64,000 nucleotides of DNA from Pelomonas sp. Root405 (GTDB lineage: Bacteria > Pseudomonadota > Gammaproteobacteria > Burkholderiales > Burkholderiaceae_C): contig NZ_LMDU01000016.1 of NCBI RefSeq assembly GCF_001425165.1, positions 234,931-298,930 on the forward strand, read 5' to 3'. The notes under the pieces are model-generated. The model did no database searches. It saw only the letters and a program-made list of their open reading frames with translations, and was not told where the DNA came from. Shown here in pieces: positions 1 through 64,000 of this stretch (the first letter of the stretch is position 1; every line of letters begins with the position of its first letter). Position numbers and translations under genes: made by a program.

Positions 1-146
1 CAGGTCAGCCAGGGCAGGCCGTAGAACACGAGCTGCGTCAGGGCCACCATGGCCCAGCGCAGGTTGGTGAACCGTCCCCGCACGCTGCGCGGGTGGATCT
101 TGTCTTCCGACTTGTAAAGGCGGATGACGGCTTCGGAATCGGCCAT
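1..146 (-). CDS. ccoG: CcoG/FixG cbb3 oxidase assembly protein, N-terminal fragment
   Basis: The first 48 codons of a gene that runs off the left edge of the window. The product begins MADSEAVIRLYKSED, then an IHPRSVRGRF stretch and the start of a hydrophobic segment (LTQLVFYGLPWL), which is the usual N-terminus of the CcoG/RdxA/FixG polyferredoxin-like membrane protein. In the family this protein reduces copper(II) for delivery to the cbb3 oxidase. The ATG lies 8 bp downstream of the ccoP stop, so it is the last visible gene of the ccoNOQPG operon. The ferredoxin cysteine motifs are outside the window. Confidence 0.85.
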   Translation of the reverse strand, partial: MADSEAVIRLYKSEDKIHPRSVRGRFTNLRWAMVALTQLVFYGLPWLT

Positions 147-154
147 GGGTTGGT

Positions 155-1048
155 CTATTGGGACAGGCCCCAGACATAGGCCGCCAGCACGCGGATCTGC
201 TCAGGCGTCAGCCGTTCGCCATGGGCCGGCATCTGGTTGTGCTTGCCGCCGTTGATCATGGCGACGACGGCGGACTCACCCCAGCCATGCAGCCAGACCT
301 TGTCGGAAAGATTCGGTGCGCCCAGCGCCGGGTTGCCCTTGCCGCCCACCCCGTGGCAGGCCGCGCAGGCCGTGAACTTGGGCTTGCCGAACTGCGCATA
401 CAGCGAGTTGTGCGGGCTGCCCGAAAGCGACAGCACGTAATGCGCGAGGTTGCGCACGTCCTCGCTGCTGCCCACCGCCGCAGCCATCGGCGGCATGTTG
501 CCCTCGCGGCCCTGGGTGATGGTCTGGCTGATGGTCTCGAAGCTGCCACCCCACAGCCAGTCCTTGTCGGCCAGGTTGGGAAAGCCCTTGGAACCCTTGG
601 CGTCGGAGCCGTGGCAGGTGGCGCAGTTGTTGGCGAACAGCCGCTCGCCGATGGCATGGGCTTGAGGGTCCTTGGCGAGTTGCTCGGGCGCCTGCCCGGC
701 AAAGCCGGCGTAGACAGGCGCCATGGCAGCGCGCGCCTGGGCCACGTCGGCGGCATGCTCGTCGGTGCTCGACCAGCCTAGCGAACCGGCCACACTGCCC
801 AGGCCCGGGTACAGCGCCAGGTAGATGCCGGCGAACACGACCGTCAGCACGAACAGGCCCATCCACCACAGCGGCAGCGGGTTGTTCAGCTCGCGCAGGT
901 CCTCGTCCCAGACGTGGCCGGTGGTGTTGTCGGCCGCCGCGGGCTGGCGCCGGCTGGCGATGACGAGCAGCACGATGCAGGCCACCAGGCCGAGCACCGT
1001 CGCTGCGGCGATGAAGATCGACCAGCCGCCGTTGAAAAAGTCGCTCAT
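155..1048 (-). CDS. ccoP: cbb3-type cytochrome c oxidase subunit III (diheme)
   Basis: A 297-residue membrane-anchored diheme cytochrome c that passes electrons to the CcoN catalytic subunit. Two transmembrane segments lie at about residues 10-32 and 60-80, joined by a short loop. Two heme c sites are visible: Cys142-x-x-Cys145-His146 and Cys228-x-x-Cys231-His232, with axial Met candidates in NMPPM and QMPAHG. The start codon shares ATGA with the ccoQ stop, so the two are translationally coupled. Length and motif order match the family fully. Confidence 0.97.
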   Translation of the reverse strand: MSDFFNGGWSIFIAAATVLGLVACIVLLVIASRRQPAAADNTTGHVWDEDLRELNNPLPLWWMGLFVLTVVFAGIYLALYPGLGSVAGSLGWSSTDEHAADVAQARAAMAPVYAGFAGQAPEQLAKDPQAHAIGERLFANNCATCHGSDAKGSKGFPNLADKDWLWGGSFETISQTITQGREGNMPPMAAAVGSSEDVRNLAHYVLSLSGSPHNSLYAQFGKPKFTACAACHGVGGKGNPALGAPNLSDKVWLHGWGESAVVAMINGGKHNQMPAHGERLTPEQIRVLAAYVWGLSQ

Positions 1049-1176
1049 TGATCATCCCCTTGCAAGGGCAGCTCGGCCGCCGCGTCGAAGTGGCCGCGCC
1101 AGGCCCACACGACGATGCCGATGAAGACGGCCAGCGACACGAGGGTCACGGCCACGCGCAGTTCATTGACTCCCAC
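1045..1176 (-). CDS. ccoQ: cbb3 oxidase small subunit IV (CcoQ/FixQ)
   Basis: A 43-residue protein with one transmembrane helix (about residues 9-27, [17 protein letters not shown]), matching CcoQ, which stabilises the cbb3 complex. I chose the GTG start at 1176 because a GGAGG ribosome site lies about 6 bases before it; this makes the gene start inside the last codons of ccoO. A longer reading upstream only yields Arg-rich sequence overlapping ccoO. The stop overlaps the ccoP start as ATGA. Confidence 0.88.
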
Positions 1177-1822
1177 TGGAAGCCTCCTTCTTCGCCGTTG
1201 CTGCGGCCGTGCCCAGCACCTGCAGATAGGCAATGAGCGCATCCAGCTCGGTCTTGCCGGTGGCGGCCTGCGGTGCGTCCTTGATCTCGGCGTCGCTGTA
1301 GGGCGCGCCCAGCGTGCGCAATGCGCTCATCTTGGCCGGCAGCGCCGCGCCGTCGACCGACGTGGTGGCCAGCCAGGGGTAGGCCGGCATGTTGGACTCG
1401 GGCACCAGGTCGCGCGGGTTGATCAGGTGGAGGCGGTGCCAGTCGTCGCTGTACTTGCCGCCCACGCGGTGCAGGTCCGGCCCGGTGCGCTTGCTGCCCC
1501 ACTGGAAGGGGCGGTCGTAGACGAACTCGCCGGCCTTGGAATACTCGCCGTACCGCAGCGTCTCGGCCAGCAGCGGCCGGATCATCTGCGAGTGGCAGTT
1601 GTAGCAACCCTCGCGCACATAGATGTCGCGGCCTGCGACCTGCAGCGCCGTGTAGGGCTTGAGGCCCGGCGCCGCCTGCGTCGTCGAGCGCTGGAAGAAC
1701 AGCGGCACGATCTCGACGAAGCCGCCGACGAAGACCGTCAGCAGCACGAGCACGATCATCAGCAGGTTGCTGGTCTCGATGCGCTGATGGCCAGTGACTC
1801 GTTCAGTGTTGTTGTTGCTCAT
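1163..1822 (-). CDS. ccoO: cbb3-type cytochrome c oxidase subunit II (monoheme)
   Basis: A 219-residue membrane-anchored monoheme cytochrome c of the cbb3 oxidase. An N-terminal transmembrane anchor lies at about residues 20-42, and the heme site is Cys73-x-x-Cys76-His77 within [13 protein letters not shown], a family signature. It lies 10 bp after ccoN in the same operon. The C-terminus (ASSGSQ) overlaps the ccoQ start. Nothing unusual in length or motifs. Confidence 0.97.
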
Positions 1823-1832
1823 GTCGACCTCT

Positions 1833-3278
1833 TCAAGCGTGAGCCAGCACGGTGGGGATGCGCACCTGCTGCGGCTTGCCGGCCTGCACGGTCTTCACCA
1901 CGTTCCAGACCATCACCAGCATGCCGGCCAGGTACATCAGCCCGCCCACCAGCCGCGTCACGTAGAACGGCCAGGTGGCCTTGACGCTCTCGACGAAGGT
2001 GTAGACCAGCGTGCCGTCGGGGTTGACCGCGCGCCACATCAGGCCCTGCATGACGCCGGCGATCCACATCGCGGCGATGTAGAGCACGATGCCGATGGTG
2101 GCGATCCAGAAGTGCAGCTCGATGGCGCTCTTGGAGTGCATCTCGGTGCGGCCGTACATGCGCGGAATCAGGTGGTAGAGCGAGCCCATGGAGATGAGGC
2201 CCACCCAGCCCAGCGCGCCGGCGTGCACATGGCCAACGGTCCAGTCGGTGTAGTGCGACAGCGCATTGACCGTCTTGATCGACATCAGCGGCCCCTCGAA
2301 GGTGGCCATGCCGTAGAAGGACAGCGCCACGATCAGGAACTTCAGGATCGGGTCGTCACGCAGCTTGTGCCAGGCACCCGACAGGGTCATGACGCCGTTG
2401 ATCATGCCGCCCCAGCTCGGCGCCAGCAGCACCAGGCTGAAGATCATGCCCACGCTCTGCGCCCAGTCGGGCAGCGCCGTGTAGTGCAGGTGGTGCGGGC
2501 CCGCCCACATGTAGGTGAAGATCAGCGCCCAGAAGTGGACGATGGACAGGCGGTAGCTGTAGACCGGCCGCTCGGCCTGCTTGGGGATGTAGTAGTACAT
2601 CATCCCGAGGAAGCCGGCGGTCAGGAAGAAGCCCACGGCGTTATGGCCGTACCACCACTGCACCATCGCATCCTGCACGCCGGCATAAGCCGAGTAACTC
2701 TTCCACAAGCTGACCGGCAGCACCGCGCCGTTGACGATGTGCAGCAGCGCCACGGCGAGGATGAAGGCACCGAAGAACCAGTTGGCGACATAGATGTGGC
2801 GGATCTTGCGGCGCCCCACGGTGCCGAAGAAGACGATGGCATAGGCGATCCAGGACACGGCGATCAGCAGCGCGATGGGCCACTCCAGCTCCGCGTATTC
2901 CTTGCCGCGCGTGATGCCCAGCGGCAGGGTGATCGCCGCGCCGACGATGACCGCCTGCCAGGACCAGAAGTGGAACCAGGCCAGCATGGGCGCGAACAAC
3001 CGCGTCTGGCCGGTGCGCTGTACGACGTGGTAGCTGGTGGCCATGAGCGTGCAGCCGCCGAACGCGAAGATGACCGCGTTGGTGTGCAGCGGCCGCAGGC
3101 GGCCATAACTGAGCCATGAGATGCCGAAGTTCAGCTCCGGCCAAGCCAGCTGCGCGGCGATGAACACGCCCACCGCCATGCCCACCACGCCCCAGAGCAC
3201 GGCGGCCAGCGCGAATGCCCGCACCGGCCCGTCCTCGTATGTCATCCCGGGCTGGCCCGGGACTCTTTCATTCGCCAT
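1833..3278 (-). CDS. ccoN: cbb3-type cytochrome c oxidase subunit I, catalytic
   Basis: A 481-residue, about 12-helix heme-copper oxidase subunit that reduces oxygen at a high-spin heme b/CuB centre and pumps protons. Conserved histidine motifs are visible: [30 protein letters not shown] and [14 protein letters not shown]. The ATG is preceded by GGAGGAG. As first gene of ccoNOQPG it is read from a promoter with an FNR-type dyad inside the 3' end of the upstream ccoS gene, consistent with induction at low oxygen. Confidence 0.98.
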
Positions 3279-3305
3279 CGCGACTCCTCCAGTCTGATGC
3301 GAACG

Positions 3306-3347
3306 ATTCTTCTAGGGGGCGGCCTCAGGCGCCTTGATCCCGGTCAA
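3306..3347 (-). promoter_or_regulatory. FNR-type promoter of ccoNOQPG
   Basis: Seen: TTGATCCCGGTCAA at 3334-3347, a 9/10 match to the FNR half-site consensus TTGAT-N4-ATCAA. On the minus strand a -10-like AAGAAT (3311-3306, 4/6 to consensus) would start transcription at 3299, which puts the dyad centre at exactly -41.5, the class II FNR position. The leader would be about 20 nt and include the GGAGGAG ribosome site. The dyad itself lies in the last codons of ccoS. That FNR/Anr proteins control ccoNOQP is known in several proteobacteria; its use here is inferred. Confidence 0.75.
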
Positions 3348-3474
3348 GCAGGATGCGTTCTGCCTCCTGATCGAAGCCATCGAGCTGGCCGTCGTTCACG
3401 GCCCAGCCGAACACCGCCACGATCAGCAGCACCAGCACGACCGAGAAGGGGATGAGGAGGTAGAGGATGTCCAT
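3325..3474 (-). CDS. ccoS: cbb3 oxidase maturation protein CcoS
   Basis: A 49-residue protein, MDILYLLIPFSV then a single transmembrane helix and an acidic tail (DGFDQEAERILLD), the standard CcoS/FixS architecture. It is needed to insert heme b and copper into CcoN. The ATG overlaps the ccoI stop by one base (TGATG), so ccoI-ccoS are coupled. Its last codons double as the FNR-type operator of ccoN. Confidence 0.93.
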   Translation of the reverse strand: MDILYLLIPFSVVLVLLIVAVFGWAVNDGQLDGFDQEAERILLDRDQGA

Positions 3475-5675
3475 CAGCGATTCAGGCGTTGCGCGTTGAA
3501 CACGACGAACAGCGAACTGGCCGCCATGCCGATGCCGGCGGCGAGCGGTGGCAACCAGCCCGTCAGCGCCAGCGGCACGCAGGCGGCGTTGTAGAGCGCT
3601 GCCCAGGCCAGGTTCTGGCGCAGTACCCGGCGCGTCTTCTGGGCCAGCGCCAGCGCCTGCGGAACGGCCATCAACCGGTTGGACACCAGCAGCGCATCCG
3701 CCGCACTGCGAGCCAGCATCGCGCTCTGCCCCATTGCGATGCGCACATCGGCCGCGGCAAGCACCGGCGCGTCGTTGATGCCGTCGCCCACCATCAGCAC
3801 GCGCTCGCCTGCAGCCTGCCAACCGCGCACCGCGGCGAGTTTGGCCCCGGGCGTGGCGCCGGCCTGCCAATTGTCGATGGCCAGCACCGCGGCCATGTGC
3901 GCGACGGCGGCCGGCTGGTCGCCCGACAACAGCCGCACCCGCCGGCCTTGCGCCTGCAGCGCAGCGACGGCCGCGGCCGCATCGGCGCGCGGCGCTTCGG
4001 CCAGGTCGAGCCACAGCACACAGTCGCCGCAGCCGAAGGCCAAGCGTGCGGCAGGGTCGGGTTGCTCACTGACCCAGTCGGGTGCGCCCAGGCGCCAGAG
4101 CCGCCCCGTCGCATCGCGCGCCTCGACACCATGGCCCGCCACCTCGCGCAAGTCGGCCCAGGTGCCGGCACCGCGGCCATCGGCGAGTGCACGTGCATGC
4201 GGATGGCGCGACAACGCCGCCAGGCTGCGCGCCACGGCCAGCAGCGCGTCGGCGTCAGCACCCCGGGTCCAGTGCCTGCGCAATTGCAAGCGGTCTTCGC
4301 TGAGCGTGCCGGTCTTGTCGAAAACGACGGTGTTCACCGCACACAGCCGCTCCAGCGCCGACAGGTCGGCCAGCAGCAGCCCTCGCCTGGCGAGCGCGCC
4401 GCTGGCGGTCAGCCACGCGGCGGGCGCGGCCAGCGTCAACGCGCAAGGGCAGGTCACGATGAGCACGGCCACCGCCACGGCGACCGCGCGCGCGGGATCG
4501 ACCCACCACCAGGCCAGGCCGGCGGACAGCGCCAGCAGCAGCACGACGGCCGTGAAGCCCGCGGCCACGCGGTCCAGCAACCCGTGGACGAAAGGACGCT
4601 GGCTCTGCGCCTGCTGCATCAGCCGCACGATGCCCTGGGCCGTCGTGTCCTGGCCCACGCGCTGCACGCCGACGACCAGCGAGCCGTCGAGGTTGATGCT
4701 GCCCGCCACGACCGCATCGCCCACGGTCTTGGCCACCGGCGCGGATTCGCCCGTCAGCAGCGCCTCGTTGACGAAGCCCTGGCCGGACAGCACGCAGCCG
4801 TCCGCCGCGAACGCCTCGCCGGCCGCCACGCGGATGCGGTCACCGACACGCAGCGCCTCGGGCGGCACGCGCTCGCTGCTGTCGTCTTCCAGCAGCCGCT
4901 CCGCCGCCATCGGCAGCGCGCCTGCGACAGCTTCGAGCGCCTCCGCCGCACGGTGCCGGGCACCCACCTCGAACCAGCGCGCCAGCAACAGCAGCGCGAC
5001 GAACATCGTCAGCGAATCGAAATAGACCTCATGGCCCAGCAGCCCGCCCGGGTCGAACAGCGCGCCGGTGCTGGCCACGAAGGTGACGGCAATACCGAGC
5101 GCCACCGGCACATCCATACCGAGCCGACCGGCACGCAACTGCCGCCAGGCGCCGCTGAAGAAGGGGCCGGCCGCAAACGCCATGACAGGCAGCGTCAATA
5201 CCCAGCTGCCCCAGCGCAGCAGGCGGTCCAGGTCGCTGGAGAGCTCGCCCGCCTCGGCCACATAGGCCGGCGTCGCCAGCATCATGACCTGCATCATCAG
5301 AAAGCCGGCCACGAACAGGCGCCACAGCGCTTGGCGCCGCTCCTGCCGGCGCAGCTCGCGCGCAGGCGCCGCGACATCGGGCGTGGCGCGGTAGCCGGCA
5401 GCCTGCAACGCGGCCAGCACATCAGCCAGGGCGAGCTGCGATGGCCGCCACCGCAGCGACAGCCGGGCCGATGCCGGGTTGACGCCGGCGCCCTGCACGC
5501 CAGGCAGCTTCAGCAGCGCCGCCTCGATCAGCCCGGAACAGGCCGCGCAATGCATGCCGGCCACCTGGAACTGTGACAGCGCCACGCCGCCCGCGCCGTC
5601 GGGCCAGGTGGTGAAAGGGGCGAGGAGGCGCGCGTCGGCATCGGCCGCGTGCAAGCCAGGGGGGGAAGCGCTCAC
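3474..5675 (-). CDS. ccoI: Copper-exporting P-type ATPase for cbb3 oxidase assembly (CcoI/FixI)
   Basis: A 733-residue P1B-type ATPase that moves copper across the inner membrane for cbb3 assembly. An N-terminal heavy-metal domain carries GMHCAACS (Cys43, Cys46); the ion path motif TCPCAL is near residue 410, the phosphorylation site DKTGT near 452, and GDGINDAP lies near the C-terminus. The start is a GTG with no visible ribosome site. A promoter with an FNR-type dyad predicts transcription beginning at that very GTG, so the mRNA may be leaderless. A downstream start cannot be excluded. Confidence 0.95.
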   Translation of the reverse strand: MSASPPGLHAADADARLLAPFTTWPDGAGGVALSQFQVAGMHCAACSGLIEAALLKLPGVQGAGVNPASARLSLRWRPSQLALADVLAALQAAGYRATPDVAAPARELRRQERRQALWRLFVAGFLMMQVMMLATPAYVAEAGELSSDLDRLLRWGSWVLTLPVMAFAAGPFFSGAWRQLRAGRLGMDVPVALGIAVTFVASTGALFDPGGLLGHEVYFDSLTMFVALLLLARWFEVGARHRAAEALEAVAGALPMAAERLLEDDSSERVPPEALRVGDRIRVAAGEAFAADGCVLSGQGFVNEALLTGESAPVAKTVGDAVVAGSINLDGSLVVGVQRVGQDTTAQGIVRLMQQAQSQRPFVHGLLDRVAAGFTAVVLLLALSAGLAWWWVDPARAVAVAVAVLIVTCPCALTLAAPAAWLTASGALARRGLLLADLSALERLCAVNTVVFDKTGTLSEDRLQLRRHWTRGADADALLAVARSLAALSRHPHARALADGRGAGTWADLREVAGHGVEARDATGRLWRLGAPDWVSEQPDPAARLAFGCGDCVLWLDLAEAPRADAAAAVAALQAQGRRVRLLSGDQPAAVAHMAAVLAIDNWQAGATPGAKLAAVRGWQAAGERVLMVGDGINDAPVLAAADVRIAMGQSAMLARSAADALLVSNRLMAVPQALALAQKTRRVLRQNLAWAALYNAACVPLALTGWLPPLAAGIGMAASSLFVVFNAQRLNR

Positions 5676-5723
5676 GGCTGCAATCTAGGTGGCATGCACG
5701 ATCTCCGCCATGACCTGCGTCAA
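5675..5723 (-). promoter_or_regulatory. FNR-type promoter of ccoI, predicted leaderless
   Basis: On the minus strand TTGACGCAGGTCAT (5723-5710) keeps the TGAC-N4-GTCA core of an FNR site, with three differences from the full consensus. A -10-like TAGATT lies at 5687-5682. Counting 7 bp from it gives +1 at 5675, which is the first base of the ccoI GTG; the dyad centre is then at exactly -41.5. The geometry is the same as at ccoN and nirK. The dyad alone would be weak evidence; the agreement of positions raises it. Confidence 0.5.
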
Positions 5724-5785
5724 GCGATTGCAGGAACGCATATTGCGTGTGTTCGCGGGCCTGCAGCATTTCAGGAGGCCAGCTC

Positions 5786-6238
5786 ATGTCGGATCTGTCG
5801 ATACCCGTGGACGCCGCCAACGACGCGTCCGCCACGCAGTTCTCCCACGTCAAGCCCGGGGACACGCCCTGGCGCCCCGACGGCTTGAGGGATTTCTTCC
5901 TCTACCGCGACCTCGGCGTGGCCGAAGCCACGGGCGGGAAAGTCATCGCGCACCTTGTGAAGGCGAACATGGCCCCGGAAAAGGGCACCGGATGGCACCG
6001 CCATGAGGCGGAGTTCCAGATCGTGCTGATGACCAAGGGCTGGGCCAAGTTCATGTACGGCGACCAGGTGACGCTGGTGGAGGCCGGCGACTGCGTGCAC
6101 CAGCGCCCCGGCATCGTGCATTACCTGTTCGACTACTCGCCGGACATGGAGTACCTGGAGATCGTCTCGCCGGCCGATTTCAAGACGGTGGACGCGCCGG
6201 CACCCTGCGAGGTGCCGGTGCCCGCGCCGTGGGACTGA
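5786..6238 (+). CDS. Cupin-domain protein
   Basis: A 150-residue soluble single-cupin protein. The first cupin motif is seen as GTGWHRHEAEFQIVLMTKG (about residues 70-88) and the second as GDCVHQRPGIVHYLFDYS (about 105-122), giving His and Glu ligands for a metal. The ATG follows AGGAGG by 8 bases, which rules out the longer upstream reading. It is divergent from ccoI and stands alone. Substrate unknown; cupins range from dioxygenases to sugar isomerases, so no function is assigned. Confidence 0.85.
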   Translation: MSDLSIPVDAANDASATQFSHVKPGDTPWRPDGLRDFFLYRDLGVAEATGGKVIAHLVKANMAPEKGTGWHRHEAEFQIVLMTKGWAKFMYGDQVTLVEAGDCVHQRPGIVHYLFDYSPDMEYLEIVSPADFKTVDAPAPCEVPVPAPWD

Positions 6239-6239
6239 A

Positions 6240-6971
6240 TCAGAAGTCCATGTCCAGCTGCTCGATTTCGTCGGGCTCCAACTTCGCCGCCGCGGTCCAC
6301 TCCTGCAGCTCCGGCATCGCGCTGATGGTCTTGCAATAGGCCAGGCAGGCGGGGTTCAGCGGCACGTCATAGGTCAGGAAGCGCGTGACCACCGGCGCAA
6401 AGATCGCGTCGGCCGCACTTCGCCGGGCGCCGAACAGGTAGGGCCCGCCGTAGCGGGCCAGGCAGTCGGTCCAGATCTCGGTGATGCGCTCGATGTCCGG
6501 CCGGGCACCGGCCCAGATCTTGTGGCGCGGGAAGTGGCCCTTGAGGTTCATCGGCAGCGCCGCGCGCAGGTTGGCGAAGCCAGAGTTCATCTCGCCGCAG
6601 ACGGCACGGGCATGGGCACGGGCGATGCGGTCGGTGGGCCACAGGCCGGCCTTGGGGAAACTCTCGGCCAGGTACTCGGCAATGGCCAGCGTGTTCCAGG
6701 CCGTCACACCGTCATGGCGCAGGCAGGGCACGCGGATGGATGGCGCCAGCAGCAGCAGCTCCTTGCGCGCGTCCTCGTCATCGGGTGGCAGCATGACCTC
6801 TTCAAAAGCCAGCCCGGCGAAACGCGTCAGCAGCCAGCCGCGCAGCGACCAGGACGAATAGTTCTTGCTGCTCAGCGTCAGCGTGGCGGCGGGCGCCACT
6901 GCCTTGGCCTTTCGCGCGGGCGCGGCTTTGGCCACTTTGCTGGCTGGGCGGGTTGGCGTGGCAACAGGCAT
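6240..6971 (-). CDS. Glutathione S-transferase family protein
   Basis: A 243-residue protein with a low-complexity Ala/Lys-rich head (residues 1-28) followed by a GST fold. The thioredoxin-like part begins TLTLSSKNYSSWSLRGWLL, where the Ser pair is the probable glutathione-activating site; APSIRVPCLRHDG holds the cis-Pro loop. A helical C-terminal domain follows. The ATG at 6971 has a GGAAA ribosome site; an upstream extension overlaps the divergent gene and is unlikely. The basic head is unusual for GSTs, and I cannot assign it a role. It ends one base after the convergent cupin gene. Confidence 0.85.
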   Translation of the reverse strand: MPVATPTRPASKVAKAAPARKAKAVAPAATLTLSSKNYSSWSLRGWLLTRFAGLAFEEVMLPPDDEDARKELLLLAPSIRVPCLRHDGVTAWNTLAIAEYLAESFPKAGLWPTDRIARAHARAVCGEMNSGFANLRAALPMNLKGHFPRHKIWAGARPDIERITEIWTDCLARYGGPYLFGARRSAADAIFAPVVTRFLTYDVPLNPACLAYCKTISAMPELQEWTAAAKLEPDEIEQLDMDF

Positions 6972-7074
6972 GGCGTTTCCTTCGCGGTCGTGGCAGAGGG
7001 ATCGACGCAAGGCCCATGCCATGCTGGCGCGCTCCTTGCGTTGCTGGTGCATCGTCGGCTTCGCAGGAACGTCC

Positions 7075-8289
7075 ATGTACCCCGCCTACCAGGCCCACGC
7101 CGATCTGCTGTGGCCGCTGCGAGCCGCCACACGCCTGGCCCTTCCCTTCCTTGACCAACCGGGCGCGGCGCACGGCGGCTGGCTGCCGGCCCGGCAGATG
7201 TCGGCGGCTGGCAAGCTCTTCGAGCTGGCCCAGGTCACCCACACCCGCCCGCCCTGGCGCATTGGCGAGGTCGTCAGCGGCGACGAGCGCTGGCCTGTCA
7301 CCGAGGAGGCGACGCTGGTCACGCCCTTCGCAACGCTGCTGCGCTTTCGAAAGGCCGGCGCGCCCGAGCAGCCCAAGGTGATGGTGGTGGCGCCGATGTC
7401 GGGCCACTTCGCCACGCTGCTGCGCGACACGGTGCGCACGCTGCTGCAGGACCACGATGTCTACGTGACCGACTGGCACAACGTGCGCGACGTGCCGCTG
7501 GCGGCGGGCAACTTCGGTCTGGACGAGTACACCGGCCACCTGATCGACTTCCTGGCTGCCATCGGCCCGCAAGCCCACGTGGTGGCCGTCTGCCAGCCCT
7601 GCGTCAGTGCGCTGGCTGCCGTCGCGCTGATGGCGGAAGACGACCATCCGGCCACGCCTGCCAGCCTGACGCTGATGGCCGGCCCCATCGACTGCCGCGT
7701 CAGCCCGACGGCGGTGAACACGCTGGCGACCAGCAAGCCGATCAGCTGGTTCAAGAAGAACCTGATCAGCCATGTGCCCTGGCAGCACGCCGGCGCGGGG
7801 CGGCGCGTCTATCCGGGCTTTGTGCAGCTGTCGGCCTTCATGAGCATGAACAAGGACAGGCACAGCAATGCCTTCAAGGACTATTACCGCCACCTCGTGG
7901 CCGACGAGTTCGACAAGGCCGAGATCACGCGCATGTTCTACGAGGAGTACCTGGCCGTCGCCGACCTCGCAGCCGACTTCTACCTGGAGACGGTCGAGCG
8001 CGTCTTCCAGACCTATGACCTGCCGCGCGGCGAAATGTTCTTCAAGGGCCGCCGCGTGAATCCAGCGGCCATCCGCCGCACGGCGCTGCTGACGGTGGAA
8101 GGCGAGCGTGACGACATCTGCGCGGTCGGCCAGACACTGGCCGCGCAAGACCTGGCCAGCAGCCTGCGGGCCTATATGCGCACCCACTACATCCAGCCCA
8201 ACGTCGGCCACTACGGCGTGTTCAGCGGACGGCGTTGGCAGCACCAGGTCTATCCGCTGGTGCGGCACGTCATTCAAGTCTCGCAGTGA
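7075..8289 (+). CDS. phaZ: Intracellular polyhydroxyalkanoate depolymerase
   Basis: A 404-residue alpha/beta hydrolase that breaks down stored polyhydroxybutyrate granules. The start MYPAYQAHADLLWPLR matches intracellular depolymerases, and AGGAAC lies just before it. The nucleophile elbow reads VAVCQPCVSAL with Cys173 in place of the usual lipase Ser, as known for the i-PhaZ family; VTDWHNVRDVP is the preceding conserved block, and NVGHYGVFSGRRW near the C-terminus supplies the catalytic His. A PHA regulator (phaR) lies at 62.2 kb, so the organism evidently stores PHA. Confidence 0.93.
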   Translation: MYPAYQAHADLLWPLRAATRLALPFLDQPGAAHGGWLPARQMSAAGKLFELAQVTHTRPPWRIGEVVSGDERWPVTEEATLVTPFATLLRFRKAGAPEQPKVMVVAPMSGHFATLLRDTVRTLLQDHDVYVTDWHNVRDVPLAAGNFGLDEYTGHLIDFLAAIGPQAHVVAVCQPCVSALAAVALMAEDDHPATPASLTLMAGPIDCRVSPTAVNTLATSKPISWFKKNLISHVPWQHAGAGRRVYPGFVQLSAFMSMNKDRHSNAFKDYYRHLVADEFDKAEITRMFYEEYLAVADLAADFYLETVERVFQTYDLPRGEMFFKGRRVNPAAIRRTALLTVEGERDDICAVGQTLAAQDLASSLRAYMRTHYIQPNVGHYGVFSGRRWQHQVYPLVRHVIQVSQ

Positions 8290-8320
8290 GCCTGCCTTTG
8301 CTCTGCAGCCGACGCTCCGA

Positions 8321-8412
8321 GCAGGCGGGTGGGCAGGCCTGATGCGAAGGTAAAGGAGGAGGCTGCGCAGCAGCCGGAGGACACGCAGCAGCAGGTCTGC
8401 CCGCCCGCCTGC
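8321..8412. repeat. Long imperfect inverted repeat with nested hairpin
   Basis: Between the convergent phaZ and sodB genes, a 21-base arm at 8321-8341 (GCAGGCGGGTGGGCAGGCCTG start) pairs with 8392-8412 at 19 of 21 positions, and both differences still allow G-U pairing on one strand. The 50-nt loop holds a perfect hairpin, GGCTGC-GCA-GCAGCC (8361-8375). It sits directly before the shared terminator hairpin. It may be a mobile or REP-like structured element or a 3' UTR stability element. Confidence 0.55.
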
Positions 8413-8429
8413 GCTCCGTGGGGCAATGA

Positions 8430-8455
8430 CAAAGGCCGGCATCAGCCGGCCTTTG
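8430..8455. terminator. Terminator-like hairpin between phaZ and sodB
   Basis: A perfect 11-bp stem, CAAAGGCCGGC (8430-8440) with GCCGGCCTTTG (8445-8455), and a 4-nt loop. The U-tract is short on both strands (CTTTG), so it may act in both directions as a modest terminator for the convergent phaZ and sodB genes. Confidence 0.65.
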
Positions 8456-8472
8456 CATCGGAGCGAAACCGA

Positions 8473-9060
8473 TCAGGCGAAGTTGCTCTCAGCGAACTGC
8501 CAGTTGACGAGGTTGCTCAGGAAGGTCTCGACGAACTTGGGGCGCAGGTTGCGGTAGTCGATGTAGTAGGCGTGCTCCCACACGTCGACCGTCAGCAGGG
8601 CCTTGTCGGCGCCGGTCAGCGGCGTGCCGGCGGCGCCGGTGTTGACGATGTCGACCGAGCCATCGGCCTTCTTGACCAGCCAGGTCCAGCCCGAACCGAA
8701 GTTGCCGACGGCGCTCTTGACGAAGGCTTCCTTGAAGGCGGCGTAGCTGCCCCACTTGGCGTTGATCGCGTCGGCCAGCGCGCCGCTGGGCTCGCCGCCG
8801 CCTTGCGGCTTCATGCAGTTCCAGAAGAAGGTGTGGTTCCAGATCTGCGCAGCGTTGTTGTAGACCGGGCCCGGGTTCGGTGCCTTCTTGATGATCTCTT
8901 CCAGCGACAGCGCCTCGTACTCGGTGCCCTTCTGCAGGTTGTTGAGGTTCACGACGTAGGCGTTGTGGTGCTTGCCGTGGTGGAACTCCAGGGTTTCCTG
9001 GCTGTAGTGCGGGGCCAGCGAATCAATCGGGTAAGGCAGCGGGGGCAGCGTGTGTTCCAT
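8473..9060 (-). CDS. sodB: Superoxide dismutase [Fe]
   Basis: A 195-residue cytoplasmic superoxide dismutase converting superoxide to peroxide and oxygen. Metal ligands are seen at His27 (LEFHHGK), His76 (WNHTFFW), Asp159 and His163 (DVWEHAYYIDYR). Residues such as AQIWNHTFFWNCM and the Gly-Gly pair favour the iron form. The ATG is followed by MEHTLPPLPY, the typical SodB start. Transcribed alone, with xseA just upstream on the same strand. Confidence 0.97.
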   Translation of the reverse strand: MEHTLPPLPYPIDSLAPHYSQETLEFHHGKHHNAYVVNLNNLQKGTEYEALSLEEIIKKAPNPGPVYNNAAQIWNHTFFWNCMKPQGGGEPSGALADAINAKWGSYAAFKEAFVKSAVGNFGSGWTWLVKKADGSVDIVNTGAAGTPLTGADKALLTVDVWEHAYYIDYRNLRPKFVETFLSNLVNWQFAESNFA

Positions 9061-9100
9061 CGTGGAGTCCTCTGTGTTGGGGGGAAAGGCGAACCGAAAG

Positions 9101-9106
9101 ATTGTA
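9101..9106 (-). promoter_or_regulatory. Possible -10 element of sodB
   Basis: TACAAT on the minus strand, 5/6 to the -10 consensus, would give a leader of about 34 nt before the sodB ATG. No convincing -35 is visible 16-18 bp upstream, which would lie in the end of xseA. Confidence 0.35.
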
Positions 9107-9117
9107 GGGAGCGAGGA

Positions 9118-10419
9118 TCACCCCTGGGTTGATGGCGTTACCCCCAGAACGCGCAAGTCCAGGCTGCCGTCGGCCAGCACGGCGCGCACTTCGGCGCCCG
9201 GCAGCAGACCGTGCACGGAAGTCACCGCGCCACCGGCGCCGTCGTCCAGCCAGGCGTAGCCGCGCGCCAGCACATGCTGCGGGTCCAGCGCCTGCAGGCG
9301 GGCATGCAGGGCGTCGAGCCGCGTGGCCTGGCGCGCGAGGATGTCGCGGCAGGCGCGCTGATGGCGCTGCTCAAGATGCGCCAGCCGCTGGCCTTGCAGC
9401 TCGACACGGCGCTGCGGCGCAGCAGCGGCGCGTTGGGCCAGCAGTTCGAGCATGCGCCGTTGGCGAGCCAGTGCGTCACTGGGGCGGGCCAGGCGCAGCG
9501 CGAGGCGGTCCAGGCGCTGGGCCAGCGATTGGAGACGGTGGTCGATGCGCAGCACCAGCGCCCGCTCCAGAGCGGCGAGTTGCTGCAGCAGCCCGTCGCG
9601 CGGCGGCGCCGCGAGTTCGGCGGCGGCGGTGGGCGTCGGCGCACGCAGGTCGGCCGCCAGGTCGGACAGCGTCACATCCGTCTCATGGCCGACACCGCAG
9701 ACCAGCGGCAGCCCCGACGAAGCCACGGCGCGCACGACGCGCTCGTCGTTGAAGGCCCAGAGGTCTTCAAGCGAGCCGCCGCCGCGCACCAGCAGCAGCA
9801 CGTCGACCTCCGCTCGCTCGTTGGCGATGCGCAGAGCGTTGACCAGGGCTGGCGGCGCCTCCGCGCCCTGCACAGGGCTGGGATAGACGACAACCTCGAC
9901 CTGCGGCGCGCGACGCGCGAGCGCGGTCAGCACGTCATGCAGGGCCGCGCCGGCCGCCGAGGTGATCACCCCGATCCGCCGGGGGTGGCTGGGCAGCGGG
10001 CGCTTGGCCTCGGCGTCAAACAGCCCCTCGGCGGCGAGCCGCGTGCGCAGCTTCAGGAACTGCTCGTACAGCGTGCCGGCGCCCGCACGGCGCATGGCCT
10101 CGACGATGAATTGCAGCTCGCCCCGCGGCTCGTAGACGGCAACGCGCCCGCGCAACTCCACCAGCACACCCTCGCCCGGCGCAAAGTCCAGCATGGCCGC
10201 CGCGCGGCGGAACATCGCGCAGCGCAGGCTGGCGGCTTGGCCGTCGGCGTCCTTCAGCCCGAAGTAGCAGTGGCCGCTGGCGGCGCGCGTGAAGCCGGTG
10301 ATCTCGCCGCCCACGGCAACGACGGAAAAGCGCTCGGCCAGGCTCTGGCTCACCGCCTCCAGCAGGCCGGCAACACCCCAGACACGTCGGCTGGATGCGG
10401 TCTCGCGAGGCTCAATCAC
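9118..10419 (-). CDS. xseA: Exodeoxyribonuclease VII large subunit
   Basis: A 433-residue subunit of the nuclease that degrades single-stranded DNA. The N-terminal OB-fold is seen in VWGVAGLLEAVSQSLAERF and VVAVGGEITGFTRAASGHCYF (about residues 11-60), then the catalytic domain with IGVITSAAGAALHD, LLLVRGGGSLEDLWAF and GVGHETDVTLSD, followed by an Arg-rich coiled region. I use the GTG at 10419, which gives the family's usual N-terminus; a TTG at 10467 would add 16 residues. No clear ribosome site at either. The small subunit xseB is not in the window. Confidence 0.93.
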   Translation of the reverse strand: MIEPRETASSRRVWGVAGLLEAVSQSLAERFSVVAVGGEITGFTRAASGHCYFGLKDADGQAASLRCAMFRRAAAMLDFAPGEGVLVELRGRVAVYEPRGELQFIVEAMRRAGAGTLYEQFLKLRTRLAAEGLFDAEAKRPLPSHPRRIGVITSAAGAALHDVLTALARRAPQVEVVVYPSPVQGAEAPPALVNALRIANERAEVDVLLLVRGGGSLEDLWAFNDERVVRAVASSGLPLVCGVGHETDVTLSDLAADLRAPTPTAAAELAAPPRDGLLQQLAALERALVLRIDHRLQSLAQRLDRLALRLARPSDALARQRRMLELLAQRAAAAPQRRVELQGQRLAHLEQRHQRACRDILARQATRLDALHARLQALDPQHVLARGYAWLDDGAGGAVTSVHGLLPGAEVRAVLADGSLDLRVLGVTPSTQG

Positions 10420-10781
10420 GCGCAAACCCAATACCGGCGCGGGCCGGGAAGTCCACAGCCGCGCCAATGCTGGGCTGGCGGGCGATCGCAGCTCATTTCA
10501 GCTGTCACGGCACCGTCATGAGCACATAAGGCCTTGTTTTTCAATTCGAAAGTCCGCTGCTCAAACTTGAGGCAAGTTGTCCAAGGCCTTGATTTACCGG
10601 CCTCTGCGAGCCGACGCCGGGGCCTTGCCCACAAAGTTATCCACAGTAACGGTGGATTGTGGGAAGACGCCTGAAGAGGCCGCCGCAAGCCCCGGCATGG
10701 GCTGAGGCTGGGGTCATAATCCCGCGCACTTAGCCGGGCCGTTCGCGGCCGCTCAACTCGACTTTCTCGACGGGGACGCCC
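10420..10781. other. Intergenic region between divergent xseA and exbB
   Basis: About 360 bp with no gene I can support. It holds a perfect DnaA-box sequence TTATCCACA at 10637-10645 and an inverted repeat AACTTG-AGG-CAAGTT at 10564-10578. It should contain the promoters of xseA (leftward) and the exbB-adk operon (rightward), but I see no strong -10/-35 pair. Confidence 0.6.
10637..10645 (+). promoter_or_regulatory. Single DnaA box
   Basis: TTATCCACA matches the high-affinity DnaA box exactly. It stands alone, about 140 bp upstream of exbB, so it is more likely a regulatory or titration site than part of an origin. Confidence 0.4.
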
Positions 10782-11399
10782 TTGTTTTCGATCATACAAG
10801 CCGCCGGTTGGCCGATCTGGCCCTTGCTCCTGTGCTCCGTGGTGGCCCTGGCCCTGATCATCGAGCGCCTGTCCAGCCTGCGGGCCAGTCGCATCATGCC
10901 GCCGCGCCTGCTGGAAGACGTGCTCAACGTCAGCGCCCAGCAACTGCCCGCGCCCGACATGGTCGACCGCCTGGCCGAGAACTCCATCCTCGGTGAGGTG
11001 CTGGCCTCCGGTCTGCGCGCCGTGACGGCCGAGCCCCAGATGCCCGAGGGCAAGCTGCGCATGGTGTTCGAGTTTGCGGGCCGCCGCGCCGTGCACCAGC
11101 TGGACCGTTACATGAACACTCTTGGCACCATCGCCACGGCCGCGCCTCTGTTGGGCCTGATGGGCACGGTGGTCGGCATGATCGAGATCTTCGGCAGCCA
11201 GACACCCGGCAGCGGCAACCCGGCGCAGCTGGCGCATGGCATCTCCATCGCGCTCTACAACACCGCCTTCGGCCTGATGATCGCCATTCCCGCGTTGATG
11301 TTCCATCGCTACTTCCGGGGCCGCATCGAAGAGTACGTGCTCGAACTCGAAGCCGCGGCCGACCGGCTGCTGGGCCAGTTGCGCCGCTACACAGCCTGA
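10782..11399 (+). CDS. exbB: ExbB/TolQ/MotA-family proton channel protein
   Basis: A 205-residue inner-membrane protein with three transmembrane segments (about residues 8-27, 110-140 and 155-175). The signature TAAPLLGLMGTVVGMI and the final AYNTAFGLMIAIPALM-type helix are those of ExbB/TolQ, which forms the proton channel powering TonB or TolA. The start is a TTG (TTG TTT TCG), with GGGGA about 8 bases before it. It heads the operon exbB-exbD-lpxK-ycaR-kdsB-adk, a conserved order in Burkholderiales. It differs from the second ExbB at 17.8 kb, which carries a signal-like extension. Confidence 0.92.
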   Translation: MFSIIQAAGWPIWPLLLCSVVALALIIERLSSLRASRIMPPRLLEDVLNVSAQQLPAPDMVDRLAENSILGEVLASGLRAVTAEPQMPEGKLRMVFEFAGRRAVHQLDRYMNTLGTIATAAPLLGLMGTVVGMIEIFGSQTPGSGNPAQLAHGISIALYNTAFGLMIAIPALMFHRYFRGRIEEYVLELEAAADRLLGQLRRYTA

Positions 11400-11409
11400 G
11401 GGCTAGCCC

Positions 11410-11826
11410 ATGCGCTTCCGCTCCCCACACACCGAGCCGCCGGAGATCAATCTGATCCCCTTCATCGACGTGCTGCTGGTGATCCTGATCTTCCTGATGC
11501 TGTCGACGACCTACTCCAAGTTCACCGAGCTGCAGATCACGCTGCCCTCGGCGGACGCGGAGCAGCTCAAGGACAGGCCGCAGGAGGTCATCGTCGGCAT
11601 TGCGGCCGATGGCCGCTTCGTCGTCAACCGCCAGGCCGTGGAGGGCCGCTCAGTCGAGATCCTCATCGGCGCCTTGCGCCAGGCCTCCGGCGGCAATGCG
11701 GAGGCATCGCTGATCATCTCGGCCGACGCCGCCACGCCGCACCAGGCCGTCGTCAACGTGATGGACGCCGCGCGCCGCGTCGGCCTGACGCGTGTCACCT
11801 TCGCCGCGCAGACCGACGCTCGCTGA
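11410..11826 (+). CDS. exbD: ExbD/TolR-family protein
   Basis: A 138-residue protein with one N-terminal transmembrane helix preceded by EINLIPFIDVLLVILIFL, the ExbD/TolR signature with the proton-relay Asp, and a periplasmic domain. It pairs with the ExbB encoded 10 bp upstream. Its last 35 bp overlap lpxK. Confidence 0.95.
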   Translation: MRFRSPHTEPPEINLIPFIDVLLVILIFLMLSTTYSKFTELQITLPSADAEQLKDRPQEVIVGIAADGRFVVNRQAVEGRSVEILIGALRQASGGNAEASLIISADAATPHQAVVNVMDAARRVGLTRVTFAAQTDAR

Positions 11827-12835
11827 TCGGCTGCAAGCGCAGTGGCTGAGCGGCGGCGGGCTGTCTGCCGCGCTGCTGCCCTTGAGCTGGCTCTACCGCG
11901 CGCTGCTGGCGCTGCGTCAGCTGGCCTACCAGACTGGGCTGACACATGTCCAGAAGTTGCCGGTGCCCGTCGTCGTCGTCGGCAATTGGATTGTCGGCGG
12001 AGCCGGAAAGACACCGACCACGCTGGCCCTGCTGGAGTTGCTGCGCGCACGCGGCCTGCGTGCCGGCGTCGTGTCGCGCGGCTATGGGCGTGATGGTGAT
12101 GGCGTGCACCTCGTCACCCGGGTATCGACGGCGCGCGAGGTCGGCGACGAGCCCTTGCTCATCCATCTGCGCGGCCGCGTGCCGGTGGCCGTCGGCCGAG
12201 ACCGCGTTGCCGCGGCGCGGGCGCTGCTGGCCGCCGAGCCTGGGCTGCAGTTGCTGGTCAGCGATGACGGTTTGCAGCACTGGCGCCTACCGCGCCAGTT
12301 GAGCGTGCTGGTGTTTGATGAACGCGGCCTGGGGAATGGTCGCCTGCTGCCGGCCGGGCCGCTGCGCCAGCCGCCGGCACCGCTCTTGGCCAATCAACTG
12401 GTGGTCTACAACGCCGCCCAGCCCAGCACGGCCCTGCCCGGCTTTGTGGCCGAGCGCCGCCTGGCCGGTGCGGTGACGCTGGCCGATTGGTGGGCCGGCA
12501 AGCCGGCCAGCATGGACACGCTGCTGGCGCTGCGTGCACGGCCGGGCCTGCTGGCCGTCGCCGGCGTCGCGCGGCCGCAGCGCTTTTTCGACATGCTGCA
12601 CGGCCTCGGCCTGCGCTTGACCACCCTGGCCCTGCCCGACCACGCCGACTTCGCAACGCTACCCTGGCCTGCCGACACAGCCGGCGTCGTGCTGACCGAG
12701 AAGGACGCCGTGAAGCTGCCGCCGCGCCGGGTCGGCGCCCTACCCGTCTGGGTGGTGGCGCTAGACTTCTCGCCCGGCGCCGGCTTCGAGGCCGCGCTGG
12801 ACGGACAACTGCAAAAACTCTCCCTGCTCGCCTGA
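11792..12835 (+). CDS. lpxK: Tetraacyldisaccharide 4'-kinase
   Basis: A 347-residue membrane-associated kinase that adds the 4'-phosphate to the lipid A precursor. The P-loop is seen in [18 protein letters not shown] (about residues 62-79), followed by [14 protein letters not shown] and the [11 protein letters not shown] block. The GTG start at 11792 lies inside the end of exbD, giving the usual ADRLQAQW beginning; a 35-bp overlap suggests translational coupling. The stop shares TGATG with the next gene. Confidence 0.96.
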
Positions 12836-13041
12836 TGGATCACCGCCTCATCGAAATGCTGGTCTGCCCGCTGTGCAAGGGGCCGCTGACGCTGCTGCGC
12901 GAGGGTGAACTGCCAGCGCTGGCCTGCCGCCCGGACCGCCTGGCCTTCCCGATCCGCGACGGCATCCCGTTGATGCTGGAAAGCGAGGCCAAGCCGTGGG
13001 ACCCGGAAGCGCCCAAGCCGCCGGTCGTGCTGGCGCCGTGA
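12835..13041 (+). CDS. Trm112-family zinc-ribbon protein (YcaR)
   Basis: A 68-residue protein of the YcaR/Trm112 family. [18 protein letters not shown] contains the Cys pair, a third Cys lies in LACRPDR, and [15 protein letters not shown] is the family tail. The function in bacteria is unclear; the gene almost always sits between lpxK and kdsB, as here. It overlaps lpxK by one base and kdsB by four. Confidence 0.93.
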
Positions 13042-13775
13042 GCTTTACCGTCATCATTCCGGCGCGTCTGGCGTCGACGCGGCTGCCGAACAAGCCGCTA
13101 GCAGACATTGCCGGCCTGCCGATGATCGTGCGCGTGGCCAGGCGCGCCGCGCTGTCAGCCACTGGGCAGATCGTTGTCGCCACCGATGCGCCCGAGGTGG
13201 CCGCCGCCTGCGCTGCCCATGGCGTGCGGGCACTGATGACGCGGGCCGACCACCCGTCCGGCAGCGACCGCCTCGCCGAAGCCGTCGAGCAACTGGGCCT
13301 GGCCGACGATGCCGTCGTCGTCAACGTACAAGGTGACGAGCCGCTGATCGCGCCGGCCATGATCGACGCGTGCGCGGCGACGCTGGTCGCGCAGCCGGAC
13401 TGCGTGATGGCCACCGTTGCCCATGCCTTGATCGACGCCGCGGAGTTCTCCAACCCCAATGTGGTCAAGCTGGTAACGGACAAGGCCGGGCGTGCCCTCT
13501 ACTTTTCGCGCGCTCCCATCGCCTGGTGGCGCGATGGCACCGGCCAGCCGAACCAGGCGCTGCGCCATGTCGGCTTGTATGCGTACCGGGCCGGCTTCCT
13601 GCGCCGCTTCCCGACGCTGGCGGTCAGCCCGCTGGAGCAGATCGAGTCGCTGGAACAGCTGCGCGTGCTCTGGCATGGCGAACGCATCGCGGTTCATGTC
13701 AGTGACGAGCGTCCCGGCCCGGGCGTGGACACGCCCGAGGATCTGGAGCGCGTGCGGCGGCTGATCCAGGCCTGA
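13038..13775 (+). CDS. kdsB: 3-deoxy-manno-octulosonate cytidylyltransferase
   Basis: A 245-residue enzyme that activates KDO with CTP for lipopolysaccharide core synthesis. The nucleotide-binding start is [17 protein letters not shown], with [11 protein letters not shown] and NVQGDEPLI further on, then [15 protein letters not shown] and [12 protein letters not shown] chose the GTG at 13038, which overlaps the preceding stop (GTGA); the longer in-frame reading overlaps ycaR and lacks homology-like sequence. Confidence 0.97.
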
Positions 13776-13849
13776 GCGCCCGCTCCCCCGTCAGGCCGCA
13801 GAAAGGCCGCGTGCGATACTCGACCGCTGACCCGAGCGGGCCTTTTTAA

Positions 13850-14539
<690 letters not shown>

Positions 14540-14556
14540 TCCGCCTGTCCCGTACC

Positions 14557-14590
14557 AAGCCGCGGCGCCTTAGGGCCCTGCGGCTTTTTT
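14557..14590 (+). terminator. Rho-independent terminator of adk operon
   Basis: Stem AAGCCGC (14557-14563) with GCGGCTT (14580-14586), inner pairing GGC/GCC, ending in a run of six T. It closes the exbB-to-adk operon. Confidence 0.85.
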
Positions 14591-14677
14591 GTCTCCGCGC
14601 AGCCCTAGGACGAAGCGCGCCCGCGGTATCGATCAAGCGCTCGTGGTTGACCGAGAGGGTCGCCTTCCTCGGCCACA

Positions 14678-14695
14678 ATTGACGTTTACGTCAAT
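14678..14695. promoter_or_regulatory. Perfect palindrome, probable operator
   Basis: ATTGACGT-TT-ACGTCAAT is an 8-2-8 perfect palindrome 20 bp upstream of the start of the dehydrogenase gene and just before its AGGAGA ribosome site. The form and core (TTGACGTTTACGTCAA) resemble operators of MerR-family LiuR-type regulators of branched-chain amino acid and fatty acid breakdown in proteobacteria; that assignment is inference from memory of the motif. Confidence 0.6.
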
Positions 14696-14715
14696 CAACC
14701 CAGGAGATCCTCATC

Positions 14716-15474
14716 ATGGAAATTGCAGGCAAGGTGTTCATCGTCACCGGCGGCGCCTCGGGACTCGGCGAAGGCACGGCCCGCATGCTGGCCGCCAATG
14801 GCGCCAAGGTCGTCATCGCTGACCTGCAGGTCGAGCGTGGCCAGGCGGTGGCGGCGGAGATCGGCGGCGTCTTCGTCAAGTGCGATGTCAGCCAGGAGGC
14901 GGACGGCCAGGCCGCCGTGGCTGCCGCCACCGGTCTGGGCAAGCTGGTGGGCCTCGTCAACTGCGCCGGCATTGCGCCCGCCATCAAGACGGTCGGCAAG
15001 GAGGGCGCCCACCCGCTCGCGGCCTTCAGCAAGACCATCACGGTCAACTTGATCGGCAGCTTCAACATGATCCGCCTGGCCGCCGAGGCCATGGCCAAGA
15101 ACGCGCCGGAAGCCACCGGCGAGCGCGGTGTGCTCATATCGACAGCTTCCGTCGCGGCCTACGACGGTCAGATCGGCCAGGCCGCCTACGCGGCGTCCAA
15201 GGGCGGCGTGGTCGGCATGACGCTACCCATCGCTCGCGACCTGGCGCGCAATGGCATCCGCAACATGACCATCGCGCCCGGGATCTTCGGCACGCCGATG
15301 CTGTTCGGCATGCCGCAGGAGGTGCAGGACGCGCTCGCCGCCAGCGTGCCTTTCCCGAGCCGACTGGGCACCCCCGGCGACTACGCCAAGCTGGTGCATC
15401 AGATCGTCACGAATGACATGCTCAACGGCGAGGTCATCCGCCTGGACGGCGCGATCCGGCTGGCGCCGAAATGA
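14716..15474 (+). CDS. Short-chain dehydrogenase, 3-hydroxyacyl-CoA dehydrogenase type II-like
   Basis: A 252-residue NAD(P)-dependent SDR. The cofactor site is [10 protein letters not shown] (residues 11-20), Asp36 in IADLQ suggests NAD use, NCAGIAPA is the structural motif, and the catalytic Ser-Tyr-Lys is in [10 protein letters not shown] and YAASKGG. The pattern ([23 protein letters not shown]) is close to the human HSD10 / bacterial 2-methyl-3-hydroxybutyryl-CoA dehydrogenase type, which acts in isoleucine and fatty acid breakdown. The palindromic site upstream agrees with catabolic control. The exact substrate is inferred. Confidence 0.88.
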
Positions 15475-15491
15475 CTCTGCGCTCGCAATGA

Positions 15492-15521
15492 AAAAGGGCC
15501 TGGTTCGCGCCAGGCCCTTTT
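15492..15521. terminator. Bidirectional terminator
   Basis: A 12-bp perfect stem, AAAAGGGCCTGG (15492-15503) with CCAGGCCCTTTT (15510-15521), and a 6-nt loop. The A and T flanks serve both strands, ending the SDR gene and the convergent TPR gene. Confidence 0.9.
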
Positions 15522-15539
15522 CATTTCAAGGTCAGTCGA

Positions 15540-16799
15540 TCAACGCTTCGCGGAACGCGACTGGATGACCCACAGGCGCGCCAAGTCGGCCGCACCGTCC
15601 GTGCCCTTTACCGAGCGCCAGGCGGCTTGCGCCTTGGCACTTTCACCCGCGAGCATGTGCGCCAGGCCGAGATAGAGCTTGGCGTCCTCGGGACGCTTCA
15701 GGTTGCCCTTCTCGATACCTTGTTCGATCTGCGAGATGCCCTTCTTGGCATTGCCGCCGAAGGCGTTGGCCAGGCCCAGCGTCACGAAGGCGTTGCCGTC
15801 CTTGGCCTCCTCGGCCGCCTTCTCGTTGGCTGCTGCCGCGGCCTTACCTTCTGCGATCTTCTTGGTCATCAGGTCGGCCAATCGCTTGTGGCGGGCACCT
15901 TCGGCACCCTGGCCCAGCACGCCGGCCGCGAAGCCCTTGTCGACGACCTGCTTGCCCTCTTCGGGATAGCCGGCCTGGGCGGCCAACTGCGCCATCTCCA
16001 TGTAGTCCTCGGCGCCCCGCGACATATTGCCGGTGGCCAGGCGCAGCCGGTAGAGGTCGAGCTGGAAGCGGTTGCTGTCGAAGCTCTTCTTCTGCGGCAG
16101 GCCGCCGAGGATCTGTGCCCAGAGCTTGGGATCGGGGTAGTAGTTCAGCAGCTTCTCGGTCGCGACGCTTTCGGCGTTGGCATCGCCTTTCTTCTGCGCC
16201 GCGAACAGCAGCAGGTTGAGCTTGTCTTTGGAAGGCGCACGGCCGGCGCGCTCGTCGGCGGCGATCTCGTCCAGCGTGTCCTTGATGGTGGAGGTCATGT
16301 CGCCCGACAGGAACTGCGCGTTCTGCTGCACCTGCTTCATGGTCGGGCTGTTGCCGCCTTCCTTGAAGTAGCGCTGCGCCCAGTTCAGGGCCTTGCCGTT
16401 GTCCCTGTTGCGCAGGTAGGTGCCGGCGATGGCTTCCATGTATTGCAGCTGCTGGGCTTGCGACAGCTTGCCGGCGCCCTTCAGGACGTCAAAGGAACGC
16501 GCCATCGTGTCGGGATCACTGGCGCCCATGGCGGCGGAAAAGCGCACGCCCTCGATGGCATTGGTCTCGCCAGCCGTGCGGCCACCGACAGCCTCGGCTT
16601 CACGCAGCTTGGCCAGCGCTTCCTTGTACTTGCCACCCTTGACCAGCCTGCTGGCCTCGGTCAATGGCGTGCCGACTTCCTTGCGCACGCTGTCTTGGGC
16701 AGCCGCCTGGCTGAATCCGAACTCCGCGCCGGGTGCACCATTGAGCGACAGTGCGAGAGCGCCAACGGCGACGGCAACCATGGTTTTCAAAATCTTCAA
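15540..16799 (-). CDS. Exported TPR-type protein of the TonB cluster
   Basis: A 419-residue protein with a signal peptide-like start (MKILKTMVAVAVGALALSLNG, TTG start with a CAGGAG site 7 bases away) and repeated helical pairs such as ASRLVKGGKYKEALAKLREAE and AQQLQYMEAIAGTYLRNRDNGKAL that look like tetratricopeptide repeats. It ends the tonB-exbB-exbD-exbD gene run, with a hairpin terminator before it. Similar TPR proteins accompany such TonB systems in Xanthomonas-like and Burkholderiales genomes; the role, perhaps a periplasmic scaffold, is inferred. Confidence 0.8.
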   Translation of the reverse strand: MKILKTMVAVAVGALALSLNGAPGAEFGFSQAAAQDSVRKEVGTPLTEASRLVKGGKYKEALAKLREAEAVGGRTAGETNAIEGVRFSAAMGASDPDTMARSFDVLKGAGKLSQAQQLQYMEAIAGTYLRNRDNGKALNWAQRYFKEGGNSPTMKQVQQNAQFLSGDMTSTIKDTLDEIAADERAGRAPSKDKLNLLLFAAQKKGDANAESVATEKLLNYYPDPKLWAQILGGLPQKKSFDSNRFQLDLYRLRLATGNMSRGAEDYMEMAQLAAQAGYPEEGKQVVDKGFAAGVLGQGAEGARHKRLADLMTKKIAEGKAAAAANEKAAEEAKDGNAFVTLGLANAFGGNAKKGISQIEQGIEKGNLKRPEDAKLYLGLAHMLAGESAKAQAAWRSVKGTDGAADLARLWVIQSRSAKR

Positions 16800-16817
16800 C
16801 TTGCTCTCCTGCAAAGC

Positions 16818-16845
16818 AAAAACGCGCCGCCCTTTCGGGCAGCGC
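16818..16845 (-). terminator. Hairpin with U-tract between exbD2 and TPR gene
   Basis: On the minus strand GCGC-T-GCCC / GAAA / GGGC-G-GCGC is followed by GTTTTTG. It looks like a Rho-independent terminator or attenuator just before the TPR gene, and would lower its expression relative to tonB-exbBD. Confidence 0.65.
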
Positions 16846-16889
16846 GCATTCAACGTTTCAGCGTGCCTTGGTGCTGACCGGGATCCACG

Positions 16890-17327
16890 TCACTTGACGT
16901 ATTGCTCGTTACCAACCATGCCCATCTTCTTGACGCTGTTGCGCTGGGCTGAGGCCATGACAGCAGCGACCACCCCGTAATCCACGAGCTTGTTCGGCTT
17001 GATGTGGATTTCCGGTTGACCGCTGACCGGCAACGCGCCGATCTCCTGCATCTTGGCGTCGACGGCGGCCTGGTTGGGCAGCGCTTCGGCGTCCCAATAG
17101 ATCGTGCCGTCGAAGTCGATCATGACGGTGTGCACGACCGGCTCCTCCGTCGGCGGGTTCGAGCTCGGCGGCGGCATGTCCAGGTTGACGGTATGCAACT
17201 GAATCGGGATGGTGATGATCAACATCACCAGCAGGACCAGCATCACGTCAATCAGCGGCGTCGTGTTGACGTCCATCATGACTTCGGGTTCGCTGCTCCC
17301 CGAAGAACTTCCAACATTCATTCCCAT
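16890..17327 (-). CDS. exbD: ExbD-family protein, second copy
   Basis: A 145-residue ExbD. MGMNVGSSSG is followed by MMDVNTTPLIDVMLVLLVMLI (transmembrane, with the functional Asp) and a Pro-rich linker (MPPPSSNPPTEEP), then the periplasmic domain. It has the same first ten residues as the exbD located 15 bp upstream, so the pair arose by duplication. Two ExbD paralogues with one ExbB are known from the Xanthomonas tonB cluster. Confidence 0.93.
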   Translation of the reverse strand: MGMNVGSSSGSSEPEVMMDVNTTPLIDVMLVLLVMLIITIPIQLHTVNLDMPPPSSNPPTEEPVVHTVMIDFDGTIYWDAEALPNQAAVDAKMQEIGALPVSGQPEIHIKPNKLVDYGVVAAVMASAQRNSVKKMGMVGNEQYVK

Positions 17328-17342
17328 ACTCGGCTCCTGAGA

Positions 17343-17771
17343 TCAACCGCCACGCGACGGCGGCTCGGTGACGAAGTTGATCTTCATGATGCCGGCGCGC
17401 TGGCAGGCGAAGATCACACGACCGACCGACTCGTAGCGTGACTTGTCGTCGCCGCGGATGTGCACCTCGGGTTGCGGGTTCTTGACCGATTCCTTGCCGA
17501 GGCGCTTGACCAGCTCCTCCATGTCAGGAACCAGCTTGGCACCCCAATAGACTTCGCCGTCCTTGGCGACCGAGAGTTCGATGTTTTCCGGCTTGGTGAC
17601 GCGGACCTGGTTGGTCTCCTTGGGGAGATTCAACGCGATCGATTGCGTCACCACCGGCACGGTGATGAGGAAGATGATCAACATCACCAACATCACGTCC
17701 ACGAGGGGCGTGGTGTTGATGGTGGAGTTAACTTCGTCCTCGCCGGAAGAGGATCCGACATTCATGCCCAT
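17343..17771 (-). CDS. exbD: ExbD-family protein, first copy
   Basis: A 142-residue ExbD with MGMNVGSSSG, the transmembrane segment INTTPLVDVMLVMLIIFLI, and a periplasmic domain containing PENIELSVAKDGEVYWG. It shares the N-terminal ten residues and general layout with the following exbD but has no Pro-rich linker. Encoded 27 bp after exbB; part of the proton channel energising TonB. Confidence 0.94.
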   Translation of the reverse strand: MGMNVGSSSGEDEVNSTINTTPLVDVMLVMLIIFLITVPVVTQSIALNLPKETNQVRVTKPENIELSVAKDGEVYWGAKLVPDMEELVKRLGKESVKNPQPEVHIRGDDKSRYESVGRVIFACQRAGIMKINFVTEPPSRGG

Positions 17772-17798
17772 GGCATTGGCTCCTGTGAGCGGCCGGGC

Positions 17799-18623
17799 TT
17801 AGCGCTTGGCGACCGAGCGGTTACCCATCAGCACGCCATGCAGGTCGCCCGCGAAGGCGCGGACCTGGCTCATGACGGCCTTGTTGCGGTTGACCAGCCA
17901 GTTGTAGCCCAGCACCGCCGGCACGGCGACCACCAGGCCGAGAGCCGTCATGATCAGTGCGGCACCCACGGGGCCGGCAACTTTGTCGATGGACGCCTGG
18001 CCGGCCAGACCGATGGCAGTCAGCGCGTTCAGAATGCCCCACACCGTACCGAACAGGCCGATGAAGGGAGAGGTCGAACCAACGGTGGCCAGGAAACCCA
18101 GACCGGCAGAGATCTTGGTGCTGACGTCGGCGACGGCGCGGTCGACGTTCATCGTTACCCAGCTGCTGTGGTCGATGTTCTCGGTCAGGGCGCCTTCGTG
18201 ATGCTCCGAGGCCTCGATGGCCGTGGTGGCGATGTAGCGGAAGGCGCTTTCTTCCTTCAGGCTCTTGATGCCGTCAGCCAGGCTGGCCTTCTTGAAGAAG
18301 GTGGCGCGGACTTCCTTGGCTTCCGATTGCAGCTTGCTGGTGTCCCACAGGCGGACAACCAAGATGTACCAGGAACCCATGGACATCAGGGCCAGGATGA
18401 CCAACACGACCTGGTCGACGACGTTTCCGTGCGCCGCGATATTGGCCAGGCTGTAGGGATTATCTTGAGGCTTCGAGGCGGCGGCGGCCGGAGCAGCGGC
18501 GGCGTCAACCACGGCCGCCGAAGCGGCGCCAGCCGGCGTTTGGTCTTGTGCTTGAACGGGCGAAACGGCCAAGGTCGCGGCCATGGCGATAGCGGCCAGG
18601 AAGCCGGTGATGCGAGAAATCAT
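17799..18623 (-). CDS. exbB: ExbB-family proton channel protein with N-terminal export signal
   Basis: A 274-residue ExbB. Residues 1-25 resemble a signal peptide (ISRITGFLAAIAMAATLAVSPVQAQ) followed by an Ala-rich linker, then three transmembrane segments; GLGFLATVGSTSPFIGLFGTVWGILNAL is the channel signature. The ATG at 18623 is the first of the coherent reading; AGGAG lies 11 bases upstream. Signal-bearing ExbBs are typical of TonB systems in Pseudomonas and Burkholderiales. It follows tonB by 79 bp. Confidence 0.94.
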   Translation of the reverse strand: MISRITGFLAAIAMAATLAVSPVQAQDQTPAGAASAAVVDAAAAPAAAASKPQDNPYSLANIAAHGNVVDQVVLVILALMSMGSWYILVVRLWDTSKLQSEAKEVRATFFKKASLADGIKSLKEESAFRYIATTAIEASEHHEGALTENIDHSSWVTMNVDRAVADVSTKISAGLGFLATVGSTSPFIGLFGTVWGILNALTAIGLAGQASIDKVAGPVGAALIMTALGLVVAVPAVLGYNWLVNRNKAVMSQVRAFAGDLHGVLMGNRSVAKR

Positions 18624-18702
18624 GGAGTCAACTCCTAGGAAAAATTCTGGTTTATGCGGTTCTGGAAGCGCCGGTCTGGCGCCGGGTTCGAAGCGAGGTC
18701 TC

Positions 18703-19347
18703 TTATTCGATCTTGAACTGGAACTCCTGCTCGAACACGTGATCGCCTGGGCATTCGTAGGTGTCCCGCAGCGTCGCTTCGATGGCCTGGACGAGGGCGC
18801 GTTGCGCCTTGCGGTCCACGCCACCACGCAGCGAGGTGATCTCGACGGCCGTCACGCGACCGGCCTTGACGGTGGCAACGGCTTTGTAGAGGGCTTCGCC
18901 GCTCCAGTTGACCGACGGCACTTCAGGCTTGCTCATCTTGGTGCAGACCATGCCGGCGGTAACCTTGGTCGGCCGGGGTGCTGCGGGCGGTGCCACCGGG
19001 GCCGGCGGCGGGGCCGGACGGATCTCGGCCACGGCGGGGGGGGCCACCTGGGTGGACTGGATAGCCGGAGCCGGCGGCGCGGGCGCCGTCACCTGGAACT
19101 CGGGCGGCGGCACGAACGGCGGCGGCGGCGCCTTGAGGTCCGGCGGCGGCGGCACGACCTTCTCGGGCGGCGGCGGCGGCTTGACCTTCTCCTCGATCAC
19201 CTTGACATCGATGGGGCCGCTGACCTTTTTGACGATGTCGCGAGCCAGGCCACTGGCCAGGGCCCAGATGGCCACGACGTGGATCAGGATCACGACACCG
19301 AAGCCCGTGAACCGGGACGCGCCCTGCTTCTCCTGCGCAAAATTCAT
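18703..19347 (-). CDS. tonB: TonB energy transducer
   Basis: A 214-residue TonB. A transmembrane anchor lies at about residues 17-36 (GFGVVILIHVVAIWALASG, with the conserved His), then VKPPPPPEKVVPPPP and further Pro-rich stretches to about residue 140, and a C-terminal TonB domain ending EFQFKIE. It spans the periplasm and passes proton-motive energy to outer-membrane receptors. AAGGAG lies before the ATG at 19347. A TonB-dependent receptor gene follows upstream on the same strand. Confidence 0.95.
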   Translation of the reverse strand: MNFAQEKQGASRFTGFGVVILIHVVAIWALASGLARDIVKKVSGPIDVKVIEEKVKPPPPPEKVVPPPPDLKAPPPPFVPPPEFQVTAPAPPAPAIQSTQVAPPAVAEIRPAPPPAPVAPPAAPRPTKVTAGMVCTKMSKPEVPSVNWSGEALYKAVATVKAGRVTAVEITSLRGGVDRKAQRALVQAIEATLRDTYECPGDHVFEQEFQFKIE

Positions 19348-19544
19348 GCGCGCTCCTTCTTGCAACTACAAATCACAGTCAATGACTTCTTCCAGCAAAG
19401 CGGCCACGTCCGGCGGAAGTTGCGCTCCTGCCGTCAACGAGTTCCCAAAGGACGTGCATTCTAGATCGCGGAAGTAAGGATCCGGCTTCTTCGAAAACAC
19501 GCAGTCCGCCGGGGGCGCAAGCTATCTTTACACCCGTTCTGGCC

Positions 19545-19577
19545 AAAAAAAACGCCCGGTGGCTGAGGCCGTCGGGC
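19545..19577 (-). terminator. Rho-independent terminator upstream of tonB
   Basis: On the minus strand GCCCG pairs with CGGGC around an inner GGC/GCC pairing, followed by G and eight T. It ends transcription arriving from the receptor gene, or a small RNA encoded in between. Confidence 0.8.
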
Positions 19578-19755
19578 ACGCGTTTCATCGCCACGAACCT
19601 GGTGCAAAAAAACACTACACCACCGGCCAAAACTGGCCATGCGAGCATCTTAGCCCCGTGATTCGCCCCCCCTCTTGGGGCTAACCCGGAAAGAGGAAAC
19701 AGACTGATTACAGCGCCGAACGCAAGACGCAACTACAGCAGACTCGTGAACAACT

Positions 19756-19786
19756 GCCGGGGAACGTGTTTGACACACTCCCCGGC
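19756..19786. repeat. Strong hairpin after the TonB-dependent receptor gene
   Basis: GCCGGGGA (19756-19763) pairs with TCCCCGGC (19779-19786), with a nested GTGT-TTG-ACAC. There is no U-tract on either strand, so it is not a standard terminator; it may protect the receptor mRNA 3' end. Confidence 0.55.
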
Positions 19787-19852
19787 CTGGCCAGTCGCCG
19801 ACATCAACCGATGCGACGACTCATGTCGGCACGGTTGCGGACGACGCGCCAA

Positions 19853-22606
19853 TCACTTGAATTGATACGTCACGGTGCCGTAGATGAACCGGCCTCGCGG
19901 ATCGGCAAAGGAGCCGGCAAAGCCTGCAGCATGCGACCCGTAGCTCGACGACGCGACAAACGGCGGATCCTGGTCAAAGGCGTTGCGCGCGCCGAGCGTC
20001 AGGCGCAGGTCCTTGAAGCCGCGGTAGCTGACAGCGAGGTTCCAGCGGCTTGTGTCCTTCACGTCGTAAGGTGCGTCGACCCCGAGGTTGGTATTGACCA
20101 CGGCCGCCGATTCCTGCCAGCCCTTGGTGAACACGTTCTCCAGCGCGACGTTCCAGGAACCCAACGTCCAGTCGAAGGACAGCGTGTGCTGCCAATCGGG
20201 CACCGGCGGGTTGCCGCCTAGCGACTTGCCAACGTAGTCGGTGAAGGGCAGGTCCTTGCCGTTCTGCAACTCGTACTTCAAGGTACGGGTGGCAGCAAAG
20301 CCCAAACCGAGTCGACCCCAATCGCCGAGCGGCAGCGCAGCCCGCACGTCGATGTCGAAGCCGGCGGTCTTGAGTTCGCCCAGGTTCTCGACCGGCGTTT
20401 CGATGTAGGAGATGAAGCCGGTGGTTGGGGAGCGCTTCACGCGCGCCTTGTAGCGGGTGTAAAGGCCGGGCTCGGCCATCAGCGTGTCGCCGCTGATCAC
20501 GCCGATCTGGTCACGCTTTTGGATATTCCAATAGTCGACTGCGATGCTGAGATCACGCATCGGCTCGAAGACCGCGCCCAGTGCGAACTGGCGGCTCTTC
20601 TCTGCCTTCAGGCTCTTGTCGCTGGACAGGCGCACGTTGAACTGGGTGTTGCAACGCGGATCGTCAGGCTGTGCGCTGGCCGGGCATTCCGGATCGACCT
20701 GAGGGTCGGCCGTGTTGGTGTTGGACACGGGGCTGTTCACGTCCCACAGCGTGGGGGCGCGGAAGCCGGTTCCAGCGCTGGCGCGGAACAGCATTTCCTT
20801 GCTCGGCTGGAAACGCAATGCGACACGCGGGTTGAAGCTGCTGCCGAAGTCGCTGTAGCGGTCATAACGCGCGGCGACGGAAGCCTCCCAGCCCTTCGCG
20901 AACGGCAGCGACAGTTCGCTGTAGACCGCCGAAATGCTGCGGCTGGCAGAGGTGGCAGGCACCGAGCCTTCGCCACCGATGTGCGACCCCTTGGAGTACT
21001 CGGCATTGGTCGGCTTGTCGTCGGCCTTCTCTCGACGCAGGTCGATACCCACGGCGATGGCCATCATGCCGCCGGCCATCGGCATCAGCTCACGGCTGGC
21101 CTTGGCGTCCAAAACCAGCGTCGTGCCCTTCGACTGGCGAACCTTGCCCTCCAGCGAAGCGCCATCCAGCAACGCCACACCTGCCGCATCGTTGGGACCG
21201 AAGGGGTTGACGTTGCCAGTCCGCATCGCGGCCAGGAAGGGCTCTTCGAGCAGATAGCCGCTGTAGTTCAGCGTGCCGCGGGCCTGTGCCAGGTTCAGGC
21301 CGATGTCGTAGTCCCAGCCGGAGAACAGGCCGGTCGCGCCAACGACGACGCGGTATTGCTCATTGGTGTTGTCGCTGACGCGGTTGCCACGGTCCAGTGA
21401 GCGGTAGGAGATATCCGTGAAGGCCTGTCCGGAGACCGGGTCGGTGAAGGAGGTGTAGTGCGCCGGGGTGTAGCCCAGGCGGGTCAGCAGCGCTGTCGGA
21501 AAGTACTTGCTGTTCGTCGGCATAAGCACCAACGGGTAGGTGCCGTCAGCGCGCACTTTCATTGCGGTGCCGTCGATGGGAGTGGGCGCCGCGCGACCGG
21601 TCGTGTGATTGCGTGCGGCGGAGGCCTCGACAAACCACTGGTTGTCGGCGTCGATCTTGAAGGTTCCACGCGCGAACAGATCGGTCTTGGTGCTGTCGGG
21701 CAGGTTGTCAAGCATGGCCGCGTAGACAGCGCGGCAACGCTTCACGTCATCCGCGCCGTTCGGCGTTTTGCCGGCGACCTGTACGACTGAGTTGGCCGGA
21801 TCGCACGCCGCCATGCTTGCGCCGGGGTTGGAATAGGCCCCCGGCGTGATGCCGATCTCCATCAGCCGGCCAGGGTACGCGCGAAAGGAGGTCGGCGGGA
21901 TGGAACCCGGCACTTCCTGTTCATGACGCCAGTACCAGCCCTGCTTTGCCGCCTCGATGCGGGTCTGCTCCTTGATGTTGGCCGTGACGAGGAAGTTGTA
22001 GCCGTCCTTGTCGAGGTTGCCGGTGCCGAAGGCCAGCGAACCGCCATGCTCCTTACCGCCGACATTCTTTTCGGGCTGGCCGTAGCGCAGCGTCAGTTCA
22101 CCCTTGTCGTAGTCCTTGCGCGTGATGAAGTTGATGACGCCAGCAACGGCATCGGTGCCGTAGACGGCGGAGGCGCCGTCGCGCAGGACCTCGATGCGCT
22201 CGATGGCGGCAAAGGGGATGCTGTTCAGGTCCACCGCGACCGAGCCGCCGATGGACCCGAAGGGGTGGCCGGCCAGGCGGCGGCCGTTCAACAAAACGAG
22301 TGTCGAGTTGGCGCCGAGGCCACGCAGATTGGCGTTGCTGGTCGCATAGCCAGCGCCTTGCGTCGAGTCAGACAGCTGGGCCGAATTGACCGACAGGCGG
22401 CGCAGGATGTCCTCAATGTTCGTCGCGCCGGACTTCTCGATGGCGTCCCGCGAAATGACCGTCACCGGCAATGCGGTTTCCGATTCGACTCGCTTGATGC
22501 TGGAACCGGTGATCTGGATGCGTTCCAGCTTCTGGGCCTCCTGGGCCAGAACGGAACTGGCGACCAGGGCCAGGATGGCGCACGTGACGGTAGTTTTTTT
22601 GAACAT
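19853..22606 (-). CDS. TonB-dependent outer-membrane receptor
   Basis: A 917-residue receptor with a cleavable signal peptide (MFKKTTVTCAILALVASSVLAQ) and a probable TonB box LERIQITGS right after it. The plug domain follows (residues about 45-165; VTVISRDAIEKSGATNIEDIL, RGLGANSTLVLLNGRRL, IERIEVLRDGASAVYGTDAVAGVINF), then a 22-strand barrel ending GTVTYQFK. GAGGAG lies 6 bases before the ATG. The GSSIKRVESETA type with VLLNGRRL is common in receptors for oligosaccharides or peptides in this group. The neighbouring peptide ABC importer makes a peptide substrate thinkable; ligand not assigned. Confidence 0.93.
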   Translation of the reverse strand: MFKKTTVTCAILALVASSVLAQEAQKLERIQITGSSIKRVESETALPVTVISRDAIEKSGATNIEDILRRLSVNSAQLSDSTQGAGYATSNANLRGLGANSTLVLLNGRRLAGHPFGSIGGSVAVDLNSIPFAAIERIEVLRDGASAVYGTDAVAGVINFITRKDYDKGELTLRYGQPEKNVGGKEHGGSLAFGTGNLDKDGYNFLVTANIKEQTRIEAAKQGWYWRHEQEVPGSIPPTSFRAYPGRLMEIGITPGAYSNPGASMAACDPANSVVQVAGKTPNGADDVKRCRAVYAAMLDNLPDSTKTDLFARGTFKIDADNQWFVEASAARNHTTGRAAPTPIDGTAMKVRADGTYPLVLMPTNSKYFPTALLTRLGYTPAHYTSFTDPVSGQAFTDISYRSLDRGNRVSDNTNEQYRVVVGATGLFSGWDYDIGLNLAQARGTLNYSGYLLEEPFLAAMRTGNVNPFGPNDAAGVALLDGASLEGKVRQSKGTTLVLDAKASRELMPMAGGMMAIAVGIDLRREKADDKPTNAEYSKGSHIGGEGSVPATSASRSISAVYSELSLPFAKGWEASVAARYDRYSDFGSSFNPRVALRFQPSKEMLFRASAGTGFRAPTLWDVNSPVSNTNTADPQVDPECPASAQPDDPRCNTQFNVRLSSDKSLKAEKSRQFALGAVFEPMRDLSIAVDYWNIQKRDQIGVISGDTLMAEPGLYTRYKARVKRSPTTGFISYIETPVENLGELKTAGFDIDVRAALPLGDWGRLGLGFAATRTLKYELQNGKDLPFTDYVGKSLGGNPPVPDWQHTLSFDWTLGSWNVALENVFTKGWQESAAVVNTNLGVDAPYDVKDTSRWNLAVSYRGFKDLRLTLGARNAFDQDPPFVASSSYGSHAAGFAGSFADPRGRFIYGTVTYQFK

Positions 22607-22655
22607 TGAGACTCCTCGAAGAGTAGGGACCCGCCGTGATACGCGGCGGCGGTGC

Positions 22656-22671
22656 TGGCCCGATGGGGCCA
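22656..22671. repeat. Hairpin upstream of receptor gene
   Basis: TGGCCC-GATG-GGGCCA, a perfect 6-bp stem 50 bp upstream of the receptor start. It may be in its 5' leader. No U-tract. Confidence 0.4.
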
Positions 22672-22854
22672 ATCCGTGGCTGAGCGATAGGCTCAGATTC
22701 CGGGCGCGGCGAGTTTGTGCGGGCGCAACATGACCCCAGCCCCCGGAAAGTCCCTAGCCAAACCGCATGCCTATGTAACTCGTTGATTTGGCTAACTAAG
22801 TATTGGCACCACCCCCTAGAGGCGAAGCTGCAACGTTGTCGCCACGCGACGTGG

Positions 22855-24679
<1,825 letters not shown>

Positions 24680-24687
<8 letters not shown>

Positions 24688-26116
24688 GGTTGGCCCTGCG
24701 TTGCAAGACGCGGGGACGCGTCGAGCGCGCCTTGGGATTGAAGGCGTCGCGCACACCGTCGGCGAACAGGTTGGCCGCGAGCACCAGGCTCACCATGAAA
24801 CCGAAGGCCGCCGCGAAGCTCCACCACACGACGGGGTCGCGCGACATCTCCGAGCGGGCCAGGTTGATCATGCCGCCGAAGCTGTTCATCACCGGGTCCA
24901 CGCCGACGCCGACATAGGTCAGCACCGCTTCATACAGGATCAGCTCGGAGAAGCTTAGCACCACCGTGATCAGCACCAGGTGCATCACATTGGGCACGAT
25001 GTGGCGCGCCATGATGCGAAGGTCGCCGACGCCAAAGGCCGTTGCCGCCTGCACATGGTCCAGCTCGCGCAGCTTCAGGGTCTCAGCCCGCACCAGTCGG
25101 CACAGCCCGGCCCAGCCGGTCAGGCCGAGGATGAGGCAGAGCATCAGCATCTTCACGTCCGAGCGCTCCACGGCGGTCTCGAAGGCGTCGGGGTTCTTGT
25201 CGAAGTAGACCTGCACCATCAACACGCAGGCGGCGATCAGCAGCACATTGGGCACCGAGCTCAGCGTCGTGTAGAGGTACTGAATGACGTCGTCGACCCA
25301 GCCCTTGTAGTAGCCGGCCAGCACGCCCAGCAGCAGCGCGAAAGGCAGCGTCGCCAGCGTCGACAGCGCACCGACGACAAAGGCCGTGCGCACGCTCTTG
25401 AGCGCCTGCACGAGAACGTCGTTGCCGGTGCGGTCGGTGCCAAACACGTGGTACCAGGGCATCAGCGCGACGACGGCACCGGCCAGCAGCAGCAGGACCG
25501 TCAGCGTGACGAGGATGGCGCGCAGCGGATAGACCGTGCGGTCGGCGGCCAGGTCAGCCAGCGCGGCACGCCAACCGCCGTGTCGCCTCGCCAGCAGCCC
25601 CGCGCTCAGCACGACCAGAAGCAGCGCGACGCCCAGGCCCGCGGCCAGGCCGCTGCCGGCGCGCATCGCCACATCGCGCGCCCATTGCGTGGCCGGGTCG
25701 CTCAGGTGCGCACCGGCGAACTTCAGCCGCGGATAGTCACGGCGAACGCTGCCGTCCGGCTCAACGACGCTTTCCTTGTTGAAGCCATGCGTGCCCAGCG
25801 GCAGCGAATAGCTGACCTCGCGCATGCCGATCTGGCGCTCCAGCAGCAGGTCCAGCGTGGACAGCGTGCGCGTGTCGTAGACGGCGGCCTCCCCGGCAGC
25901 CACAGGCAGCGCGCGGCGCAGATGGACGCTGTCGATCATCGTGACCAGCAAGAACGCGGCCATCACCACACCGGCGCTGGCGGCGATCGGGTCGCGCAGC
26001 ACGCGCTCCCAGGTCGCACGCAGATGCGGCTGGCGTCGTACCCGCAACGCATATGCGGCGATGGCCGCCACCATCAGCCACAGCGCCAGGTCGGTCCAGA
26101 GCAGGACGAGCTTCAT
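24680..26116 (-). CDS. Peptide ABC importer permease, extended DppC type
   Basis: A 478-residue permease, well above the usual 280-340 residues of DppC/OppC. The C-terminal part (from about 235) has the normal five transmembrane helices and the EAA-like loop (ETLKLRELDHVQAATAFGVGD). The extra N-terminal part has two additional hydrophobic segments and a polar stretch of about 100 residues between them (RTLSTLDLLLERQIGMREVS) that should be periplasmic. ATG at 26116 lies 8 bp after the first permease gene. Confidence 0.9.
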
Positions 26117-26123
26117 TGCAGGC

Positions 26124-27107
26124 TCACTGCAACCGGACACGGGGATCAACCCACGTGTAGACGATGTCGATCAGCGCATTGCTGGCGATGTAGAGCAGCG
26201 CACCGAGGAAGACCATGGTCCGCACGATGGCGAAGTCCTGGCCCGTGATGGCCTCGATGACGAAGGCGCCCAGGCCGGGTATGCCGAAGAAGCTCTCGAA
26301 TACCAGGCTGCCGAGGAAGACATAGGGCAGATAGCTGCCGGCGCTGGTGATGATGGGGATGAGGGCATTGCGCAGCACATGACGGCTGAGTACGCGGCCC
26401 TCGGACAGGCCCTTGGCACGCGCGGTGCGCACATAGTCCTTGCCCATCTCTTCCAGGAACATGGCCCGGTACAGCCGCGCCTCGCCACCCAGCCGCGACA
26501 GCAGCGACAGCAGGATGGGCAGGGCCAGGAAGCGCACCGCATCCAGCCCCGGCGCGAAGCCGTTCATGGGCACCAGCTTGAGCACGCGGGCGAACAGGAA
26601 CTGGCCGACGATGATGTAGAACAGGCTGCTGATCGACAGCATCAGCACGCACAGCACGACGCCCCAGAAGTCGATCCGGCTGTTGCGGAAGAAGACCAGC
26701 AGCAGCGCGAACGCCACGCTGACGATGACCTGCAGGATGAACAGCGGCAGCGCCAGCGCCAGGCTCACGCCCATGCGTACCTTCACCTCGTGGCCGATGT
26801 TGACGGCCTGGCGCGCATCGCTCTTGCCGAAGTCGAGCGCGAACAGGCTGACCGAGCGTTCCCACAGGATGGTGTGAGTGAACTGCTCGGCGCCGGCCTT
26901 GCTGGCGTCGAAGTAGAGCGGTTTGTCATAGCCGCGCTCCTGCTTCCAGGTCTCAATCTGGTCCTGCGTGATGCGCTTGCCGCCGATGTTCAGCCGCGCC
27001 ATGTCGTCCGGCGTGTTGACCGAGAAGAACAGCACAAAGGTGAAGAGGTTGACCCCGACCAGGATGGCCAGGCCATAGGCCAGACGGCGCATGACGAAGC
27101 CGAGCAT
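26124..27107 (-). CDS. Peptide ABC importer permease, DppB type
   Basis: A 327-residue permease starting MLGFVMRRLAYGLAILVGVN, the typical DppB/OppB start. Six transmembrane helices, a periplasmic stretch (residues about 35-100) and the EAA loop YVRTARAKGLSEGRVLSRHVLRNAL. The first ATG overlaps the binding-protein stop (TGATG); a second ATG five codons later is also possible. It pairs with the extended DppC-type permease. Confidence 0.94.
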   Translation of the reverse strand: MLGFVMRRLAYGLAILVGVNLFTFVLFFSVNTPDDMARLNIGGKRITQDQIETWKQERGYDKPLYFDASKAGAEQFTHTILWERSVSLFALDFGKSDARQAVNIGHEVKVRMGVSLALALPLFILQVIVSVAFALLLVFFRNSRIDFWGVVLCVLMLSISSLFYIIVGQFLFARVLKLVPMNGFAPGLDAVRFLALPILLSLLSRLGGEARLYRAMFLEEMGKDYVRTARAKGLSEGRVLSRHVLRNALIPIITSAGSYLPYVFLGSLVFESFFGIPGLGAFVIEAITGQDFAIVRTMVFLGALLYIASNALIDIVYTWVDPRVRLQ

Positions 27108-29383
27108 CAGCGCCCGCCTCCCAGGGCAGTGGCCGTTTCGCGCGCGCGCCAGGCGCGGCGGGTGGCGATGAAGATGGCCAGGCCGCCGGCGGCCAGCGCG
27201 AGCAGCGGCCACCAGACCGGCCGGTTCCACTCGGCGATGCTGCGCGCGCGGTCCTCGGTGTCGACACGCAGGTAGCGCGCCCGGTCGCGCACGACGACGC
27301 CCGGTTTGCCGTTGTGTACCCAGCGCTGGAAGGCCATCGCCGAATAACTCCAGTAGCCCCAGGCCCAGGGTGCGTCCTGGCGGGCGATGTCGTTCATCTG
27401 CGCCATCACCCGGGCCTTCTCGGGCCCGTCTTCCAGCGACTGCAGCTTGCGGTAGAGCCGGTCGAACTCGGGGTTGGCGTAGTTGGCCGTGTTCTCGCCC
27501 TCGTGCAGGCTCTTGGCGTTCGGACCGTAGAGCAGGAAGAGGAAGTTCTCCGCATCGGGGTAGTCGGCGAACCAGCCCCACCAGAAGATCTGGTGCTTGC
27601 CCTTGAGGATCTTTTCCTGGAACTGGTTGAAGTCGGTGGCGCGGATGTCCAGCTGAATGCCGAGCTTGGCGAACTGGCGCACCAGCCAGTCGTTCTCGGC
27701 CTTGAGTTCCGGCGTGACGACGCGTTGGAAGTCGTAGTTCAGCACCAGCGGCTTGCCGGTCTTCACGTCGCGGCCGCCGGGGTAGCCGGCTTCGATCATC
27801 AACTGGTGTGCGTCGGCGATGGGCCGGCGCACCGGCTTGCCGTCGACGAGCCGGTGCGTGACCGGGTTGAACTCGCCGGCCTGGCCCTCGCGCGAGCCGA
27901 ACACGCCCGGCGGGATGGGCCCGTGGGCCGCGTCGCCACCCTTGTCGCGGAAGATGCGGCCATAGCCCTCCTCCCAGTCGATGGCGATGGAGATGGCCTG
28001 GCGCAGCGCGCGGTTGCGGCGCTGCTGGTCGGGCGTGTCGCCCTGGCCAACGACGGGGTCCAGCCAGTTGAAGCCGAGATACCAGTTGGAGATGTCGACA
28101 TCCATCGGCAGCTTGAAGCCACGCCGCTCATAAAAGGCCCTGACCTCGTCCGAGTCGTCGCGGTCCACGCCCAGGGTCACGCCCCAGTCCGCACGGTCCA
28201 TCTCAGGCAGGTCGAGATAGCCCTGCATGAACAACTCCCGGATCGGCACCCTCTCCTTCACGTTGATCGCCACGACCTTGTCGACAAAAGGCAGGCGCTT
28301 GCCGCAGTCGGCCAGCAGCCCGGCCTCCGCGTCACCGGGGCTGCCGTCGCAGGGGTAGGTCTCAACCCGGTAGTTCGGGTTGCGGCTCATCACGTGCCGG
28401 CGGTCCTGCACGTACTCGGTCATCATGAAGGGGCCACTGCCGACGGGCCACCGGTTCCAGCTCAGCGAGTTGGCGGCCATCCCGGCCTGGGCGTAGAAGG
28501 CATCCACCTCCCAGGGGATGGCCGCCGTGAAGGCGGTGGCCAGCCAGTATTGCCACTGCGGATAGCGGCCCTTCAGCCGGATGCGCAGCAGGTGATCGCC
28601 CACCGCCTCGGCACCGGCCAGCGGCCAGCGGCGCAGATCCAGGAAGGGCTTGTCGGCCAGGTTCTCCGGCAGGCCAGTCAGCTGTTTCTGGCTCTCACGC
28701 TTGAGCAGCGCGATGTAGTCCTTGAGCCCCACCACATGCTCCGAGAACACCGCCGCCACCGGCGCCTCCAGGCGCGGGCTGGCATGGCGCTTGAGCGCAT
28801 AGACGAAATCCTCGGCCACCACCTCGCGCGTGCCCTGGTGCTCGAAAGCCAACGGGCTGCGCTTGTCGCCCAGCTCACCGGGCTTGAGCTGGTGATAGCG
28901 GTAGCGGCCCTTTGCGTCCTTGGCGAAGGCCGGGTGCGGCGCCCATCTCAGGCCGGGGCGGATGGGCACGTCGTAGACCGCCTGCGCAATCTGCTCGTCC
29001 GGCGCATCGTCGGGCAGGCGCCGGCCCTGTGCATCCAGAAAGTAGGGTTTGGCCAGCGCCGACGCCGCGCGTGGGATCAGCGTGTAGGGACGCTTGAGCG
29101 GGTGGTAGCCGTAGGGTGGCTCGCTGATCTCGTAGACATAGGTGCTCTCGGGCGCGGTGTATGACGAGGTCGGGTCCAGGTAGCGCGGCGAGCGCTCCGC
29201 GAATGCCATGTAGAGCGTGTTCTCGCGCTCGGCGCCGAGGGGGTGCGGGCTGTTATTGCAACCGGCAAGCAGGGTGAACGCCAGCGCGCCCAAGCCCCTC
29301 ACCGTCCATGCGAAAACTGCCGCCACACTGCGCCCTCGAAAAACAAGCGCCCCGGCGCAGGCCGAGGCGAGGGGCCGGATCAT
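27107..29383 (-). CDS. Peptide ABC importer substrate-binding lipoprotein
   Basis: A 758-residue family 5 extracellular solute-binding protein. The lipobox LLAGC (Cys42 in this reading) is preceded by a hydrophobic stretch, and the mature part shows the SBP-5 pattern (FVYALKRHASP, GSGPFMMTEYV, ALRQAISIAIDWEEGYGRIF). Unusually, a second hydrophobic segment (WWPLLALAAGGLAIFIATRR) lies at the very C-terminus, so the protein may be anchored twice. The start is uncertain: no ribosome site is visible at 29383, and a GTG at about 29299 would leave a short lipoprotein signal. Confidence 0.87.
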   Translation of the reverse strand: MIRPLASACAGALVFRGRSVAAVFAWTVRGLGALAFTLLAGCNNSPHPLGAERENTLYMAFAERSPRYLDPTSSYTAPESTYVYEISEPPYGYHPLKRPYTLIPRAASALAKPYFLDAQGRRLPDDAPDEQIAQAVYDVPIRPGLRWAPHPAFAKDAKGRYRYHQLKPGELGDKRSPLAFEHQGTREVVAEDFVYALKRHASPRLEAPVAAVFSEHVVGLKDYIALLKRESQKQLTGLPENLADKPFLDLRRWPLAGAEAVGDHLLRIRLKGRYPQWQYWLATAFTAAIPWEVDAFYAQAGMAANSLSWNRWPVGSGPFMMTEYVQDRRHVMSRNPNYRVETYPCDGSPGDAEAGLLADCGKRLPFVDKVVAINVKERVPIRELFMQGYLDLPEMDRADWGVTLGVDRDDSDEVRAFYERRGFKLPMDVDISNWYLGFNWLDPVVGQGDTPDQQRRNRALRQAISIAIDWEEGYGRIFRDKGGDAAHGPIPPGVFGSREGQAGEFNPVTHRLVDGKPVRRPIADAHQLMIEAGYPGGRDVKTGKPLVLNYDFQRVVTPELKAENDWLVRQFAKLGIQLDIRATDFNQFQEKILKGKHQIFWWGWFADYPDAENFLFLLYGPNAKSLHEGENTANYANPEFDRLYRKLQSLEDGPEKARVMAQMNDIARQDAPWAWGYWSYSAMAFQRWVHNGKPGVVVRDRARYLRVDTEDRARSIAEWNRPVWWPLLALAAGGLAIFIATRRAWRARETATALGGGR

Positions 29384-29451
29384 AGACGCGCAACTCGTCT
29401 ATACAAGGTCACCACACCCGCATGAGGCGGCGTGGAAAACCCGGTGTGACT

Positions 29452-30414
29452 TCAGTGATGGTGGTGGTCGTGGTGGTCGTGCCCAGCGTGCGCCAGGCGC
29501 GGGTCCGACTGCCAGCCGACGATGGCCTCGCGGCCCTGCACGTACAGCTCCACCATGCCGCCCACCGGCAGGCAGACCTTGGTGCGGATGTGGCCGAAGG
29601 GCAGGCCCGTCAGCACCGGCGTCTTCGTGCGGGCGCGCAGCGCGGCCACCGCGTCCTTGATGCCATAACCGCGGTCCAGCGGCGACTTGGCCGCACCGCT
29701 GAAATCACCCAGCAGCACCGCCGCTTGCGCATCGATGACGCCGGCCTGCTGCAGCTGCAGGAGTTGGCGCTCGACGCGGTAGGGGTGCTCGTTGATGTCT
29801 TCCAGGAACAGGATGCCGCCCTTGACCTTGGGCCAGTGCGGCGTGCCCAGCAGCGAGCACAGCACCGTCAGGTTGCCGCCCCAGAGCCGGCCGCGCGCCT
29901 CCAGGCCGTCGAAGCCGCCCGTCGGTTCGCGGAAACCCACCGCCTCCAGCGCGCCGCTCATCGCCTCCAGAAAGCAGTCGCGCGTGACCTCGTCGACACC
30001 GCCCTCGGCGTCGCTGCGGCCGAAGTCGTCGCAGGCCAGCGGGCCGGCCCACATCGACAAGCCCTTGTGGCGTGCGATGAAGCCGTTCTGCAGCGCGGTC
30101 AAGTCGCTGTAGCCGACCCAGCGCGTGCCATGCTCGACGCTGCGGGCGATGCGGGCCCAGTCGATCTGGTCCAGCAGCCGCGTCATGCCGTAGCCGCCGC
30201 GCGTGGCCAACGCGATGGACGGCGCGGCATCGGCGATGCGGTGCAGGGCCGCGAGGCGCGTGGCGTCGTCGCCGGCAAAGCGCTGGTGCCGGGCGAGCGC
30301 ATCGGTGTCGGTCTCGACCTCGAAGCCGAACTGCGCGAGCCGCTTGGCGGCGCGCTTCAGGTTCCCCGCCCTGGCAAGCGCGCCGGCGGGGGTGAACAGC
30401 GTCAGGGAGGTCAT
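29452..30414 (-). CDS. ldcA: LD-carboxypeptidase (muramoyltetrapeptide carboxypeptidase) with His-rich tail
   Basis: A 320-residue S66-family serine peptidase that removes D-Ala from the tetrapeptide of recycled murein in the cytoplasm. The Ser-Glu-His triad is placed at Ser103 (GYSDLTALQ), Glu205 (LFLEDINEH) and His275 (PFGHIRT). The last ten residues are GHDHHDHHHH, seven histidines, which is not part of the family and could bind a metal. The start shares ATGA with the tadA stop, so the two are coupled. Confidence 0.92.
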   Translation of the reverse strand: MTSLTLFTPAGALARAGNLKRAAKRLAQFGFEVETDTDALARHQRFAGDDATRLAALHRIADAAPSIALATRGGYGMTRLLDQIDWARIARSVEHGTRWVGYSDLTALQNGFIARHKGLSMWAGPLACDDFGRSDAEGGVDEVTRDCFLEAMSGALEAVGFREPTGGFDGLEARGRLWGGNLTVLCSLLGTPHWPKVKGGILFLEDINEHPYRVERQLLQLQQAGVIDAQAAVLLGDFSGAAKSPLDRGYGIKDAVAALRARTKTPVLTGLPFGHIRTKVCLPVGGMVELYVQGREAIVGWQSDPRLAHAGHDHHDHHHH

Positions 30415-30956
30415 GCGGTGTCGTCCAGGTGCGTGGCTTCGCCGGTCGGGATCAGCCCTTGTCGCTCCGCGCGGCGCGCACGGGCGGCCTCGCGGCGCTC
30501 GTTGAAGAAGTCGCGCAGCAGCTGGGCCGACGCATCGGCCAGCAGCCCGCTCTCGACGCGCGTGTGATGGTTGAGCTGGGGCTGGCCGAACAGGTCGATG
30601 ACCGAGCCGGCCACGCCCGTCTTGGGGTCACGCGCCGCGAAGACCACGCGCTTGAAGCGCGCATGCATCAGCGCCATCGCGCACATCGCGCAGGGCTCCA
30701 GCGTCACGAAGAGTTCACACTCCGGCAGCCGGTAGTTCTCCAGCAACGTGGCGGCGTGGCGCAGGGCGACGATCTCCGCGTGGGCCGTCGGGTCGTGCGT
30801 GGTGATCGGACGGTTGTAGCCGGTCGCAACGACCTGGCCGCCACGCGTGATGACGGCGCCCACCGGCACCTCGCCCACCAGCCAGGCGTTCTGGGCCTGG
30901 TCCAGCGCAAGCCGCATCGCGTACTCGTCGGCGGGCGTGAAGAGGGGCTCGGTCAT
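30411..30956 (-). CDS. tadA: tRNA-specific adenosine deaminase
   Basis: A 181-residue deaminase that turns A34 of tRNA-Arg into inosine. Zinc-site motifs are His59-Ala-Glu61 and Pro-Cys89-x-x-Cys92 (LEPCAMCAMAL). The C-terminal extension (RREAARARRAERQG) is Arg-rich, as in other TadA proteins. ATG at 30956 gives MTEPLFTPADEYAM; an ATG seven codons upstream is possible. Coupled to ldcA. Confidence 0.95.
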   Translation of the reverse strand: MTEPLFTPADEYAMRLALDQAQNAWLVGEVPVGAVITRGGQVVATGYNRPITTHDPTAHAEIVALRHAATLLENYRLPECELFVTLEPCAMCAMALMHARFKRVVFAARDPKTGVAGSVIDLFGQPQLNHHTRVESGLLADASAQLLRDFFNERREAARARRAERQGLIPTGEATHLDDTA

Positions 30957-30991
30957 CAGGGGCGGCAGTTTACCCATGGCATGCTTGGCCC

Positions 30992-31639
30992 ATGAGCGCG
31001 TTGTCCGTCCATCCCCTCGGCGAAAGTGCCCTGTGCTGCACGCTGCCGGCGCCCCTGTCGCTGGCGCAGCAGCAGCGCATCTGGCAGCTCGCGGCCGGCC
31101 TGGCCAAGGTCGACGGCGTGCAGGAGCTGATCCCTGGCATGAACAACCTGACGCTGGTCTTCGACCCGCTGTGCACCGAGGCCAGCACGCTCGAACAGGC
31201 GGTGCACAAGCTGTGGGCACAGCCACCGGGCAGCCGGCGCCTCGGCCGACTGGTGGAGATTCCGGTCCGCTATGGCGGCCCGGCAGGACCTGATCTGGAT
31301 GACGTGGCAGCGCACTGCGGCATGAGCGCCGACGAGGTCGTGCAGCGCCACACCCAGGCCGAGTACGTCGTCTACTTCATCGGCTTCCAGCCCGGCTTCG
31401 CCTACCTCGGCGGGCTGGACGAGGCCCTCCACACGCCGCGCCGCGCCGAGCCGCGCGTGGCGGTGCCGGCCGGCAGCGTCGGCATCGGCGGCGCGCAAAC
31501 CGGTATCTATCCGCTGGCCACGCCGGGCGGCTGGCAATTGATCGGCGGGACAACATTGGCGCTGTTCGACCCGCAGGCCGAGCCGCCCACGCTGCTGGCG
31601 CCGGGCGACCGCGTGCGCTTTGTGGCGGTCAACGAATGA
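30992..31639 (+). CDS. pxpB: 5-oxoprolinase subunit B
   Basis: A 215-residue KipI-type subunit of the ATP-dependent 5-oxoprolinase, which opens 5-oxoproline to glutamate. Family motifs are PGMNNLTLVFDP, EYVVYFIGFQPGFAYLGGLD, TPRRAEPRVAVPAGSVGIGG and ATPGGWQLIG. It overlaps pxpC by 4 bp and starts the operon pxpB-pxpC-pxpA-DUF72. Divergent from tadA with 35 bp between. Confidence 0.96.
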   Translation: MSALSVHPLGESALCCTLPAPLSLAQQQRIWQLAAGLAKVDGVQELIPGMNNLTLVFDPLCTEASTLEQAVHKLWAQPPGSRRLGRLVEIPVRYGGPAGPDLDDVAAHCGMSADEVVQRHTQAEYVVYFIGFQPGFAYLGGLDEALHTPRRAEPRVAVPAGSVGIGGAQTGIYPLATPGGWQLIGGTTLALFDPQAEPPTLLAPGDRVRFVAVNE

Positions 31640-32544
31640 TCGAGATACTGCGCGCCGGGCCGCTGGCGACGGTGCAGGACCTGGGCCGCCCCGGCTGGCG
31701 CGACCTTGGCCTGAGCCGCTGCGGCGCGCTGGACGACCTCGCGCTTCAGTGGGGCAATCTGCTCGTCGGCAACGCGGCCGACGCGGCCGGCCTGGAGTTC
31801 ACCCTCGGCCCGGCCAGCCTGCGTATTGACGCCGACTGCTGCATCGCCGTGACCGGCACCGACACCGAGGCGCGGCTCGACGGTCAGCCGCTGCGGCCCT
31901 GGTGGCGCCAACGCGTGCGCGCCGGCCAGACCCTCCAGCTCGCCGCGCCGCATGCGCGCATGCGCAGCTATGTCGCCATCAGTGGCGGCATCGCCGTGCC
32001 GCCCACGCTCGGGTCGCGCAGCACCGATCTGAAGGCCGGCTTCGGTGGCCTGCACGGCCGGGCGCTGCGCGAGGGCGACCGCCTGCCGCTTGACCCGCCG
32101 ACCAGTGTGCCCACGCGCGCCATCGGCCTGCGCCCGCCGGACTGGAGCGCCTGCGTGCGCGTGCTGCCCGGCCCCGAACACGATGACTTCGCCGAAGGTT
32201 TCTGGGGCGCCGACTGGCGCGTCACGCCGCAAAGCAACCGCATGGGCTATCGCCTGGCCGGCCCCACCCTCGTGCGCCCCCGCGGCACGGAGCTGGCCTC
32301 GCACGGCGTGCTGCCCGGCGTCATCCAGGTGCCGCCGTCGGGCCAGCCCATCGTGCTGCTGGCCGATGCGCAGACGACGGGCGGCTATCCCAATATCGGC
32401 GTCGTCATCCGGGCCGACCTGTGGAAGCTGGCGCAACTGCGCCTGGGCGCCACGCTGCGCTTCGTGCCCTGCACGCAGGACGAGGCCATCGCCGCACTGC
32501 GGGCACAAAGGCAAAGGCTCGACGAACTGAGGGGAGCGCTGTGA
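31636..32544 (+). CDS. pxpC: 5-oxoprolinase subunit C
   Basis: A 302-residue KipA/biotin-dependent-carboxylase-like subunit. [23 protein letters not shown] is the typical start, with [21 protein letters not shown] and [11 protein letters not shown] further on. It forms the B-C complex that phosphorylates 5-oxoproline. ATGA overlap with pxpB, and GTGA overlap with pxpA. Confidence 0.96.
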
Positions 32545-33275
32545 ATGTCGATCTGAATGCCGACCTCGGCGAAGGCGCGCCCGACGACGCCGAACTGCTG
32601 ACCCTGGTCAGCTCCGCCAACATCGCCTGCGGCTGGCATGCCGGCAATGCGCGGCTGATGCAGGCCACCGTGAGTGCGGCGCTGGCGCGCGGCGTGGCCA
32701 TTGGCGCCCACCCGAGCTACCCCGACCGCGAGAACTTCGGCCGCACCGAGATGCAGCTGGCACCCGCAGACGTGAAGGCAGACCTGATCTACCAGATCGG
32801 CGCGCTGCACGCCCTCGTGCGCGCGACGGGCGGCCGGCTGCATCACGTCAAGCCGCACGGCGCTCTCTACAACCAGGCCGCGCGCGACCCGGTGCTGGCC
32901 GATGCGGTCGCCGCGGCGGTGGGCGCCGTCGACCCTGGCCTTGCGGTCTACGGCCTTGCCGGCGGTGAGCTGCTTCGCGCAGCCGAGCGCGCCGGCCTGC
33001 GCGCCGTGGCCGAGGTGTTTGCCGACCGCGGTTATCGCGCCGACGGCAGCCTGGTGCCGCGCAGCGAGCCGGGCGCGCATGTGGACGACGTGGCCGTGGC
33101 CGTCTCAAGGACGCTGCGCATGGTGCGAGAGGGCGTCGTGCAGGCCGTGACCGGCGAGACCGTGCCGCTACAGGCGCAGACCATTTGCTTGCATGGCGAC
33201 GGCCCGCACGCCCTCGCCTTCGCCCGCGCCATCCATGCGGCGCTGACGGCGGCCGGCATAGAACTTCGGCCCTGA
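32541..33275 (+). CDS. pxpA: 5-oxoprolinase subunit A (LamB/YcsF family)
   Basis: A 244-residue subunit starting [12 protein letters not shown] from a GTG, the invariant family opening. [37 protein letters not shown] and [18 protein letters not shown] follow, with metal-binding His and Asp. Together with PxpB/C it recycles 5-oxoproline formed by Gln cyclisation. The GTG overlaps the pxpC stop, the stop overlaps the next gene by one base. Confidence 0.97.
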
Positions 33276-34264
33276 TGACGATGCAGGACCTCTTCGGACT
33301 CGACGCGCCCGTCCAGCGACCACGGGGTGTTCAAGCGGTGCCGCCGCTGGCCGCGGACATCGCCCTCGCCGCGGCGCTGTCGCCGCACATCCATCTGGGC
33401 ACCTCGACCTGGAGCTATCCGGGCTGGCAGGGCCAGGTCTGGGCCGGCAAGCACAGCGAGCAGACGCTGTCCAAGACCGGCCTGCCCGCCTACGCTGCCC
33501 ACCCGCTGCTGCGCGCCGTCGGCATCGACCGCGGCTTCTACCGGCCGCTGGCCGCCAGTGAGTTCGAGCGCCATGCCCAGCAGGTGCCCGCGGGCTTCCG
33601 CTTCACCGTCAAGGCGCCCAGCCTGGTGACCGATGCCATGTTGCGCAACGAGGACGGCCGGGGGCATGAGCTGAACCCGCTCTTCCTGGACCCCACACTC
33701 GCGCTGCAGGATTTCATCGCCCCGGCCTACGAAGGCCTGGGCTCGCACATCGGCGCGCTGGTGTTCCAGATCAGCCCGCTGCCCGGCCCGTTGCTGGCGC
33801 GCATGGGCGAGCAGTTCGACAAGTTGCATGCGCTGCTGCTGGCCCTGCCGAAGCCGCCTGCCGGCGTCATTGCGGTGGAAGTGCGCGACGCGGCCTGGTT
33901 GACGCCCGATCTGGTCGCCCTGCTGCGCGACACCGGCGTGCGCTACTGCGTCGGCCTGCATCCCAAGCTGCCACCGCTGCAAGAACAGTTGCCGCTGCTG
34001 CGCGCACTGTGGCCGGGGCCGCTGGTGGTGCGCTGGAACCTGAACCGCCTGCACGGCGCCTACGGCTACGAAGCCGCCGAAAAGCGCTACGGCGAGTTCA
34101 ACGAACTGATGGACCCCGATGTCGAGACCCGCACCGAGCTGGCCCGCATCATCCGCGGCACGGCCGGCGCCGGGCAGGACGCCTTCGTCACCATCTCCAA
34201 CAAGGCCGAGGGCTCGGCGCCGCTGAGTGTGCGGGCGCTGTCCCAGGCCATCGCCGAGGCCTGA
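33275..34264 (+). CDS. DUF72-family protein
   Basis: A 329-residue TIM-barrel-like protein of the DUF72 (YecE) family. IHLGTSTWSYPGWQGQVW, VPAGFRFTVKAPS, VEVRDAAWLTPD and RWNLNRLHGAYGY are its characteristic blocks. The biochemical role is unknown. The ATG overlaps the pxpA stop (TGATG), so it is co-transcribed with the oxoprolinase genes; whether it shares their function is not known. Confidence 0.9.
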   Translation: MTMQDLFGLDAPVQRPRGVQAVPPLAADIALAAALSPHIHLGTSTWSYPGWQGQVWAGKHSEQTLSKTGLPAYAAHPLLRAVGIDRGFYRPLAASEFERHAQQVPAGFRFTVKAPSLVTDAMLRNEDGRGHELNPLFLDPTLALQDFIAPAYEGLGSHIGALVFQISPLPGPLLARMGEQFDKLHALLLALPKPPAGVIAVEVRDAAWLTPDLVALLRDTGVRYCVGLHPKLPPLQEQLPLLRALWPGPLVVRWNLNRLHGAYGYEAAEKRYGEFNELMDPDVETRTELARIIRGTAGAGQDAFVTISNKAEGSAPLSVRALSQAIAEA

Positions 34265-34265
34265 C

Positions 34266-34490
34266 TCAGCTTTCGGTCGCCGGCTTGGCGGCGCGCCGGG
34301 ACGAGCGCTTCACCGGTTCCTTGGCCTCCGGCGGATTGCCACCTTCGGCTTCCCAGCGACTGACGTCGTCGCTGTGACGCTTGCCGTCGTCCCGCGCGCG
34401 GCGCAGTTGCTGGCCGTGGCTCAAGCGCTGCACCAGCTTCATGGCGAGCGCCGAAGTGGCGACGAGTGCAATGGCGACCTTGATGATCAT
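34266..34490 (-). CDS. Small single-pass membrane protein
   Basis: A 74-residue protein with one N-terminal hydrophobic segment (MIIKVAIALVATSALAMKL) and a charged hydrophilic tail rich in Lys, Arg and Glu. GGAG lies 9 bases before the ATG. Not recognised. Convergent with the DUF72 gene, separated by one base. Confidence 0.55.
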   Translation of the reverse strand: MIIKVAIALVATSALAMKLVQRLSHGQQLRRARDDGKRHSDDVSRWEAEGGNPPEAKEPVKRSSRRAAKPATES

Positions 34491-34598
34491 GTGATGCTCC
34501 TTGGCGAGGTTGATGGATGCTCACCGCTGCGCCGCCATGCGCTCGTCGGCCGGACGCTGGCTCCGCTGTAGGAGCGGGCCTCGGCGGCGCAGCGGCTT

Positions 34599-35141
34599 TC
34601 AACCTTGCAGGGGCCAGCGGGCAATCACCTCATGCCGGGTCATGCCCTGCGGGCTGCTGACGAGCACGAACTCGCTGGCTGTCCAGCCTGGCAGCGTGAC
34701 CTCCCAGCCGGGCGCAGGACGCTTGTCGTAGCGCAACGTCAAATGCGGCTCGTAGTCCTTGCTGGCCGGCAGGCCATGGGCAATCAGCCGATCTGCCAGC
34801 GCATCCCGCAACTCGCGCACCGCCTCCAGGCTCTGGCCGCCTGTCAGAACGAAGGGATGCTGGCGGGCGTCCGCGCGGCCCCAGCTGGCAAACCGCTCGA
34901 AGCCGACGTCGAAGGCCGGCCGCACGACCTCGGAGGCTGCCCGCATCGCGGCCTCCACGAACCGCGCGTCCGGCTCGCCGTCGAAGCGACCAAAGTAGTG
35001 CAGCGTGATGTGGAAGATGCGGCTCGGGCGCAGCCGCGGCGCCAGCCCACGCGCCTCATGCTCGGCGGCGGCGAAGCGGGCGATGCGCTCGGCCGTCTCC
35101 TCGTCCGGCCGCAGCGCGAAGAACAGCTTGTGGTCGGTCAC
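34599..35141 (-). CDS. thpR: 2'-5' RNA ligase / RNA 2',3'-cyclic phosphodiesterase (LigT/ThpR)
   Basis: A 180-residue 2H phosphoesterase with the two signature HxT motifs, HITLHYFG (about residue 46) and HLTLRYD (about 133). The GTG start at 35141 gives VTDHKLFFALRPDEET, the normal N-terminus; an in-frame extension upstream is Arg-rich and overlaps the previous gene. It acts on RNA 2',3'-cyclic ends. Follows the small gene at 35146 by 4 bp. Confidence 0.9.
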   Translation of the reverse strand: MTDHKLFFALRPDEETAERIARFAAAEHEARGLAPRLRPSRIFHITLHYFGRFDGEPDARFVEAAMRAASEVVRPAFDVGFERFASWGRADARQHPFVLTGGQSLEAVRELRDALADRLIAHGLPASKDYEPHLTLRYDKRPAPGWEVTLPGWTASEFVLVSSPQGMTRHEVIARWPLQG

Positions 35142-35145
35142 CGCC

Positions 35146-35361
35146 TCAGTTCGTGGCGGCAGACGCTGCCTCGGCTGTGCGCCGGGCGGCGTCGTCGACG
35201 GCGCCCTGCACCTGCTGGCCCACCGCCTGCGGCGCCGGCAGCGCGGCACTGGCCGCCGGCGCGCCCGCCGGTGGCTTCAAGGCCGTGGCCTGCTTCTTGA
35301 CGAGTGACAACACGATGGCGGCCACGATGACGAGGCCCAGAAGGCTGAAAGCGGCTCGCAT
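35146..35361 (-). CDS. Small membrane protein, Ala-rich tail
   Basis: A 71-residue protein with one transmembrane segment (FSLLGLVIVAAIVLSLV, residues about 5-21) and a Pro/Ala/Gln-rich soluble tail. The ATG at 35361 is the most economical start; a TTG at 35427 would add 22 residues and would overlap the FNR-type site of nirK. No good ribosome site seen. Not recognised, co-oriented with the RNA ligase gene. Confidence 0.5.
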   Translation of the reverse strand: MRAAFSLLGLVIVAAIVLSLVKKQATALKPPAGAPAASAALPAPQAVGQQVQGAVDDAARRTAEAASAATN

Positions 35362-35413
35362 GGGAGTCGTGACTTGGTTGGGTTGCAGAAGAGCATAGCC
35401 GCCACCGATGCGC

Positions 35414-35455
35414 TTGATCCAGCGCAAAGTGGGTCGCGCACCTGCTGTCTAGCAT
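35414..35455 (+). promoter_or_regulatory. FNR/Dnr-type promoter of nirK
   Basis: TTGATCCAGCGCAA (35414-35427) matches 8/10 half-site bases of TTGAT-N4-ATCAA. A -10-like TAGCAT (35450-35455) gives a start at 35462, so the dyad centre (35420.5) is at exactly -41.5. The leader is about 49 nt to the nirK ATG at 35511, which follows GGGAGA. FNR-family control of nirK by Dnr/Nnr/FixK is established elsewhere; which protein acts here is unknown. Confidence 0.7.
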
Positions 35456-35510
35456 GGGCTCGCCTCGGGTCATATCGCTTGCGGCACCTACGACAACGGG
35501 AGACAACCCC

Positions 35511-36950
35511 ATGCTGCAGCGCCTGCTTCTGCTCGCCGCCCTCACCGCGTCCACGCTGGCCTTCGGCGCGCCCGACAAGGTGCTGCCGGTCGTGCAAGCC
35601 AAACTGACCAGCCCGCCCTTCGTGCCGCCGCCCACGGGCCGCAAGGCGCCCGCCAAGGTCATCGTCGAGTTGGAGGTCATCGAGAAGGACATGCCCATCT
35701 CCGAAGGCGTCAGCTACACCTTCTGGACCTTTGGCGGCACGGTGCCGGGCAGCTTCATCCGCGTGCGCCAGGGCGACACGTTGGAGTTCCACCTGAAGAA
35801 CCACCCGAGCAGCAAGATGCCGCACAACATCGACCTGCACGGTGTCACCGGCCCGGGCGGCGGCGCGGCGTCCAGCTTCACCGCGCCGGGCCATGCCTCG
35901 CAGTTCACGTTCAAGGCGCTGCACGAGGGCATCTACGTCTACCACTGCGCCACCGCGCCGGTGGGCATGCACGTGGCCAACGGCATGTACGGCCTCATCC
36001 TCGTCGAGCCGCCGCAAGGCCTGCCCAAGGTCGACCACGAGTTCTACGTCATGCAGGGCGACTTCTACACGACCGGCAAATACCGCGAGAAAGGCCTGCA
36101 GCCCTTCGACATGGAGAAGGCCATCGCCGAGCAAGCCACCTATGTGCTGTTCAACGGCGCAGAAGGCGCGCTGACGGGCGAGCGCGCGCTGCAGGCCAAG
36201 GTGGGCGAGACGGTGCGCATGTTCGTCGGCAACGGCGGGCCGAACCTCGTGTCCAGCTTCCACGTCATCGGCGCCATCTTCGACAGCGTGCGCTTCGAGG
36301 GCGGCACGCTGGCGCAGAAGAACGTGCAGACGACGCTGATCCCCGCCGGCGGTGCGGCCATCGTCGACTTCAAGGCACGCGTGCCGGGCAGCTATGTGCT
36401 GGTGGATCACTCCATCTTCCGCGCCTTCAACAAGGGCGCGCTGGCCATCCTGAAGATCGACGGGCCCGAGGACAAGTCCATCTATTCGGGCAAGGAGGTC
36501 GACTCCGTCTACCTCGGCGACCGCGCAGCCCCCAACCTGAAGGCCGTGGCCACGGCGACGACGGCAGCCGCCGCCGGCACGCTGACACCCAAGGACCAGA
36601 TCGCCGCCGGCCAGGCGCTGTTTGCCGGCACCTGCTCGGTCTGCCACCAGGCCAATGGCGCCGGGCTGGCCGGCGTGTTCCCGCCGCTGGCCAAGTCCGA
36701 CTGGTTCGGCCAGGATCCGAAACGCGCCATCGGCGCCGTGCTGCACGGCCTGTCCGGCAAGATGAAGGTCAACGGCAAGGACTACGACTCGGTCATGCCG
36801 CCGATGAACCAGCTCAACGACGACGAGGTCGCCAACATCCTGACCTATGTGCTGAACAGCTGGGGCAACGCGGGCGGCAGCATCTCGGCCGCCGACGTGA
36901 AGAAGGAGCGCGCCGCCAAGCCGGCGACGACCAACCAGGCAGGGCACTGA
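35511..36950 (+). CDS. nirK: Copper nitrite reductase fused to C-terminal cytochrome c
   Basis: A 479-residue periplasmic enzyme reducing nitrite to NO. Signal peptide to about residue 19 (cut after FGA). Two cupredoxin domains hold the type 1 Cu ligands His105, Cys146, His154 and Met159, the type 2 Cu ligands His110, His145 and His300, and the catalytic Asp108, His251 and Ile253. A linker of Ala/Thr (346-357) leads to a cytochrome c domain with Cys375-x-x-Cys378-His379. Such three-domain NirK proteins, as in Ralstonia pickettii, feed electrons internally. It is followed by nirV with a one-base overlap. Confidence 0.95.
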
Positions 36951-37666
36951 TGAGCACCGCTGCCGCTGTCGCGCTGTTGGCCGGTTATGTGGCCATGCCG
37001 GCCGGCACGCTGAACAGCGTGCTGGCGCGCGACACCGACCGCGAGCCGACCCGCATCGCCGCGTTCGAGCTGCGCGAGACGCCGGTCACGCGTGCCGAGT
37101 TCCGCCGCTTCCTGGCTACGCATGCCGAGTGGCGGCCGGGCCGCGTGCCGGCGGCCTTCGCCAGCGCGGGCTATCTGCAGCAAGGTGTCGATGACGGTGA
37201 CGCCCCGGTCACTGCAGTCAGCTGGTTTGCGGCCCAGGCCTACTGCGAGGCCGAGGGCGGCCGGCTACCAACCTGGCATGAATGGGAGTACGCCGCGGCC
37301 GCCGACGCGACGCGCACCGATGCGCGCAGCGACCCCGCCTGGCTGGCGCGCATCCTCGGCTGGTATGCCCGCCCCGCCAATGGTCCGCTGCCGGCGGTGG
37401 GCGGCGCGGCCAATGTCTATGGCGTGCGCGACCTGCACGGCCTGGTGTGGGAATGGGTGGACGACTTCAACGCCCTGCTCGTCAATGCCGACAGCCGCAG
37501 CGCCAGCGACCCCGACCGGCTGAAGTTCTGCGGCGCCGGCGCCATCGACCTGCAGGACCGGCAGAACTACGCGGTGCTGATGCGCGTGGCGCTGCTGTCC
37601 TCGCTGAGCGGCGCGGACAGCACCGGCAGCCTGGGCTTTCGCTGCGCGCGTGAGGTGCGGAAATGA
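36950..37666 (+). CDS. nirV: NirV-type formylglycine-generating-enzyme family protein
   Basis: A 238-residue FGE/SUMF1-family protein. FELRETPVTRAEFRRFL, PVTAVSWFAAQAYCEAEGGRLPTWHEWEYAA and VRDLHGLVWEWVDDF are the family blocks, ending SLGFRCA. NirV accompanies nirK in many denitrifiers; its role is not settled. There is a hydrophobic start (AAAVALLAGYVAMPAG) that may be a signal. Overlaps nirK by one base and the Sco gene by four. Confidence 0.88.
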   Translation: MSTAAAVALLAGYVAMPAGTLNSVLARDTDREPTRIAAFELRETPVTRAEFRRFLATHAEWRPGRVPAAFASAGYLQQGVDDGDAPVTAVSWFAAQAYCEAEGGRLPTWHEWEYAAAADATRTDARSDPAWLARILGWYARPANGPLPAVGGAANVYGVRDLHGLVWEWVDDFNALLVNADSRSASDPDRLKFCGAGAIDLQDRQNYAVLMRVALLSSLSGADSTGSLGFRCAREVRK

Positions 37667-38226
37667 AGCGGCGCCTGCTGCTGAGTTGGGTCACATTCGC
37701 CGGCGCGGTATCGGCGCTGCCCGGCGATTCCGTCTACCAGCTCGCCGCGACGCTGACCGACCAGCGCGGCCAGCCCGTCCAGCTCGACGCGGCGCGCGGC
37801 CAGCCGGTGCTGGTCAGCATGTTCTACACGAGCTGCCAGTTCGTCTGCCCCATGCTCATTGACGCCGCACGAGACACGCAGGCCGCGCTGCCCGAGGCCG
37901 AGCGCCGCCGCGTCAAGGTGCTGCTGATCAGCTTCGACCCGGTGCGCGACACACCGGCCAAACTGGCCGCCATGGCCAGGGAGCGTGGCCTGGACGCATC
38001 GCAATGGACGCTGGCCCGCACCGACCCGGCCACCGCCCGCAAGATCGCCGCGCTGCTGAAGTTCCAGTACCGCGCCCTGCCCGATGGTGAGTTCAACCAC
38101 AGCGCCGAGCTGATCCTGCTCGACGGCGAAGGCCGCATCGCGGCGCGCACGGCCATGCTGGCGGGCGCGGATGCGCGCGTGGTGGCGGCCCTGCGCAAGC
38201 AGCTCAGCGCTCCAGCCAGGCCTTGA
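37663..38226 (+). CDS. SCO1/SenC-family copper chaperone
   Basis: A 187-residue thioredoxin-fold protein with a signal-like start (residues 1-20). Copper ligands are Cys58-x3-Cys62 (TSCQFVCPM) and His146 (FNHSAEL), all present. In the family it delivers copper to cupredoxin centres or oxidase CuA; in this context nirK is the likely client. ATGA overlap with nirV. Its last 23 bp overlap the convergent response regulator gene. Confidence 0.92.
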   Translation: MKRRLLLSWVTFAGAVSALPGDSVYQLAATLTDQRGQPVQLDAARGQPVLVSMFYTSCQFVCPMLIDAARDTQAALPEAERRRVKVLLISFDPVRDTPAKLAAMARERGLDASQWTLARTDPATARKIAALLKFQYRALPDGEFNHSAELILLDGEGRIAARTAMLAGADARVVAALRKQLSAPARP

Positions 38227-38959
38227 ACTCCGCCGCCCGCTCCTGGCTGACGAACAGCTCGCCGGCCAGTGCCGGCCGCAGCTGCAGCTTGAGCCGCCCT
38301 TTGCCCGCCGCGGCGAAGCCGGCCACGGCGCGCGCGGCCAGCAGGGTCTGGCGGTTGGCGCGGAAGAACTGCGCCGGGTCCAGCTGGCTTTCCAGCTCCG
38401 CCAGCGGCGTCTCCAGCAGCAGCCGGCTGCCGTCGTGCAGCACGGCGTGGCTGAGCTTGTCTAGCGACACGACGTAGGCCAGCTCGTCCACGTCGAAAGC
38501 CTGGAATGCGGCGGCCCTGCGGCCCAGCAGGCGCTGCCGCCAGCGCGGGCGCTGCAGTTCGGCCAGCACGGCCATCACGTCGCTGCCGAAGCCGCGCCGC
38601 AGCCGCTCGGCCTTGGCGATGGCCTGGGCCAGTGCGGCCTCGTCGACCGGCTTGAGCAGATAGTCCACCGCCAGCGCGCGGAAGGCGGCGATGGCGAACT
38701 GGTCGAAGGCGGTCGTGAAGATGACGGGCACCGCCAGCTCATTGCCGTTTCGGCCGTCGAACAGCTCCAGCGACAGGCCGTCGCCGAGCTGGATGTCCAG
38801 CAGCAGCAGGTCGGGCGGAGGCTGCGTGGCCAGCCATTCAGCCGTCGCCCTCACGCTGTCGGCATGGCCCACAACCCGGACCTGCGGCGCGACGCGGGCC
38901 AGCGCCTCGACCAGGCGCTCACGGGCCGGCGGCTCGTCCTCGGCGATGAAGACTTTCAT
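38204..38959 (-). CDS. LytTR-family response regulator
   Basis: A 251-residue regulator: receiver domain (residues 1-120) with EDEPPARER, phospho-acceptor Asp55 (LLLLDIQLGDG) and Lys of YLLKPVDE, then a LytTR DNA-binding domain (about 145-248; ELAYVVSLDKLSHAV, FFRANRQTLL). Start ATG 38959 preferred over an upstream reading that runs through a repeat element. It pairs with the histidine kinase just upstream and ends inside the 3' end of the convergent Sco gene. Confidence 0.93.
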   Translation of the reverse strand: MKVFIAEDEPPARERLVEALARVAPQVRVVGHADSVRATAEWLATQPPPDLLLLDIQLGDGLSLELFDGRNGNELAVPVIFTTAFDQFAIAAFRALAVDYLLKPVDEAALAQAIAKAERLRRGFGSDVMAVLAELQRPRWRQRLLGRRAAAFQAFDVDELAYVVSLDKLSHAVLHDGSRLLLETPLAELESQLDPAQFFRANRQTLLAARAVAGFAAAGKGRLKLQLRPALAGELFVSQERAAEFKAWLER

Positions 38960-38989
38960 CAGCACTGCACGGCCGCCCGAAAGTGCTGA
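38959..38989. repeat. Hairpin before the response regulator gene
   Basis: TCAGCACT (38959-38966) and AGTGCTGA (38982-38989) form an 8-bp perfect inverted repeat whose first arm touches the start codon of the regulator gene; it could limit its translation. Confidence 0.45.
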
Positions 38990-39034
38990 AGCGCCCCCTC
39001 GGGGGGCAGCGAGCAAGGCGAGCGTGGGGGCTTC
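38988..39034. repeat. REP-like intergenic repeat
   Basis: GAAGC...GCTTC borders a 47-bp unit with CGCCCCCTCGGGGGGC and AGCGAGCAAGGCGAGCG pieces. The pattern of GCCCCC/GGGGGC arms around GAGCxxxGCGAGC is a frequent dispersed element in Comamonadaceae and relatives (recalled, not searched). It sits between the kinase and regulator genes of one operon. Confidence 0.6.
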
Positions 39035-39038
39035 GACA

Positions 39039-40088
39039 TCAAGCGGACTGTAGGGGCACGATGACTTCAAAACGCCCATCGGCCTCGCGCACGACCAGCG
39101 CGCGGCCGGTCAGCAGCCGGCAGCGTTCGTCGAGATTGGCCAGGCCCACGCCCGCCGAGGGCAGCGCGGTGCGGCGCGGGCGGATGTCGTTGCTGACAGT
39201 CACGGTCGCATCGGCCAACGACAAGCGCACCGCCAACGGCTCCGAGGCACTCGCCTGGTTGTGCTTGACCGCGTTCTCCAGCAGCGTCTGCAAGGCCATC
39301 GGCACGATGCGCCAGCCGTCGGCCTGGACCTCCAGTTCCAGCGGCACGGCCGCGCCAAAACGCAACTCCAGCAGCCGGTGATAGCGGCGCAGGAAGGCCA
39401 GCTCCTCGGCCAGCGGCACGAGGTCGCGCTGGCGGCTGTCCAGCACATAGCGGTAGACCTCCGCCAGCGCGTCGCAGAACTCGCGGCCGCGCACCGGCTC
39501 GGACTGGATCAGGTGGCCCAGCGTGTTCAGGCTGTTGAACAGGAAGTGCGGGTCGACCTGCGCCTTCAGCGCGCCCAGCTCGGCCTGCGCACGCAGCCGC
39601 TCCGAGCGCTCGACGCGGATCAGGTCGGACTCGCGCTCGCGGATCAGGAACAGCGTCTCGTAGCCATGCGTCACGAACAACACGCAGATGACATTGGTCA
39701 GCGTGACAATCTGCAGCGTGCTGCGGTCCACCGGCATGCCGGCGACGAAGTACCACGCAAGCAGGCCCAGCACGGTGATGGGCGCCGTGTAGAGCACGTT
39801 GGCGACCACCAGCATCAGCAGCTTGCGCAGCGGGCGCTGGAACCAGTCGAAGTGCTCGCGCTGCTTGAACAGCAGCCAGCGGTTGCCGCCCCAGATGGCG
39901 GTGGCCAGCGCGATGAAGCCGACGAAGCCGACCCAGAACACGCCGTCGCCCGGCCCCCACGGCCCGTAGAGCCCGGTCAGCCACGGAATGGCCAGGCCGA
40001 AGCCCAGGCTGCCGACCGTCATGACGAGACGGTCGTCCAGCCTGACCGGACTCTGCGGGTTCAGCGTATCCAGGTCGGGGTTCGGCAA
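39039..40088 (-). CDS. LytS/YehU-type sensor histidine kinase
   Basis: A 349-residue kinase with about four transmembrane segments (residues 24-140), then QVDPHFLFNSLNTLGHLI, the His_kinase block with the phospho-acceptor His, and an ATPase domain (LLENAVKHNQAS N-box). I chose the TTG at 40088 (AGGA 8 bases upstream); an ATG at 40022 is possible. No known sensor domain. It is divergent from the DUF1761 gene and upstream of its response regulator by 79 bp. Confidence 0.88.
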   Translation of the reverse strand: MPNPDLDTLNPQSPVRLDDRLVMTVGSLGFGLAIPWLTGLYGPWGPGDGVFWVGFVGFIALATAIWGGNRWLLFKQREHFDWFQRPLRKLLMLVVANVLYTAPITVLGLLAWYFVAGMPVDRSTLQIVTLTNVICVLFVTHGYETLFLIRERESDLIRVERSERLRAQAELGALKAQVDPHFLFNSLNTLGHLIQSEPVRGREFCDALAEVYRYVLDSRQRDLVPLAEELAFLRRYHRLLELRFGAAVPLELEVQADGWRIVPMALQTLLENAVKHNQASASEPLAVRLSLADATVTVSNDIRPRRTALPSAGVGLANLDERCRLLTGRALVVREADGRFEVIVPLQSA

Positions 40089-40172
40089 GCGGATGTCCTG
40101 TTTGGGCGCTCGGCCCCTGGCGGCGGCGACTGCCGGCGGCCAGCATCGCGGCCACCAACCACGGAGCCCCGC

Positions 40173-40577
40173 ATGGAAGACCTTCACTTTAACTATCTGG
40201 CCATCGCCGCCGCAGCCCTTGTCTACTTCGCCATCGGCGGGCTCTGGTACTCGCCCATCCTGTTCGCCAAGGCCTGGGCACGCGAGGCCGGCATGACCGA
40301 AGCGCAGCTGCAGCAGCCGCCGCTGGGCCGCATCTTCGGGCTGTCGGCGCTGGCCGCGTTGGTCATGTCGTTCAACCTCGCGGCCTTCCTCGGCGCCAAG
40401 GCCAGCTTCAGCTTCGGCCTGTTCGCCGGTGCGGCCACCGGCATCGGCTGGGTGGCGATGGCGCTGGGCGTCATCTACCTGTTCGAGCAGCGCTCGCTGA
40501 AGCTGTGGCTCATCAACAGTGGCTATCAGGTCGTGGCCTTCACGGCCATGGGCGCCATCCTCGGCGCCTGGCGCTGA
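40173..40577 (+). CDS. DUF1761 membrane protein
   Basis: A 134-residue protein with four transmembrane helices (about residues 7-29, 50-70, 80-105 and 110-130). FNYLAIAAAALVYFAIGGLWYSP and FAKAWAREAG match the DUF1761 family, whose function is not known. CGGAG lies before the ATG. Monocistronic, divergent from the kinase. Confidence 0.85.
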   Translation: MEDLHFNYLAIAAAALVYFAIGGLWYSPILFAKAWAREAGMTEAQLQQPPLGRIFGLSALAALVMSFNLAAFLGAKASFSFGLFAGAATGIGWVAMALGVIYLFEQRSLKLWLINSGYQVVAFTAMGAILGAWR

Positions 40578-40591
40578 CGGTCTCGCGGCGA

Positions 40592-41860
40592 TCAGCCAGC
40601 GAGGCGGAACGCCGCCGCCATCCACTCCTGCTCCCGGGCACGAAGCTTCAGGCTGGCAGCGATCTTGGGCCACTGCTTCACCACGGCCTGGCTGCGCGCG
40701 ACGATCTCGTCGGCCAGCTTCCGAGGGACTCGGAAGTACGGCGCCACCGAACGCGCGAGGTCGAGGTCCATCGCGTTGTCGACCTCGCTGACATTGAGCT
40801 TCAGGCCTTGCGACCCGGGCACCGGATTCATGTCGTAGACATCGGACAGGCGCCAGCCCTTGCCCGGCACGAGGATGAATCCGTGGTTGCGCAGGTGATC
40901 GTCGGTGTTGGAGACCAGCATGTTGAAGACGATGCGCGACCACAGCTCACGCAGGTCTGCGGCGGTGTTCGCACCGTGGTCGATCAGCACGCGGGCGATC
41001 TCCAGATAGCTCGCGCCTGTCGACGCATCGTCGCCGTCCAGGTGGCCGGTCAGCGTCATCGCCGAGGCGAAATGAAGCCTGCCAGCGGGCGTGCGGTCGA
41101 AGCGCTTGACCAGGAAGCTGTGCTGCCGGCTCGCGAACTTGCGGGCCAGGCTTTGCGGCACGGCCAGGCCGCAGCCCTTCGCGAGGGTCTGCACCACCAG
41201 CTCCCAGGCGCCCACATCGTGCTCGTCGCGCACGCTGGGGAACTTGGCAATCCACAACTGCCCCTGCGGATCAACGACGCTGGCCTTGGGCCGCGCGCCG
41301 CCGAGCGAGCCGCCGGGAGCGATCAGCAGGCGCAGCCAGTCGTCGCCCGCCGCCGCAGTGTTGTCCTCATCGCGCTCCAGCGCCAGGCTGGCCGCTTCCA
41401 GTTCGCGCAGCTGAACAAAGGGCGGTGCGGCCGTGCCGTGCTGGTTGTCCAAAAAGTCGCCCGCGTCATCGAGGCGCAAGCGCAGCGCCCCGGAACGGTA
41501 GGCGTCGTGCACGCCCAGCAGGTAGTCCGATTCGTGCAGCCGAACGGCCTTGCCCACCTGCCCTGCCCGCTGCGCCCGTTCCAGCCGGCGGCGCATCAGC
41601 AACCGGCCCCACCGGTCCGGGCTCGCATCGGCGAACACACCGAAGGTCTCGTGGCCCTGCGGCGGGTGCTGCCGGCCGCCGAAGAGGCTCAATCGCGGGT
41701 CCAGATGCAAGTTCCCGGTGGCGGGATGGGCCAGCGCCGCAGCATCGAACTCAAACTCAAAAACTTCCCGACCCGCGCCGCGCCTGGCGTGCAACCACCC
41801 CAGCCGCAGCGGCTCCGCGAGGCCCACCCAGTCCGCGTAGACGGCAACGGCTGCGGCCAT
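40592..41860 (-). CDS. hipA: HipA-family toxin kinase
   Basis: A 422-residue serine/threonine kinase of the HipA family, which phosphorylates a target such as glutamyl-tRNA synthetase in E. coli. The Gly-rich loop GGSLGGARPKAS and WIAKFPS (Lys) bind ATP, HSFLVKRFDR follows, the catalytic block is NTDDHLRNHGFIL, and YDMNPVP holds the metal Asp. All key residues are present, so it looks active. Its start lies 4 bp after the hipB stop on the same strand. Confidence 0.9.
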   Translation of the reverse strand: MAAAVAVYADWVGLAEPLRLGWLHARRGAGREVFEFEFDAAALAHPATGNLHLDPRLSLFGGRQHPPQGHETFGVFADASPDRWGRLLMRRRLERAQRAGQVGKAVRLHESDYLLGVHDAYRSGALRLRLDDAGDFLDNQHGTAAPPFVQLRELEAASLALERDEDNTAAAGDDWLRLLIAPGGSLGGARPKASVVDPQGQLWIAKFPSVRDEHDVGAWELVVQTLAKGCGLAVPQSLARKFASRQHSFLVKRFDRTPAGRLHFASAMTLTGHLDGDDASTGASYLEIARVLIDHGANTAADLRELWSRIVFNMLVSNTDDHLRNHGFILVPGKGWRLSDVYDMNPVPGSQGLKLNVSEVDNAMDLDLARSVAPYFRVPRKLADEIVARSQAVVKQWPKIAASLKLRAREQEWMAAAFRLAG

Positions 41861-41864
41861 GGCT

Positions 41865-42338
41865 TCAACGCCCCTTCTTCTTCAGCGCTGCCGACGGCTC
41901 GATCAAGCCAGCCAGTGCATCGGCGCTGGCGAAGCCGCTCTGCTTGATCCAGTCCCGCGCGTCCTCGGCAGGCTTGAGCGGCTTCTTGATCGCGTTGTTG
42001 GGCGCAACCAGCCGCTGCACTGACAGCCCGGGGCGTGGTGTCTTGCTGGGCGCTGGCAACTGCGCATCCTGAAGCTCGCGACCGACCGGGTCGGCCTTGC
42101 CGAGCAGGTCGAGGTCCTTCTCGATGCCCAGCACCTGCATGACGGCAAGGTAAGCACCCATGGTCACCCCCGACCCGCCGCGCTCCAGGCTGCGCAGTGT
42201 CATGGGCGCCATCCCGGCGCGCTCGGCCACCTGCTTGGCCGAGAGCCGCCGACGCAGCCGCGCCAGGCGCAGGCGGCCGCCGAACTGCCTCAACACTTCA
42301 TCGGTGGCGGGGAGCAAAGGGGCGGTCTTTTTTGCCAT
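41865..42338 (-). CDS. hipB: HipB-type antitoxin, HTH protein
   Basis: A 157-residue protein, longer than E. coli HipB (88). The HTH (about residues 26-60) is RRRLSAKQVAERAGMAPMTLRSLERGG, of the HTH_3/Xre type. A C-terminal part (about 95-157; VQRLVAPNNAIKKPLKP, ASADALAGLIEPSAALKKKGR) is Lys/Ala-rich. The ATG at 42338 is preferred to a TTG upstream. It precedes hipA by 4 bp, so the two form a classical toxin-antitoxin operon. Confidence 0.87.
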   Translation of the reverse strand: MAKKTAPLLPATDEVLRQFGGRLRLARLRRRLSAKQVAERAGMAPMTLRSLERGGSGVTMGAYLAVMQVLGIEKDLDLLGKADPVGRELQDAQLPAPSKTPRPGLSVQRLVAPNNAIKKPLKPAEDARDWIKQSGFASADALAGLIEPSAALKKKGR

Positions 42339-42487
42339 GGCAGCCAATATTCTAGGTTTTTAACGGACCAAATAGCCACAATATTTACACTACTGGCCAG
42401 CCACCAACGCTTGCGGCTGCTGCTGCCGGCATCGGGTCAACCCGTCACGCAACGCGGCCGCAACGCCCCGCCGGCAGACTCGCCGGC
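42339..42487. other. AT-rich divergent control region of hipBA and regulator block
   Basis: The part next to hipB (42340-42400) is much richer in A+T than the rest of the window, with AATATT at 42346 and 42379 and runs such as GTTTTTAAC; it should hold the hipB promoter, with no clear HipB-type operator seen. The right half has a hairpin CGGGT-CA-ACCCG (42433-42444) and the tandem direct repeat described separately. Confidence 0.5.
42449..42480 (+). promoter_or_regulatory. SARP-like tandem-repeat operator and -10 before regulator 1 unit
   Basis: Direct heptamers GCAACGC at 42449-42455 and 42460-42466, exactly 11 bp start to start, then 8 bp and a -10-like CAGACT (42475-42480). The implied transcription start is about 42487, one base before the ATG of the small gene, so that gene would be leaderless. 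The same layout recurs at 46146 and at 50188 (minus). Its use by the downstream BTAD regulator is inference. Confidence 0.6.
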
Positions 42488-42700
42488 ATGACCATGGACG
42501 ACAACGCCGCCCACCTGCGGACCCACGCGCCGCCGCGCCGTTGCCTGCTGACCTGGTGGTCGGCGGCGCCGGGCGAGTTCAGTGCGCGGGTGGTGCTGGA
42601 GGACGGCCGGCTGCTCGACTTCGACAGCCCGTTCGAGCTGGCGCGCTTCCTCGGCATCCCTATGTCGAACGCGCCGGCCACGTCGACCGGCCTGCGCTGA
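42488..42700 (+). CDS. Small conserved-looking protein preceding BTAD regulator
   Basis: A 70-residue protein: CLLTWWSAAPGEFSARVVLEDGRLLDFDSPFELARFLGI looks like a small beta-beta-beta-alpha domain, the kind found as a short gene beside large AAA/BTAD regulators. No ribosome site; predicted to start at the transcription start. It ends 16 bp before the regulator gene and so is probably co-transcribed. Not recognised as a named family. Confidence 0.5.
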   Translation: MTMDDNAAHLRTHAPPRRCLLTWWSAAPGEFSARVVLEDGRLLDFDSPFELARFLGIPMSNAPATSTGLR

Positions 42701-42716
42701 CTCGCACAATCCGCGC

Positions 42717-45700
42717 ATGCAAGAACCGTCGGGTGCCGTGCTGGAGCTGCGGGTGTTGGGGCCCGTGCGCCTGTCGCGCAGCGGCGCGCCTGTCGCGTTG
42801 ACCAACCGCAAGACGCAAGCGCTGCTGCTGGTGCTGGCGCTGGACGGCGGTGCCAGCCGGCCGCATTTGTGCACGCTGCTGTGGCCGGACCTGGATGAGC
42901 CCAGCGCGCGCCGCAACCTGCGCCGCGAGCTGGCGCGGCTGCGCGAGGCGGGCGTGCCCGAGGCCTTCCGCGTCGACGACGACTATCTGCACCCCGGCGA
43001 CACGCTGAGCTGCGACCTGCTACGCGCCGAAGCCAAGCCTGAACTGGCGCTCGCGCCCTGGCGGGGCGAGCTGGCGGACGGCCTGCAGCTGGACGACGCG
43101 CCGCTGTTCGCCCCCTGGCTGAGCGCGGCCCGCGAACGCGCGCTGCGGCTGCGCTTCAGCGCGCTGGAAGCCGCCGCCGCCGCAGCCGAGGCGCGCGCCG
43201 ACCTGGCCACCGCGCTCGCCCATGTGCACGCCCTGCTCGACGAAGACGGCCTGCAGGAGCGCCACCACCGCCAGGCCATGCGGCTGCTGGCCGCCACCGG
43301 CCAGCGCGAGGCGGCGCTGCGCCAGTTCGAGCGCTGCCGGGCCGTGCTGGCGGCCGAGCTGGGACTGCAACCCATGCCCGAGACCGTGGCGCTCGCGCAG
43401 TCGCTGCGCGGCACGGCAGCGCCGGCCGCCGTTGCATTGGCACTCCCGCAGAGAGCTTGGCCGGAGCGCCTGCCCTTCGTCGGCCGCGCCGCCGAGGTGG
43501 CGCGGTTGCAGGGCGCGTGGCTGCGGCGCACGGCGGTCGTCATCGTCGGCGAGGCCGGGGTGGGCAAGACGCGCCTCGCGACCGACTTCGCCGCCTCGCA
43601 GGGTGCCTACGCGCTGGTGCGCTGCCGCAGCGGCGACCGCGACATCGCCTTCGGCGCATGCGCCCGCGTGCTGCGCGTGCTGGCCGGTGACCCGCCGGAC
43701 CTGCGCGGGCTGGACGACTGGATCGTGACCGAGGTCGCGCGGCTGCTGCCCGAGCTGGGCCCGGCGCCTGCGCCGCTGCGCACGCAGGCCGAGCAGCTGC
43801 GCTTCGACGAGGCCTGCATCCAGGCTTGGCTGGCGCTGTCGCGCGGTGCCTTCGACGCCCTCGTGCTGGACGACTGGCAGCTGGCCGACCCCGCCAGCCG
43901 CACGCTGCTGGCCCGGGTCGCGGCGCGCCGCCGCGAGGCGGGCGCCGAGGGCGCCGTCGAGCTGGTGTGCTGGCGCGGCGCGGCCGATGACGCCGAGCTG
44001 CCGGGCTTCAGCGCGGTCCTTGCCGCCGAGACCATCGCGCTCGGCCCACTGCCGGCGGAAGCGGTCTACGAGCTAATGCGCCAGCTGTCGGGTGCGGCCG
44101 ACCCGGCGCGTTTTGCCGAGCGCCTGTGCAGCGCCACCGGCGGCCATCCGTACTTCATCTCCGAAACACTGCGCGACCTGGCCGAGACCGCGGTGCTCGA
44201 TGTCGACGAGCACGGCCGCTGGCGCACGCCCTTCGACGCCGTGACGCAGGACTACCGCGAGCTGCCGATGCCCGCCAGCGTGCGAGACGCCGTGCTGGCG
44301 CGCGTGCGGCGCCTGGACGCGCCGACGGCCCGCCTGCTCGAAGCCGCGGCGCTGGCCGGCGAGCCTTTTGGCGCGGCCTGGCTGGCATCGGCCTGCGCGC
44401 TGTCGGAGCTGGAAGTGGTGCAGGCGCTGGAACAGGCCGCGCAGGCCCAGCTCGTGCGCGCCCACGCGGCCGGCGGTTATGCCTGGACGCATGACCTGGC
44501 CCGACAGGCGCTGGATTCGGCGCTGGAGCCGGTGCGGCGCCGGCTGGTGCATCACCGGCTGGCGCTGGGTGCCGAAGCGCTGGGCGCCAGCGCCGAGGCC
44601 GCGCGCCACTTCGAGGCCTGTGGCGAGCCGCGCCGCGCCGTCGCCCACCGGCTGGCCGCCGGCGACGCCGCCCGAGCGCTGGCCGCGCTGGGCGAAGCGG
44701 CGCGTCACTGGCAGCTCGGCCTGGGCGACGACCCGACCCCGCCGCAAGCCGCCTCGCTGCTGGCGCGGCTGCTGGAGGCGGAGCACGGCCTCGGCCGCCA
44801 CGCCGAGGCAGAGGCCTGCCGGCAGCGCCTGGAGGACCTGCGCGCCGGCACCGCGCTGCCGCCGGAGGTCGAGGTCGAGGCGGGCCATGCGCTGGCGCGC
44901 TACCTCGTGCGCGGCAAGAGCGCACAGGCGGCGCTGGCCGTGCTCGACACCTTGCCGCCGCCGACCGATGACAGCCAGCGCCTGCGCCGGCTGTCGCTGC
45001 GCATGGACGCGCTGCAGCAGCACGGCCGCATCGACGAGGCGCGCGCACTGGGCGAAGAGGCGTTGGCGCTCATCCACCCGGCCCACCCGGAACGCGCGGA
45101 GATGCTGGCCTCGCTGGCAATGTTGGAGTTCTCAGCCGCACGCTTCGATGCCGCCGTCGAGCGGGCCAACCTGTTCGTCACCGCGAGCCGGCAGCGTGGC
45201 GACGGCATGCTCATCGCCCGCAGCCTGCAGCTGCGCGGTGCCTTCGAGGCCGAGCGCGGCAACCTGGACATCGCCGAGGCCGATCTGCGCGAAGCCGCGG
45301 CGCTGGCCGGTCGCTTCGGCAACCGGCCGACGCAGCTGTTCGCGCTCTACAACCTGGCCGTCACCTTTCTGCAGCAGACGCGTGCCGGCGACGCGCTGCC
45401 GGTCATCGATGAAGGCTGGGCGCTGTGTGCCGAACAGCCGGGCAGCGAAGCGCGGACGATGTTCCGTGCGCTGTTCGTCGACGCCTATTTCATGGTGGGC
45501 GACTGGGACCGCGCCTGGGAGCACATCGAGCCGGCCATCGCGGAGGTCATCGCCATCGGCCAGCCGATGTCCATCGCCGGCATCGCGATGGCGGTGCTGG
45601 AGCCGATGGCCATGCTGGGCCAGTGGCCGCGCGCGGCACCGCTGCTGGCGGCGCTGAATCATGACGCGCTGGCGCAGTCGCCGCAAGCCGGCCACCCGGT

Positions 45701-46139
45701 CTGGCTGGCCTGCGCCGTGGCGGCGGTGCTGCGCGGTGATGTGGACGAAGCGCGCGGCTGGCTGCAGCGCCTGGGCCCGCCCGACGCGATCGCGAACCCG
45801 CGCGTGCGGCTGCGGCTGGCGCTGGTCGATGCCCAGCACCGCTGTCAGGAAGGGGACCTGGCTGGCGCGCTCGCGTTGCTCGCCCCGGACGATGCGCCCG
45901 GGCTGAATGACGAACTTCGGCTGCGCATGCTGGCGGTGCGCTGCCGAGCCGCTGGCGACCCGGCGGCGGTGGCCCTCGCGGGGGCCGCGCTGCTTGATCC
46001 GCGCACGCATGCGAGTGCGGCCATCGAGCTGGCGAGCGCCCTCGGCGGCACGGCGCTCGCCGCGTGGACCGAACGCCTGGGCGCGACACTGGCCGACTGG
46101 CCCGCCGTCCGCGCGAGCTTCGTCGCCACCTGGCGCTGA
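42717..46139 (+). CDS. SARP/BTAD-type transcriptional regulator with AAA and TPR regions (regulator 1)
   Basis: A 1140-residue AfsR-like regulator. Residues 9-80 form an OmpR-like winged helix (TNRKTQALLLVLAL, LCTLLWPDLDEPSARRNLRREL), 95-230 the bacterial transcriptional activation domain (DEDGLQERHHRQAMRLLAATGQREAALRQFERC), 255-500 an ATPase with Walker A GEAGVGKT (278-285) and Walker B LVLDDWQ, and the rest helical TPR-type repeats. Such proteins sense an unknown signal and activate nearby genes. Start ATG at 42717, following the small gene; the PEP-CTERM gene lies downstream. Confidence 0.87.
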   Translation: MQEPSGAVLELRVLGPVRLSRSGAPVALTNRKTQALLLVLALDGGASRPHLCTLLWPDLDEPSARRNLRRELARLREAGVPEAFRVDDDYLHPGDTLSCDLLRAEAKPELALAPWRGELADGLQLDDAPLFAPWLSAARERALRLRFSALEAAAAAAEARADLATALAHVHALLDEDGLQERHHRQAMRLLAATGQREAALRQFERCRAVLAAELGLQPMPETVALAQSLRGTAAPAAVALALPQRAWPERLPFVGRAAEVARLQGAWLRRTAVVIVGEAGVGKTRLATDFAASQGAYALVRCRSGDRDIAFGACARVLRVLAGDPPDLRGLDDWIVTEVARLLPELGPAPAPLRTQAEQLRFDEACIQAWLALSRGAFDALVLDDWQLADPASRTLLARVAARRREAGAEGAVELVCWRGAADDAELPGFSAVLAAETIALGPLPAEAVYELMRQLSGAADPARFAERLCSATGGHPYFISETLRDLAETAVLDVDEHGRWRTPFDAVTQDYRELPMPASVRDAVLARVRRLDAPTARLLEAAALAGEPFGAAWLASACALSELEVVQALEQAAQAQLVRAHAAGGYAWTHDLARQALDSALEPVRRRLVHHRLALGAEALGASAEAARHFEACGEPRRAVAHRLAAGDAARALAALGEAARHWQLGLGDDPTPPQAASLLARLLEAEHGLGRHAEAEACRQRLEDLRAGTALPPEVEVEAGHALARYLVRGKSAQAALAVLDTLPPPTDDSQRLRRLSLRMDALQQHGRIDEARALGEEALALIHPAHPERAEMLASLAMLEFSAARFDAAVERANLFVTASRQRGDGMLIARSLQLRGAFEAERGNLDIAEADLREAAALAGRFGNRPTQLFALYNLAVTFLQQTRAGDALPVIDEGWALCAEQPGSEARTMFRALFVDAYFMVGDWDRAWEHIEPAIAEVIAIGQPMSIAGIAMAVLEPMAMLGQWPRAAPLLAALNHDALAQSPQAGHPVWLACAVAAVLRGDVDEARGWLQRLGPPDAIANPRVRLRLALVDAQHRCQEGDLAGALALLAPDDAPGLNDELRLRMLAVRCRAAGDPAAVALAGAALLDPRTHASAAIELASALGGTALAAWTERLGATLADWPAVRASFVATWR

Positions 46140-46145
46140 GCCGCC

Positions 46146-46177
46146 GCAACGGCGCGGCAACGGCCCCGCTCTACCGT
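46146..46177 (+). promoter_or_regulatory. SARP-like tandem-repeat promoter of the PEP-CTERM gene
   Basis: Direct heptamers GCAACGG at 46146-46152 and 46157-46163 (11 bp apart), 8 bp, then TACCGT at 46172-46177 as a -10. It starts 7 bp after the regulator 1 stop codon. The implied start about 46184 leaves a 26-nt leader with GGAG before the ATG at 46210. SARP proteins in actinobacteria bind such repeats with the same spacing to the -10. Confidence 0.6.
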
Positions 46178-46209
46178 GGCAACTCCCCCACAACAGCGCG
46201 GAGCACGCC

Positions 46210-47154
46210 ATGAAACTGATCGCCTCCCTGACCGCCGGCCTGCTGGCTGCAAGCCTCGCCCACGCCGGCTCGAGCGTCGGCAGCGTGAGCAAGCCAGGCG
46301 GCTTCGCCAGCGCCTGTGCCAGCGACCTCAGCGCGGGCGTGGGCTACACGCCGGGGCTGGACATCACCGCGGCCTTCAGCGGCTGGACCGGACACTTCAG
46401 CTGCCAAAGCCAGGACTTCACCGGCGCCGCCGGTCAGGCCGCCGCCACCGCGCAGTGGAACGCGCCCAATGCGACCAACCAGGCGTCCATCCAGGCCCGC
46501 ATGGGGCAAATCCACCTGGCTTCGAGCAACACGGCCCGCATCAACGTTCAGTTCCCGGTCGCCGCAGCCGGCGGCGGCTGGTCGGAAACGATGACGGTCA
46601 ACGTGCCCGGCCACGAGGGCGAGGCGGCGACATGGCTGTTCACGGTCGACGCCACCGGCCTGCTCTCGGCCGGCGGCGGCAGTGCCCAGGTGATGGCGAA
46701 TGTTTACAAGGGCAACGACGAGGTGAGCCTCTACACGCCCGGCTTCAACCCCGGCGGCTCGGACCCGCTGGGTACCGACCGCCAGCGCGTCGTCTGGGGC
46801 GTGTCGCGCAGCGGCAACCGCAGCATCGACGACACCGTCACCTTCGCCGTGCCCGTCACGCTGGGCCAGTCCTTCGTCTGGGGCGTCTACGCCACCACCC
46901 AGGCTGGCATTGCGGCCTGGACACCCAGCCTGGACACCATGGTCTCGTCCAACGCCGACTTCCTGCACACGCTGAGCTACGGCGGCTCCGCGGGCGTGCT
47001 GATCGGCGGCGTGGCGTATCACAACGAACAGATCGTGGCCGCCAGCGGCATTGACTGGACCGTGGCCGCCGTGCCTGAGCCCGGCACGTGGGCGCTGTTG
47101 CTGCTGGGCCTGGCGCTGGTGGGCCGCCTGGCCCGGCGGCACAGCGGGCGCTGA
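46210..47154 (+). CDS. PEP-CTERM sorting-signal secreted protein
   Basis: A 314-residue exported protein with signal peptide (MKLIASLTAGLLAASLAHAG) and a C-terminal PEP-CTERM tail: VPEPGTWALLLLGLALVG followed by RLARRHSGR. The mature part is Ser/Gly/Thr-rich and low in charge. In known systems exosortase cleaves the tail at the cell surface, often tied to exopolysaccharide; the exosortase is not in this window. GGAG precedes the ATG. Function of the body is not recognised. Confidence 0.87.
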   Translation: MKLIASLTAGLLAASLAHAGSSVGSVSKPGGFASACASDLSAGVGYTPGLDITAAFSGWTGHFSCQSQDFTGAAGQAAATAQWNAPNATNQASIQARMGQIHLASSNTARINVQFPVAAAGGGWSETMTVNVPGHEGEAATWLFTVDATGLLSAGGGSAQVMANVYKGNDEVSLYTPGFNPGGSDPLGTDRQRVVWGVSRSGNRSIDDTVTFAVPVTLGQSFVWGVYATTQAGIAAWTPSLDTMVSSNADFLHTLSYGGSAGVLIGGVAYHNEQIVAASGIDWTVAAVPEPGTWALLLLGLALVGRLARRHSGR

Positions 47155-47164
47155 ACCGCCTCGG

Positions 47165-48355
47165 TCAGGGTTGCAGCAGGCGCTGCGCCGCCAACGCGCC
47201 GATGCGTCGGCCCATGGCCTCGGCCGCGTTCGTGGCCGAACGGAAGTGGATGCCGCCGTGGATGCGTGAGTCCGATACCTCGCGAACGAAGTCGTCGGTG
47301 CGCTGCCAGCGGCGCGTCGCGCCCTTGGCCGTCGGGCTGCTCGTGGACAGCTCCGGCACTGCGCCACCCTTGGCATCGGCGTCGATCAACGTGGCCACCG
47401 AGGCAGCCAGGATGCTGTGGCCGCTGGGGTACTCGGGGTGCATCGGGGAGTCGATCAGCGACGTCCACGCCGGGTCGCGCGTGGTGGCATCGTTGCTGTC
47501 GATGTCGCCGTTGCGGATGGCCGTGACCGGGCGCCAGAACTGGTAGTGGTACTTGGCCTCGATGACGGCGATCAAGGCGTCGTCCATCGCCTGCGCGACC
47601 GCCGCGAACAGCCGGGCGTTCCGCGCCAGGTCGCGCTGCGGCTGCTTCGCCACCGATTGCACCACGCCGTGGTAGATCGCCGGCAGCGAGTAGTCCCAGA
47701 AGCGCGCGGCGTCGGTCTGCTCGGCCGTGCGGCGGCTGGCCGCCTTGGCGCCCAGTGTGCGCACCTCGTCGAAGTCGCGCGCCCACTCGGCACTGTTCAG
47801 CGCCGGCGGCGGGGCCGGGCGGAACTGCGCCGCGCTGCTCAGCAGCCAGGGCTTGCGCTGCGCCCATTGCGACACGGCGACCGGCGCCGTCGGCACGTAG
47901 GCGCCCGGGCTGGTCTTGGGCCGGTAGGCCTCGGGCGTGGCGGCGCCGTCGTCAAGGCGCGCGGCCAGCACGCCCTGGGCGGCGGCCTCGCCGGTGGCGA
48001 TGCCCTGGGTCCTGGCGGCGCCATCGGCGACGCCATTCAGCGCAGCCTGGTAGGCGGCGTCGATGGCCGGCTGTTGCGCTGGCATCAGCCTGGTCAGCGA
48101 GACCCGGTGCGCGGCGGCCAGCGCGGCCTCGGGCGAGGCGTTGGCCTTCTGTGCGGCGTCGACGGCCTGCAGCGCAGCGGTCTGCACGATGGCCATCACG
48201 CGCACGGCGGGCGGCGTGCCCATCTTGGCCTCGGTGATCAGTTCGCCGGACTTGGTGTTCCAGTCGGTGACGGCATCGGCACGCACCTGGGGCGTGGCGA
48301 AGGCAGCGGCGATCGACAGGATGCCGATGACGAGGGGGGTACGGTTCATCTTCAT
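47165..48355 (-). CDS. Vanadium-dependent haloperoxidase-like / PAP2 family secreted protein
   Basis: A 396-residue exported protein with a signal peptide (KMNRTPLVIGILSIAAAFATPQVRA). The PAP2/VHPO core is in the second half: FWRPVTAIRNGDIDSND (Lys/Arg site), SPMHPEYPSGHSILAASV and later SRIHGGIHFRSA with catalytic His, matching the three phosphate/vanadate-binding blocks. Start ATG 48355; an ATG two codons later is possible. It lies 2 bp after the lipoprotein gene, so the two are an operon. Haloperoxidase activity versus acid phosphatase cannot be told from sequence. Confidence 0.85.
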   Translation of the reverse strand: MKMNRTPLVIGILSIAAAFATPQVRADAVTDWNTKSGELITEAKMGTPPAVRVMAIVQTAALQAVDAAQKANASPEAALAAAHRVSLTRLMPAQQPAIDAAYQAALNGVADGAARTQGIATGEAAAQGVLAARLDDGAATPEAYRPKTSPGAYVPTAPVAVSQWAQRKPWLLSSAAQFRPAPPPALNSAEWARDFDEVRTLGAKAASRRTAEQTDAARFWDYSLPAIYHGVVQSVAKQPQRDLARNARLFAAVAQAMDDALIAVIEAKYHYQFWRPVTAIRNGDIDSNDATTRDPAWTSLIDSPMHPEYPSGHSILAASVATLIDADAKGGAVPELSTSSPTAKGATRRWQRTDDFVREVSDSRIHGGIHFRSATNAAEAMGRRIGALAAQRLLQP

Positions 48356-48357
48356 GG

Positions 48358-48852
48358 TCAGCTCTTGTAGAAGTGGTAGTCGGCGCGGTAGGGCACGCGC
48401 AGCGGGTGGCCTTGCGGCTGGCAGGCGCCGGTGGGCGCGCTGCCGCCGGCGGTGTTGACGCGCTGGATGTGGGTGACGCCCACCAGCAGGCCGTGTGTCA
48501 CGGGGCTGTCTGGGGCCGGGCGGGCTGCCAGCAGCAGCCACGGAATCGCGCCGGCCGCGGGCGCATCGGCGCGGGCGGTGACGCTGGCGACGATGCGGCT
48601 GCCGTCGGCGGCCTGCCAGAACGGGCCGGCGCCGTGCGTGCCCATGGCGCGGCCGGCGCTGTCGAACAGCTCGGCCTGGGGCGCGACGAAGGCCCACTGG
48701 CCGGCACGGCATTCATAGATCTGCACGCCACGCGCACTGGCGGTCAGCGCCAGCGTGGCGCCCGGGCCGGGGTGCAGCGCGTCGGGCATGGCGCTGCAGG
48801 CAGCCAGCGCGGGGGCCAGGCTTGCCGCGGCGAGTAAGGTTCTCAGGTTCAT
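48358..48852 (-). CDS. DUF3455-family lipoprotein
   Basis: A 164-residue protein with lipobox LAPALAACS (Cys19). ARGVQIYECRAGQWAFVAPQAELFD and THIQRVNTAGGSAPTGACQP are typical of DUF3455. Function unknown. It precedes the haloperoxidase-like gene by 2 bp; the combination DUF3455 plus VHPO suggests a joint periplasmic or envelope role, which is inference. Confidence 0.83.
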   Translation of the reverse strand: MNLRTLLAAASLAPALAACSAMPDALHPGPGATLALTASARGVQIYECRAGQWAFVAPQAELFDSAGRAMGTHGAGPFWQAADGSRIVASVTARADAPAAGAIPWLLLAARPAPDSPVTHGLLVGVTHIQRVNTAGGSAPTGACQPQGHPLRVPYRADYHFYKS

Positions 48853-48918
48853 GTTGTTCTATCCCTAGGAAATGGAGGGAGTGGCACCGTGGATCGCACG
48901 GCCCACGCCCACGCGCGA

Positions 48919-49755
48919 TCAGCGCTTGGTAATGACAGCTTCGAGGTAGTGGCTGGGCACGATCAGCGACGAAGCGCCGGCCGTGTTCATCGAGTCGATC
49001 AGCGCGGTCAGGTCACGCTCCAGCGCGCGCTGGCCAGCGGCGTCGAGCGCGGCGAAGGCCTTGTGCGTCGGGCCGTAGTAGTCGCGAAAGACCTGCACGA
49101 AATGCGCTGGCGACGCATAGCGGAAGTTGAAGACGCGCCGCTGGCAGTGGATCTGCGTCGCCTGCGCACCGAACAGCACCTGCAGGTGCTCCTCGCTGCC
49201 CCACAGCGACGGCGGCTTGACGCCGGCGGGCGGCGCCACGTGGGCACCGATCACCTTGAACAGGCGGCCGATGAAGCTGTCCGGCGTCCAGCTGGCCAGG
49301 CCGATGCGGCCGCCCGGGCGCGTCACGCGCAGCATCTCGCTGGCCGTGCGCTCATGGTCGGGGGCGAACATCGAGCCGAAGGTCGACAGCGTGATGTCGA
49401 AGCTGCCATCGGCAAACGGCAGCGCTTCCACGTCGGCGACCTGGAACTCGACCGCAAGGCCCTCGGCCTCGGCACGGGCACGGCCCTTGTCGAGCAGCGA
49501 GGGGGCGTAGTCGGTGGAGATGACCTGGGCGAGTCGGCGGGCGGCGGCCAGCGTGGCGTTGCCGTTGCCGGCAGCCACGTCCAGCACATGTTCGCCGGCA
49601 CGCACGTCGACCGCTTCGGCGAGGTTCTCGCCGACGATCTGCAGCGTGGTGCCGACGACGGCGTAGTCGCCGCTGGACCAGGCGGCCTGCTGGCGCTGCT
49701 TGATGGCGGTGTAGTCGGGGGTCTGGGGTTTGATGGGGTCGGTGACGGTGTTCAT
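48919..49755 (-). CDS. Class I SAM-dependent methyltransferase
   Basis: A 278-residue UbiE/COQ5-like methyltransferase. SAM-binding motif I is VLDVAAGNGNATLAAARR (about residues 57-74), then VADVEALPFADGSFDITLSTFGSMF and EMLRVTRPGGRIGLASW. No membrane segment. Substrate unknown. It lies between the DUF1127 gene and the DUF3455 gene on the same strand, possibly one transcription unit from the repeat-bearing promoter at 50.17 kb. Confidence 0.88.
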   Translation of the reverse strand: MNTVTDPIKPQTPDYTAIKQRQQAAWSSGDYAVVGTTLQIVGENLAEAVDVRAGEHVLDVAAGNGNATLAAARRLAQVISTDYAPSLLDKGRARAEAEGLAVEFQVADVEALPFADGSFDITLSTFGSMFAPDHERTASEMLRVTRPGGRIGLASWTPDSFIGRLFKVIGAHVAPPAGVKPPSLWGSEEHLQVLFGAQATQIHCQRRVFNFRYASPAHFVQVFRDYYGPTHKAFAALDAAGQRALERDLTALIDSMNTAGASSLIVPSHYLEAVITKR

Positions 49756-49852
49756 GAGGATCTCGATGGAGGTGGTTTTCTGAAAGAAGCGCAGCCAACG
49801 GCCGCACGGAAATGGCCTGCCGAAGCAGGGGGCTGGTGAAGGGGGCGGCGCG

Positions 49853-50128
49853 TCAGCGCGGCAGCAGCGCGCCGAACAGGCTGGGGCGGCGGTCGCGGGC
49901 AGCCAGACCGTGAAGCTCTGCGGCGGCCGACAGCAGCTCGCTGCGGCTCAAGCCGAGGTCGCGCAGCACGCGGTCATCAAGCTGGCTCAGCACGCGGGCG
50001 GTCGCCTGGGCCTGGTGGGCGCGCAGGCGGCGGTGCAAAAGGCGGCCCAGGCCGAGTGCCGCGCCTTGTAAGGCCCGGTGCGCCTGGGTGATCAGGCCGG
50101 GCCTGAGGGGGATGGTGGTGATGTGCAT
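49853..50128 (-). CDS. DUF1127-family small protein
   Basis: A 91-residue, Arg-rich protein. The C-terminal part AQATARVLSQLDDRVLRDLGLSRSEL is the DUF1127 (YjiS-like) motif of short helix-rich proteins. In other bacteria members bind RNA and affect metabolism. The ATG at 50128 is chosen; an upstream reading reaches into the promoter. First gene after the tandem-repeat promoter. Confidence 0.8.
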   Translation of the reverse strand: MHITTIPLRPGLITQAHRALQGAALGLGRLLHRRLRAHQAQATARVLSQLDDRVLRDLGLSRSELLSAAAELHGLAARDRRPSLFGALLPR

Positions 50129-50155
50129 CGTTCGTCTGTCCCTGTGAGGAAACGA

Positions 50156-50188
50156 ACTGTGCAAAAGGGGGCGTTCCGCGAGCGTTCC
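50156..50188 (-). promoter_or_regulatory. SARP-like tandem-repeat promoter of the DUF1127 gene
   Basis: On the minus strand, GGAACGC at 50188-50182 and 50177-50171, 11 bp start to start, then CCCCTTTTG and a -10-like CACAGT (50161-50156). Implied start about 50149, 21 nt before the DUF1127 ATG with AGGGA. It lies right after the stop codon of regulator 2. The heptamer GGAACGC differs from GCAACGS of the other two sites at position 2. Confidence 0.55.
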
Positions 50189-50207
50189 ACGCCCGGCGGG
50201 CGCCGGA

Positions 50208-53183
50208 TCAGTGCGACGTATCCAGCAGCGAGATCAAGGCCGCATGCTGCAGCGGCGCTTCGGTGGCGATGCGCTGCAGCAGCTCGGGCAAGGCCATGCC
50301 GGGCCAGGGCGCGGCGTCAGATGGCAGGCCGCCCCAATGGGCCAGCTTGCCGAGCATCTCGTCGCGGTCGGACTGCGTCAGCTCCGGCAGCTCGCCAAAG
50401 AAGGCCAGGCAGCGGCGGGCCAGCAGGGCGTGGCCCTGCGCGTCCAGCAGCTCGGCGAAGGCCATCAAGCCCGGCGCGAGCAAAGATGGCGCGCCGAGGC
50501 TGACCGCCGCCGACAGGCCCTCGGCCAGCGCCGTGCGCGCCTCGGCAAAAGCGCCTTCGCGCACCGCCAGGCGCGCCTGGTACGAACGGGTCCAGGCTCC
50601 GATGCTGCGGTTGCCGCTGGCCAGGGCGCTCTCGCTGCTGCGCTGCGCATGCTGGCGCGCGGCGGGCAGGTCACCGAGGTACATCGCCGTCTGCGACAGG
50701 TTGGCGTGCGCCAGGGCCGCCGTGTTGACGAGGCCGTCGCGCTCGCAAAGCGCCAGCGCCTCGCGCAGCGGCGCCTGCGCTGCGGCCGGCTCGCCGCGCG
50801 TGATGTAGAGCGAGCCGAGGTTGTTCAGGCACAGCGCGATGCCGGCGACATGGCCGATGCGGCGGTGCTGTTCCAGCGATTCGAGCGACAGGCGCAGCGC
50901 CTCGTCGTAGTGGCCGAGCCGCTTGTGCACCAGCGAGAGGTTGTCCAGCGTGCCGGCGATCTGCGGCGGCCGGCCCTCCGAACGCACGCGCGCGAGCAAC
51001 TGCTCGTAGCGCCGCTGCGCTTCATCCAGCCGACCAAAGCGCAACGCGCAGGCGGCCAGCACGGTCAAGGCCTGGATGCGCGCCACGCTTTCGGGCTCCT
51101 CGCGGTCGATGCGCTCCAGCGCATGCGCGGCCAGGCCCTCGGCTTCTGCATAACGGTCCAGCCGATAGCACAGGTGCGACAGGCGGCTTTCGAGCAGCAC
51201 GTGCAGCGCGGCGTCGCCCTGCACGCGCGGCGCGTCGACGGCTTCGCGCATCCAGCGCAGGCCGTCCTCGATCAGGCCGCGGTGGTCGAAATAGGCCAGC
51301 AGCGCAGCGGCGCAGCCCGGCATCGCCTCGGTCGGACCGGCTTCGAGCGCCCACTGCCAGGCCAGGCGGAGGTTCTCCAGGTCGGCGTCGATGGCCCGCA
51401 GGCTGGCGCGCTCGCCGGCCTCGACCGCCGCCTGGCATTGGACCAGGCGATGCTGGAAGTAGGCGGCGTGCGCGGCCCGCGCCGCCTGGTAGCCGGCTTC
51501 GCTGAGCTTGTGCGCCGCCAGTTGCTGAACGAGCGGGTGCAGGGCCAAGCGCGGGCCGTCCTTGCGCAGCAGTGACTTGTCGGCCAGCGCGCTCAGCACC
51601 GGCAACGCCGCTTCGGCCACAGCGCGCGCGGCCTCGACCTGGAAGCCGCCGCGGAACACCGACAGCCGCGCCAGCGTGTCGCGCTCGGCCGGCACCAGCC
51701 GCTGCCACGAATGCTCGAACACCAGCTCCATGCTGGCGTGGCGCGGCGGGTGGGTCGCGCCATCGGCGCGCAGCAGGTCGGTGCCGGCGCGCAACTCGGC
51801 CGCGATCTCGGCGCACGGCAGCAGGCGTGTCCAGGCAGCGGCCAGCTCGAGCGCCAATGGCATGCCGTCGAGCTGGCGGCAGATGTCGACGATGGCTCCG
51901 GCCTCGGCTGCGGGCACCAGCGAAGGTTGGACCTGGTGCGCCGCGGCGACGAACAGGCGCGCCGCGTCAAAGGCCTCCAGCCGGTCGGCGTCCTCCAGCT
52001 CCGGGCATGGCAGGCCTTCGAGGGGGTAGAGCTGCTCGCCGGCCAGGCCCAGCCGCACACGCGAGGTGACCAGCAGCTTGATGCGCGGGCAGCCAGTCAG
52101 CAGGGCGTCGAGCGGCGGCGCCACGTCCACCAGCTGCTCGAAGTTGTCCAGCACCAGCAGCGTGCGGCGATCACGCAGCGCGGCGCTCAGCTGCTCCAGC
52201 GGCGGCGCGCGACCCTGCAGCACCAGCCCGAGCTCGCGCGCGATCCGCGTGGCCACGTCCTGCAGAGTCAACAAATCTTCCAGCGGCACGAAGGCCACAT
52301 CATTGCCATGTGCCGGCGCCAGGTCGTGCAGCACGCAGCGCGCCAGCTTGGTCTTGCCCATGCCGCCCGGGCCGGTGAGGCTGACCAGGCGCACGTCGTC
52401 GCGCGCCAGCAGCTCGGCAATGCGCCGCCGCTCGCCGGCGCGGCCGATGAAGCCGGCCAGGCCCAGTGCCGGCAGCGGTGACACCGTGGCGGTGCTGGCT
52501 GTGCCCAGCTCGTCGTGCAGGGCCTGCAGCTGCGCGCCCGGCGCCAGCCCGAGTTCATCGGCCATGCGTGCGGTGAACTCGCGATAGGCTTGGCGCGCCC
52601 GCGCCGCCTGACCGCTGCGCGCCAGCGCCTGCATCAGCGCGCGCAGGGCCGCCTCGTCCAGCGGATCGGCGTCGAGCAGGCGTGACGCCAGCGCGACGCC
52701 TTCCGCCGCGTCGCTCGCTTCACCGGCCAGGTGGTCCAGCGCGGCGGCCCGCCAGGCGGCGCGCAGGCGATCGCGCTCGAAATGCAGCCAGGCCGTCCAC
52801 GCCTCGTTGGCATCGTCGTCGAAGCCCTGCAGCCATTCGCCACGGCGCAGCGCGAGCGCCTCAGCATGCCGGCCGGCCTGCACCGCCACATCGAAGGCAG
52901 CAACGTCCGTGTCAGCATCCAGCCGCACTGTTCCCGGCAGCACCTCCAGCGCGGCGCCCCAGGGGCGTTCCTGCAAGCGGAACAGCGCCTTGCGCAGGTT
53001 GGTCAGCGCGAGCTTGGTCTCATGGTCGGGCCAGAGCAGCGCCGCCAGCTCGTGCCGCGCCACCCAGCCGCGCCGGTGCGCGAGCAGTACCAGCAACTGG
53101 CTGCCACGCTCGCGCGGCAACGCAGTGGCAACGCCATCCAACACCACGGACGGCGCGCCGAACAACAGGATGCGGGTGCTCAT
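50208..53183 (-). CDS. SARP/BTAD-type transcriptional regulator with AAA and TPR regions (regulator 2)
   Basis: A 991-residue regulator. Residues 5-72 form the winged helix (LPRERGSQLLVLLAHRRGWVARHELAALLWPD), 95-225 the BTAD (LLDADPLDEAALRALMQALARSGQAARARQAYREF), 245-450 an NB-ARC-like ATPase with Walker A GPGGMGKT (271-278) and LLVLDNFEQL, then winged segments and TPR-like repeats. Same architecture as regulator 1, but the two proteins differ widely in sequence. The start ATG 53183 avoids a 17-codon upstream reading. The DUF1127 gene follows. Confidence 0.87.
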   Translation of the reverse strand: MSTRILLFGAPSVVLDGVATALPRERGSQLLVLLAHRRGWVARHELAALLWPDHETKLALTNLRKALFRLQERPWGAALEVLPGTVRLDADTDVAAFDVAVQAGRHAEALALRRGEWLQGFDDDANEAWTAWLHFERDRLRAAWRAAALDHLAGEASDAAEGVALASRLLDADPLDEAALRALMQALARSGQAARARQAYREFTARMADELGLAPGAQLQALHDELGTASTATVSPLPALGLAGFIGRAGERRRIAELLARDDVRLVSLTGPGGMGKTKLARCVLHDLAPAHGNDVAFVPLEDLLTLQDVATRIARELGLVLQGRAPPLEQLSAALRDRRTLLVLDNFEQLVDVAPPLDALLTGCPRIKLLVTSRVRLGLAGEQLYPLEGLPCPELEDADRLEAFDAARLFVAAAHQVQPSLVPAAEAGAIVDICRQLDGMPLALELAAAWTRLLPCAEIAAELRAGTDLLRADGATHPPRHASMELVFEHSWQRLVPAERDTLARLSVFRGGFQVEAARAVAEAALPVLSALADKSLLRKDGPRLALHPLVQQLAAHKLSEAGYQAARAAHAAYFQHRLVQCQAAVEAGERASLRAIDADLENLRLAWQWALEAGPTEAMPGCAAALLAYFDHRGLIEDGLRWMREAVDAPRVQGDAALHVLLESRLSHLCYRLDRYAEAEGLAAHALERIDREEPESVARIQALTVLAACALRFGRLDEAQRRYEQLLARVRSEGRPPQIAGTLDNLSLVHKRLGHYDEALRLSLESLEQHRRIGHVAGIALCLNNLGSLYITRGEPAAAQAPLREALALCERDGLVNTAALAHANLSQTAMYLGDLPAARQHAQRSSESALASGNRSIGAWTRSYQARLAVREGAFAEARTALAEGLSAAVSLGAPSLLAPGLMAFAELLDAQGHALLARRCLAFFGELPELTQSDRDEMLGKLAHWGGLPSDAAPWPGMALPELLQRIATEAPLQHAALISLLDTSH

Positions 53184-53249
53184 GCGGCATTGTGAAAGCA
53201 CCGGCGGGGCGCGTCCAAGGAACGGCTCCTGCAAAGCGCTATCGCGCCG

Positions 53250-54836
53250 TCATTCCCACTCGATGGTCGCCGGTGGCTTGCTGCTGACGTCGTAGGTCAC
53301 GCGGTTGATGCCACGCACCTCGTTGATGATGCGGCTGGACACTTTCTTCAGCAGCGCATAGGGCAGCTCGGCCCAGTCGGCGGTCATGAAGTCGCTGGTC
53401 TGCACGGCGCGCAGCGCCACCACGTAGTCGTAGGTGCGGCCGTCGCCCATGACGCCCACGCTCTTGACGGGCAGGAAGACGGCGAAGGCCTGGCTGGTCA
53501 GCGCGTACCAGCTCTTGCCAGTGATCGGGTCGAGCGTGCTGCGCAGCTCCTCGATGAAGATGGCGTCGGCACGGCGCAGCAGGTCGGCGAAGTCTTTCCT
53601 GACTTCACCCAGAATTCGCACGCCCAGGCCTGGACCCGGGAAGGGGTGGCGGTACACCATGTCGGGCGGCAGGCCCAGGGCCACGCCCAGCGCCCTGACC
53701 TCGTCCTTGAAGAGCTCGCGCAGCGGCTCCAGCAACTTCAGGCCCAGCGTCTCGGGCAGGCCGCCGACGTTGTGATGGCTCTTGATGGTCGTGGCCTTCT
53801 TGGTCTTGGTGCCACCGCTCTCGACGACGTCAGGATAGATGGTGCCCTGGGCCAGCCATTTCGCGTTCCTCAGCTTCGAGGCCTCCGCTTGGAACACCTC
53901 GACGAACTCGGCGCCGATGATCTTGCGCTTGCGCTCGGGGTCGGTCACACCGGCCAGCTTGCCGAGGAACACTTCGCTGGCATCGACGCGGATCACCTTG
54001 GCATGCAGGCGGCCGACGAACATGTCCATGACCATCTGGCCTTCGTTCAGGCGCAGCAGGCCGTGGTCGACGAAGACGCAGGTGAGCTGGTCGCCGATGG
54101 CGCGGTGGATCAGGGCCGCGGCCACCGATGAATCGACGCCGCCCGACAGGCCGAGGACGACCTCCTCGTCACCGACCTGCTCGCGGATGCGGGCGACGGC
54201 CTCGTCGATGTAGCTGCCCATGACCCAGTCGCCCTTGCAGCCGGCGATGTCGCGCACGAAGCGGGTCAGGATGGCGGCGCCCTGCAGCGTGTGCGTGACC
54301 TCGGGGTGGAACTGGAAGGCGTAGAAGCCGCGCGCCTCGTCGGCCATGCCGGCGATGGGGCAGCTCGGCGTCGAGGCCATCAGCGTGAAGCCCGGCGGCA
54401 GCGCCGTGACCTTGTCGCCATGGCTCATCCAGACCTTGAGCATGCCGTGCTTCTCCGGGGTCTCGAAGTCCTGGATGGCCTCCAGCAACTTGGTGTGGCC
54501 GTGGGCGCGCACCTCGGCGTAGCCGAACTCGCGGTGGTCGCTCCACTCGACGGTGCCGCCCAGCTGCACGGCCATGGTCTGCATGCCGTAGCAGATGCCC
54601 AGCACCGGCACGCCGGCGTCCCACACCGTCTGCGGCGCGCGCAGCTCGTGGTCCTCGTAGGTCGAGGCGTGGCTGCCGCTCAGGATGATGGCCTTGGGCG
54701 CGAACGACTTGATGAAGTCGTCGGACACGTCGTTCGGGTGGATCTCGCAGTAGACCGCCGCCTCGCGCACGCGGCGCGCGATGAGCTGGGTGACCTGTGA
54801 GCCGAAGTCGAGGATGAGGACTTTGTCGTGTTGCAT
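53250..54836 (-). CDS. guaA: GMP synthase (glutamine-hydrolysing)
   Basis: A 528-residue enzyme making GMP from XMP. The glutaminase domain has the nucleophile Cys82 (GICYGMQTM) and the HPEV motif; the ATP pyrophosphatase domain has the P-loop [14 protein letters not shown], and the C-terminal dimer domain ends in [11 protein letters not shown] at 54836, 7 bp after the MFS gene on the same strand. Confidence 0.98.
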
Positions 54837-54843
54837 GTGGTTC

Positions 54844-56076
54844 TCACGCAGTTTGCAAGGCGGTGCGCTGGCGATGGAAGAAGCGGTAGGCAAGGACCAG
54901 GCCGATCAGTTGCAGCGCCGCGCAGGTGAAGAAGGGCAGGCCCATGCGCGGGTCCTCGGCTGGCAGGTGCGAGACCCAGCCCAGCAGCGTGAGGCCGATG
55001 ATGGGCGCGAGCACGGCCGTCAGGCTGTTCAGCGAAGACACCGCCCCCATGGCCTGACCCTGGCTGTTGGCGCCCGCGGCGTTGGAGATGATGCTCTGCA
55101 CAGCCGCCGTCGCGACGCCGCCGAGCAGGTTGAAGGCGATGACGGCGTACATCATCCAGCCCTCGGTGGCCAGGCCGAAACCCAGATAGGCGAGCGTGGC
55201 CGAGCCCATGCCGATGAGGGCGATGCGTTGCGGGCTGAAGCGCGCCAGCAGCGGCTTGAGCAGCACGCCCTGGCTGATGACGGAGACGATGCCGACGGCG
55301 AACAGCGACCAGCTGACCTCCAGCGGCCCCCAGCCGAACTTGAACTTGGTGTAGAGCACCCAGGTCATGTGCAGCATGAACTGCGACAGCGACGCCAGCG
55401 CAATCACCACCACCAGCGAACCGACGCCCTTCAGCGCCGCCAGGCCGCGCAGCGCCGAGACCGGGTTGGCCTTGCGCCAGTTGAAGGCGGTGCGCCGTTC
55501 GGGCGGCAGGGATTCCGGCAGCACGAAGAAGCCGTAGCACCAGTTCAGGACGGCCATGCAGCCGGCCGCGATGAAGGGCCAGTGGATGTCGTAGTGCCCC
55601 AGCCAGCCGCCGATGACCGGGCCGAGGATGAAGCCGACGCCGAACATGGCGCCCAGCTGGCCGAAGCGGCGCGCACGGTCCTCGGCCGGCGTGATGTCGG
55701 CGACGTAGGCGTTGGCAATCGCGATGTTGGCCTGCATCGCACCCGAGAACAGCCGCACGACGACCAGCATCCACAGCGCCGTCGCCATCGCCGTCACGAA
55801 GAAGCTCAGGCCCAGGCCGGCAAAGCCGATCAGCAGCACGGGCCGGCGGCCGAAGCGGTCGGACAGCGCGCCGAGGATGGGCGAGCCGATGAAGTTGGCG
55901 ATGCCGAAGGCCATCGACACGACCAGGAAGGCGGCGGTCTGCTCGTCGTTGCTCGACGTGAAGGTGCCCACGATGTGCGGCAGGACCGGCACCATCAACC
56001 CGATGGAGATCATGTCGATCAGCACCGCGGCCATGATGAAGCCCATGGCCGGGGTGCGGGGGGATGGTGAACTCAT
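54844..56076 (-). CDS. MFS transporter, TetA-like drug exporter
   Basis: A 410-residue protein with 12 transmembrane helices and MFS motif A ([14 protein letters not shown], about residue 65). [22 protein letters not shown] is the typical first helix of TetA/Bcr-type H+-antiporters, and [16 protein letters not shown] in helix 5 is motif C of exporters. ATG at 56076 gives [13 protein letters not shown]. It sits between guaB and guaA but has a terminator before it, so is probably read separately or by read-through. Substrate unknown. Confidence 0.88.
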
Positions 56077-56094
56077 TGCGCTTCTGAAAAGAGA

Positions 56095-56119
56095 AACGGG
56101 GCGATCGGCTCGCCCCGTT
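56095..56119 (-). terminator. Rho-independent terminator of guaB
   Basis: A perfect 10-bp stem AACGGGGCGA with TCGCCCCGTT (56095-56104, 56110-56119), a 5-nt loop, then TTTCTCTTTTC on the minus strand. It ends guaB transcription before the MFS gene. Confidence 0.85.
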
Positions 56120-56134
56120 GTCCCGGTCGGCAGC

Positions 56135-57604
<1,470 letters not shown>

Positions 57605-57632
57605 GATGGAGAAGCTCCAGACGCAAAGCGGC

Positions 57633-57638
57633 ATTATA
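57633..57638 (-). promoter_or_regulatory. Promoter -10 element of guaB
   Basis: A perfect TATAAT on the minus strand. Predicted start about 57626, a leader of 22 nt with TGGAG. No clear -35 at 16-18 bp. Confidence 0.55.
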
Positions 57639-57694
57639 CGGATGGCCTCAGGAGCGCCCGTTGCCCTTGGATCAACAGGCCCTAAACTGCCGGC

Positions 57695-58201
57695 ATGCGT
57701 CTCAAGCCCCTCTTCATCGCGCTGATTGGCCTGGCTCTGGCCGCGTCCGCCCAGGCCCAATGGAAGTGGCGCGACGCCCGCGGCAACGTCCAGTACAGCG
57801 ACCTGCCGCCGCCGCCCGGCACGCCGGACAAGGACATCCTGCAGCGCCCAGCGGCGGCCAACCGGCCGACCATCGTCGTTGCGCCACCGGGCCAGCAAGG
57901 GGCTGCCGCCTCAGCGCCCAAGCCGGCCGCCAGCGCGCCCACCAAGGCCGAGCAGGAAGCCGCCGCGCGTCAGAAGCAAGAGCAGGACAGCGAGGCCGCC
58001 AAGCGCAAGGAAGAGGAGCGCCGCATCGCCGCGCAGCGCCGCGAGAACTGCGCGCGCGCTCAGGCCAATCTGCGCGACCTGCAGAGCGGCCAGCGCATCA
58101 CGCGCACCAACGACAAGGGTGAGCGCGTCTTCATGGATGAATCCCAGCTCTCCGTCGAGGTGGCCCGTGCGCGAGACGTCATCACCAGCGAGTGCCGCTG
58201 A
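57695..58201 (+). CDS. DUF4124-domain exported protein
   Basis: A 168-residue protein with a signal peptide ([22 protein letters not shown]). Mature start [20 protein letters not shown] is the DUF4124 domain, then a Pro/Ala-rich part (residues about 48-90) and a charged coiled coil ([20 protein letters not shown]). Function unknown. It is divergent from guaB and convergent with rnfH. Confidence 0.83.
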
Positions 58202-58522
58202 TCAGCCTGAATGCTTGGGCCGGTGGCGCGACACGATGCGCTCACCGCGCTTGGCATAGCGGAGCCGGCGCGCTTCCATCGGGTCGACGGTGAGCGGGCG
58301 ATAAAGCTCGATGCGGTCACGTTCGCGCAAGGCGGTCTGCAGCGGCCGCACGCGGCCCCAGATGCCGATGCGCAATTGATCGAGCGGCGGGCCATTCCCG
58401 TAGGCCGCCATGAAGTCGGCACAGCCCCGCAGCGCGGACTCCAGCGTGGCGCCCTCCCCCACCTCCAGCCAGTGGTGCTGAACATCGCCTGCTGCCAAGC
58501 TCCAGACCAGCTCAACGCGCAC
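58202..58522 (-). CDS. rnfH: RnfH-family ubiquitin-like protein
   Basis: A 106-residue beta-grasp protein (UPF0125). GIWGRVRPLQTALRERDRIELYRPLTVDP is the family block. The C-terminus is basic. Role uncertain. It overlaps ratA by 11 bp, as in many proteobacteria where ratA-rnfH stand divergent to smpB. Confidence 0.88.
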   Translation of the reverse strand: MRVELVWSLAAGDVQHHWLEVGEGATLESALRGCADFMAAYGNGPPLDQLRIGIWGRVRPLQTALRERDRIELYRPLTVDPMEARRLRYAKRGERIVSRHRPKHSG

Positions 58523-58973
58523 CGTAGAGGCTTTCCGCGCGCTGCACGAAGCTGTCGACGAAGGTGTTGGCGATGCGGTCGAACACGGGGCTGACGACGG
58601 CCTCCAATGCGCCGCTGCTGAAAGCGTACTTCAGCTCGAAGACGATCTTGCAGGCGGTCGGCTCGCCTTCCGTGCCGGGCTTGTTCAGCGGCAGGAATTG
58701 CCAGACGCCGTCGAGATGCGAGAAGGGGCCGTCGACCAGTTCCATGTCGACGCTGAGCGCCGCTTCATCATTGCGATTGCGCGTGGTGAAGGCATGGCGC
58801 ACGCCTGCATAGGCCAGGTGCAACCGGGCCGTGACGGCGTCACCCTCCCGCCCCAGCACATCGACCTTGTCGCACCAGGGCAGGAACTCGGGATAGCGCT
58901 CCACCGCGGTGACCAGCTCGTACATCTCGCGGGGCGTGTACCAGAGCAGAACTGACTTTTTGACCTGCTTCAT
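58512..58973 (-). CDS. ratA: RatA-type START-domain protein (ubiquinone-binding / ribosome association)
   Basis: A 153-residue Coq10/RatA-family protein. SVLLWYTPREMYELVTAVERYPEFLPWCD is the typical start; RIANTFVDSFVQRAESLYG closes. E. coli RatA blocks subunit joining, while Coq10 binds ubiquinone. ATG at 58973 chosen; a GTG at 58982 is possible. A -10-like TACAAT (58990-58985) would give a leader of about 5 nt. Confidence 0.9.
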   Translation of the reverse strand: MKQVKKSVLLWYTPREMYELVTAVERYPEFLPWCDKVDVLGREGDAVTARLHLAYAGVRHAFTTRNRNDEAALSVDMELVDGPFSHLDGVWQFLPLNKPGTEGEPTACKIVFELKYAFSSGALEAVVSPVFDRIANTFVDSFVQRAESLYGAR

Positions 58974-58984
58974 AGAATCCACAA

Positions 58985-59007
58985 ATTGTATTGAGGGGCA
59001 TCGCCCC
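58985..59007. promoter_or_regulatory. Divergent ratA/smpB promoter with hairpin
   Basis: TACAAT on the minus strand (58990-58985) fits a -10 for ratA with transcription from about 58978. Next to it GGGGC-ATC-GCCCC (58995-59007) is a perfect 5-bp hairpin upstream of smpB. Neither gene shows a clear ribosome site. Confidence 0.4.
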
Positions 59008-59020
59008 CATTTGCGACCCC

Positions 59021-59491
59021 ATGTCCATCGCCGAGAACCGCCGCGCCCGTTACGACTACCACATCGAAGAACAGTTCGAGGCCGGTGTCGTGCTCTCGGG
59101 CTGGGAGATCAAGGCCATCCGCGCCGGCCAGGTCCAGCTGACCGATGGCTACGTGATGATCAAGAACGGTGAGCTGTTCCTGATCGGCTGCCGCATCAAC
59201 GCGCTGCGGAGCGCCTCCACCCACGTCACGCCCGAAGCCGACCGCACCAAGAAGCTGCTGATGCACAAGGCCGAGATCAAGCGGCTGGTCGGCAAGGTCG
59301 AGCAGCGCGGCTTCACCCTCGTGCCGCTGAACCTGCACTACAAGGGCGGCCGCGTGAAGGCCGACATCGCGTTGGCCAAGGGCAAGGCCGAGCACGACAA
59401 GCGCAACACCGAGAAGCAGCGCGACTGGGAACGGGAAAAGGGCCAGTTGATGCGGCACGCAGCAACCGGCCGCAAGGCCCGAGACGCGTAA
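59021..59491 (+). CDS. smpB: SsrA-binding protein
   Basis: A 156-residue tmRNA partner for ribosome rescue. [32 protein letters not shown] is the standard opening, with [12 protein letters not shown] and the basic C-terminal tail ([16 protein letters not shown]). ATG at 59021 chosen; an upstream in-frame ATG would add ten residues without family match. The tmRNA gene ssrA is not in the window. Confidence 0.97.
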
Positions 59492-59497
59492 GCGGCG

Positions 59498-59517
59498 CGT
59501 TGGCACTTTCGCCAACG
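59498..59517. terminator. Hairpin between convergent smpB and metC
   Basis: CGTTGGC-ACTTTC-GCCAACG, a perfect 7-bp stem with a 6-nt loop 7 bp after the smpB stop. No long U-tract on either strand; likely a shared 3' end structure. Confidence 0.55.
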
Positions 59518-59542
59518 TGGCCAGCTCATGCGGCACAAGGTG

Positions 59543-60730
59543 TCAAACAAGAGCTGACAGCGCCTGCTCGATGTCTGCCATGAGGTCGGCACCGTCTTCC
59601 AGGCCGATGGCAAAGCGCACGAGCGTGCCACCGTCAAAGGGCAGCGGCAGATTGCGGCTGTGGCCCATGTCGTAGGGCACGGCCAGGCTCATCGGGCCGG
59701 CCCACGAGTAGCCGATGCCGAACAGCTGCAAGGCATCGACGAAGGCGTCCACCTGTGCAGCGCTGTACTCGGGCTTGAAGACAGCCGAGAACAGGCAGGC
59801 AGCGCCTGCGCCACCGACAGCCAGCCAATGCTCGTGCCCCGGCGAATCCGGCAACGCGGGATGGAAGACGTGCGCCACCTCTGGCCGGGCGGCCATCCAG
59901 CTCGCCAGCTCGCGTGTGACGCGGTCCTGCGCCTCGTAGCGCAGTTGAAGCGTCGGCAGGCCGCGCAGCACCAGTTCCACGTCGTTCTGGCCCAGGCCGT
60001 AGCCCAGGTGCTCATGCGCATGGTTCAACTTGTCGTGCAACTTGCGGTCGCGCGTGCAGACCGAACCCATCAGCACGTCGGCACCGCCGCTGGGATATTT
60101 GGTCAGCGCCTGCATGACAATGTCGGCGCCCAAGCCCGGGTGTGTCGCCGGCGCCGGCTCGAAGCCGTTGAAGGCCAGACCCGCGCCCCAGGTGTTGTCC
60201 AGCGCCGTGGTGATGCCGCGCGCGCGGCAGGCCGCCAGCGTGCCGAGCAGGTCGGGGAACTCCAGCGTGATGGAACCCGCCGCCTCCAGCCAGACCAGTT
60301 TGGTGTTGTCGCGCAGCGCCGGCACCGTCAGCGGGTCGTAGAAGCGGTGCGTGACGCCCCATTGCGGCAGCCAGGACTCGGTGAGGTAGCGGTTCTGCCC
60401 GTAGACGTTGTCTGGCACCAGCACCTCGTCGCCTGGGCGCAGCACGGCCAGCGACGGCAGCGTCACGGCGGCCAGGCCGCTGGGCACGAGCAGGCAATGC
60501 TCGGCGTGCTCCAGCGTCGCGATGCGCGCGGCCAGCGTGTAGCTGGTCGGCGTGCCATGCAGGCCGTAACGGTAGGTCAGCCCGTCTCGTGGCCGCGGCT
60601 TGTGCAGGTCGGCCGTGTTCTTGAACAGCACGGTCGACGCCTTGGCCACCGGCACGGGCACCGCGTCCCAGCCTTCGGGCGCGCGGTAGGGGTGGTGGAT
60701 CAATGTGGTGCTGAGTGCTTTCTTACTCAT
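59543..60730 (-). CDS. metC: Cystathionine beta-lyase
   Basis: A 395-residue PLP enzyme of the Cys/Met metabolism family; it splits cystathionine to homocysteine, pyruvate and ammonia. PLP Lys211 is in ALTKYPSGGADV; TYRYGLHGTPTSYTL and LEAAGSITLEFPD are family blocks, and the FAIGLEDGADLMADIEQAL end is typical. Choice of MetC over MetB rests on this family pattern. Start overlaps the rimO stop (TGATG). Confidence 0.9.
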   Translation of the reverse strand: MSKKALSTTLIHHPYRAPEGWDAVPVPVAKASTVLFKNTADLHKPRPRDGLTYRYGLHGTPTSYTLAARIATLEHAEHCLLVPSGLAAVTLPSLAVLRPGDEVLVPDNVYGQNRYLTESWLPQWGVTHRFYDPLTVPALRDNTKLVWLEAAGSITLEFPDLLGTLAACRARGITTALDNTWGAGLAFNGFEPAPATHPGLGADIVMQALTKYPSGGADVLMGSVCTRDRKLHDKLNHAHEHLGYGLGQNDVELVLRGLPTLQLRYEAQDRVTRELASWMAARPEVAHVFHPALPDSPGHEHWLAVGGAGAACLFSAVFKPEYSAAQVDAFVDALQLFGIGYSWAGPMSLAVPYDMGHSRNLPLPFDGGTLVRFAIGLEDGADLMADIEQALSALV

Positions 60731-62127
60731 CAGACCAAGCTTGCCACGAGGTCATGTCCATCCGCCGCCACGACGCGCGCACGCACGAAGTCGCCCACCT
60801 TCATCGTCTTGCTGGCCTTCTCGGGCGGCAGGATCTTCACGGTGCCGTCAATCTCCGGCGCATCGGCGTAGGAGCGGCCGACGCCGCCCTTGCGGCCGAG
60901 GGCGGGCGCGGCGTCGACCAGCACCTGCAAGGTCTGCCCGACACGGCTTTGCAGCTTGGCGGCCGACACCTGTTCGGCCACCGCCATGAAGCGTGCGCGG
61001 CGCTCCTCGCGGACCTCCGTCGGCAGCGCGCCGGGAATGTCATTGGCGCTGGCGCCCTCCACGGGCGAATAGGCGAAACAACCCGCACGGTCGATCTTCG
61101 CTTCATGCATGAAATCCAGCAGATGCTGGAACTCGGCCTCGGTCTCGCCGGGAAAGCCGGCGATGAAGGTCGAGCGGATGACCAGCTCCGGGCAGCTCTC
61201 GCGCCAGCGCAAGATGCGCTCCATGTTCTTCTCACCATTGGCGGGGCGCTTCATGCGCTTGAGCACGTCCGGGTGGGAATGCTGAAAAGGCACGTCCAGA
61301 TAGGGCAGCACCAGCCCCTCAGCCATCATCGGCAGCACGGCATCCACATGCGGATACGGGTAGACGTAGTGCAGGCGCACCCAGGCGCCGAAGGGCTTGG
61401 CGATCTCGCCGAGCTGGGCGACGAGGTCCAGCATGCGCGTCTTGACCGGCTTGCCATCCCAGAAGCCCATGCGGTACTTCACGTCCACCCCATAGGCCGA
61501 GGTGTCCTGGCTGATGACCAGCAACTCCTTCACGCCGCTTTCGAACAGCGCGCGGGCCTCGTTGAGCACGTCGCCGATCGGACGGGACACCAGGTCGCCG
61601 CGCATGCTCGGGATGATGCAGAAGGAACAGCGGTGGTTGCAGCCCTCGCTGATCTTCAGATAGGCGTAGTGCTTGGGCGTCAGCTTGACGCCGTAGCTGG
61701 GCACCAGGTCGACGAAGGGATCGTGGGGCTTGGGCACATGGATGTGCACCGCGTCCATGACCTCCTGGGTCGCATGCGGGCCCGTGACGGCCAGCACGCT
61801 CGGGTGCATCTCGCGCACCAGGCTGCCGGCATCGCTGCTGGCGGCGCCGGCCTTGGCGCCCAGGCAGCCGGTGACGATGACCTTGCCGTTCTTCGCCAGC
61901 GCCTCGCCGATGGTGTCCAGGCTCTCCTTGACCGCGTCGTCGATGAAGCCGCAGGTGTTGACGATCACCAGGTCGGCGCCGGCGAAGGTTTTGGAGGTTT
62001 CGTAGCCCTCGGCGCGCAGTTGCGTGAGGATGAGCTCGGAGTCGGTGAGGGCCTTGGGGCAGCCCAGCGACACAAAGCCGATCTTGGGCGCCGCGGCTGG
62101 CGCGGCGAGGGTGACAGGTTCATTCAT
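60730..62127 (-). CDS. rimO: Ribosomal protein uS12 methylthiotransferase
   Basis: A 465-residue radical SAM methylthiotransferase acting on Asp89 of ribosomal protein S12. N-terminal cluster Cys23, Cys59 and Cys88 ([24 protein letters not shown]), radical SAM cluster Cys163, Cys167, Cys170 (GCNHRCSFC), and a C-terminal TRAM domain. Its start codon is part of a perfect hairpin in the leader. 27 bp after phaR. Confidence 0.96.
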
Positions 62128-62145
62128 CGCCGCATTTTCGGCGAT
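62126..62145 (-). promoter_or_regulatory. Hairpin covering the rimO start codon
   Basis: ATCGCCG and CGGCGAT (62126-62132, 62139-62145) pair with a 6-nt loop; on the minus strand the 3' arm ends in the AT of the rimO ATG. There is no ribosome site, so the structure could tune rimO translation. Confidence 0.45.
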
Positions 62146-62154
62146 GTCACCGCA

Positions 62155-62700
62155 TCAGGGCTTTTTGGGGCCGGGCGGCGCGACAAAAGGGAAGATCACG
62201 CCGGCATTTTTCAGCTGTTCCTGCCACTGCGTCATCAGCGACTTGCTCTGCTCGGCGTAGCCGCCCATCAGGCCCGTCCAGGCCTCGGGCGTGAAGGGCA
62301 TGCCGCCGGGCGTCTGCTCGGTGAAACGCTGCTGCATGTCGGTGAAGGCCTGCATCTGGCGCTCCAGCAAGCCGCCCATGACGCCCTGCATCGCATGACC
62401 GTACAGGCGGATGATCTGCGCCAGCGAGTTGGCCGAGAACATCGGCACGCCGCCAGTTTCCTCCTCCAGGATGATCTGCAGCAGGATGGCGCGGGTCAGG
62501 TCCTCGTGGGTCTTGGCGTCGTGCACCTCGAAGGCGGTGCCGTCCAGCACCATGGCCTTCACGTCGGCCAGCGTGATGTAGCTGCTGGTCTGGGTGTCGT
62601 AGAGGCGGCGGTTGGGGTACTTCTTGAGGATGCGCAGGCCGGGCGTGGCATCGCCGGCTTGGTCAGTCGTCGTTGCCGCTTTCTTGCGGGCAGTCGCCAT
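62155..62700 (-). CDS. phaR: PHA synthesis repressor PhaR
   Basis: A 181-residue regulator that binds PHA granules and DNA and controls phasin genes. The DNA-binding part ILKKYPNRRLYDTQTSSYITLADV (residues about 24-47) and the PHA-binding part (TRAILLQIILEEETGG) are both clear. ATG 62700 preceded by AGGAG; an upstream TTG-type reading adds 17 residues without match. The phaZ depolymerase lies at 7.1 kb. Confidence 0.95.
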   Translation of the reverse strand: MATARKKAATTTDQAGDATPGLRILKKYPNRRLYDTQTSSYITLADVKAMVLDGTAFEVHDAKTHEDLTRAILLQIILEEETGGVPMFSANSLAQIIRLYGHAMQGVMGGLLERQMQAFTDMQQRFTEQTPGGMPFTPEAWTGLMGGYAEQSKSLMTQWQEQLKNAGVIFPFVAPPGPKKP

Positions 62701-62821
62701 GCGGGAATCTCCTGTGCAGTGCAGCAAATTCTGGCAGACGCCTGACGCCACCGTCGGACGGGTTTACCTTGAGCCTAGGGGGCCGAGGGCGATTGCAGCC
62801 GCGCCCTGCGTTCGCCTGCCG

Positions 62822-64000
62822 TCACCGCAGCGGCAGCCGCACGACCGCATCCAGGCCGGCGATGCGGTTGCCGTCGAGGCGGTTGCTCAGCTCGATCTGC
62901 CCGCCCAGCGAGTGCACCAGCGCCTGGCAGATCGCCAGACCCAGCCCGGAGCCGCCGCCGGACTCGCCGGCCGAGAAGGGCAGGAAGAGCCTGTCGCGCT
63001 GTTGTGGCGTCAGCCCCGGTCCGCCGTCGGCAATGACGAGCCGCGCCCAGCCGGCGTCCACGCTGAGCCCGATGTCCAGCCGCCCGCCGGCCGGCGTGTG
63101 CTGGATGGCGTTGTGAAGCAGGTTGCGCGTCAGCTCGCGCAGCGCCCATTCATGGCTGTCAATCGCGGCGGGCTCGGTGCGGATGTCGAAGTCCAGCCCC
63201 TGCTTGGCGATCAGCGGCGCCAGGTCCAGCGCCACGGCGCGGACGATTTCGGCCCAGTCCTGCGTCGGCATGGCCTCGCCCTGCTGGCGCATCTGCTCGG
63301 CGCGCGCCAGGGCCAGCATCTGGTTGGCAAGCTGGGTGGCGCGGGCCACCGTCGTGTCGATCTCGGCCAGCGCCTGCATGGGTTCCACGTCGCCCTGGCG
63401 GGCCGACTGCACCTGCACCTTCAGCACGGCCAGCGGCGTGCGCAGCTGGTGGGAGGCGTCGCGCACAAAGCGTTTCTGGTGCTCCAGCAGCCGGGCCTGG
63501 CGGGCCAGCGCGTCGTTGGTCGCGACGATCAGAGGCGCCAGCTCGGCTGGCATCTCCGGGGCCTGCAGTGGGCTGAGGTCCTCGGCGTCGCGGGCCTGCA
63601 GCGCCGCGCTGAGCTCGCGCACCGGCCGTGTCGCGCGCTGCACCACGGCCCAGACGACGATGGCGATGACAGCCAGCAGTGCCGCCTGCCGCCACACGGT
63701 GTGCAACAGCACCTGGCGCGCCAGGCTGCGGCGCAGATCCAGCGTCTCGGCGACCTGGATGGTGGCCAGGCCCATGCCGGTCTGCCCCGAGACAGGCTGC
63801 AGCAGCACGGCCATGCGCACCGGCTCGCCACGGAAACGGTCGTCGTAGAAGTCGACCAACGCGGCATACGCGCTCTGGTCGGGCAGCTTGCCCTGCCAGT
63901 CGGGCAGGTCCTCGTAGCCGGAGACCATCTCGCCCTTGAAGCCCCGAACCTTGAAGTAAAGACGGCTGCGGCTGTCGGTCTCGAAGGCCTCCAGCGCGGC
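62822..64000 (-). CDS. Two-component sensor histidine kinase, C-terminal part
   Basis: At least 392 residues; the N-terminus is beyond the right edge (the reading frame is open to base 64000). Visible: a 2CSK_N-like periplasmic part (DDRFRGEPVRMAVLLQPVSG), a transmembrane helix (AALLAVIAIVVWAVV), HAMP-like linker, the H-box DASHQLRTPL, the N-box LLHNAIQHTPAGG and the G boxes ADGGPGLTP and GGSGLGLAI. Typical of TctE/QseC-type kinases sensing carboxylates or quorum signals; partner regulator is outside. Confidence 0.92.
   Translation of the reverse strand, partial: AALEAFETDSRSRLYFKVRGFKGEMVSGYEDLPDWQGKLPDQSAYAALVDFYDDRFRGEPVRMAVLLQPVSGQTGMGLATIQVAETLDLRRSLARQVLLHTVWRQAALLAVIAIVVWAVVQRATRPVRELSAALQARDAEDLSPLQAPEMPAELAPLIVATNDALARQARLLEHQKRFVRDASHQLRTPLAVLKVQVQSARQGDVEPMQALAEIDTTVARATQLANQMLALARAEQMRQQGEAMPTQDWAEIVRAVALDLAPLIAKQGLDFDIRTEPAAIDSHEWALRELTRNLLHNAIQHTPAGGRLDIGLSVDAGWARLVIADGGPGLTPQQRDRLFLPFSAGESGGGSGLGLAICQALVHSLGGQIELSNRLDGNRIAGLDAVVRLPLR

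Follow-up and report, generated by a model that had tools for sequence, protein, structure and literature searches.

The window analysed here is a 64,000-nt stretch of the Pelomonas sp. Root405 genome, in which a 10.7-kb block carries two adjacent regulator genes (reg1 and reg2) and a set of paired heptamer repeats. Three of these repeats had been described in an earlier note, and all were recovered at the positions and on the strands it gave, with the same spacers and hexamers. The genes and features of the block are:

42449-42466, + strand: candidate operator 1, GCAACGC-N4-GCAACGC, then N8 and the -10-like hexamer CAGACT (42475-42480)
42488..42700, + strand: small protein of 70 aa, at the head of the predicted reg1 operon
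42717..46139, + strand: regulator 1 (reg1), 1140 aa, winged helix-BTAD-AAA_16-TPR, large-SARP architecture
46146-46163, + strand: candidate operator 2, GCAACGG-N4-GCAACGG, then N8 and the -10-like hexamer TACCGT (46172-46177)
46210..47154, + strand: PEP-CTERM protein, predicted reg1 target behind operator 2
47165..48355, - strand: vanadium chloroperoxidase/PAP2-like protein, predicted reg2 operon
48358..48852, - strand: DUF3455 protein, predicted reg2 operon
48919..49755, - strand: SAM-dependent methyltransferase (UbiE-like domain), predicted reg2 operon
49853..50128, - strand: DUF1127 protein, at the head of the predicted reg2 operon
50188-50171, - strand: candidate operator 3, GGAACGC-N4-GGAACGC, then N9 and the -10-like hexamer CACAGT (50161-50156)
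50208..53183, - strand: regulator 2 (reg2), winged helix-BTAD-NB-ARC-TPR, large-SARP architecture; start taken as ATG 53183
53117-53134, + strand: fourth exact match to the repeat pattern, within the reg2 coding sequence

Both regulators have the domain order of the SARP family, an OmpR-like winged helix followed by a BTAD domain (PF03704, 67.8 and 60.2 bits), and their remaining domains (AAA_16 and TPR_12 in reg1, NB-ARC and TPR_12 in reg2) are those of large SARPs of the AfsR type. Neither matched the receiver domain (Response_reg) at E 0.001. Full-length searches of the PDB returned nothing for reg1 and TPR matches only for reg2, so a family profile was needed. The profile, built from 24 homologues, matched AfsR (8hvr; E 2.2e-15, profile positions 3-231 of 250) and EmbR of Mycobacterium tuberculosis (2fez; E 7.7e-15, positions 5-241 of 250). 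An AF2 model of the reg1 SARP module reached a pLDDT of 92.4, and all six Foldseek matches below 0.001 were AfsR or EmbR. The positions of the AfsR DNA-contact residues W74 and R87 are invariant in all 24 aligned homologues, and that of E76 is acidic in 20/24, which would be compatible with activation through sigma region 4.

The boxes in the window show the features of SARP operators, that is, heptamer direct repeats spaced at 11 bp with the 3' repeat close to a -10, here recognised by sequence. The distances of 8-9 bp reported in the earlier note stand, and they prove to differ by class, being 8 bp in the reg1 class, as in published operators, and 9 bp, one off, in the reg2 class. The half-sites are NNAACGS, and neither of the Streptomyces forms, CGTT(T/C)ATCGNN or CGGCAAG, was found in the boxes. 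The match at 53117, missing from the earlier list, lacks a -10-like hexamer at either spacing (8 or 9 bp) and has no counterpart in the orthologous locus L089 (79% identical), and for these reasons it was judged a chance match and rejected as an operator. The ATG of the 70-aa gene lies 7 bp past the -10-like hexamer of operator 1, and the mRNA of the predicted reg1 operon may thus be leaderless. The 70-aa protein has no match in Pfam; a copy is present in locus L010 (70% identity) and a partial match in L069 (45% over 42 aa).

In the whole 5.81-Mb genome, the exact pattern GSAACGS-N4-GSAACGS occurs four times, three times in a promoter-like setting and once (53117) in coding sequence. The genome-wide search suggested in the earlier note thus found matches that are not scattered, since all four lie inside the block. 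A control pattern with N5 also gave four matches, spread over four contigs, and an N3 control gave none genome-wide. The count of four is therefore ordinary, but its clustering is not; the chance that the other three matches fall within one block length of the first is about 5e-8, a value calculated post hoc. With one mismatch allowed, there are five matches in the window, compared with 1.33 +/- 1.23 in shuffles (n=100), two of which reached five. Reversed-pattern controls, used for the genome count (4 matches) and for the gap count in homologue regions, overlap with the GCAACG motif and are not independent. In the genome, three of the real matches also fit the reversed pattern, shifted by one base, and the N3 and N5 controls took its place.

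Around homologous regulators, a gap of 4 bp is strongly favoured, with 32 sites against 0-6 at other gaps in 41 regions, and 12 against 0-2 in 40 regions fetched later. The hexamer played no part in site finding, and against a background of 0.02 per position, a -10-like NANNNT lies at offset 9 in every GG-type site (17/17), and at offset 8 in 13/18 sites of the GC type and 6/7 of the CA type. The operator 3 type also occurs beside the reg2 orthologues of L089-L096 and L098-L100, while other homologues carry CA-, GT- or GA-AACGC versions, the half-site bases varying with regulator subfamily. Conservation in relatives, which the earlier note had named as a check, is seen in the recurrence of the same box types beside orthologous regulators, and the sites precede different genes in different genomes.

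Not all regions carry such sites. Thirteen of the 42 first-round regions (window counted) lack a site with both core and -10 (L074-L076, L080, L082, L085-L088, L097, L101, L102 and L108); the regulator of L097 is 49% identical to reg2, and L108 has a near-match. Among the 40 newly fetched regions, 31 have no pattern site and the remaining nine hold the 12 sites. The signal is weak in 20 class-wide regions (3 sites, against a mean of 0.3); there, the core without a -10 gave no clear signal (4, against a mean of 2 and a maximum of 5 at other gaps), and a generic 11-bp repeat with TANNNT was suggestive only (5, against a maximum of 3). Other 11-bp repeats were not enriched in 27 Q-type loci (8 at 11 bp, against 1-18 for the remaining spacings).

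Genome G007 aligns with the window at length only in the reg1 block, and both boxes are retained. At operator 1, the heptamers are identical at 14/14 positions compared with only 14/40 in the 40 bp upstream (ungapped), and at operator 2, the heptamers, N4 and -10 are all identical. The 346-aa ORF behind the operator-2-type box of G007 has no Pfam match and shows weak similarity to the PEP-CTERM protein of the window (31% over 110 aa, E 4e-6 in a single comparison).

Across 399 sampled genomes of the family, reg1-type homologues are present in 40 and reg2-type in 48. Every genome with a close full-length orthologue of reg2 carries the reg2 operator (12/12), against 0/387 others (Fisher p 3.5e-23), and the reg1 operator was found in 6/6 genomes with close reg1 orthologues and in 3/393 others (Fisher p 1.6e-11); the cut-off for a close orthologue was chosen after the gap in E-values was seen, and the Fisher values take no account of shared ancestry. 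Counting G349, in which a reg2 fragment (60% identical) lies at a contig end with no operator, the reg2 figure becomes 12/13. The three extra reg1-operator matches (L160, L165, L166) have no SARP module within the 3 kb fetched. The three genomes that have a close reg1 and lack a close reg2 (G007, G080, G268) carry reg1 operators without the reg2 operator, and the nine in which only reg2 has a close orthologue show the reverse. Since the operators segregate with their regulators, the single compact regulon proposed earlier has to be abandoned in favour of two. Corrected in this way, the mechanism proposed in the earlier note is well supported. The predicted reg1 regulon comprises its own operon and the PEP-CTERM gene (GCAACGS, N8); the reg2 regulon is predicted to be the DUF1127-methyltransferase-DUF3455-haloperoxidase operon (GGAACGC, N9, CACAGT). 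No recognised biosynthetic-cluster enzyme was found among the ten window proteins scanned, and their products are uncharacterised.

The SARP-like architecture that the earlier note saw beside AfsR-like regulators is thus borne out by the relatives, by near-exclusive co-occurrence, by the spacing to the -10-like hexamers and by the AfsR/EmbR fold of the DNA-binding module. The repeats are very probably the operators of two adjacent large SARP-type regulators with AfsR-like activation. Reg1 would bind GCAACGS-N4-GCAACGS before its own operon and the PEP-CTERM gene, and reg2 GGAACGC-N4-GGAACGC before the operon just downstream of reg2. Like AfsR at afsS, two SARP modules (winged helix and BTAD) would sit side by side on the box, one half-site per helical turn, replacing the -35 element and bringing sigma70 RNA polymerase to a poor -10; the NTPase and TPR domains would gate activation by ATP plus some signal.

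HilA-type activators offer a proteobacterial parallel, with a winged helix and a TPR-like part. They are assigned to the OmpR/ToxR family (PMC7232297). The closest likeness is to AfsR at the afs box in front of afsS in Streptomyces coelicolor, described as a large SARP with NOD and TPR domains acting at two 11-bp direct repeats (PMC10936776). The SARP modules are alike by sequence and fold, the 3' repeat is about 8 bp from the -10 (9 bp for reg2, against the published 8 bp), and the -10 is suboptimal in both, CACTGT at afsS (PMC10936776) and CACAGT at operator 3. The half-sites differ (CGTT(T/C)ATCGNN, PMC10972967, against NNAACGS), the position of AfsR T88 is occupied by R (reg1) or K (reg2), the host is proteobacterial, and no antibiotic genes were recognised in the block. 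SARP-LAL regulators such as PimR share heptamers with 4-nt spacers and a fused NTPase part, but the PimR heptamer is CGGCAAG, and its main operator has three copies and no overlap with the -35 (PMC5930380). EmbR shares the winged helix and BTAD fold but has an FHA domain in place of NTPase-TPR (PMC10936776). The earlier note knew of no such operator in betaproteobacteria, and an open-access search, which leaves most subscription papers outside, agrees: among the matches listed there were no proteobacterial SARP operators, those found being from Streptomyces antibiotic control.

Direct repeats about 11 bp apart are also bound by PhoB/OmpR-type response regulators and are not unique to SARPs, so the boxes might belong to another winged-helix regulator of that kind, with the BTAD genes as bystanders. 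PhoP is reported to bind over the AfsR site (PMC10972967). The bystander reading is unlikely, given that among the 399 genomes the full reg2 operator was found only in those with close reg2 orthologues, that G007 has kept both boxes in the one block that aligns at length, and that half-site bases shift with regulator subfamily. It is harder still to credit that GGAAC, the classic core of an extracytoplasmic-function (ECF) sigma factor -35, marks an ECF promoter here. In such promoters the -35 and -10 are about 16-17 bp apart, whereas the second GGAAC copy ends 11 bp, and the first 22 bp, from the -10-like hexamer, and the reading was rejected on this spacing; the element is also double at every site examined, and homologues carry CAAAC, GTAAC or GAAAC instead. 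Chance, composition or mere DNA homology, for which the GC-rich genome and the four N5 matches might speak, is highly improbable in view of the clustering, the gap-4 preference, the fixed -10 offset, the box 1 heptamers conserved beyond their flank, and identical box types before different genes, with 4/18 reg2-operator sites in the 399-genome search lying away from reg2.

A one-residue recognition code for the first two bases (R-GC, K-GG, H-CA, Q-GT, T-GA) was fixed before new loci were fetched and tried on 40 regions, none with R or T at the recognition position. The H-CA prediction held at its single locus (L248), at both sites. Sites were present at 2/27 Q loci, with T as base 2 in both (L224, AT/GT; L242, CT/CT) and G as base 1 in one of four half-sites. 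Of ten K loci, four had a site, and none of these fitted K-GG (L244, L245, L251 and L252 carry GA; L244 has a second, poorer match, CG/AA). Residues outside the prediction were N (L250, CA) and V (L253, GA, plus a GC/GA site), and GTCACGC/GTAACGC at the Q loci L241 and L257 was seen afterwards, not predicted. The code thus held only in part: residue 70 alone does not set the dinucleotide, which tracks subfamily.

That large SARP-type regulators make up a signalling class widespread in Burkholderiales and separate from antibiotic control is, in our judgement, as likely as not. Each large SARP-type regulator would then control a small regulon through a mutually insulated NNAACGS-N4-NNAACGS-N8/9-YANNNT promoter. 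Bases 1-2 would be read by residues of the recognition helix near the position of AfsR T88, where R goes with GC, Q with xT, H with CA and, depending on context, K with GG or GA; paralogues sharing a cell would thereby have private promoters. If the operators are assigned correctly, many BTAD-NTPase-TPR regulators of unknown function would gain predictable targets, the sigma-adaptation mechanism would be open to testing on a proteobacterial polymerase, and the natural series of related half-sites would provide insulated promoter-activator pairs. The findings suggest that in betaproteobacteria, too, small private gene sets are run by a promoter design known from antibiotic-producing Streptomyces.

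The earlier note had described three tandem heptamer repeats in a block containing two AfsR-like BTAD regulators (here called reg1 and reg2), and the positions of the repeats were confirmed exactly. The features of this block are as follows:

Upstream of reg1: 70-aa protein
42449-42466 (+): predicted operator 1
42717-46139 (+): reg1, with BTAD, AAA_16 and TPR
46146-46163 (+): predicted operator 2
Between reg1 and reg2: PEP-CTERM protein
Between the regulators, on the strand opposite to the PEP-CTERM gene: DUF1127, methyltransferase, DUF3455 and vanadium chloroperoxidase/PAP2-like proteins
50188-50171 (-): predicted operator 3
53183-50208 (-): reg2, with BTAD, NB-ARC and TPR
53117: fourth match, within the reg2 reading frame and on the strand opposite to it

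BTAD is matched three times in the genome, in reg1, in reg2 and weakly on contig C1. Reg1 stops just short of predicted operator 2 and reg2 just short of predicted operator 3, and predicted operator 1 implies that reg1 is autoregulated. The small-protein ATG lies 6-7 nt past the -10 in both genomes where this was seen (window 42475-42494; L010 3412-3427, L-numbers being fetched loci), from which a leaderless mRNA is predicted for the reg1 operon. Next to this block, an HTH_31/HTH_3 protein (41868-42347, -) adjoins a 422-aa ORF (40592-41860), an arrangement resembling that of a HipB/HipA-type pair.

In the 5.81-Mb genome, GSAACGS-N4-GSAACGS is matched exactly four times, each time inside window 42449-53134. 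The count by itself is ordinary, since the N5 version also gives four matches (on four different contigs) and the N3 version none; the clustering in one block is not (about 5e-8, calculated post hoc). A reversed-pattern control (four matches) was set aside because three of the real matches fit it when shifted by one base. The fourth match is followed by a -10-like hexamer neither at 8 nor at 9 bp, and is absent from the 79% orthologue locus L089.

Among the 20 genomes of the genus sample (own genome included), one other, G007, carries reg1 (87% identical), and both reg1 boxes are kept. At box 1 the heptamers are identical (14/14), compared with 14/40 positions in the 40 bp upstream, 4/8 in the 8-bp spacer and 4/6 in the -10 hexamer; at box 2 there is no difference in the heptamers, the N4 or the -10. 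The ORF 3' of box 2 in G007 is weakly similar to the window PEP-CTERM protein and has no Pfam match. In 41 homologue regions totalling 561,512 bp, gap 4 accounts for 32 GSAACGN pairs, and each other gap from 0 to 15 for 0-6. When NNAACGS pairs were required to have a -10-like hexamer, gap 4 gave 26 in 18 close regions (at most one at others) and 13 in 23 more distant regions (at most two).

In the family sample of 399 genomes, the reg2-type operator (GGAACGC pair, N9, CACAGT) was found in 12 genomes (18 sites, four of them distant from reg2), and its reversed control in none of the 399. These 12 are exactly the genomes with the strongest reg2 matches (E <1e-229; next, 1.6e-155). Genome G349 has no site; it carries a 60%-identical reg2 fragment at the end of a contig, and including it makes the tally 12/13. 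The reg1-type operator (GCAACGS pair, N8 to the -10) occurs in 9/399 genomes (18 sites). Every one of the six genomes that have a close reg1 orthologue is among them, with 15 sites in total, and the three others have one site each; the reversed control of this operator matched in three genomes, as read from the table. Fisher tests of operator against regulator, which ignore shared ancestry, gave p = 3.5e-23 for reg2 and 1.6e-11 for reg1.

In a collection of 84,980 species, the reg2 operator gave 32 matches in 29 stretches, of which 23 (26 matches) are, by record title, from Burkholderiales or Betaproteobacteria. The six from other phyla contain neither the SARP module nor the operon families, and were judged to be chance matches. 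A reg2 homologue was detected by tblastn in 14 of the 29 (leaving out a weak TPR match in L148), and three more have operon families only. In the remaining six betaproteobacterial stretches the site precedes a DUF1127 gene (L128), a PEP-CTERM protein (L131), a LuxR-type response regulator (L153), an adenylate cyclase-AAA-TPR protein (L148) or proteins without a Pfam match above cut-off (L129, L154). By a mechanical count, which is weak evidence, an open frame of at least 60 aa begins 12-95 nt downstream of 25/26 sites. The L148 and L153 operators, both unlinked and both from one Aquabacterium genome, stand before other signalling genes, which hints at a regulatory cascade. Several reg2 operons have, after the first small gene, a gene of about 320 aa, alike by eye (e.g. 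L136 2823-3797, L146 3870-4838); neither Pfam nor NCBIfam gave a match for the L136 copy.

Promoter spacing was assessed on 50 sites picked without use of the -10, and classed by the first two bases of the NNAACGS heptamer. NANNNT (background 0.02 per position) lies at offset 9 in 17/17 GG-type sites, in which the second half-site begins with either GG or GC, and at offset 8 in 13/18 GC-type, 6/7 CA-type and 4/8 other sites. The five GC-type sites with no hexamer at offset 8 are L073 3645, L076 7803, L080, L084 (where it lies at offset 9) and window 53117. L076 7814, counted among the 13 hits, overlaps a further repeat and may be due to chance. The CACAGT hexamer resembles the CACTGT of afsS, as given in PMC10936776. 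In the six reg1 genomes, the two heptamers of 14/15 reg1-type sites share their last base, as C/C or G/G (L156, L157, L161-L164, L167-L175), and five of the six have both kinds, which may represent two promoter strengths.

In distant homologues the layout is unchanged and the first bases differ: CA (L103, L104, L105, L107), GT (L083, where one half-site has AT; also L078, L079 and L081, as GTGACGC/GTAACGC) and CT/CC (L106). At least one site with the core and a -10 is present in 29/42 first-round regions (window included). In 40 regions fetched later, gap 4 gave 12 such sites and other gaps 0-2; nine of these regions have a site, and L244, L245, L251 and L252 add GA half-sites. Most of the more distant regulators have no recognised site nearby, and may use other half-sites or remote targets. 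Some CA-type operators are paired divergently, their starts separated by 37-50 bp (L107 9922-9989, L248 393-447); this suggests that two opposite genes are controlled together. The element GCGAGAG-N4-GCGAGAA-N9-CACTCT flanks Q-type regulators in two genomes (L226, L263) and is possibly a further operator class; its conservation says little, because the bases around it are identical as well.

The best matches of a profile built from 24 N-terminal modules were AfsR (8hvr, 2.2e-15) and EmbR (2fez, 7.7e-15). The reg1 module, modelled with AF2 (pLDDT 92.4), gave six Foldseek matches below 0.001, all AfsR or EmbR. The AfsR contact residues W74, E76, R87, T88 and R92, taken from PMC10936776, were placed by profile alignment of the 24 modules. 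Positions W74 and R87 are invariant (24/24), E76 is acidic in 20/24, T88 is occupied by R9, K9, H4, Y1, Q1 and R92 by R18, K4, F1, Q1. A one-residue recognition code, predicted in advance, gave a mixed outcome.

Both the promoter design and the regulator family are already known; no account was found, in the literature searched, of their use in betaproteobacteria with a new half-site family and with targets that are not recognised as antibiotic genes.
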